From a virus, in the IMG/VR virus record IMGVR_UViG_3300009684_000157, positions 1 through 25,673 of that record: DNA of 25,673 nt. One strand, given 5' to 3'. Both the position numbers and the translations under genes were made by a program. The number at the start of each line of letters is the position of its first letter. The stretch's first letter is position 1. Positions 1 through 25,673 of this stretch are shown piece by piece. Under the pieces are notes generated by a model, which made no database searches, was not told the DNA's origin, and saw only the letters and a program-made list of their open reading frames with translations.

Positions 1-396
1 GACATGATTGGTCGTTATTATTCTAATTACTACGTCAGAAAGAAAATTCTTAAACAGACTGACGAAGAAATTGAAGAACTCGACGAACAAATTGAAGCTG
101 ATATGGAACAACAGCAAGAAATGAATGCTCAAATGGGTATGGGTCCTGATGGACAACCTGCTGAACAGGGTGGCGGTCAACCTGCTGGTGTAAGTCAGCC
201 AGCACAATCAGGTCAGAATGATAAGCTCAGAGAAGCAAAGTCTATTTACCAACAGTTAAAGAATAAGAATCCAAAATCCAAAGAAGAATATTCAAAGCTT
301 CAAAGATCAGTTCAGATTATTGCAAAATCTAATGATGAAGCTGCCAAGAGAATGATTACATATCGTCAAGAAAAAGCCGGTACAAACACACAATAA
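1..396 (+). CDS. gp20: Portal vertex protein gp20, C-terminal fragment
   Basis: This is the last ~131 codons of the portal protein, the dodecameric ring at the head vertex through which DNA is packaged and to which the tail joins. The reading frame is open at base 1, so the gene begins upstream of the window and the ATG at position 4 is internal. The fragment starts with the pattern MIGRYYSNYYVRKKIL followed by an acidic, Glu-rich helix (QTDEEIEELDEQIE), as at the T4 gp20 C-terminus. A Gln/Gly/Pro-rich tail and a Lys-rich end follow. Position directly before gp67, gp21, gp22 and gp23 supports the call. Only the C-terminus is visible, so nothing can be said about the clip or stem domains. Confidence 0.88.
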   Translation, partial: DMIGRYYSNYYVRKKILKQTDEEIEELDEQIEADMEQQQEMNAQMGMGPDGQPAEQGGGQPAGVSQPAQSGQNDKLREAKSIYQQLKNKNPKSKEEYSKLQRSVQIIAKSNDEAAKRMITYRQEKAGTNTQ

Positions 397-412
397 ATAA
401 TAGGAGAATGAT

Positions 413-631
413 GTGACAGATACAAATATTGCGGATTTACTAGTACATACATTAAATCAGAAGCCTGTTGATTTTCAGCACACTTTCGATGCATTGATTC
501 AGAATAGACTCCAAGACGCAGTTCAAGATAAGAAAATTGAAATTGCCAAGAATTTATTTAATAATCCAAGTCATGATGATGAACAAGAAGAAGATTTAGA
601 AAACGATTCAGAGGAACAAGACAATGGCTAA
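413..631 (+). CDS. gp67: Prohead core protein gp67
   Basis: Small (72 aa), very acidic protein of the internal prohead core, needed for correct head shape in T4 and degraded by the gp21 protease. A helical N-terminal half contains ALIQNRLQDAVQDKKIEIAK, then NLF, which follows the T4 gp67 pattern. The last ~20 residues are nearly all Asp, Glu, Gln or Asn. The start is a GTG at 413: TAGGAG lies 6 bases upstream, while the ATGs at 408 and 411 run at once into TGA. It sits between portal and protease genes, as in T4, and its end overlaps the next gene by 8 bases. Confidence 0.82.
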   Translation: MTDTNIADLLVHTLNQKPVDFQHTFDALIQNRLQDAVQDKKIEIAKNLFNNPSHDDEQEEDLENDSEEQDNG

Positions 632-1292
632 AAGTTTAAAGGATATCATTATACCTCGTGCAGGAAGAAATGTACCCAAGGGAGAAGCAGATTTTCTTGA
701 TGTTCACAAGGTATCTGAAAAAGATTATCCTGTCAAACAGAAGCCTGCCCGTGTTCCTCACCAGACTACTCTTAAACACGATGATCACCCTACTGCACCA
801 CAAACAGAAGATTTTGATCTTGATGAAAAGCAAGCATCTTGCAATAAGACTGGTATAGACATTTCATGTCCTGTTCATGGCCCAAAGGATTGTTCCAGTT
901 ATAAAATGGAACATACTCTTCGTCAAAGAGTAAGACGTATTCCTTCAATGCGTGTGCCTCATCCAAAGAATGTAGATGATCCACGTAGACACAAAGTAGA
1001 ATGTGCTGAAGGCGATGAAGTAGATCACGAAGGCGAAATGGCCAAGGCACAACTTAAGGCATTGGCCAACAAATCAGCACATCTTTCAATGATGATGCAT
1101 GATGATCAGCAGTTAGAAGCATGGGTTCAATCAAAGATTTCTAATGCTAAACAGTTAGTCGATGGTGTTTACGATTATCTAATGTATCGTGACAAGCCAG
1201 AACCCCAAGGAAGAGAAAACGAAACAACTGGTCCAGATTCAGCTATGCAGTTTCCTAATATGAATACAGATAATAACTACGGAGCAGTGTAA
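624..1292 (+). CDS. Prohead core-region protein at the gp68 position
   Basis: A 222-residue protein in the slot where T4 has gp68, a minor prohead core protein; it is longer than T4 gp68 and I see no sequence match that proves identity. The N-terminal ~120 residues are charged and low in hydrophobics, with CPVHGPKDC and a basic run (RQRVRRIPSMRVPHP). The C-terminal third carries EGEMAKAQLKALANK, SAHLSMMM and QQLEAWVQSKI, then a VYDYL end. From memory this pattern recurs in several unrelated T4-like phage virion proteins as a helical module. A role as core or scaffold component is inferred from position. It overlaps gp67 by 8 bases and shares TAATG with the next gene. Confidence 0.6.
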   Translation: MAKSLKDIIIPRAGRNVPKGEADFLDVHKVSEKDYPVKQKPARVPHQTTLKHDDHPTAPQTEDFDLDEKQASCNKTGIDISCPVHGPKDCSSYKMEHTLRQRVRRIPSMRVPHPKNVDDPRRHKVECAEGDEVDHEGEMAKAQLKALANKSAHLSMMMHDDQQLEAWVQSKISNAKQLVDGVYDYLMYRDKPEPQGRENETTGPDSAMQFPNMNTDNNYGAV

Positions 1293-1561
1293 TGATTATC
1301 AAACCTTTAGGGCTTTCAAATTCTTGCAATACTTCAACTTCAAATACATATGGTAATGCTACTTTAGTAAGAATATCACATATTGCATTAACAAATGCTG
1401 CTCATGTTGTAAGTTGTTATTATGCCAATACTACATTAAAGTATTCAGTAATTGTAACTGGGGGTGAGAGTGTAATTCTTGAAAAATCACCAACAGATAC
1501 CATCAATTCTACCAGTACAGATACTTCACTACGTATTGTACCTGTAGCGTATAAGAATTAA
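1292..1561 (+). CDS. Small conserved phage protein, probably structural
   Basis: An 89-residue protein rich in Thr, Ser, Asn and Val, without charged clusters, signal peptide or membrane segment; the alternation of hydrophobic and polar residues suggests an all-beta fold. Features include SNTYGNATLVRISHI, a GGES turn and ILEKSPTDTI. Proteins of this kind occur beside the prohead protease gene in T4-like cyanophages as far as I recall, without assigned function. The start codon overlaps the upstream stop (TAATG), so it is translationally coupled to the head-core genes. A minor virion or chaperone-like role in head assembly is only an inference from context. Confidence 0.65.
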   Translation: MIIKPLGLSNSCNTSTSNTYGNATLVRISHIALTNAAHVVSCYYANTTLKYSVIVTGGESVILEKSPTDTINSTSTDTSLRIVPVAYKN

Positions 1562-1570
1562 GGAACTAGA

Positions 1571-2248
1571 ATGAAACTTATTACGGAACAAAACGAAAAC
1601 GTAGAATACGTTACAGAAATGACCGAAAGTGGTGGCAAAAGACATTATATTGTCGGCCCATTCATTCAGACTGAATTAGAAAATCGTAATAGACGTATGT
1701 ACGAAAAGAAAATGATGGAACCTGTCGTTGAAAAATACGTTACAGAAAGCGTCAAAACTAATAGAGCATTTGGTGAATTAAACCATCCTGCTGGTCCTAC
1801 TATCAATCTTGATCGTGTATGTATTATCATCAAAGAATTAAAGTGGAATGGTAATGACGTTATTGGTAAAGCATTAGTTACTGAAACTCCAATGGGTGAT
1901 GTTGTCAAGGGTCTCCTAAATTCAGGTGCTCAACTTGGTGTATCAACTAGAGGTCTTGGTGAATTAAAAAGACGTGATGATGGCATTATGGTTGTTGCTC
2001 CCGGTTATCATCTGGCAACAGCCGCAGACGTTGTAGCTGATCCATCGGCACATAATGCGTTTGTTACTGGTGTTATGGAAAATGTTGATTGGGTTTATGA
2101 TGAACAAAATGGAATTTGGGTGCAAGAACAAGTTGAATCTACAAAGAAACAAATGAAAAAAATGAGTATGGATGAAATTGAAAAAAATAAATTTTCTATG
2201 TTCGAAAACTTTATTTCTGCACTTGCTGTCGGTAAAACTCAAATCTAA
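1571..2248 (+). CDS. gp21: Prohead core protease gp21
   Basis: Serine protease (225 aa; T4 gp21 is about 212) that is assembled inside the prohead and cleaves the core, scaffold and capsid proteins before DNA packaging. The family signature is present: NRRMYEKKMMEP near residues 40-51, the catalytic His in FGELNHPAGP (His72), and the Ser in LGVSTRGLGE (Ser125). The order fits the herpesvirus-assemblin-like phage protease fold. AAGGAA lies upstream of the ATG. It sits ten bases after the preceding gene and directly before scaffold and capsid genes, its substrates. The C-terminal ~40 residues are Lys-, Met- and Phe-rich and probably contain self-cleavage sites. Confidence 0.93.
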   Translation: MKLITEQNENVEYVTEMTESGGKRHYIVGPFIQTELENRNRRMYEKKMMEPVVEKYVTESVKTNRAFGELNHPAGPTINLDRVCIIIKELKWNGNDVIGKALVTETPMGDVVKGLLNSGAQLGVSTRGLGELKRRDDGIMVVAPGYHLATAADVVADPSAHNAFVTGVMENVDWVYDEQNGIWVQEQVESTKKQMKKMSMDEIEKNKFSMFENFISALAVGKTQI

Positions 2249-2260
2249 ACAATCAAATTA

Positions 2261-2268
2261 TATAAATA
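2261..2268 (+). promoter_or_regulatory. T4-type late promoter upstream of gp22
   Basis: TATAAATA, an exact match to the T4 late promoter -10 element recognised by gp55-programmed RNA polymerase, lies between gp21 and gp22, 29 bases before the gp22 start. No sigma-70 -35 box accompanies it, as expected for this promoter class. Confidence 0.75.
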
Positions 2269-2296
2269 TTTTAAATTCAGTCAAGGAGACTTTTAA

Positions 2297-3640
2297 ATGT
2301 CAAACATCACTTATGAAGATTATGTAGAAGCCGCAAAAATGGAAGGTTTCGATATTGAACTATCTGAAGAAGAATTCGCTGAACTCTCAGAAGAAAATCT
2401 ACAGGAACTAGAAGTAAAGACTATGAAAAGAATTAAAAGAAGACAACAAACTTCTTTCGACCGTGCTGACCGTAAGGCAAGCAGCGAAGAAGACAAGGAA
2501 ATGTCAACTGACGGTGGGAAGTATCCAGAAAAGCAACTTCGTCATCATATTGCTGCTGGTAAGGCTGTCGATACTATGAATAAGAGAAAAAAAGGTATGG
2601 CTTTAACTGATAGAAGACTTGCTGCTGCTAAGAAGAAGCCCAAGAACGAAGAAGTTGAACTTGACGAAACTGCTGCGCTCGACTCACTTAAGGGTGGATC
2701 AAAGCCAGACTCCAATCCTAAGTCACGTGTAGAAATGATGGCTGCTGTGCTCAAGGGTATTGATTCTATGCCTAAGCGTGATCTTGTCAAGTGGTTTGAT
2801 CAGACAATGGCTGTATTTGGTCCCGGCAAGACATATGGTGTTGGCGACAATTCCGAAAAGAACAAGTCAACTATCAAGATGAAGCCATCTGGTGCTTCTT
2901 CTGTCAAGGAAGACGTTGCTGACATGTTTGTTGGCGAAGAGCTTTCAGAAGAATTTAAGGAAAAGGCATCGACTATTTTCGAAGCTGCTCTTAATGCTCG
3001 TATCATCGCAGAAACTGCTGCGCTAGAAGAAGCTTATGGGCTTGCACTAGAAGAAGAAATTGAAACTGTTACAATTGAACTCACAGAAAAGTTAGATACT
3101 TATCTTGATTACGTTGTTGAACAGTGGATGCAGGAAAATGAAGTCGCAATCGAAACTTCACTTCGCAACGAACTCATGGATGATTTTGTTGAATCACTTA
3201 AGGGTGTATTCGCAGAACATTATATTGATGTTCCACAGGACAAGCTCGACATTCTAGAAGCTCTAACTGATAAGGTTTCAGAACTAGAAGAAAAGCTCAA
3301 TGATACTATCTCCGAAAACGTAGAACTCCGTAAGATTTCACAGTCTGTAGATATGGATTCAGTATTCGATGAAGTATCAGAAGGACTTGCTCTCACTCAA
3401 GTAGAACGTTTCCGTGCGCTTGCCGAAGGCATTGAATTTGATGGTGATCTTACTGCTTACGAAAGAAAACTGAACATCATCAAGGAAGCATATTTCTCTG
3501 ACAAGTCTGGTTCATCTTCAAAGTCAGCTTCTGTTCTTTCAGAAGATTTCCTCGACGAAGATGGTCAGATCGTAGAAATTGCAACTACACCAGAAATGAA
3601 GAGATGGGCGCAAGCTATCTCACGTACTGTTAAAAAGTAA
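2297..3640 (+). CDS. gp22: Prohead scaffold (major core) protein gp22
   Basis: A 447-residue, Glu/Lys/Ala-rich protein in the scaffold position between protease and major capsid protein. It is predicted to be almost wholly helical with coiled-coil stretches, for example ALTDKVSELEEKLNDTISEN near residue 318. In T4, gp22 forms the internal core on which gp23 assembles and is then cut to peptides by gp21. This copy is much longer than T4 gp22 (about 269 aa). The extra length is in the N-terminal half, with a basic patch (MKRIKRRQQ), a Lys-rich segment and a helical DUF-like block (RVEMMAAVLKGIDSMPKRDL) that I recall from other T4-like phage scaffolds. Start is ATG after AAGGAG; a late promoter precedes it. 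Confidence 0.88.
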   Translation: MSNITYEDYVEAAKMEGFDIELSEEEFAELSEENLQELEVKTMKRIKRRQQTSFDRADRKASSEEDKEMSTDGGKYPEKQLRHHIAAGKAVDTMNKRKKGMALTDRRLAAAKKKPKNEEVELDETAALDSLKGGSKPDSNPKSRVEMMAAVLKGIDSMPKRDLVKWFDQTMAVFGPGKTYGVGDNSEKNKSTIKMKPSGASSVKEDVADMFVGEELSEEFKEKASTIFEAALNARIIAETAALEEAYGLALEEEIETVTIELTEKLDTYLDYVVEQWMQENEVAIETSLRNELMDDFVESLKGVFAEHYIDVPQDKLDILEALTDKVSELEEKLNDTISENVELRKISQSVDMDSVFDEVSEGLALTQVERFRALAEGIEFDGDLTAYERKLNIIKEAYFSDKSGSSSKSASVLSEDFLDEDGQIVEIATTPEMKRWAQAISRTVKK

Positions 3641-3645
3641 TTTGT

Positions 3646-3653
3646 TATAAATA
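3646..3653 (+). promoter_or_regulatory. T4-type late promoter upstream of gp23
   Basis: TATAAATA in the 42-base gap between gp22 and gp23, 29 bases before the capsid start codon. The spacing is the same as for the gp22 late promoter at 2261, which supports function. Confidence 0.78.
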
Positions 3654-3682
3654 AAATACAAAACCTTTAAAGGAGAAAATAA

Positions 3683-5035
3683 ATGTTAGCTGAAGAACTA
3701 TCTAAGAAGTGGCAACCAATTCTGGAACATCCAGACCTTAGCCCAATTAAGGACTTGCATCGTCGTAACGTAACTGCTGCTCTTCTTGAGAACACAGTTG
3801 CATCACTACGCACAACCGCTGCCCATAACCAATTCATGCTTTCCGAAGCATCACCAGTCAACTCAATGGGTGCTTCTTCATCCACTGCTGGTGACGGTTC
3901 TATCGACACATTCGATCCCGTACTTATCTCTCTCGTTCGTCGTGCAATGCCTAACCTAATGGCATATGACATTTGCGGTGTTCAGCAGATGACTGGTCCT
4001 ACTGGTCTCATTTTCGCAATGAGAGCACGTTATGCTAATCAGACTAGCGATGAAACATTCTACAACGAAGTAAATACTGCCTTCTCAACTATCGTTGCTG
4101 GCAATAGCACATTCGGTCAGGGTGGTTCTGGTGCTAATAACTCCATTCCCGGCCAGACTAATACTACTGCAATGGTTAACACTGCATTCTATAACACTGG
4201 CACAGGTCTTTCAACAGCTTCTGCTGAAGCACTTGGTTCAAATTCCACTCTTGTATTCCCAGAAATGGCATTCTCAATTGAGAAGCTTTCAGTAACTGCT
4301 AAGACACGTGCTCTTAAGGCAGAATACTCAATGGAACTTGCACAGGACCTTAAGGCTATTCACGGTCTTGATGCTGAAACTGAACTTTCAAACATCCTTT
4401 CCTCTGAAATTCTTGCAGAAATTAACCGTGAAGTTATCCGTACTATCAACATCACTGCTAAGGTTGGTGCTGCTGAAGGTACTACAACTGCTGGTATTTT
4501 CGATCTTGACACCGACTCAAATGGTCGTTGGTCAGTTGAAAAGTTCAAGGGTCTTATGTTCCAGTTAGAACGTGAAGCTAACCGTATTGCTCGTGAAACT
4601 CGTCGTGGCAAGGGTAACATTGTTATCTGTTCTTCAGACGTTGCTTCTGCTCTACAGATGGCTGGTGTACTTGACTACGCTCCTGCTCTTAACTCAAACA
4701 ACCTACAGGTTGACGATACTGGTAACACTTTCGCTGGTGTTCTTAATGGTCGTCTACGTGTTTATATCGATCCATACGCAATCGGTGGTAACTATCTAAC
4801 TGTTGGTTATAAGGGTTCATCAGCATTCGATGCTGGTCTATTCTATTGCCCATACGTTCCTCTACAGATGGTACGTGCAGTTGATCAGAACACCTTCCAG
4901 CCAAAAATCGGCTTCAAGACTCGTTACGGAATGGTTGCAAACCCATTCGCAGAAGGTCTTACTGCTGGTAATGGTGCTCTTACTACTAACACCAACGTTT
5001 ATTATCGTAAGGTTCTCGTTACAAACCTTATGTAA
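3683..5035 (+). CDS. gp23: Major capsid protein gp23
   Basis: Main head subunit with an HK97-type fold, 450 aa. The N-terminal ~55 residues form the assembly-dependent delta region. The gp21 protease should cut within FMLSEASPVN, between Glu55 and Ala56, which fits the known (Leu/Ile)-x-Glu cleavage rule. Downstream are recognisable T4 gp23 landmarks: LVRRAMPNLMAYDICGVQQM, MTGPTGLIFAMRARY, the conserved helix carrying ALKAEYSMELAQDLKAIHGL, and the C-terminal FQPKIGFKTRYGMVANPF. The coding sequence is richer in AAG, AAC and GGT codons than neighbouring accessory genes, typical of a highly expressed gene. Start ATG follows AAAGGAG; a strong terminator follows the stop. No gp24 vertex paralogue follows, unlike T4. 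Confidence 0.97.
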   Translation: MLAEELSKKWQPILEHPDLSPIKDLHRRNVTAALLENTVASLRTTAAHNQFMLSEASPVNSMGASSSTAGDGSIDTFDPVLISLVRRAMPNLMAYDICGVQQMTGPTGLIFAMRARYANQTSDETFYNEVNTAFSTIVAGNSTFGQGGSGANNSIPGQTNTTAMVNTAFYNTGTGLSTASAEALGSNSTLVFPEMAFSIEKLSVTAKTRALKAEYSMELAQDLKAIHGLDAETELSNILSSEILAEINREVIRTINITAKVGAAEGTTTAGIFDLDTDSNGRWSVEKFKGLMFQLEREANRIARETRRGKGNIVICSSDVASALQMAGVLDYAPALNSNNLQVDDTGNTFAGVLNGRLRVYIDPYAIGGNYLTVGYKGSSAFDAGLFYCPYVPLQMVRAVDQNTFQPKIGFKTRYGMVANPFAEGLTAGNGALTTNTNVYYRKVLVTNLM

Positions 5036-5043
5036 GAATAAGA

Positions 5044-5057
5044 ACCAGATAACTGGT
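5044..5057 (+). other. Small hairpin after gp23
   Basis: ACCAG, four-base loop ATAA, CTGGT: a short stem eight bases after the gp23 stop and just before the terminator. It may protect the 3' end of the capsid transcript; no function is shown by sequence alone. Confidence 0.4.
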
Positions 5058-5064
5058 CGAACTA

Positions 5065-5091
5065 GAGGGGGCTTAGGCTCCCTCTTTTTTT
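5065..5091 (+). terminator. Intrinsic terminator of the capsid operon
   Basis: GAGGGGGC, loop TTAG, GCTCCCTC (one G-T pair) followed by seven T. A classical rho-independent terminator 30 bases after the gp23 stop. The next late promoter starts two bases after the T-run, so transcription is reset between capsid and downstream genes. Confidence 0.92.
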
Positions 5092-5092
5092 G

Positions 5093-5100
5093 TATAAATA
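5093..5100 (+). promoter_or_regulatory. T4-type late promoter upstream of the 5125 gene
   Basis: TATAAATA immediately after the gp23 terminator T-run and 25 bases before the TTG start of the next gene. It implies that the 5125 and 5590 genes are expressed late. Confidence 0.75.
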
Positions 5101-5124
5101 GTCAAAACCCTGTAGGAGATTACA

Positions 5125-5571
5125 TTGTTTACATTTACAAAATATATAAATGAAATTTTATCTTCTTCTTATGATTTTAGTAAGAATGAAAAAGATTCTA
5201 AAGGTCCTCATCATTATTATGATTTTAAAGATGAAAACAACAAAAGTTTTCGTGTTCATATAAATCATGGAAAACATGATTCTGGAGTTGGTGATGTTAA
5301 TTTTTCCACAGGCAAAGACAAGGGCAAAGGAAAAAGAGAATTTGGATTAACAGGAGATAGTCACAAAGTTTCACATAAAATTTTAGGAACAGTATCATCT
5401 ATCCTTCGAGCACATGCTCAAAAACATGGTTTATCTCATTATACTTTCTCAGCAAAAGCATCAGAGCCTTCACGAGTGAAATTATACAATACTATCACCA
5501 AAAGACACAAAGGGGAAACAGATTTTACCCCATATAATAACATGCATCATTTCATTATCCCTTCAAATTGA
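5125..5571 (+). CDS. Unknown late protein, GNAT-like pattern at the C-terminus
   Basis: A 148-residue basic protein of unknown function. I take the TTG at 5125 as start because GTAGGAG lies six bases upstream; the next ATG at 5151 lacks a ribosome site. The N-terminal half is polar (His, Lys, Asp rich: KGPHHYYDFKDENN). The C-terminal half has HKILGTVSSILRAHAQKHGL followed by YTFSAKASEPSRVKLYN, a helix-strand pattern that recurs in phage proteins and faintly resembles the end of acetyltransferase folds; that link is weak. It lies behind its own late promoter, next to virion genes. It prefers AAA over AAG, unlike gp23, which suggests separate acquisition. Confidence 0.6.
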   Translation: MFTFTKYINEILSSSYDFSKNEKDSKGPHHYYDFKDENNKSFRVHINHGKHDSGVGDVNFSTGKDKGKGKREFGLTGDSHKVSHKILGTVSSILRAHAQKHGLSHYTFSAKASEPSRVKLYNTITKRHKGETDFTPYNNMHHFIIPSN

Positions 5572-5589
5572 AAATAATAGGATTAAATT

Positions 5590-6114
5590 ATGTCAGCAAT
5601 AGAAAACACACCAGTCAATAAAAACTTTCTATCTCCTCTCAATTTTCAATTCCAGATCAAGAGAGCACCGAATATAAACTTCTTTATTCAGAAAGTCAAT
5701 ATTCCTGAAATTTCATTACCAGAGACATATCACAACAACCCATTCGTTAAGATACCATATGCTGGTGATCATATGCTATATGGTACTTTAAGTATATCGT
5801 TCAAAGTTGATGAAGATTTTTCTAATTACTTAGAAATTCACAACTGGATTAGAGGGCTTGGCTTCCCTAAAGGATTTGAAGAATACAAAGCGATTTCTGA
5901 AGGTAACACACTTCTTGGTAATGGTCTACGCTCTGATATATCATTGACTGTGTTAAATTCTTCCAAGAATCCTAATTATGAAATTGTTTTTATTGATGGT
6001 TTCCCTATTTCTCTATCATCATTAGAATTCCTATCAACAGATAGAAATGTTGATTATTTGGAAGCTACAGTTGATTTCAGATACACACTTTTCAACATCC
6101 AAAAAACTACTTGA
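5590..6114 (+). CDS. Tail tube-fold protein, probable gp3-like tail completion protein
   Basis: A 174-residue virion protein with the strand pattern of the gp19/gp54/gp3 tail tube-like family: NFLSPLNFQFQIKRAPNINF near the N-terminus, VNIPEISLPE, YAGDHMLYGTLSISF, then EIHNWIRGLGFP, and a C-terminal IDGFPISLSSLEF with a final beta pair ending in FRYTLF. In T4-like cyanophages the gene between gp23 and uvsY is usually annotated as gp3, the tail completion and sheath stabiliser protein (T4 gp3 is 176 aa), and position and length both fit here. A baseplate or tube protein of the same fold is the alternative. Its stop codon TGA lies inside the -35 box of the next promoter. Confidence 0.55.
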   Translation: MSAIENTPVNKNFLSPLNFQFQIKRAPNINFFIQKVNIPEISLPETYHNNPFVKIPYAGDHMLYGTLSISFKVDEDFSNYLEIHNWIRGLGFPKGFEEYKAISEGNTLLGNGLRSDISLTVLNSSKNPNYEIVFIDGFPISLSSLEFLSTDRNVDYLEATVDFRYTLFNIQKTT

Positions 6115-6139
6115 CAGGTTCTTAATTTATTGGTATAAT
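6111..6139 (+). promoter_or_regulatory. Sigma-70 early promoter for uvsY-uvsW
   Basis: TTGACA (6111-6116), 17 bases, TATAAT (6134-6139): a full consensus promoter. The -35 box contains the TGA stop of the upstream tail gene. It separates late-expressed virion genes from the early recombination and replication block. Transcription would start near 6146, leaving about 38 bases of leader before uvsY. Confidence 0.85.
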
Positions 6140-6183
6140 AAATGTATTAGGAAGAAGTTATATATTATTTAAGGAGTGATGTA

Positions 6184-6618
6184 ATGAAATTAGAAAATAT
6201 CTATGATCTGTGGTCAGAAGACTGTGTGATCGATCCAACAGAATTGAAAACAGAATCCCTCAACACCTCTAAACTTCATAATAAATATATGAAGATATAT
6301 TCTTCAGAACGACTGATGCTGTTAAAAATGGAATCAGAAATGAAAGTTCTCAAGAAAGAAAAATTTATTTTTTATGTTGAAGGGCCATCCAAAGAGTCAC
6401 AAGAAAAAGGATGGATTGTTCCTGCTAAAGGAATGATTCTTAAAACTGAAATTCCAATGTATTTAGAAGCAGACAATGACATCATTGCAATGTCTCTTCG
6501 TATTGGATACCAAAAAGAAAAAGTTGATACGGTTGAATCTATTTTAAAAAATTTACAGAATAGAGGATTTGCAATTAAAAATGCAATTGAATGGCATAAA
6601 TTTAATAATGGTGGATAA
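6184..6618 (+). CDS. uvsY: Recombination mediator protein UvsY
   Basis: A 144-residue protein (T4 UvsY 137 aa) that loads UvsX recombinase onto gp32-coated single-stranded DNA during recombination-dependent replication and repair. It matches the family pattern: an N-terminal MKLENIYDLWSEDCVIDPTEL, the central basic helix MKVLKKEKFIFYVEG, an acid-rich middle (YLEADNDIIAMSLRI) and the conserved C-terminal LQNRGFAIKNAIEWHKF. AAGGAG lies upstream of the ATG, behind a consensus early promoter. The stop shares TAATG with uvsW, so the two are coupled. UvsX itself is not in the window. Confidence 0.9.
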   Translation: MKLENIYDLWSEDCVIDPTELKTESLNTSKLHNKYMKIYSSERLMLLKMESEMKVLKKEKFIFYVEGPSKESQEKGWIVPAKGMILKTEIPMYLEADNDIIAMSLRIGYQKEKVDTVESILKNLQNRGFAIKNAIEWHKFNNGG

Positions 6619-8072
6619 TGGACACAGTTTTAATAAAAAAACATAATGAGACGCATAACAGAATTATTTGTGATTCAGGCGTAGCTCAAGAAATCTCAGA
6701 GTATTTTACTTTTTATGTACCCGGTTACAAATTTATGCCATCCTACAAAAACAAAATGTGGGATGGCAAAATTCGTTTGTTCAATACTGGGAATGGATTA
6801 TTATATGGTGGTCTCATTTCTTATGTTCAAAACTTTTGTCAAGAAAGAAACTATGAAATAACTTATGATGGTGATTTTGCTGATTCTGAATGTTCAGTAA
6901 AGGAAACTGAAGAATTCATTTCATCATTAAAATTACCAGAAAAATTCATACCTAGAGATTATCAGATCGATGCATTCATACATGCAGTACGTAAACGCAG
7001 ATCATTATTATTATCACCAACTGCATCTGGTAAATCATTCATCATCTATCTATTAGTGAGATACTATGCGGCTCGTACTCTTATTATTGTGCCAACTACT
7101 TCTCTTGTTAGTCAGCTTGCCAGTGACTTTGCTGACTATGGGTTTTCTTCTGATGAATTCGTTCATCGTATCTTTTCAAGACAAGATAAACAAACGAATA
7201 AACCTATCACAATCTCCACATGGCAATCCATATATAAAATGGACAAAAAATATTTCGAACAGTTTGATTTGGTAATAGGCGACGAAGCTCATTTATTTAA
7301 AGCAAAGTCTTTAATGACTATAATGGACAAGTTGTCAGAATGCAAGCATCGTTTTGGATTTACTGGTACTTTAGATGGTACACAAACACACCGCCTAGTG
7401 TTGGAAGGATTGTTTGGTGCAGTCAAGAAGGTTACCACAACTGCTGAATTAATTCAACAGAAACATCTCGCTGATTTTAATATCAAAGCAATTATTTTAT
7501 CATACAGTGATGAATTGAGAAAAGTTTATTGCAAAGCATTGTATCAAGATGAGATGGATTTCCTTGTCAGACATGAAGCAAGAAATAAATTTATCAAAAA
7601 TCTTGTTTTATCATTGAAAGGAAATACTTTACTTTTGTTTCAGTATGTTGACAAACATGGAAAAGTGTTGTATGATCTTATTAAGGATGAAACAGGCGAT
7701 AGAAAAGTATATTTTATTTCTGGTAAAATAGACGGCGAAGATCGTGAAAATATTCGTAAAGTCGTAGAAACAGAAGAAAATTCTATCATCGTTGCATCAT
7801 ATGGTACATTTTCGACTGGTGTCAATATCAAAAATTTACACAACGTAATTTTTGCTTCGCCATCTAAATCTCGTGTCAGAAACTTACAATCTATTGGCCG
7901 TGGTCTTCGTAAGTCAGAGACCAAAGTCGCATCCACATTGTATGATATATCAGATGATCTTTCATGGAAGTCTGCTAAAAATCATACAATCCTCCATTTC
8001 GTTGAAAGGATGAAAGTCTACAACGAAGAAAAATTCGATTATAAAATTTATAATGTAACATTAAAGGATTAA
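6618..8072 (+). CDS. uvsW: RNA-DNA and DNA helicase UvsW
   Basis: Superfamily 2 helicase of 484 aa, related to T4 UvsW, which unwinds R-loops, drives branch migration and replication fork regression, and shifts replication from origin-dependent to recombination-dependent mode. Seen motifs: Walker A SPTASGKS (around residues 133-140), Ia PTTSLVSQ, motif II DEAH (residues 222-225), motif III FTGTLDG, motif V VASYGTFSTGVNIKNL and motif VI QSIGRGLRKS. The N-terminal ~90 residues (GYKFMPSYKNKMWDGKIRLF) form the small substrate-binding domain typical of UvsW. It is cotranscribed with uvsY, with overlapping stop and start. Confidence 0.95.
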   Translation: MDTVLIKKHNETHNRIICDSGVAQEISEYFTFYVPGYKFMPSYKNKMWDGKIRLFNTGNGLLYGGLISYVQNFCQERNYEITYDGDFADSECSVKETEEFISSLKLPEKFIPRDYQIDAFIHAVRKRRSLLLSPTASGKSFIIYLLVRYYAARTLIIVPTTSLVSQLASDFADYGFSSDEFVHRIFSRQDKQTNKPITISTWQSIYKMDKKYFEQFDLVIGDEAHLFKAKSLMTIMDKLSECKHRFGFTGTLDGTQTHRLVLEGLFGAVKKVTTTAELIQQKHLADFNIKAIILSYSDELRKVYCKALYQDEMDFLVRHEARNKFIKNLVLSLKGNTLLLFQYVDKHGKVLYDLIKDETGDRKVYFISGKIDGEDRENIRKVVETEENSIIVASYGTFSTGVNIKNLHNVIFASPSKSRVRNLQSIGRGLRKSETKVASTLYDISDDLSWKSAKNHTILHFVERMKVYNEEKFDYKIYNVTLKD

Positions 8073-8075
8073 ATT

Positions 8076-8507
8076 ATGGCTAATTTGTTTAAACTTCTTA
8101 ACGGCGAAGAAATCATTGGTGAGTTGGTAGAAAAGAAAGATGGGTGTTCTGTAATCATGAATCCACTTCTTCTTGTTTTTGAAGAAGCTGGAGATGGTGG
8201 TACTGGCATTGTGTTGATTAATTATATTCCATTCACACTTGAAAATACAATAAAGATTAATCAATCTATGATTGTTGTAGAGGTTCCTCTATCTGTTATT
8301 ATGAATAATTATTATGAAAAGTCTGTTTTATATTGTAGGTCTTATCTTGATAAGAAGCTTAAAACAAGTTTGGCATTGGCTTCAAATCATTTGGATAGCA
8401 TTCTTGAAGAAATCAATAAGCCTGAAAAAAAGCGTCATAACAGCAAAGAAACTGTTGTACGATTTTTAGCTACAAATGTTATGCCAACAAGTAATTCTGT
8501 TAATTGA
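8076..8507 (+). CDS. Sm-like (LSm fold) conserved phage protein
   Basis: A 143-residue protein. The first ~75 residues carry the Sm-like pattern: LLNGEEIIGELVEKKDG (Sm1-like strands 1-2) followed by VIMNPLLLVFEEAGDGGTG and ending with FTLENTIKINQSMIVVEVPL. The C-terminal part is a charged helix. Counterparts in T4-like marine phages are annotated only as hypothetical or Sm-like as far as I recall. An RNA-binding or mRNA-regulation role is therefore an inference from fold, not shown. The start lies 3 bases after the uvsW stop, and the gene sits directly before the late sigma factor gene. Confidence 0.65.
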   Translation: MANLFKLLNGEEIIGELVEKKDGCSVIMNPLLLVFEEAGDGGTGIVLINYIPFTLENTIKINQSMIVVEVPLSVIMNNYYEKSVLYCRSYLDKKLKTSLALASNHLDSILEEINKPEKKRHNSKETVVRFLATNVMPTSNSVN

Positions 8508-8515
8508 GAAAATAT

Positions 8516-9079
8516 ATGACAAAAATGTCTACTATTAAAAAACCAAAGCATTATGTAAATAATAAAACTTTATATGAAAACATGATAAAATATAAAGAAA
8601 GTTTATGTATAGCCAAAGATGCAAATACACTTAAACCTAGAATACCAGAATATATTGGTGAATGTATTCTGTTGATTTGCAATCGATTGGCATTTAAACC
8701 TAATTTTATTAATTACACATATAGAGAGGATATGATTGCTGATGGAATAGAGAACTGTATTCTTGCAGTAGACAATTTTAATCCTGAAAAATCTACCAAT
8801 CCTTTTGCATATTTTACACAGATCGCATTCAATGCATTCCTCCGTCGAATTGCTAAGGAAAAGAAACAGACTTATATTAAACACAAAAATTTTGAAAATA
8901 TGTATTCTATGGAAGATTTGGATGCAGCTTTTCATGATCGCCATGCAGCAGTTCAAGTCACGAATGAATATTCGAATGATATTATTGCTTCATTTGAAGA
9001 GAAGACCGCTTTGTTGAAAGATAAAAAGAAAATTATAATCGGTCTTGACAAATTAATTAAGGAAGAACAAAATGAATAA
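8516..9079 (+). CDS. gp55: Late transcription sigma factor gp55
   Basis: The T4 gp55-type sigma factor (187 aa; T4 185) that directs host RNA polymerase to TATAAATA late promoters together with the sliding clamp gp45. The match to T4 gp55 is clear: KHYVNNKTLYENMIKYKES near the start, the conserved REDMIADGIENCILAVDNF, then NPFAYFTQIAFNAFLRRIAK, which corresponds to sigma region 2. I prefer the ATG at 8516 over the in-frame TTG at 8504, which overlaps the previous stop; a third ATG at 8525 is also possible. Late promoters at 2261, 3646, 5093 and 10366 are its expected targets. The end overlaps the next gene by 8 bases. Confidence 0.9.
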   Translation: MTKMSTIKKPKHYVNNKTLYENMIKYKESLCIAKDANTLKPRIPEYIGECILLICNRLAFKPNFINYTYREDMIADGIENCILAVDNFNPEKSTNPFAYFTQIAFNAFLRRIAKEKKQTYIKHKNFENMYSMEDLDAAFHDRHAAVQVTNEYSNDIIASFEEKTALLKDKKKIIIGLDKLIKEEQNE

Positions 9080-9275
9080 TTTACATTTAATTCCACCAGC
9101 AATTGTGGACATAGTGGAAAAGTTAAATTCATCATCGGCTCATGAAAATGAAAAGATGAACTATGTGATGAGACTTGAAGCTACTCGTGACTTCTGTATA
9201 GAAGCTATCACAAAATCTAATAAACCAAACCCATTTGTGTCTTTTCAAAGAAAAAGTAAGGTTACTCGTAAATGA
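9072..9275 (+). CDS. Small conserved protein between gp55 and gp47
   Basis: A 67-residue protein of unknown function, starting MNNLHLIPPAIVDIVEKLNS, with a helix (NEKMNYVMRLEATRDFCIEA) and a basic C-terminal end (FQRKSKVTRK). Its start overlaps gp55 by 8 bases and its end shares ATGA with gp47, so it is translated within the operon. T4-like cyanophages have a small gene in this slot as far as I recall. No motif identifies a role; interaction with gp55 or gp47 would be guesswork. Confidence 0.7.
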   Translation: MNNLHLIPPAIVDIVEKLNSSSAHENEKMNYVMRLEATRDFCIEAITKSNKPNPFVSFQRKSKVTRK

Positions 9276-10345
9276 AAATTTGTTTGATCACCGACACTCA
9301 TTGGGGGTTCAGAAATGATTCTTCAATTTTTATTGAACATAATAAAAAATTCTTGGATGATGTATTTTTTCCATTCTTAGAAGACAATAAAATTGACGCT
9401 ATCATTCACTTAGGTGATTTGGTTGATCGACGCAAATATATAAACATCAACACTGCTCATCGACTCCGTGTTGATTTCCTTGATCAAATTGTTGAACGAA
9501 ACATTAACTTCCATATCATTGCTGGAAATCATGATACTTATTATAAAAATACAAATCAAGTAAATTCTCTACGTGAATTTGTAGTTGACAAGTATCCTAA
9601 TTTTAATGTATATGATATGGAAGCCACTGAAGTTGATTTCGATGGATTGTCTATCCTTATGTTACCATGGATTTGTGATGAAAATCGTGTTCAATCAATG
9701 AACAAAATCAATGAAACAAAGGCTCAGATCGTCATGGGGCATTTAGAACTCAAAGGGTTTGAGATGTCCAAGGGCAATCCATCTGATCATGGTGATGATC
9801 GTGGCATATTCAATCGATTTGATATGGTGTGCTCTGGTCATTTCCATCATCGTTCGTCTGATGGCACAATATTTTATCTTGGATCACATTGTGAATTTAC
9901 ATGGGCTGATTACGATGATCCTCGTGGATTTCATATTTTTGATACAGAAACACGTCAGATGAATTTTATTCAAAACCCTTATGCTATCTTTGCAAAAATA
10001 TGGTATGATGACGAAGATAAAACAATAGATGAGTGTGTGCATTCTTTTAACTTTGATATGTATAAAGATACTATAGTTAAAGTGATTGTTAAAAACAAAA
10101 CTAATCCATATTGGTTTGATATCTTTATAGATAAACTTGAGAAAGCTGGTGTGGAAGAATTTCAAATTGTAGAAGATCATTTGAATTTGAGTGTTCAAGA
10201 CGAAGAAATCATTGTTAACGAAGCAGAAGATACACTTACTATTTTTAAAACTTATATCAAACAAGTGCCAGCATCTGGTGTTGATAAAGGTGAATTGAAT
10301 AATGTTATTTCAGAATTATATAATGAGGCATTGACCATAACATAA
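9272..10345 (+). CDS. gp47: Recombination endonuclease subunit gp47 (Mre11/SbcD-type)
   Basis: Calcineurin-like metallophosphoesterase of 357 aa, the nuclease subunit of the gp46-gp47 complex that resects double-strand ends for recombination-dependent replication and host DNA breakdown. All phosphoesterase motifs are visible: DTHWG (Asp8, His10), HLGDLVDRR (Asp49), AGNHDTY (Asn86, His87), MGHLELKG, and SGHFHHR, which supply the two-metal site. The C-terminal ~120 residues form the capping and gp46-contact region. Start shares ATGA with the upstream gene. In most relatives gp46 follows directly; here an HNH endonuclease gene intervenes. Confidence 0.95.
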   Translation: MKICLITDTHWGFRNDSSIFIEHNKKFLDDVFFPFLEDNKIDAIIHLGDLVDRRKYININTAHRLRVDFLDQIVERNINFHIIAGNHDTYYKNTNQVNSLREFVVDKYPNFNVYDMEATEVDFDGLSILMLPWICDENRVQSMNKINETKAQIVMGHLELKGFEMSKGNPSDHGDDRGIFNRFDMVCSGHFHHRSSDGTIFYLGSHCEFTWADYDDPRGFHIFDTETRQMNFIQNPYAIFAKIWYDDEDKTIDECVHSFNFDMYKDTIVKVIVKNKTNPYWFDIFIDKLEKAGVEEFQIVEDHLNLSVQDEEIIVNEAEDTLTIFKTYIKQVPASGVDKGELNNVISELYNEALTIT

Positions 10346-10365
10346 TTTATAGAAAAACGTAAAAT

Positions 10366-10373
10366 TATAAATA
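10366..10373 (+). promoter_or_regulatory. T4-type late promoter upstream of the HNH endonuclease gene
   Basis: TATAAATA in the 54-base gap after gp47, 26 bases before the ATG at 10400. It is the same element, at nearly the same distance from the start codon, as the late promoters of the head genes. It would make the endonuclease, and possibly gp46 downstream, available late. Confidence 0.7.
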
Positions 10374-10399
10374 CATATGTTCACAAATTGGAGGAATAT

Positions 10400-10864
10400 A
10401 TGAAAGAATGTAGTGTTTGTAAAAATAAAAAGAATTTTGATCAATTCTTTTTTATAAGATATAATAAAAATGGTTCATCTTTATATCGAGCTAAATGTAA
10501 TGATTGTTACAATGAACATTATAAAGAAAAACATCGTTCAAAGAACGAATTAGAAAGAAAAAAAGTTTATCAAGAACGTAAATCTAAGACAACATTCATT
10601 TCTCGTAAAAATGATAGACTTATGAGAAGATTTGGTATATCATTAAATGATTTTGAGATAATGATAAAAAATCAAAACAACAGTTGTTATATTTGTCAAA
10701 AAAAATTCACAAGTCAGCGAAATGCAAATGTGGATCATGACCATAAAACATCAAAGGTTAGAAAATTATTATGTACACCCTGTAACACTACATTAGGTTT
10801 ACTTAAGGAAAATTCTGACGTTTTCAAATCATGTATAGAATATTTGAAGGAACATTATGATTAA
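10400..10864 (+). CDS. Endonuclease VII-like HNH nuclease
   Basis: A 154-residue protein of the recombination endonuclease VII family, zinc-bound HNH (beta-beta-alpha-metal) nucleases. An extra N-terminal zinc ribbon has Cys4/Cys7 and Cys33/Cys36. The nuclease core follows: SCYIC (Cys96, Cys99), NVDHDH (residues 110-115) and LLCTPCN (Cys125, Cys128). The start is ATG 10400, with GGAGG five bases upstream; a TTG at 10388 overlaps that ribosome site. T4 gp49 resolves Holliday junctions before packaging and is made late, and the late promoter here agrees. However, a free-standing homing endonuclease of the same fold could equally sit between gp47 and gp46. It is more AT-rich than its neighbours and overlaps gp46 by 8 bases. 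Confidence 0.8.
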   Translation: MKECSVCKNKKNFDQFFFIRYNKNGSSLYRAKCNDCYNEHYKEKHRSKNELERKKVYQERKSKTTFISRKNDRLMRRFGISLNDFEIMIKNQNNSCYICQKKFTSQRNANVDHDHKTSKVRKLLCTPCNTTLGLLKENSDVFKSCIEYLKEHYD

Positions 10865-12563
10865 TTTTAAAGTACTCCGTTGGCGCAACTTTTTAAGTAC
10901 GGGTAATATTTTTACTGAGATTAATTTAAATAGTCATGCTACTACACTCATTGTGGGTAAGAATGGTTCTGGAAAGACAACTATTCTGGATGCACTTTCG
11001 TTTGTTTTGTTTGGTAAACCATTTAGAAAGATCAACAAGCCACAGTTGATTAATTCTATTAATGAAAAAGGATTGGTTGTTGAGCTTGAGTTTAACATTG
11101 GTAAGGCTCGGTATAAGATCATTCGTGGTATCAAGCCTGCTATCTTTGAAGTATATCAAAACGAAAAGCTTCTTAATCAAACAGCGGAGACCAAGGACTA
11201 CCAAGAAATTCTTGAGCGTCAGATCATCAAGGCTAACCACAAATCCTTCTGTCAGGTCGTTATACTAGGATCAGCGTCGTTTGTACCATTCATGCAACTT
11301 ACTGCTGGACAGCGTCGTGAGATCATCGAAGACTTGCTTGATTTACAGATTTTTACCACAATGAATTCTCTTCTCAAAGATAAAATTTCAAATAACAATA
11401 CTGAACTAATGGAATGTAATAATAATATTAAACTTTCCAATCAGTCTATCGATCTTGTTAAGAGTCATTTAATTCGTCTTCAAAATGATAATGAAAAGAT
11501 TATCGAAGATAAGAAAGAACGAATTCAAGAGTCAGATCGTCGTATTGTTGCTATGGCTGATGAACTGAAAGTTATTCATAATAATATTATCAAGCTTCAA
11601 AAGAAAACTGTTGATTATGATAAGTTGAAAAAATCTCTTACTAATATGGATAATTTGAAGCATCAAATTGAAGCCAAAATATCTGTTCTGGTTACAGATA
11701 TAAAGTTTCTGAATAACCATGATAACTGTCCAACATGTAAACAGGAGATCGATGAATCATTTAAGTGTGAAAGTGTTGATGGTAAAAATAAAGAGATTGA
11801 AGTCATCAATGATGGTTTGATGAAGTTAATTGAAAAATATAATGAAACCAAATTACAATTAGATAACATGGTTAAGTTCAATGAACAGATCATTGAAGAG
11901 AAAATGGAAGCACATAAAATTACTGCCAGAATCAATTCTATTCAAGAATATAGAGAGAATTTGATAGATGAATTGAATGTCATTTCTGTTTCATCGACTG
12001 GTGATGAGGCGAATAAAATCACTGAACATGAAGCAATGCTTAAGGAATATTCTGAACAATATAATTCACTTCAGAATAAGAAAACTATATTAGCATGTGC
12101 TTCAACTCTGTTGAAGGATAATGGAATCAAATCCAAAATCATTAAACAGTATGTTCCTATTATTAATAAACTTATCAACAAATATCTTTCATCTATGGAG
12201 TTTATGTGTCAATTTGAATTGGATGAAAACTTCAATGAAAGTATCAAGTCACGTTACCGTGATGTGTTCAGCTATGAATCGTTTTCTGAAGGTGAAAAGT
12301 TTCGTATTAACTTAGCCATTCTATTCACATGGCGAGCAGTTGCCAAGAGAAGAAATTCAATTAATACGAATATTTTGATCATGGATGAAGTAATGGATTC
12401 ATCATTGGATAATGATGGTATGGAAAATTTTCTCAAGTTAATTAATGGCTTGACAAAAGATACCAATACGTTTATTATTTCACACAAGCAGGATGCTATC
12501 ATTGATAAATTTGATAACGTCATTCGTTTTGAAAAACACCAAAATTTTAGTAAAATTGCATAA
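10857..12563 (+). CDS. gp46: Recombination endonuclease subunit gp46 (Rad50/SbcC-type ATPase)
   Basis: SMC-like ATPase of 568 aa, partner of gp47. The N-terminal lobe has Walker A VGKNGSGKTT (from residue 33). A central antiparallel coiled coil is interrupted by the zinc hook CPTCKQE (Cys291, Cys294). The C-terminal lobe has the signature SEGEKFRINLAILFTW and Walker B NILIMDEVMDSSLD, with the D-loop and a final FIISHKQD switch histidine. Length matches T4 gp46 (560 aa). The ATG overlaps the HNH gene stop by 8 bases, so translation is coupled to that gene. Confidence 0.96.
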   Translation: MINFKVLRWRNFLSTGNIFTEINLNSHATTLIVGKNGSGKTTILDALSFVLFGKPFRKINKPQLINSINEKGLVVELEFNIGKARYKIIRGIKPAIFEVYQNEKLLNQTAETKDYQEILERQIIKANHKSFCQVVILGSASFVPFMQLTAGQRREIIEDLLDLQIFTTMNSLLKDKISNNNTELMECNNNIKLSNQSIDLVKSHLIRLQNDNEKIIEDKKERIQESDRRIVAMADELKVIHNNIIKLQKKTVDYDKLKKSLTNMDNLKHQIEAKISVLVTDIKFLNNHDNCPTCKQEIDESFKCESVDGKNKEIEVINDGLMKLIEKYNETKLQLDNMVKFNEQIIEEKMEAHKITARINSIQEYRENLIDELNVISVSSTGDEANKITEHEAMLKEYSEQYNSLQNKKTILACASTLLKDNGIKSKIIKQYVPIINKLINKYLSSMEFMCQFELDENFNESIKSRYRDVFSYESFSEGEKFRINLAILFTWRAVAKRRNSINTNILIMDEVMDSSLDNDGMENFLKLINGLTKDTNTFIISHKQDAIIDKFDNVIRFEKHQNFSKIA

Positions 12564-12579
12564 TGATAAGGGTAAAAGT

Positions 12580-12969
12580 ATGAAGGTAATTATTGCTGGA
12601 TCACGAACTATTACAGATTATATATCTGTTGGTAAAGCTATAACTAATTCTAAATTTGTCATCACTGAAGTTGTTTGTGGATGTGCTATTGGTGTTGATC
12701 GTATTGGCGAGGCATGGGCTATTGCTAATGGTATTCCTGTAAAACAAATGCCAGCCGATTGGAATAAATACGGAAGACAAGCTGGTATTATCCGTAATAT
12801 TCAAATGGCACAATATGCTGATGCTGCTATTGTTATTTGGGATGGTAAGTCCCCCGGTTCAAAAAATATGATAGCAGAAATTAAAAAGGCAGATAAGCCT
12901 TATTTTATTGATTTGATTGAAGTTATTTCTTTTGAAAAGAATTCTTCACGTTTGATGTTTGGAGATTGA
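12580..12969 (+). CDS. SLOG-superfamily protein (YspA/DUF2493-like)
   Basis: A 129-residue Rossmann-like protein of the SLOG superfamily (relatives: DprA/SMF, LOG, YspA). Motifs: N-terminal MKVIIAGSRT, the loop VVCGCAIGVDRIGEAWA, IPVKQMPADWNKYGRQAG, RNIQMAQYADAAIVIWDG and SPGSKNMI. Family members bind nucleotides or nucleotide-derived ligands, and some act as sensors in conflict and stress systems; the ligand here is unknown. I place the start at ATG 12580, which opens the domain exactly; longer in-frame starts lie inside gp46. It begins a run of accessory genes and ends just before the deformylase gene. Confidence 0.82.
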   Translation: MKVIIAGSRTITDYISVGKAITNSKFVITEVVCGCAIGVDRIGEAWAIANGIPVKQMPADWNKYGRQAGIIRNIQMAQYADAAIVIWDGKSPGSKNMIAEIKKADKPYFIDLIEVISFEKNSSRLMFGD

Positions 12970-12970
12970 T

Positions 12971-13447
12971 ATGAATTTGGTAAGTAGTAATGATCCTATT
13001 TTAACTAAAGTATGTGATGAGTTTGATTTTAGTAATGCTCCGTTCGATCCCATTGAGTTCGCCAAAGAGTTTGTTAAATTTATGTATGATAACAATGGTA
13101 TTGGTCTTGCTGCCAATCAAATTGGTATTAGTTATCGTATTTTTGCAATGCGTGGCCAACCAGAAAATTTTGTATGTTTTAACCCTCGTATTGTTTCCCA
13201 TTCTGACGAAACAATTATTCTAGACGAAGGTTGTCTATCTTATCCCGGTCTATATGTCAAAGTAAAGAGACCAAAAACCATTCGTGTCCGATTTCAGACA
13301 CCTAATGGTGACACAAGAACTGAACAATTCATCGGTATGACTGCTCGTATATTTCAACATGAATTAGATCATCTTGATGGTGTTATTTATTATAATAAAG
13401 CAAATAGATTTCATCGTGAACAAGGCATGAGGAAGTGGAAGAAATGA
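12971..13447 (+). CDS. def: Peptide deformylase
   Basis: A 158-residue metallohydrolase that removes the N-terminal formyl group from new proteins. All three motifs are intact: GIGLAANQ (residues 43-50), EGCLS (86-90, metal-binding Cys88) and QHELDH (129-134, His130 and His134 bind metal and Glu131 is catalytic). The C-terminus is short, as in phage-encoded deformylases, which are common in marine myoviruses and thought to support processing of photosystem or virion proteins. Start is ATG 12971 with GGAG six bases upstream. The last codons share ATGA with the next gene. Confidence 0.95.
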   Translation: MNLVSSNDPILTKVCDEFDFSNAPFDPIEFAKEFVKFMYDNNGIGLAANQIGISYRIFAMRGQPENFVCFNPRIVSHSDETIILDEGCLSYPGLYVKVKRPKTIRVRFQTPNGDTRTEQFIGMTARIFQHELDHLDGVIYYNKANRFHREQGMRKWKK

Positions 13448-13653
13448 AAAAGTTTTTCAATTACATCAGATATTCAAATGTGAATCTATCTATCAACCTC
13501 AATCCATTTTGCTGGGGATTACATTGTCTGTATGAAGGTCCATCATCAACCGATCCTAACATGTATTTTATTGCTGTAAAAGTATTGATGTGTCGATTGA
13601 CATTCATCATTGATGATGGTAGTTTTAATGTCGATGAAGGAAACAAGGAGTGA
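13444..13653 (+). CDS. Small hypothetical protein
   Basis: A 69-residue protein without a recognised domain: MKKFFNYIRYSNVNLSINLN, then an aromatic and Cys-containing middle (CWGLHCLYEGPSS) and a beta-like segment MCRLTFIIDD. It starts at the ATGA overlap with the deformylase stop; a GTG at 13435 is less likely. No membrane segment or signal peptide is evident. Its tight packing in the operon supports it as a real gene. Confidence 0.6.
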   Translation: MKKFFNYIRYSNVNLSINLNPFCWGLHCLYEGPSSTDPNMYFIAVKVLMCRLTFIIDDGSFNVDEGNKE

Positions 13654-13655
13654 AA

Positions 13656-14216
13656 ATGAACATTTTTTATCTAGACCATGATCCTATTGTTGCTGCTAAA
13701 TGGATGGTCGATAAGCATGTAGTCAAGATGATTCTTGAGTCTGCTCAACTACTGTCTACCGCTCATCGTGTTCTTGATGGCACAGAAAAAACTGTTCAAC
13801 GTTATGTAGAAGGTTCATTTCCTGCTCGCTACCGCAATGTAAAACAGTGGGTTTTGGAAGATGGCCGCAATGATGTGATCTATCAGGCTACTCATATCAA
13901 TCATCCTTCTGCTGTGTGGGTACGTGAGTCTTTAAAAAATTACAATTGGGTGTTTGAACATTTCTTTGCACTTATGAATGAATACACCTATCGATATGGT
14001 AAAATTCATAAGTGTTATGGTGATATTTCATTCATGCTTCAAACTCCTCCTCACAATCTTAGGGCATTTGAAAGTACACCTATTCCATCTTGTATGGATG
14101 ATGAGTACAGAGTATCTGATGATCCTGTACATAACTATCGTAATTATTATAAGTTTGGTAAGGTTAATCTTCATAAGTGGACCAAACGTGATTGTCCTTA
14201 TTGGTTGATTGAATGA
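13656..14216 (+). CDS. Conserved T4-like phage protein of unknown function
   Basis: A 186-residue protein that I recognise as widespread in marine T4-like phages but cannot assign. Conserved-looking blocks are MNIFYLDHDPIVAAKWMVDK, KHVVKMILESAQLLSTAHRV, THINHPSAVWVRES, MNEYTYRYGKIHKCY and YRNYYKFGKVNLHKWTKRD. Many His, Asp, Glu, Arg and Trp residues are in conserved-looking blocks, which suggests an enzyme acting on nucleic acid or a nucleotide; that is inference only. The AAGGAG of its ribosome site overlaps the end of the upstream gene and favours ATG 13656 over GTG 13650. Confidence 0.8.
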   Translation: MNIFYLDHDPIVAAKWMVDKHVVKMILESAQLLSTAHRVLDGTEKTVQRYVEGSFPARYRNVKQWVLEDGRNDVIYQATHINHPSAVWVRESLKNYNWVFEHFFALMNEYTYRYGKIHKCYGDISFMLQTPPHNLRAFESTPIPSCMDDEYRVSDDPVHNYRNYYKFGKVNLHKWTKRDCPYWLIE

Positions 14217-14738
14217 ATGCGTAAAATTGTACAAGATGATCTTAGACAAGCATATATGATTGATTTATTTAAATTGCGAGGGGTAGAAGATAGAGAAGGT
14301 GTCGATGCATATTATAATGATTATAAGTTTGAATTAAAATCTACATCCAAGGGTTCTGTGTCCACAGCCAGAGACCTTGGATATAATCATTTGGAGAAGT
14401 GGGAAAGTCAATATTGGATCATTGGTAATTTTCACAATACAACATCCGGTTTTCAATTTGATAATTTCTATCTTATCACGCCAAACAGAATGATGCCATG
14501 GTACGAAAAGATTAAAGAAAAACTTGACAAAGATAAATTATTGTGTGATTATGTAATTAATGTTCTAAAAAAACAACAGATCGATCAACATGTTATTATT
14601 AGAACAGAAAAGATAATGAGTGACGGAATACTGTTAAATGATCCTAACATACCCAAGAAATATGTGGAAAAGTATGGTATACTGATCAATTATAATCATG
14701 CAGAAACATTGAAAAATATTATGGAAAGTGAACATTAA
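14217..14738 (+). CDS. Possible PD-(D/E)XK nuclease-fold protein
   Basis: A 173-residue protein of uncertain function. The N-terminal half shows a restriction-endonuclease-like pattern: a helix (DDLRQAYMIDLFKLRG), then GVDAYYNDYKFELKSTSKGS, in which Asp30 and the E-L-K at residues 39-41 could be the metal-binding PD-(D/E)XK set. HLEKWESQYWIIGNF follows as the next helix and strand. The C-terminal half is a helical, Lys-rich segment. If real, it could be a phage nuclease acting on host or modified DNA. The key acidic residues are seen but the family link is not proven. ATG follows one base after the upstream stop TGA. Confidence 0.55.
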   Translation: MRKIVQDDLRQAYMIDLFKLRGVEDREGVDAYYNDYKFELKSTSKGSVSTARDLGYNHLEKWESQYWIIGNFHNTTSGFQFDNFYLITPNRMMPWYEKIKEKLDKDKLLCDYVINVLKKQQIDQHVIIRTEKIMSDGILLNDPNIPKKYVEKYGILINYNHAETLKNIMESEH

Positions 14739-15154
14739 TGGTTAATTGGTATAAAGATGTAGAAAACTTTCATCGGGCATTTGGTCAACGTATTGGCGAG
14801 AAACCAGAACTTCCTGACGTATCAGAACGTACACTTCGTATGAAACTTATTACAGAAGAGTTCAATGAACTTTGTGATGCAGAACAAGACAATGATATTG
14901 TAGAAATCGCAGATGCTCTTGCTGACATTATCTATATCGCTTTAGGCACTGCTGTTGCATATGGTATTCCTCTCGACACTATTTTTGATGAAGTTCATCG
15001 TTCAAATATGGCAAAGTTTGTTGATGGTAAGGTTATTCGACGTGAGGACGGTAAAGTTCAAAAGCCTGAAGGATGGTCTCCACCCGATATCAAGAGTATC
15101 CTCGATGCAAAGATTAAGCAAGCCGAATTTATTAGAGATATAATTACATTGTGA
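14738..15154 (+). CDS. MazG-like nucleotide pyrophosphohydrolase
   Basis: All-alpha NTP pyrophosphatase of 138 aa, in the MazG/HisE/dCTPase group. The metal-binding motif is seen: LITEEFNEL (Glu40, Glu41, Glu44) and VEIADALADIIY (Glu56, Asp59, Asp63), followed by a third helix, AVAYGIPLDTIFDEVHRSNM, then KF and a C-terminal KPEGWSPPDI typical of phage forms. Such enzymes hydrolyse NTPs or dNTPs to monophosphates. Phage copies are proposed to tune nucleotide pools or alarmone levels; the substrate cannot be read from sequence. Its start shares TAATG with the upstream stop. Confidence 0.88.
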   Translation: MVNWYKDVENFHRAFGQRIGEKPELPDVSERTLRMKLITEEFNELCDAEQDNDIVEIADALADIIYIALGTAVAYGIPLDTIFDEVHRSNMAKFVDGKVIRREDGKVQKPEGWSPPDIKSILDAKIKQAEFIRDIITL

Positions 15155-15160
15155 GGTATT

Positions 15161-15529
15161 ATGGTAATAAATGATAAAGATGATGGATGTTCGTGTGGAG
15201 GAAATAAAATCTGTGAATGTACAGAAAATTTTACTATTGATCTATCTTCTCCAGCAATCAAGTATAAATATGCAGAGGACAAGATTGTAACAGAACTCAA
15301 AGCACATCTTGATAAGACTTATTCACAGCATTATAAAACAGAAGAACATAATATCGAATGTTTTGATGCTTGGATTGCGTTAGGTGACTCGACACCAACG
15401 TTTAGGAATACCGCTCTAAAGTATCTTTGGAGATATGGTAAAAAGAATGGTAGCAACAAAGAAGATTTGATGAAGGCTCTACATTATGTTTGTATGTGTC
15501 TTTATGTAGATCATTACATGGAGAAGTGA
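15161..15529 (+). CDS. DUF3310-type protein
   Basis: A 122-residue protein. The C-terminal two thirds fit the DUF3310 pattern common in phage genomes: HNIECFDAWIALGDS, TFRNTALKYLWRYGKK, and then a Lys/Asp-Leu helix ending ALHYVCMCLYVDHYM. The N-terminus carries a Cys cluster (CSCGGNKICEC, residues 10-20) that could bind zinc or be a disordered addition. The family has no established activity; it is often next to nucleotide-metabolism genes, as here beside the MazG-like gene. GAGG lies upstream of the ATG. Confidence 0.75.
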   Translation: MVINDKDDGCSCGGNKICECTENFTIDLSSPAIKYKYAEDKIVTELKAHLDKTYSQHYKTEEHNIECFDAWIALGDSTPTFRNTALKYLWRYGKKNGSNKEDLMKALHYVCMCLYVDHYMEK

Positions 15530-15530
15530 A

Positions 15531-16145
15531 GTGAATGTTTATATTCTATTAGACCGCTCTGGCTCAATGGAGTCAATGTGGAATGAAGCCCTTAGTTCAA
15601 TCAATGCATATGTTGCAGAACTCCCCGAAAATACCAATGTGCATTTAGCAGTATTTGATACTGATTACAATGTCATTCGCAATACCACAGTCGAAAAGTG
15701 GTCACCACTTTCTCGTGAAGATGCATCACCTCGTGGCGGTACTCGTTTGTTCGATTCTGCTGCTCGTATCATGTATCGTGCTATTGATGATAATGCAGAC
15801 AAGACTGTCATCGTTGTTATGACTGATGGTTATGAGAATGCATCAGTCAATTTTAAACAGACAGATATTAAGAATCTTGCCAAGACTGTAGAACTCAAGA
15901 AGTGGGAACTGATATTCCTTGGTGCCAACTTTGATAAGATTGGTGATGTCGCTATCAATAACTTCGGTGTTGGCGCTGGTAAGTTTGCTGATATCAAGGA
16001 AGGAAACTTTAAGAATTATATGTCAACCACTTTTTCTGCCGCAACAAAATCATATCATCGTGGAACCGCTGCTATTGATTTAACTGATAATAATATCAAT
16101 CTTGATGATATGAAAATCAAGCTCAACACAACATCTGTAAAGTAA
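15531..16145 (+). CDS. von Willebrand factor A (vWA) domain protein
   Basis: A 204-residue protein consisting almost wholly of one vWA domain. The metal-ion-dependent adhesion site is complete: DRSGSM (Asp8, Ser10, Ser12), Thr71 in GGTRLFDS, and Asp99 in VVMTDGYEN. Such domains mediate protein-protein contact, and phage relatives resemble TerY-like single-domain proteins; the partner is unknown. The start is GTG 15531, directly after the DUF3310 gene with GGAG upstream; no ATG gives a full domain. The C-terminal ~60 residues (KFADIKEGNFKNYMSTTF) are less conserved. Confidence 0.85.
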   Translation: MNVYILLDRSGSMESMWNEALSSINAYVAELPENTNVHLAVFDTDYNVIRNTTVEKWSPLSREDASPRGGTRLFDSAARIMYRAIDDNADKTVIVVMTDGYENASVNFKQTDIKNLAKTVELKKWELIFLGANFDKIGDVAINNFGVGAGKFADIKEGNFKNYMSTTFSAATKSYHRGTAAIDLTDNNINLDDMKIKLNTTSVK

Positions 16146-16154
16146 GGAAATATA

Positions 16155-16898
16155 ATGGGTGGTAAACCAATACATAATTATTTTAATCAAAATTTTATAG
16201 GTATTGGTGAAGACCACAACGGCGATTATGCATTTGATTTTTATAAAAAACAACAAACAGATATGTTATTAGATTTTTTAGAAAAAAAAGATAATATAAT
16301 TTTGTGGTTTGAAGGACCAAATGTTGCAGCTAAATCAAAGTCGTTCAACAATTTTGTTTCAAGCATAAAAAAATTTATTTATAAAAATAAAATAAAAATT
16401 ATGATTAAAGAAAAAGGTTGGGAAACAGATTTAAAGTTGCCAAAGGATGTAGATTACACTAATATACTTTTAGGTGCGGAACCAGAACAATATATAGAAC
16501 TTTTGGGACCACAACTAACTGGAAAACAAACTTTAGCAGAAGCAATTGTTAATTCTAAAAACATCAAGGGTTCACAATCTACTGCTATTAGTACTATGCA
16601 AGAACTCATAGATTTGCTGAGTGACAACTCAGTGCCTTCTGATGTTTTGGTTGAAATGCAAAAAGAAAATTCTGCCACAAGAGAAACTTTATACAAAATA
16701 TATGGTGGCGGGTACAATGCAATGAGAGCAAAATATTACGAAGGATCACCGGGTGCATTAACTTCTTCGAAAGTATACCAAAGAGTTAATTCGGTGAATT
16801 CAATACGTGACAAACATTTAGCAAGTAAAATGAAAACTGAAGGTGGTATTTTTCTTGCTGGTGATGGTCATATTCAATTTATAAAAAGATATCTTTAA
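16155..16898 (+). CDS. EreA/ChaN/TIKI-superfamily-like protein
   Basis: A 247-residue protein I cannot name, but its motif order resembles the erythromycin-esterase/ChaN/TIKI/TraB superfamily. FIGIGEDHNGD (residues 14-24) gives the G-E-x-H box, ILWFEGP gives the second Glu, RDKHLASKM near residues 219-227 gives the Arg-Asp box, and the final AGDGHIQF gives the second G-x-x-H box. Members include heme-binding, esterase and metalloprotease activities, so no reaction can be assigned. The gene is AT-rich and prefers AAA, unlike the vWA and glycosyltransferase genes on either side, which suggests lateral acquisition. AAGGAAA lies upstream of the ATG. Confidence 0.6.
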   Translation: MGGKPIHNYFNQNFIGIGEDHNGDYAFDFYKKQQTDMLLDFLEKKDNIILWFEGPNVAAKSKSFNNFVSSIKKFIYKNKIKIMIKEKGWETDLKLPKDVDYTNILLGAEPEQYIELLGPQLTGKQTLAEAIVNSKNIKGSQSTAISTMQELIDLLSDNSVPSDVLVEMQKENSATRETLYKIYGGGYNAMRAKYYEGSPGALTSSKVYQRVNSVNSIRDKHLASKMKTEGGIFLAGDGHIQFIKRYL

Positions 16899-16909
16899 AG
16901 GAAAATAAA

Positions 16910-17755
16910 ATGGAAATTAAGGTGCCGATTGAAGAATTACGTAAGAATAAGCTATTTTTAGCTACACCAATGTACGGTGGTATGTGTGCTGGTATGTTTG
17001 CACGTTCAGTAGCTGATCTTTCTGCTATGTGTACACATTATGGTATTCCATTGCAAATGTATTTTTTGTTCAATGAATCATTAATCACTCGTGCTCGTAA
17101 CTATTGTGTTGACGAATTCATGCGTTCTGATGCCACACACATGATGTTCATTGACTCTGACATTGGTTTCAATCCCAATGATGTCATTGCACTCATGGCT
17201 CTTTCTCGTGATGATTCACCATATGACATCATTGGTGGACCATATCCCAAGAAGTGTATCTCATGGGAAAAGATTAAGATGGCAGTTGATAAGGGTGTTG
17301 CAGACAAGGACCCTAACGTGCTAGAGAAGTTCGTTGGTGACTATGTGTTCAACCCCAAGGGTGGTGCTGGTTCTATTCCTCTCGGTGAGCCTGTTGAGGT
17401 TCTTGAAATTGGTACTGGTTTCCTTATGGCACGAAAGAATACTTTCAGTAAGTTTAAGGAAGCATTCCCTCAGTATTCATATAAGCCTGACCATGTTCGT
17501 ACTGCTCAGTTTGATGGTTCTCGTGAAATCCATCAGTATTTTCAGGCTGAAATCGATCCTGTCTCCAAGCGTTATCTGTCAGAAGACTATTGGTTCTGTC
17601 AGAAGGTTCAGGAGATTGGCCTTAAGACTTGGTTCTGTCCTTGGATGCAGATGCAGCACGTTGGCACCTACATCTTCGGTGGGTCTCTAGCAGACCTAGC
17701 AAGTATCGGAGCATCAGCAACTGCTGATCCCGGTAATCTCGGCGGCAAGAAGTAA
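16910..17755 (+). CDS. GT-A fold glycosyltransferase
   Basis: A 281-residue glycosyltransferase-like protein. After an N-terminal strand (KLFLATPMYGGMC), FNESLITRARNYCVDEFMRS precedes MMFIDSDIGF, whose Asp-Ser-Asp is the DxD-type metal and nucleotide-sugar site of GT-A enzymes. IGGPYPKK, VLEIGTGFLMARK, then LSEDYWFCQK (acceptor-side acidic motif) and MQMQHVGTYIFGG follow, an arrangement known from phage glycosyltransferases. Possible targets are modified DNA bases, virion proteins or host surface sugars; the sequence does not decide. The gene sits just before the sliding clamp and is followed by a hairpin. Confidence 0.82.
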   Translation: MEIKVPIEELRKNKLFLATPMYGGMCAGMFARSVADLSAMCTHYGIPLQMYFLFNESLITRARNYCVDEFMRSDATHMMFIDSDIGFNPNDVIALMALSRDDSPYDIIGGPYPKKCISWEKIKMAVDKGVADKDPNVLEKFVGDYVFNPKGGAGSIPLGEPVEVLEIGTGFLMARKNTFSKFKEAFPQYSYKPDHVRTAQFDGSREIHQYFQAEIDPVSKRYLSEDYWFCQKVQEIGLKTWFCPWMQMQHVGTYIFGGSLADLASIGASATADPGNLGGKK

Positions 17756-17767
17756 TAGTGATACAAA

Positions 17768-17794
17768 TGGTGGTGGTTGTAATGATCACCACCA
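17768..17794 (+). terminator. Possible terminator hairpin between glycosyltransferase gene and gp45
   Basis: TGGTGGTG, 11-base loop, CACCACCA, then ATTTCTTTT. The eight-pair stem lies 12 bases after the glycosyltransferase stop. The T-run is interrupted, so it may be a weak terminator or a stem that limits read-through into gp45. Confidence 0.5.
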
Positions 17795-17818
17795 ATTTCT
17801 TTTGAAAGGTAATATATA

Positions 17819-18475
17819 ATGAATCTTGAACCTACTACACTTAATATCCTGAAGAATTTCTCTATCATCAATCCTTCTATCTTTATTACCAAGGGTGATG
17901 TGATCAAGACTATCTCTGTTGGAAAGACCATTCTAGGCCATGCGAAGGTCCCACAGACGTTTGATCGACAGTTTGCTATCTACGACCTACCAAACTTTTT
18001 GTCTGCCCTCTCCATGTTCGACAAGCCTGTTATTGAGTTTGAGAGTGATGCCATTGCGAAGATTTCTTCGGAGGATGACAGTCGTGCAGTAAATTATAAT
18101 TTCTGTGATCCAGAACTAATTGTCATTCCTCCTGATAAGAATGTTTTGATGGGAACAGTCAATGCACAGTTTGATCTCAAGAGTAAGTCACTATCTGATA
18201 TTGTCAAGGCAATTGGTATTTTCAATCTTCCTGAGATTGCTATCGTTGGTGATGGTGAGAATATTACTATCCGTGCGGTTGATTCCAAGAAGACAGGATC
18301 ATCATACTATGATATTGTCGGCAAGTCAGATAAGACATTCAATGTCATCCTTCGTGGTGATAGTGTCAAGCAGATCATGAATGCAGACTATTCAGTTGAG
18401 GTTGGCTCTTGTGTACACTTCAAGGGAACTGATATTGAATATTGGTTGACTATTGAGCCTGTCAAGCGTCGATAG
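17819..18475 (+). CDS. gp45: DNA polymerase sliding clamp gp45
   Basis: A 218-residue clamp subunit (T4 gp45 228 aa) forming the trimeric ring that tethers the phage DNA polymerase and, together with gp55, activates late transcription. The N-terminal repeat begins LEPTTLNILKNFSIINPSIF, and the family's INPSI/ITKGD pattern is followed by AIYDLPNFLSALSMFDKPVI. The second domain has SKSLSDIVKAIGIFNLPEIA and FNVILRGDSVKQIMNADYSV, ending in YWLTIEP. It is followed by the clamp-loader genes in the usual order. AAAGG lies upstream of the ATG. Confidence 0.93.
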   Translation: MNLEPTTLNILKNFSIINPSIFITKGDVIKTISVGKTILGHAKVPQTFDRQFAIYDLPNFLSALSMFDKPVIEFESDAIAKISSEDDSRAVNYNFCDPELIVIPPDKNVLMGTVNAQFDLKSKSLSDIVKAIGIFNLPEIAIVGDGENITIRAVDSKKTGSSYYDIVGKSDKTFNVILRGDSVKQIMNADYSVEVGSCVHFKGTDIEYWLTIEPVKRR

Positions 18476-18504
18476 TATTTTTATTATAATTATGGAGAAA
18501 TGTG

Positions 18505-19440
18505 ATGGAAGAATTCCTATGGGTCGAAAAGTATCGGCCTCATACAATTGATGCTACGATTCTATCTGCTGAACTTAAGCAGACATTCAACCAATTTATT
18601 AAGCAAGAAAACATTCCCAATCTTATCCTCTCTGGTTCTGCTGGAGTGGGTAAGACTACTGTTGCTCGTGCTATGTTAGAAGAGATTGGCGCTGATTACT
18701 ATGTTATCAATGGGTCGATGAATGGCAACATTGATACACTTCGTCATGATATTATGTCTTATGCATCATCTCTATCTCTTACTGGTGGCCGTAAGTATGT
18801 CATCCTTGATGAGGCAGATTATTTGAATGCCAATTCAACTCAACCTGCATTGCGTAACTTTATGGAAGAGTATTCACATAACTGTGGATTTATTCTAACA
18901 TGTAATTATGTCAATCGCATCATTGAGCCTCTTCGGTCTAGGTGTTCTGTTATTGATTTTAATATTAGCAATAAGGATATGCCCAAGTTGGCTGTCCAGT
19001 TCATGAATCGTATCAAGAACATTCTATCTACTGAGGGCGTAGAGTATGAGCCAGCCGTACTGGCAGAGGTTATCAAGAAGTTCTTCCCTGACTTCCGTCG
19101 AACGATTAATGAGCTTCAGCGGTACTCCGCAGTGGGTTCTATCGACACTGGTATTCTGACCAACTTCTCGGTATCTTTGTATGATGATCTAATTGCTTTT
19201 ATGAAGGACAAGAATTTCACTGAGGTTCGTAAATGGATTGCAGAGAATTCTAATGGTGACATGGATTCATTGTTTGAACATCTGTATGATAAATGTTCTG
19301 AGAATTTCAAACCTGCATCCATTCCAGAGCTTGTTCTTATCATTGGCAAGTATCAGTATCAGGGTGCGTTTGTGTCTTCTCATGAGATTAATCTAGCTGC
19401 TTGTATGGTTGAGATTATGAAGGAATGTGAATTCAAGTAA
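18505..19440 (+). CDS. gp44: Clamp loader large subunit gp44 (AAA+ ATPase)
   Basis: A 311-residue AAA+ protein, the ATPase subunit of the gp44/gp62 complex that opens and loads gp45. Motifs: WVEKYRPHTI at residues 6-15, Walker A GSAGVGKTT (44-52), Walker B VILDEADYLN (99-108), sensor 1 ILTCNYVNRI, and the arginine-finger SRC box PLRSRCSVIDF (Arg146). The C-terminal collar domain is present. The gene starts GTG-ATG; I place the start at ATG 18505, seven bases after GGAG. Order gp45, gp44, gp62, regA is as in T4. Confidence 0.95.
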   Translation: MEEFLWVEKYRPHTIDATILSAELKQTFNQFIKQENIPNLILSGSAGVGKTTVARAMLEEIGADYYVINGSMNGNIDTLRHDIMSYASSLSLTGGRKYVILDEADYLNANSTQPALRNFMEEYSHNCGFILTCNYVNRIIEPLRSRCSVIDFNISNKDMPKLAVQFMNRIKNILSTEGVEYEPAVLAEVIKKFFPDFRRTINELQRYSAVGSIDTGILTNFSVSLYDDLIAFMKDKNFTEVRKWIAENSNGDMDSLFEHLYDKCSENFKPASIPELVLIIGKYQYQGAFVSSHEINLAACMVEIMKECEFK

Positions 19441-19450
19441 GGGATATCAG

Positions 19451-19906
19451 ATGCTTAAGACTACATCATTACCCAAGAAGTCTAAAGCTGATAAGCCCAA
19501 GAAGCAGGGGGTCTCTACTGATCCTCTGTTTCAGTATATTAAGGCTGTATCACAGACCAAGGAATATTTACTCAACACTTCTTTATCAGAGAAGGATTAT
19601 CTACCGTTCATGGTGAACCGTGGTCTTTCTTATTTCCCTGACACTATTATGCTTGTCAATCAGATGAATATAAATTGTCATCTATCCAAGAAGATGCAGC
19701 ATGATTATTATTATGTTGCGGTTCGTCCTCGTGCTCGTTATTCTAAATGGTTTAAAGCTGACCAAGCTTCTTACACAGATTTTTCTGTAATTAAGGAATA
19801 CTATAAATACAATGATCAGAAAACTTCAGATGCATTACGCATTCTTTCTGATGATCAAATTAATGATATAAGAAAAAAATTAGAAAAAGGTGGTCAGTAT
19901 GGATAA
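19451..19906 (+). CDS. gp62: Clamp loader small subunit gp62
   Basis: A 151-residue protein in the gp62 slot between gp44 and regA. It has a Lys-rich N-terminus and family-like blocks: DPLFQYIKAVSQTKEYLLN, LPFMVNRGLSYFPDTIMLVN and YYYVAVRPRARYSKW. gp62 completes the clamp-loader pentamer with four gp44 subunits and lacks ATPase motifs, as here. It is somewhat shorter than T4 gp62 (187 aa). The start is ATG 19451 after AAGGG; the upstream in-frame GTG at 19427 lies inside gp44. The end overlaps regA by 8 bases. Confidence 0.9.
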   Translation: MLKTTSLPKKSKADKPKKQGVSTDPLFQYIKAVSQTKEYLLNTSLSEKDYLPFMVNRGLSYFPDTIMLVNQMNINCHLSKKMQHDYYYVAVRPRARYSKWFKADQASYTDFSVIKEYYKYNDQKTSDALRILSDDQINDIRKKLEKGGQYG

Positions 19907-20297
19907 TCTAAGTTCTTTGATAGAGGTAAAGATTGGTGAACAGGAAGATTTTCTGAAGGTCAAAGAAACCCTCACACGCATTGGTGTAGCATCTCGCAAG
20001 GATCACAAGCTATATCAATCATGTCATATTTTACATAAGCAGGGACAATATTATATTGTTCATTTCAAAGAGATGTTTATGTTAGATGGTAAGCCATCCA
20101 ATTTCTCTGATGAAGATTTGGGTCGCCGTAATAAAATTGCATGTCTTTTGGAGGATTGGGGTCTTTTAAAGATTATTGATCGTGAGTCGATTGAGAATGC
20201 TCAGGGACCGATGAGTCAGATCAAGATCATCAATCACAAAGAGAAGTCTGAGTGGGAACTTGTAGCCAAGTATAATATAGGCAAGCGCAAGCAATGA
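19899..20297 (+). CDS. regA: Translational repressor RegA
   Basis: A 132-residue RNA-binding protein that represses translation of early phage mRNAs by covering their start regions. The match to T4 RegA is strong: EDFLKVKETLTRIGVA, the hallmark LYQSCHILHKQGQYYIVHFK, KEMFMLDGK, and ACLLEDWGLLKIID. T4 RegA is 122 aa; this copy has about ten extra residues. ATG 19899 is chosen over GTG 19890 because AAAGG precedes it and the former is within gp62's ribosome-accessible end. Its own operon (gp45-gp44-gp62) is the classical regulatory target. Confidence 0.95.
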   Translation: MDNLSSLIEVKIGEQEDFLKVKETLTRIGVASRKDHKLYQSCHILHKQGQYYIVHFKEMFMLDGKPSNFSDEDLGRRNKIACLLEDWGLLKIIDRESIENAQGPMSQIKIINHKEKSEWELVAKYNIGKRKQ

Positions 20298-20494
20298 ATA
20301 ATTTGACTATTTCTGATCAAATTTCTTCTGTAAAAAAGAAAATTCAGGAATTAACAAATCAATTAAAACTATTAGAAGATGTAAAAAAAAGAGAGGATCA
20401 GCAAGCCTTGTGCGACTCTGATTCCTCTCTTTTAATGTGTGAGCGATGCAAATGTTGGAAAATTAAAAAGGTTATAGGAAATGAAATCTTCTGA
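20294..20494 (+). CDS. Small coiled-coil protein with a Cys pair
   Basis: A 66-residue protein starting at the ATGA overlap with regA. Residues 1-34 form a helical coiled coil (ISSVKKKIQELTNQLKLLED), and the C-terminus has MCERCKCWK, a C-x-x-C-x-C arrangement that could bind zinc. Function unknown. Oddly, a long terminator-like hairpin lies within the coding sequence (20387-20433), so full-length transcripts may be a minority. It overlaps the next gene by 14 bases. Confidence 0.6.
   Translation: MNNLTISDQISSVKKKIQELTNQLKLLEDVKKREDQQALCDSDSSLLMCERCKCWKIKKVIGNEIF
20387..20433 (+). terminator. Long hairpin terminator inside a coding sequence
   Basis: Left arm AAAAGAGAGGATCAG (20387-20401) pairs with right arm CTGATTCCTCTCTTTT (20418-20433) over 15 bases with one bulged base and a 16-base loop. 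The A-tract/T-tract flanks mean it could work in both directions. It lies about 90 bases after regA and inside the 20294 gene. It is the clearest candidate for the end of the gp45-regA transcript. Confidence 0.65.
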
Positions 20495-20687
20495 AAAACT
20501 AGAGAATTTTGTAGCTGCTTTGGATCGCATGATGGAATCGTCAGAGATGATGTTCATGGAAAAATATAATTGTAATTACAGAGAGTACAATACGATCAAG
20601 CAACACAAGTATGATCCAGCTAGAGAAGAGTTAATTAAATCGCTCACTGAGTTATTAGACCTTGGTGGATTTAGCAGACCAAGTTGA
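20481..20687 (+). CDS. Small hypothetical helical protein
   Basis: A 68-residue, mostly helical, Met- and Glu-rich protein (KLENFVAALDRMMESSEMMF) without a known domain. AGGA lies just upstream of the ATG, which overlaps the preceding gene by 14 bases. Its last 33 bases overlap the 3' end of the leftward ribbon-helix-helix gene, marking the switch of transcription direction. It may be a degenerate or fast-evolving early gene. Confidence 0.55.
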   Translation: MKSSEKLENFVAALDRMMESSEMMFMEKYNCNYREYNTIKQHKYDPAREELIKSLTELLDLGGFSRPS

Positions 20688-20903
20688 CAGGAGAGTATCG
20701 ATATTTTGATCGATTCTAGTATTTCTATTTCTTAAATATTCTGCAATGGCCTCTCTGATAATTTCAGAGGGGTCTTTATTTATTGAGTCGGCATAATCGA
20801 ATAATCTATCTCTAAGTGAGACGGAACATCGAAAGCTTGTGATTCTATTTTCCATACCAATCTTATTGATATAGACGGCGGATGTATCCGGGTGGTTAGC
20901 CAT
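20655..20903 (-). CDS. Ribbon-helix-helix DNA-binding protein
   Basis: An 82-residue protein with a Arc/MetJ/CopG-type ribbon-helix-helix domain: strand ITSFRCSVSL, helix A RDRLFDYADSIN, turn KDPSE, helix B IIREAIAEYLRNR. Such proteins dimerise and bind short inverted repeats, usually to repress their own operon. Fourth and last gene of a leftward operon, it overlaps the gene before it by 8 bases. I start at ATG 20903 (MANHPD) rather than 20963, which lies inside the previous gene. The three dyads at the operon promoter (21701-21760) are natural candidate operators. The last 33 bases overlap a convergent gene. Confidence 0.75.
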   Translation of the reverse strand: MANHPDTSAVYINKIGMENRITSFRCSVSLRDRLFDYADSINKDPSEIIREAIAEYLRNRNTRIDQNIDTLLSTWSAKSTKV

Positions 20904-21207
20904 TTTTATTATTTCTTTTTTTACTATGAATGAGGGCAGCGAGTTGTCTATCTGCTTTATCATCTGATATTTTATCGACTAGTCTATCACCAATAGTATA
21001 GAAGAGCATAGCTGTTTCTTTATCACCAAGACCTTGTACATATAAGTCTTGTGTGACTGCTTGAATAGCACCAAGGATCAACAATACGTTTTTAGGTCCA
21101 GACCCATAATCAGATGATTCCATCTCCATGAGATAAGCTTCAATCATTTGATGGATATCAGACCTAACGTTTTTAACAATAAACTTTTGCAATTCATTTT
21201 CTGTCAT
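20896..21207 (-). CDS. Hypothetical early protein (leftward operon)
   Basis: A 103-residue, mostly helical protein without a recognised domain. N-terminal helices include FIVKNVRSDIHQMIEAYLME; the middle GPKNVLLILGAIQAVTQDLY is moderately hydrophobic but has polar breaks and is probably not a membrane span; the C-terminus is Lys/Asn-rich (HSKKRNNKNG). AAGGAA lies before the ATG, 9 bases after the upstream stop, and the gene overlaps the ribbon-helix-helix gene by 8 bases. Confidence 0.65.
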   Translation of the reverse strand: MTENELQKFIVKNVRSDIHQMIEAYLMEMESSDYGSGPKNVLLILGAIQAVTQDLYVQGLGDKETAMLFYTIGDRLVDKISDDKADRQLAALIHSKKRNNKNG

Positions 21208-21216
21208 GTGTATTCC

Positions 21217-21414
21217 TTATTTCTTGATGTATACCATATCAAAGGTTTCCAGTATGTATTTAACCGAACAACCACCGACTCGTATACCATCAGAAAACAC
21301 AGGGTCCTTAATAATCGTAGCAATATTACCAGAACAATCACCCTTATTTCTATAGATGATCGTACTACCGGGTACTGCCAGTTCTTTATAATTATTAAAA
21401 TTTAATTCTATCAT
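21217..21414 (-). CDS. Hypothetical small protein, beta-rich
   Basis: A 65-residue protein with a likely SH3-like or small beta-barrel composition: VPGSTIIYRNKGDCSGNIAT, DGIRVGGCSVKYI and ETFDMVYIKK. No family is recognised. AAGGCA precedes the ATG; the gene lies 36 bases after the first gene of the operon and ends 9 bases before the next. The alternating pattern and operon position support it as real. Confidence 0.6.
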   Translation of the reverse strand: MIELNFNNYKELAVPGSTIIYRNKGDCSGNIATIIKDPVFSDGIRVGGCSVKYILETFDMVYIKK

Positions 21415-21450
21415 GGTAGATGCCTTATAGTTAATCCTTCAGTATATATG

Positions 21451-21678
21451 TTAATAAGTTGTTTCAGACATAATGATATCTCGTACTGTTGTAAGAAGAC
21501 CAATTATATCATTAAGGAGATCAATCTTCTCCATATCAGACATAGTATCAAATATAGGAGCAAGTGTCACATCACCAGTGATATCATTCTTACTACAGTA
21601 TAGGGTACCAATGCGTATACCCTTGTGACGTTTCATACCTTGTGTACCATCAAAGCCTTTGGTGTACCTGTCTGCCAT
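21451..21678 (-). CDS. Hypothetical protein, first gene of the leftward operon
   Basis: A 75-residue protein: a basic, Gly-containing N-terminus (DRYTKGFDGTQGMKRHKGIR), a strand-like middle (IGTLYCSKNDITGDVTLAPI) and a C-terminal helix (SDMEKIDLLNDIIGLLTTVR). No domain recognised. GAGG lies seven bases before the ATG, behind the promoter overlapped by dyads at 21701-21760. Expressed with the three genes to its left. Confidence 0.6.
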   Translation of the reverse strand: MADRYTKGFDGTQGMKRHKGIRIGTLYCSKNDITGDVTLAPIFDTMSDMEKIDLLNDIIGLLTTVRDIIMSETTY

Positions 21679-21700
21679 GATTTTGCCTCATTTATAAAAA

Positions 21701-21732
21701 GTTGTATTACAACTATTAGAGATAGTAAACAA
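21701..21732 (-). promoter_or_regulatory. Promoter of the leftward four-gene operon, within dyads
   Basis: Read leftward: TTGTTT (complement of 21727-21732), 17 bases, TAATAC (complement of 21704-21709), with transcription starting near 21697. The -10 lies in dyad GTTGTA-T-TACAAC (21701-21713) and the -35 in dyad GTAAACA-AA-TGTTTAC (21725-21740). A protein bound to either dyad would block polymerase, which suggests a repressible promoter. Confidence 0.55.
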
Positions 21733-21740
21733 ATGTTTAC
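21725..21740. repeat. Inverted repeat, probable operator
   Basis: Perfect dyad GTAAACA, two-base centre AA, TGTTTAC overlapping the -35 box of the leftward promoter. Size and symmetry fit a ribbon-helix-helix or helix-turn-helix operator. Confidence 0.6.
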
Positions 21741-21742
21741 GA

Positions 21743-21760
21743 TTATTACAGGTGTAATAA
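21743..21760. repeat. Inverted repeat, probable operator
   Basis: Perfect dyad TTATTACA, centre GG, TGTAATAA, two bases beyond the preceding dyad and upstream of the leftward promoter. It could be a second operator or an activator site. Confidence 0.6.
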
Positions 21761-21763
21761 AAC

Positions 21764-21792
21764 AAAAAAAGGAGTGATATTTCTATCACCCC
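21764..21792 (-). terminator. Intrinsic terminator of the winged-helix gene
   Basis: Read leftward: GGGGTGATA, loop GAAA, TATCACTCC (one G-T pair), then seven T. It lies 17 bases past the stop of the 22079 gene and isolates that gene from the four-gene operon downstream. Confidence 0.9.
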
Positions 21793-21809
21793 AAGTATTT
21801 AACTAATAC

Positions 21810-22079
21810 TTAACCTGCGAGCTTTTCATCTGCCAAGGCACGATAACCAGCAGCAATAACTTCACGAGTGGGAAAAACTAGTGCATACTTGCACTTTACC
21901 CTACCCTTGGTATCAATTGCTTCGTAACTTTCAATAGGATAACCATGAACCATACGAAGCCGTGCTACTGCTGACCTAGTAGACTCTGGTGATGCAAAGC
22001 CATACCGCTGGATAGCTTGCTTAGTAGTGATATGATTGCCCTCAAGAAGAGCATCAAGAAACTTTTCAGTCTTTGTCAT
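21810..22079 (-). CDS. Winged-helix / helix-turn-helix DNA-binding protein
   Basis: An 89-residue basic protein. The N-terminal helix KTEKFLDALLEG is followed by HITTKQAIQRYG and ESTRSAVARLRMVHGYPIES, a helix-turn-helix with the recognition helix around SPESTRSAVARLR, then a two-stranded wing (YEAIDTKGRVKCKYALVF). This pattern is common in small phage regulators. It is transcribed alone, with its own terminator. AAAGGAG lies 11 bases before the ATG, and its untranslated leader would contain the 9-bp array. It is a candidate regulator of the signal-dense region to its right. Confidence 0.72.
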   Translation of the reverse strand: MTKTEKFLDALLEGNHITTKQAIQRYGFASPESTRSAVARLRMVHGYPIESYEAIDTKGRVKCKYALVFPTREVIAAGYRALADEKLAG

Positions 22080-22095
22080 AATATATTACTCCTTT

Positions 22096-22181
22096 GTCAC
22101 CATAGTGACCATGTGAACCATTGATACCTTAGTAACCTTGTCAACCTTCGGTACCTTACTGACCTTAGTGACCCTCTGACC
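22096..22181. repeat. 9-bp-period degenerate array, copy 1
   Basis: ACC recurs at 22099, 22108, 22117, 22126, 22135, 22144, 22153, 22162 and 22171, exactly every nine bases, then at 22179 after an 8-base step. The unit is NNN-ACC-WTN with consensus NNNACCTTR. On the leftward transcript it reads YAAGGTNNN. It lies between a leftward -35 box (22219) and the winged-helix gene. Confidence 0.85.
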
Positions 22182-22195
22182 TTCACTGTATTCAT

Positions 22196-22224
22196 ACCTT
22201 ACGCTATACCCATTAGCATGTCAA
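22196..22224 (-). promoter_or_regulatory. Possible leftward promoter next to the 9-bp array
   Basis: Leftward TTGACA (complement of 22219-22224), 17 bases, TAAGGT (complement of 22196-22201), where the -10-like box is itself an array-type ACCTTA. The -10 is poor, so this is tentative. The same geometry occurs at the second array. Confidence 0.3.
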
Positions 22225-22279
22225 CAGTTATTTTCAGAGGATCACCATATTAATTACTAATATGTAATCAATAATCATT

Positions 22280-22308
22280 ACTCTATCATACAGTACACAC
22301 GATGTCAA
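22280..22308 (-). promoter_or_regulatory. Leftward sigma-70-like promoter
   Basis: TTGACA (complement of 22303-22308), 17 bases, TAGAGT (complement of 22280-22285). It faces the consensus rightward promoter at 22342; the two -35 boxes are 33 bases apart, the same interval as in the duplicated modules at 23061 and 23893. A good candidate for driving the winged-helix gene with a ~190-base leader. Confidence 0.5.
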
Positions 22309-22319
22309 CAATATTTTTC

Positions 22320-22328
22320 TGTGGATAA
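22320..22328 (-). other. DnaA-box sequence
   Basis: TTATCCACA on the complementary strand, an exact match to the consensus DnaA box, located between two divergent -35 boxes and beside AT-rich sequence. A single box can occur by chance. Confidence 0.45.
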
Positions 22329-22341
22329 CTAAAAATAACAC

Positions 22342-22369
22342 TTGACAGCATTTTTACACTGTGTATAAT
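22342..22369 (+). promoter_or_regulatory. Consensus rightward sigma-70 promoter
   Basis: TTGACA (22342-22347), 16 bases, TATAAT (22364-22369). No gene with a ribosome site follows within several hundred bases, so the product may be a non-coding or leader RNA. Confidence 0.7.
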
Positions 22370-22641
22370 AGAGGTAACAGCATAATGTACACAGTCATTA
22401 CTACTGTTATTAGAGTATCACATACATTATTCACTGTCAATAGAGAATGTACATGGTCCTAATTAATTATTCTTGTTTTTGCCTTTGTAAGTTATTGATA
22501 TCATTGTACAAAAAATAGCATATTTTCGATATTATGTCAATCAGGTAGGGTGATTAGGGTACGATAAAAATAAAATGTGATTCATATTACGAAATTCACA
22601 TCATATCATTGAAATCATTGGCATTTCTCCTTTGCAAATTC

Positions 22642-22670
22642 ATCATAGACACAGTGATGCACACTGTCAA
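22642..22670 (-). promoter_or_regulatory. Leftward sigma-70 promoter
   Basis: TTGACA (complement of 22665-22670), 17 bases, TATGAT (complement of 22642-22647), followed by AAAGGAG and an ATG at 22624. That ATG opens only seven codons (MPMISMI), so the transcript is probably regulatory or a remnant of a lost gene. Confidence 0.55.
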
Positions 22671-22707
22671 CAGAAAAATGCTTGATCACGAATTATTACA
22701 AAATATT

Positions 22708-22828
22708 ACTGTGGTATTTTTGTCACTGTGACATTTTTGCAACTGTGGTATTTTTATCACTGTGGTATTTTTGCAACAGTTGCATTTCCGCAACACTGTG
22801 ACAAATATGTCACTGTTGCAGATTTATC
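22708..22828. repeat. 17-bp tandem array (iteron-like)
   Basis: Units start at 22708, 22725, 22742, 22759, 22776, 22793 and 22812; six are 17 bases and one is 19. Unit example: ACTGTGGTATTTTTGTC. The variable ends create palindromic junctions such as GTCACTGTGAC and GCAACAGTTGC. Suited to cooperative protein binding, as in operators or origin iterons. Confidence 0.85.
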
Positions 22829-22853
22829 ACAGACAGATATATGCCGAATCACC

Positions 22854-22882
22854 AGAATATCAAAAAAAACAGGGCATGTCAA
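22854..22882 (-). promoter_or_regulatory. Leftward sigma-70-like promoter reading into the 17-bp array
   Basis: TTGACA (complement of 22877-22882), 17 bases, TATTCT (complement of 22854-22859). Transcription would start near 22847 and pass directly through the seven tandem units. Confidence 0.45.
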
Positions 22883-22928
22883 CCCACAAAATAAAAATAA
22901 TTTATCTGTGGATTCACGTTTTGTTCTA

Positions 22929-22957
22929 TTGACAGATCGCATTCAAAATGCTATAAT
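22929..22957 (+). promoter_or_regulatory. Consensus rightward sigma-70 promoter
   Basis: TTGACA (22929-22934), 17 bases, TATAAT (22952-22957). First rightward promoter of the early-cassette region; it may read through to the gene at 23156. Confidence 0.7.
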
Positions 22958-23038
22958 TAAAGTAGCATCAAAATAATAAAAAAAAGATTGGAATTCACCA
23001 ACACTCCCAGCTACCCGCTATCCCCGGACTTCATAAGA

Positions 23039-23066
23039 AGTATAGCATACTGGTTGAGCAGGTCAA
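23039..23066 (-). promoter_or_regulatory. Leftward promoter of divergent module A
   Basis: TTGACC (complement of 23061-23066), 16 bases, TATACT (complement of 23039-23044). Its -35 lies inside the 38-base duplicated core. A start near 23032 and an eight-T run at 22978-22985 after a short stem would give a ~55-base RNA. Confidence 0.5.
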
Positions 23067-23093
23067 GCACAAAATAAATTATTTTTATAAAAA
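23056..23093. repeat. 38-bp exact direct repeat, copy A (divergent promoter core)
   Basis: Begins GAGCAGGTCAAGCAC and continues as an A/T-only stretch, identical to 23888-23925. In both copies the repeat starts 44 bases before the rightward -35. The A/T stretch lies where UP elements act, between two outward-facing promoters. Confidence 0.9.
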
Positions 23094-23099
23094 AAACGA

Positions 23100-23127
23100 T
23101 TGACAGGGCCGTCGATTGCTTTATATT
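23100..23127 (+). promoter_or_regulatory. Early cassette promoter 1
   Basis: TTGACA, 16 bases, TATATT (23122-23127), then the leader word GTCATAGGC, AAACGGAGAG and ATG at 23156. First of the series of similar cassette promoters. Confidence 0.8.
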
Positions 23128-23155
23128 AGGGTCATAGGCAAAACGGAGAGAGCAA

Positions 23156-23365
23156 ATGTCTAACAGTGATCTGCGGACTTTGATTGATGAATTCGCCAGC
23201 GATATGACCACAAAGCAGGGCTATGCATATTCTGCTGGATTCCTTAGCTCTATGATTGGTTCTATCCTCTCAGGGTTCTATGGTTCCACTCTAGAGGAAA
23301 TCAAGCAGGAAATCACGAAAATGACACATGAACATTTTCGAAAACATTATCGAAATAATGGTTGA
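23156..23365 (+). CDS. Small early protein, cassette 1
   Basis: A 69-residue protein of unknown function. Helical segments are SDLRTLIDEFASDMTTKQ and LEEIKQEITKMTHEHFRK, with a Gly/Ser-rich, mildly hydrophobic centre (GFLSSMIGSILSGFYG). The start ATG follows ACGGAG within the conserved leader. Its stop TGA lies inside the -35 box of the next promoter (23362), so gene and promoter are fused end to end. GC content is higher than in the control region to its left. Confidence 0.72.
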   Translation: MSNSDLRTLIDEFASDMTTKQGYAYSAGFLSSMIGSILSGFYGSTLEEIKQEITKMTHEHFRKHYRNNG

Positions 23366-23389
23366 CTGCATCTGCTGACGTGGTAATAT
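23362..23389 (+). promoter_or_regulatory. Early cassette promoter 2
   Basis: TTGACT, 16 bases, TAATAT (23384-23389), followed by GAATCATAGACAACGG and AGCAAGCAAATG. Overlaps the stop codon of cassette 1. Confidence 0.8.
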
Positions 23390-23414
23390 GAATCATAGAC
23401 AACGGAGCAAGCAA

Positions 23415-23681
23415 ATGTCTTCATCCATTTCCTTCACGCAAAACGGTGGCGCATCTTATACTGGTGCAGAGGCAGTCGATGTGTTTCGTATCAAATGCAT
23501 CGTACAGGGTCTAAAAGCCGCCAAGATTGGCATGATGCTGACTCGTGGTGCTACCCCAGCCAAAATGCTGGCAATGGCGTCCAGCTATACCGGCATCAAG
23601 TATAAGCGTGGTGCGTATGATTTGGCAATTGCTGATTTGATTGAATTGGCAATTCCTCGTGAACAGGCACTTATGAAGTAA
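23415..23681 (+). CDS. Small early protein, cassette 2
   Basis: An 88-residue protein without a recognised family: a Ser/Gly-rich start (MSSSISFTQNGGASYTGAEA), then helices VFRIKCIVQGLKAAKIGMML, ATPAKMLAMASS and YDLAIADLIELAIP. I start at ATG 23415 after GGAG. An in-frame ATG at 23388 lies inside the promoter -10 box and would not be transcribed. An inverted repeat follows eight bases after the stop. Confidence 0.72.
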   Translation: MSSSISFTQNGGASYTGAEAVDVFRIKCIVQGLKAAKIGMMLTRGATPAKMLAMASSYTGIKYKRGAYDLAIADLIELAIPREQALMK

Positions 23682-23688
23682 AAATAAA

Positions 23689-23721
23689 ATGGGGTCAATC
23701 AAAAATAATGGTTGACCCCAT
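23689..23721. repeat. 10-bp inverted repeat containing a -35 box
   Basis: ATGGGGTCAA, 13-base spacer, TTGACCCCAT. The right arm contains the -35 of the promoter at 23712 and the left arm its mirror image. No T-run follows, so it looks more like an operator or paired -35 boxes than a terminator. Confidence 0.75.
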
Positions 23722-23739
23722 CGCTCAATATGCTATTAT
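23712..23739 (+). promoter_or_regulatory. Early cassette promoter without a clear gene
   Basis: TTGACC, 16 bases, TATTAT (23734-23739). It has the standard cassette geometry, but the ATG at 23746 opens only six codons and the usual ACGGAG leader is degenerate. Confidence 0.6.
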
Positions 23740-23870
23740 CTCAATATGAAAGCGAACAGGCAATAGCCGACTCGTTATATCCTATAGGATGGGGAAATCC
23801 GTCTAAAAAAATATCAAAAGAACGGATTTCCGTGGGTCCACCGCTCTCCCAGTTCAGGGGCGTCATCAAT

Positions 23871-23898
23871 ACAATACCACATCTGTCGAGCAGGTCAA
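23871..23898 (-). promoter_or_regulatory. Leftward promoter of divergent module B
   Basis: TTGACC (complement of 23893-23898), 16 bases, TATTGT (complement of 23871-23876). Same geometry as module A. A start near 23864 and a seven-T run at 23804-23810 would give a ~60-base RNA. Confidence 0.45.
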
Positions 23899-23925
23899 GC
23901 ACAAAATAAATTATTTTTATAAAAA
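23888..23925. repeat. 38-bp exact direct repeat, copy B (divergent promoter core)
   Basis: Identical to 23056-23093. Flanking sequence is diverged on both sides, although outward promoters are kept at equal distances, with 33 bases between the two -35 boxes in each copy. Confidence 0.9.
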
Positions 23926-23931
23926 TAATGC

Positions 23932-23960
23932 TTGCAATGGTTTGTTCGATGGTCTATATT
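23932..23960 (+). promoter_or_regulatory. Early cassette promoter 3
   Basis: TTGCAA, 17 bases, TATATT (23955-23960), then TTCATAGGCAACGGAGC and ATG at 23987. Slightly weaker -35 than its siblings but with the same leader. Confidence 0.7.
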
Positions 23961-23986
23961 CTGTTCATAGGCAACGGAGCAAGCAC

Positions 23987-24247
23987 ATGGCAAATGGTGG
24001 CGGTTCTACTATCACGATCAAGAAACTGATCTGGTCTAAGGCATTCAATAGGGGCTTCAAGGAAGTCCGTGAAGGCATTCCGCTGAATTATGATGCATAT
24101 GGTATTGATGAATCATCACAGTGGAACTATGAGCGTGGTAGACAGTTTGCACTGGAATATGAGGGCAAACTAAAGTATGGTAAAGAAGTAAACGTATCGG
24201 CAATATATAGGTTTGCTGATTCATGGCAATCTAGAGCTATTATTTGA
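23987..24247 (+). CDS. Small early protein, cassette 3
   Basis: An 86-residue protein of unknown function: MANGGGSTITIKKLIWSKAF, then RGFKEVREGIPLNYDAYGID, and a helix NYERGRQFALEYEG with the Y-E-x-G-R-Q-F pattern often seen in small phage proteins of the host-takeover class. The start follows ACGGAGCAAGCAC; an in-frame ATG at 23942 lies within the promoter. A perfect leftward promoter at 24261-24289 points back into its 3' end, so antisense RNA is possible. Confidence 0.75.
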   Translation: MANGGGSTITIKKLIWSKAFNRGFKEVREGIPLNYDAYGIDESSQWNYERGRQFALEYEGKLKYGKEVNVSAIYRFADSWQSRAII

Positions 24248-24260
24248 TTGTCATACTTCT

Positions 24261-24289
24261 ATTATACCACAACAAAAAATCATGTCAAC
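24261..24289 (-). promoter_or_regulatory. Perfect-consensus leftward promoter, antisense to cassette 3
   Basis: TTGACA (complement of 24284-24289), 16 bases, TATAAT (complement of 24261-24266). Transcription would begin near 24254 and run antisense through the 23987 gene. No leftward gene is seen there. Confidence 0.6.
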
Positions 24290-24319
24290 AACAAAATAAT
24301 AAAAATAGTTGTTGACATG
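24281..24319. repeat. 12-bp perfect inverted repeat joining two divergent promoters
   Basis: CATGTCAACAAC, 15-base A/T spacer, GTTGTTGACATG. Each arm supplies the -35 box of one outward promoter, so the arms could be a shared operator as well as twin promoters. Confidence 0.88.
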
Positions 24320-24339
24320 GTACTCTGATATGGTAATAT
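24312..24339 (+). promoter_or_regulatory. Early cassette promoter 4
   Basis: TTGACA, 16 bases, TAATAT (24334-24339), then GAATCGTAGACAACGG, AGCAAGCAC and ATG 24365. Confidence 0.82.
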
Positions 24340-24364
24340 GAATCGTAGACAACGGAGCAAGCAC

Positions 24365-24667
24365 ATGGCCAAATACATCAAAGCGATTGACGTGTGGGAT
24401 TATTCTGATGCTATCATGTCGGGGCAGATCAAGCTTCAGACAGGACAGTGGGTTAAGCTAGGTAAAGACAATAAGAAACTGTCACGATTCCATCATGCGA
24501 ATCGGTTTCATATCACTGCGTTTCATTATCCGAATCATATCAAGCAGTTTAATGAATACGCAAAAACCCAACAAAAAGAAAAAATTATCACAGCAATGCA
24601 AAAACTGCTTGCATCCATCCAAGAATATGATAATATGAAGCATAGGAAAAACGGAGCAAGCACATGA
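24365..24667 (+). CDS. Small early protein, cassette 4
   Basis: A 100-residue protein. The first ~60 residues (KYIKAIDVWDYSDAIMSGQI, KLQTGQWVKLG, SRFHHANRFHITAFHYPNHI) look like a small beta domain. The C-terminus is a Lys/Gln-rich helix. No family is assigned, though the LQTGQWVKLG and HH patterns recur in alphaproteobacterial phage early genes as far as I recall. ATG 24365 follows ACGGAG. The gene's 3' end contains the promoter and ribosome site of the next gene, which starts at its stop (ATGA). Confidence 0.75.
   Translation: MAKYIKAIDVWDYSDAIMSGQIKLQTGQWVKLGKDNKKLSRFHHANRFHITAFHYPNHIKQFNEYAKTQQKEKIITAMQKLLASIQEYDNMKHRKNGAST
24609..24636 (+). promoter_or_regulatory. Early cassette promoter 5, inside the upstream gene
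   Basis: TTGCAT, 16 bases, TAATAT (24631-24636), then GAAGCATAGG, AAAAACGGAGCAAGCAC and ATG 24664. The whole module is embedded in the last codons of cassette 4. Confidence 0.68.
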
Positions 24668-24825
24668 CAAACGAATGGGGCCGTTATACTCTCACAGTTT
24701 CCAAGGATGGTGAAGTCATCATCATCAAGGAATACACTGGTATGTCTGGCACTGCTATGATGGATGAGGCATATAGCTATCGTCTGGAATATCCTGCCTC
24801 TGATGGTTACTCTGTGGATTGGTGA
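24664..24825 (+). CDS. Small early protein, cassette 5
   Basis: A 53-residue protein: MTNEWGRYTLTVSKDGEVII, IKEYTGMSGTAMMDEAYSYR, ending in SVDW. Two or three strands followed by a helix are likely; no family recognised. Its start overlaps the stop of cassette 4 (ATGA) and follows the conserved ACGGAGCAAGCAC leader. With the next gene it forms a two-gene unit. Confidence 0.72.
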   Translation: MTNEWGRYTLTVSKDGEVIIIKEYTGMSGTAMMDEAYSYRLEYPASDGYSVDW

Positions 24826-24837
24826 GGGAGAATCATA

Positions 24838-24981
24838 ATGCGTTACATTATCGAAGTCAAGGACGGAAATCGTATCATCGAGCGCATCAAGTTCAAGTCT
24901 CGTGAAGATGCGCTCGATGCATATGATGAAATAGAACAGAAATATTCTCGACGTGGATATAATATCAATTTTATCGGTTGA
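24838..24981 (+). CDS. Small early protein, second gene of cassette 5
   Basis: A 47-residue protein (MRYIIEVKDGNRIIERIKFK, then SREDALDAYDEIEQKY) with an apparent beta-beta-alpha-beta layout. Preceded by GGGAG nine bases before the ATG. It has no promoter of its own, being 12 bases after the previous stop. Its stop TGA lies inside the -35 TTGACA of the next promoter. Confidence 0.72.
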   Translation: MRYIIEVKDGNRIIERIKFKSREDALDAYDEIEQKYSRRGYNINFIG

Positions 24982-25005
24982 CATGCATTCTATCTGTGGT
25001 AATAT
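24978..25005 (+). promoter_or_regulatory. Early cassette promoter 6
   Basis: TTGACA, 16 bases, TAATAT (25000-25005), then GAATCATAGACAACGG, AGCAACACA and ATG 25031. Overlaps the stop codon of the gene before it. Confidence 0.82.
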
Positions 25006-25030
25006 GAATCATAGACAACGGAGCAACACA

Positions 25031-25225
25031 ATGCATACCACTCTTGAAGATGCTATCGAATTGGTTCTGGCTCTCGCTCGCCAGAATATTGATCTAACAG
25101 ATTCATTTGATCCTACACTAGAGAAGTGTAAGGATGCTTGTGATGTTCTGGAAGATTTTATGACAAAGTATCTCTATGAAGATGCTGCTGCTGAACATGA
25201 ATATAATCAGCAGTTTATGACATAA
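25031..25225 (+). CDS. Small early protein, cassette 6
   Basis: A 64-residue acidic helical protein (TLEDAIELVLALARQNIDLT, then LEKCKDACDVLEDFMTKYLY and an Ala/Glu-rich end). Family unknown. ATG 25031 is chosen because it lies behind the cassette leader; longer in-frame starts at 24953 and within the promoter would not be on this transcript. The 9-bp-period array begins eight bases after the stop. Confidence 0.75.
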   Translation: MHTTLEDAIELVLALARQNIDLTDSFDPTLEKCKDACDVLEDFMTKYLYEDAAAEHEYNQQFMT

Positions 25226-25232
25226 TAGGTCA

Positions 25233-25334
25233 ACCTTACTGACCTATAACACCTTGGTTGCCTTGGTTACCCTCTTAACCTTGGCAACCTTGGTGACCCT
25301 CTACACCTTGTTAACCTTAACACCTTACCTGACC
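25233..25334. repeat. 9-bp-period degenerate array, copy 2
   Basis: ACC (once GCC, at 25260) recurs at 25233, 25242, 25251, 25260, 25269, 25278, 25287, 25296, 25305 and 25314, exactly every nine bases, then at 25322 and 25332. The consensus NNNACCTTR is the same as in copy 1, three kilobases away. It separates cassettes 6 and 7. Confidence 0.88.
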
Positions 25335-25350
25335 CATGACAAAATAACTA

Positions 25351-25378
25351 TTGACATGGCTCTATAATGTGTTAATAT
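25351..25378 (+). promoter_or_regulatory. Early cassette promoter 7
   Basis: TTGACA, 16 bases, TAATAT (25373-25378), then AAACGGAGAAATGTAATG with the gene start at 25408. The leader is a diverged version of the cassette leader. Confidence 0.8.
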
Positions 25379-25407
25379 ATAATAGTTAAATGAAACGGAG
25401 AAATGTA

Positions 25408-25673
25408 ATGGGAACTCGTGCTGTTTTCACGTTCCAAGACGAACGTGAATCATATTCTGTATATAAGCATTGGGATGGATATGAAGAAGGAGCATGTGTT
25501 TTTATTGTGAATGCAATCCCATATTCATGGGGAATGCATCGATATGAAGCATGTGATTTTGCTGCTGCATTTGTTGCAGCTAATAAGAAAGCCGGTGGTG
25601 ATGTTTATTTCTCTAAGGGACATCAAGATCATGGTGATCTAGAATATTTCTATGAACTCATGAAAGCACCGAA
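25408..25673 (+). CDS. Conserved phage protein, N-terminal part (runs off the window)
   Basis: At least 88 residues; the frame is still open at the window end. It begins MGTRAVFTFQDERESYSVYK and continues HWDGYEEGA, NAIPYSWGMHRYEACDFAAA, FVAANKKAGGDVY and HGDLEYFYEL. Proteins with this MGTR...YKHWDGYPEG pattern are widespread among phages and some bacteria as conserved hypotheticals; I know of no assigned function. Start ATG follows ACGGAG. An early promoter precedes it. Confidence 0.82.
   Translation, partial: MGTRAVFTFQDERESYSVYKHWDGYEEGACVFIVNAIPYSWGMHRYEACDFAAAFVAANKKAGGDVYFSKGHQDHGDLEYFYELMKAP

Follow-up and report, generated by a model that had tools for sequence, protein, structure and literature searches.

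Why should a short DNA word recur at a constant pitch in the gaps between early phage genes while the bases that separate its copies vary from unit to unit, and what might such rows of words do? The question is posed by two arrays in an IMG/VR contig of 25,673 nt, which was analysed in its entirety and is referred to here as the window. The phage is a T4-like myovirus whose matches to cultured-phage DNA are limited to the major capsid and gp55 genes (72-90%, in marine Synechococcus phages and one marine virus), and whose RegA reaches at most 66% identity among the cultured phages listed. The early region, to the right of regA, is made up of a leftward operon running from 22079 to 20655, then a divergent gap of 1 kb and a set of small rightward genes, most of which are preceded by a repeated promoter-leader module, TTGACA-N16-TAATAT / ACGGAGCAAGCACATG (Table 1). 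Array 1 is flanked by the start codon of the winged-helix gene that heads the operon and by a candidate leftward promoter, whose -10 hexamer is poor and overlaps an AAGGT word. Array 2 begins 7 nt past the stop codon of one small rightward gene and stops 16 nt short of the -35 box in the early promoter that follows, itself one among several such modules in the region. An earlier note on this DNA, made from the letters alone, had placed both arrays in gaps adjoining early genes, and that placement is borne out.

Table 1. Features of the window and arrays of the related phage (locus L488)
Feature	Position	Strand	Description
regA	19890-20297		early region to its right
Ribbon-helix-helix (RHH) repressor-like protein	20655..20963	-	102 aa; PHROG 876/7325/6506; last gene of leftward operon
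Winged helix-turn-helix protein	21810..22079	-	89 aa; PHROG 4973; first gene of leftward operon
GGA of Shine-Dalgarno AAAGGAG, gene 21810-22079	22090..22095	-	one further 9-nt step from array 1
Array 1	22099..22173	-	nine ACC on + strand at exact 9-nt spacing (22099, 22108, 22117, 22126, 22135, 22144, 22153, 22162, 22171); - strand is the sense strand of the adjacent operon, with AAGGT/ATGGT units
Candidate leftward promoter	22196..22224	-	TTGACA (22224-22219), 17 nt, TAAGGT (22201-22196); consensus match only
Second TTGACA-N17-TAGAGT	22308-22280		consensus match only
DnaA box TTATCCACA	22320-22328	-	only perfect DnaA box in window
17-bp repeat array	22704-22830		five copies (ACTGTGGTATTTTTGTC and variants); same divergent gap as array 1
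ACGGAGcAAgcacATG-type leaders	23393-23422, 23965-23994, 24343-24372, 24642-24671, 25009-25038, 25386-25415		window
PeSL-like stem-loops	23050-23105, 23689-23721, 23885-23937, 24265-24335, 25337-25358		clearest at 24281-24319
Small early gene directly upstream of array 2	25031..25225	+	
Array 2	25233..25334	+	each 9 nt from 25233 to 25314: ACC at 25233, 25242, 25251, GCC at 25260, ACC at 25269, 25278, 25287, 25296, 25305, 25314; then irregular ACC at 25322, 25327, 25332
Hairpin within array 2	25250..25295	+	CACC tt GGTTGCC tt GGTTA (loop CCCTCT) TAACC tt GGCAACC tt GGTG
Early-type promoter of gene 25408-	25351..25378	+	TTGACA, 16 nt, TAATAT; directly downstream of array 2
Early gene downstream of array 2	25408..25671	+	PHROG 1987; runs off contig
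Array B	L488 4105-4180		nine ACCTT, spacing 8,8,8,9,9,10,9,10
Array C	L488 7041-7076		spacing 10,10,11
Array D	L488 7507		short

The nine successive ACC trinucleotides that the earlier note had described in array 1 are exact in their 9-nt period. Past its last unit the register slips to 22179 (8 nt) and 22196 (17 nt), both of them outlying ACCTT words. For array 2, the claim of ten ACC without a slip was slightly overstated, the row consisting of nine ACC and one GCC and breaking after 25314. Both arrays are real and far beyond chance: equally periodic ACC runs, which would have pointed the other way, did not appear in 100 dinucleotide shuffles of the whole window, where the longest run at lag 9 was three. 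The two arrays also hold 14 of the 24 ACCTT words in the window. Neighbouring units compared at lag 9 are 82-95% identical in their first five bases and 16-28% identical, equivalent to random, in their last four, so that the unit is best written as ACCTT followed by about four free bases. The NNNACCTTR unit proposed earlier, with a freely varying triplet, stands insofar as neighbours are random at lag 9; ACCTT NNNN fits better, and the triplets are not wholly independent, since a weak 27-nt superperiod is present (variable-base identity at lag 27 of 0.50 in array 1 and 0.36 in array 2). It points to the copying of some units in groups of three. With the core kept while its flanks are random, the further claim that the arrays are not products of ordinary tandem duplication agrees with the data.

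A search with the RHH-like gene recovered one syntenic relative, contig G021 (loci L451 and L488; L452, 99.99% identical, is the same phage as L451). Common to it and the window are regA (84%), the RHH-like gene (77%) and the winged-helix gene (48%), as well as three of the early genes in the right half. As the earlier note had predicted for relatives, an array with changed flanks is present at an equivalent intergenic site: ahead of the same winged-helix gene and in the same orientation as array 1, L451 carries an ACCTT cluster, array A (ACCTTtgg ACCTTtag ACCTTtga ACCTTaca, then more ACCTT at 6-33 nt; spacing 8, 8, 8, 12, 6, 6, 14 nt). The rest of the L451 gap has no significant nucleotide similarity to that of the window (best E 0.049). 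The relative carries arrays B, C and D elsewhere, and has none at the array-2 position or ahead of its homologue of gene 25408-25671. Over the six arrays of these two diverged phages, 44 sites collected with the pattern RCCYT have A at the first position in 40 and T at the fourth in 40, with random flanks, and in all six arrays ACCTT lies on the regA-sense strand in a single orientation. By comparison of the two sequences, then, the word, its site and its orientation are conserved and the 9-nt phase is not. The suggestion that the arrays were selected for spacing consequently fails, as the relative spaces its words at 6-14 nt, mostly 8 to 11, and the exact 9-nt phase belongs to the window genome only. 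AAGGT words at L451 10352-10370 were set aside as part of an ERLERL coding stretch. Locus L488 holds other repeats as well, namely a non-coding short-word array of GGGTCCCAT and variants at 7540-7700 and CGAATGTCAACT...GCCATAA repeats at 4540-4840, in the long non-coding stretch past array B.

How widely such arrays are distributed was assessed in several collections. Flanking-gene searches yielded about 120 related loci, and no period-9 array of the window kind was found in non-coding DNA near 118 homologue-bearing loci; a scan of the non-coding stretches of about 130 relative loci at lags 5-30 showed no array as strong at lag 9 apart from the two in the window. A whole-contig search of 49 contigs found AAGGT triples only in the window and G021/G022. 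In an unbiased scan for clustered pentamers (135 loci, 1.58 Mb), AAGGT/ACCTT was the strongest cluster and the sole one in these two genomes, the few other clustered pentamers (GGTGA, GAAGT/AAGTA, TCTGG) all lying in other contigs. The remaining related contigs that were searched had no comparable ACCTT cluster, nor did the region ahead of the winged-helix gene in about 89 relatives; in the 300 nt upstream of that gene, AAGGT occurs 7 times in the window, 9 times in L451 and 0-2 times in the array-less relatives. Pattern scans of IMG/VR and GTDB returned no free-triplet arrays in non-coding DNA, yielding collagen-like genes or ordinary 9-bp repeats instead. Tandem 9-bp ACCTTANNN arrays with mostly identical triplets are frequent in bacteria, notably Bacteroidales, for example ACCTTAAAG (L359-L438, GTDB). 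Cultured-phage DNA gave no credible similarity to the arrays, Rfam no credible match, and cyanophages only isolated AAGGT triples at roughly the control rate. Loci L346-L348 and L342-L345 were not useful as relatives.

A pentamer repeated directly 4-10 times, mostly 8-11 nt apart, in early-region gaps is a pattern like that of sites for an oligomerising protein, and the arrays are probably multi-copy docking sites for a regulatory protein made by the phage. The more specific proposal, that they are multi-copy head-to-tail DNA sites for a small phage regulator, most likely the winged-helix protein, is the explanation we favour, though tentatively and at somewhat below an even chance. One protomer would dock on each ACCTT(NNNN) unit, and cooperative binding over 8-10 units would coat the gap and control the neighbouring early promoters; through array 1 the winged-helix product would regulate the operon that encodes it, and through array 2 it would reach a second early module. 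Protein binding, the identity of the binder, action on DNA rather than RNA and a regulatory effect are all elements that we infer.

The winged-helix protein is favoured as the candidate binder, and the RHH-like protein of the same operon is the second choice. Among the homologues of the winged-helix protein, 28 of 31 match PF14090 HTH_39, and its AlphaFold model (pLDDT 85) has a helix-helix-helix-wing-helix order, with best PDB matches that are weak and dominated by winged-helix regulators. A profile search of the PDB gave no significant match, Pfam no MerR/BldC match, and Pfam, NCBIfam and PHROGs no match to the Xis/Cox family. An insertion around the recognition helix, FAS[PS]ES[TV]RSAV, is present in both array-bearing phages and missing from nearly all array-less homologues (L157 and L158 have part of it). 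The RHH-like protein matches its PHROGs at E 1e-5 to 1e-3 and Pfam RHH_1 below the cut-off, and its AF2 model shows a strand-helix-helix order at low confidence (pLDDT 57). Its gene is present in the contigs that carry arrays and uncommon otherwise (5 of 49 contigs); the nearest RHH homologue outside the clade (L453) lies on a 14-kb contig without ACCTT arrays. Only two independent phages bear arrays and they are close kin, so that co-occurrence with either protein may reflect shared descent. Other features also count against operator sites: the relative, at 6-14 nt, spaces its words less strictly than expected of a rigid filament, two of its arrays (B and C) have no obvious promoter beside them, the single orientation of the six arrays is not required of operators, and the hairpin of array 2 is left unexplained.

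Several characterized systems suggest, by analogy, that the arrays belong to a known kind, the tandem direct-repeat regulatory sites. BldC of Streptomyces binds head-to-tail on direct repeats, AATTXXXX(C), at 9 bp per protomer (PMC5859096). The likeness extends to a small winged-helix protein (here a candidate binder), to one-orientation direct repeats in variable number at promoters, to a unit made of a short fixed core plus free bases (ACCTTNNNN here), and to a pitch of 9 nt in the window and mostly 8-11 nt in the relative over several units. However, the phage protein is of the HTH_39 type and not MerR-like, the motif is unrelated, and the spacing drifts to 8-11 nt in the relative. Similarly, the Apl protein of phage 186 occupies seven direct repeats, spaced by 10-11 bp, between the early promoters pR and pL, and both Apl and P2 Cox are small phage winged-helix proteins that coat rows of direct repeats at or between early promoters and repress them (PMC7498355); they differ in the 10-11 bp spacing, in their double role with a tyrosine integrase, an enzyme not identified in the present contig, which is a fragment, and in having no sequence-family match to the phage protein. 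The omega RHH repressor (ParB) of pSM19035 binds 7-10 contiguous non-palindromic repeats that overlap promoters (PMC9499535), and here a putative RHH gene lies in the adjacent operon. The omega repeats are contiguous 7-bp units of mixed orientation, whereas those described here are spaced by 8-11 nt in a single orientation, and the RHH match is weaker.

A serious rival, which we nonetheless consider unlikely, places the function in the rightward transcript, where ACCUU words would form regularly spaced C residues in G-poor RNA directly past stop codons and serve as Rho-utilisation (rut) sites, or as targets of a phage RNA-binding protein, that end or insulate early transcripts. Rut sites span about 78 nt, with more C than G and spaced C (PMC6407284), and the arrays resemble them in length (about 80-110 nt), in C over G and in regular C after stop codons on the rightward strand (PMC6407284, PMC9160355). 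On that strand arrays 1, 2, A and B have about two C for each G, whereas G outnumbers C overall; when 78-nt windows are ranked by C minus G, the window arrays come within the highest 0.1-0.3%, and array B scores highest in its locus. As RNA, arrays A and B are unstructured; arrays 2, B and C open at or close to the stop codon of a rightward gene, and one orientation is common to all six arrays. It may also speak for such a role that psbA was not found in 12 related contigs, one of them 173 kb, so that a cyanobacterial host, of a group that generally lacks Rho, is not indicated. Yet Rho needs only YC dimers, while A1 and T4T5 of the pentamer are kept too, the spacing is 9 nt as against the 11-13 nt used by RhoTermPredict (PMC6407284), no rightward gene terminates at arrays 1 and A, which stand before the first gene of a leftward operon, and array 2 is strongly folded. 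Its hairpin, with helices of 4, 7 and 5 bp separated by symmetric TT/TT internal loops, gives an MFE of -34.5 for the RNA of 25228-25340 (z = -8.2); on + strand RNA or DNA the z scores are -8.2 and -6.4, and 0 of 500 column shuffles fold equally well. Folding in arrays 1, A, B and C does not exceed chance, and the hairpin was rejected as a general array function. Pairing in trans of array 1 RNA (AAGGU) with array 2 RNA (ACCUU) was also discarded, column- and order-shuffled arrays being as good in 36/300 and 151/300 cases. A second element at the RNA level, the Shine-Dalgarno-like AAGG ladder of the earlier note acting in a 5' leader, is highly improbable: array 1 does run in phase into the AAAGGAG of the leftward gene, but in L451 the cluster is followed by 23 nt and then by the -35 box of the predicted promoter, so that it would lie outside that mRNA, and on the transcripts of the genes at arrays 2, B and C the word is ACCUU.

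Alternatives at the DNA level appear less probable still than rut-type sites. A tandem operator array for the RHH repressor, comparable to MetJ boxes or omega heptads, is improbable. It would accord with the presence of the gene in array-bearing contigs and its rarity outside them and with the omega precedent, but a homologue 51-55% identical resides on a 14-kb contig (G023/L490) with no ACCTT cluster, a contig that is perhaps too short, and 9 nt in the window versus 6-14 nt in the relative is a poor fit to rigid RHH arrays. The sub-threshold Pfam score and the low pLDDT noted above weaken the assignment itself. We regard as very improbable a neutral 9-bp minisatellite or a remnant of collagen-like (Gly-X-Y) coding sequence. 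In its favour, bacteria and phages often carry tandem 9-bp repeats that contain ACCTTA, the - strand units read GGT NNN YAA, and there is the weak superperiod; against it, neighbouring units agree in 16-28% of their variable bases at lag 9, where other ACCTTA arrays mostly reach 60-100%, and the core is kept at the same site of a diverged relative despite different spacing. Multiple in-frame stops interrupt the Gly-X-Y (GGT) frame of both arrays, the TLx frame has stops in array 1 and the KVx frame in array 2, and a coding origin was rejected. Replication-origin iterons are scarcely probable, since ACCTT arrays occur at several places per genome beyond the divergent gap and no iteron-binding initiator was identified, even with the only perfect DnaA box of the window and the 17-bp repeat array both in the 1-kb gap beside array 1.

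To return to head-to-tail operators for the winged-helix protein, their boldest form would be a T4-like clade in which oriented ACCTT arrays, spread genome-wide at early-gene junctions, nucleate a winged-helix filament, with the pentamer fixed and the pitch drifting over 8-11 nt. We judge this distinctly unlikely; if true, a kind of repressor or insulator described until now in temperate phages and actinobacteria would be present in a T4-like phage. More generally, should either the winged-helix or the RHH protein coat the arrays, the head-to-tail operator principle seen with Xis/Cox/Apl and BldC would extend to a T4-like phage, whereas arrays acting as RNA would be unusually regular sites of the terminator type. 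Either way, the arrays flag regulatory junctions in uncultured phages. Early gene control is little known beyond a few model T4-like phages, and the arrays offer a clade-specific sequence tag, two candidate proteins and the prediction that the core matters while spacing can drift.

The early region contains further repeated elements. Six early genes begin with a repeated leader around ACGGAGcAAgcacATG, a dispersed promoter/ribosome-binding-site cassette. Several early promoters lie in PeSL-like promoter/stem-loop cassettes with the -35 box in the 3' arm of the stem and its complement in the 5' arm. The PeSL cassettes of T4-like phages are likewise stem-loops beside early promoters in a hypervariable early region, comparable to the window gaps with their -35-containing hairpins, but they are promoter-terminator stem-loops and not rows of pentamers (cited in PMC4503421). 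The 17-bp repeats of the divergent gap fold strongly on both strands (z -5.8 / -4.2), and together with the adjacent DnaA box in this AT-rich gap they may mark an origin-like region.
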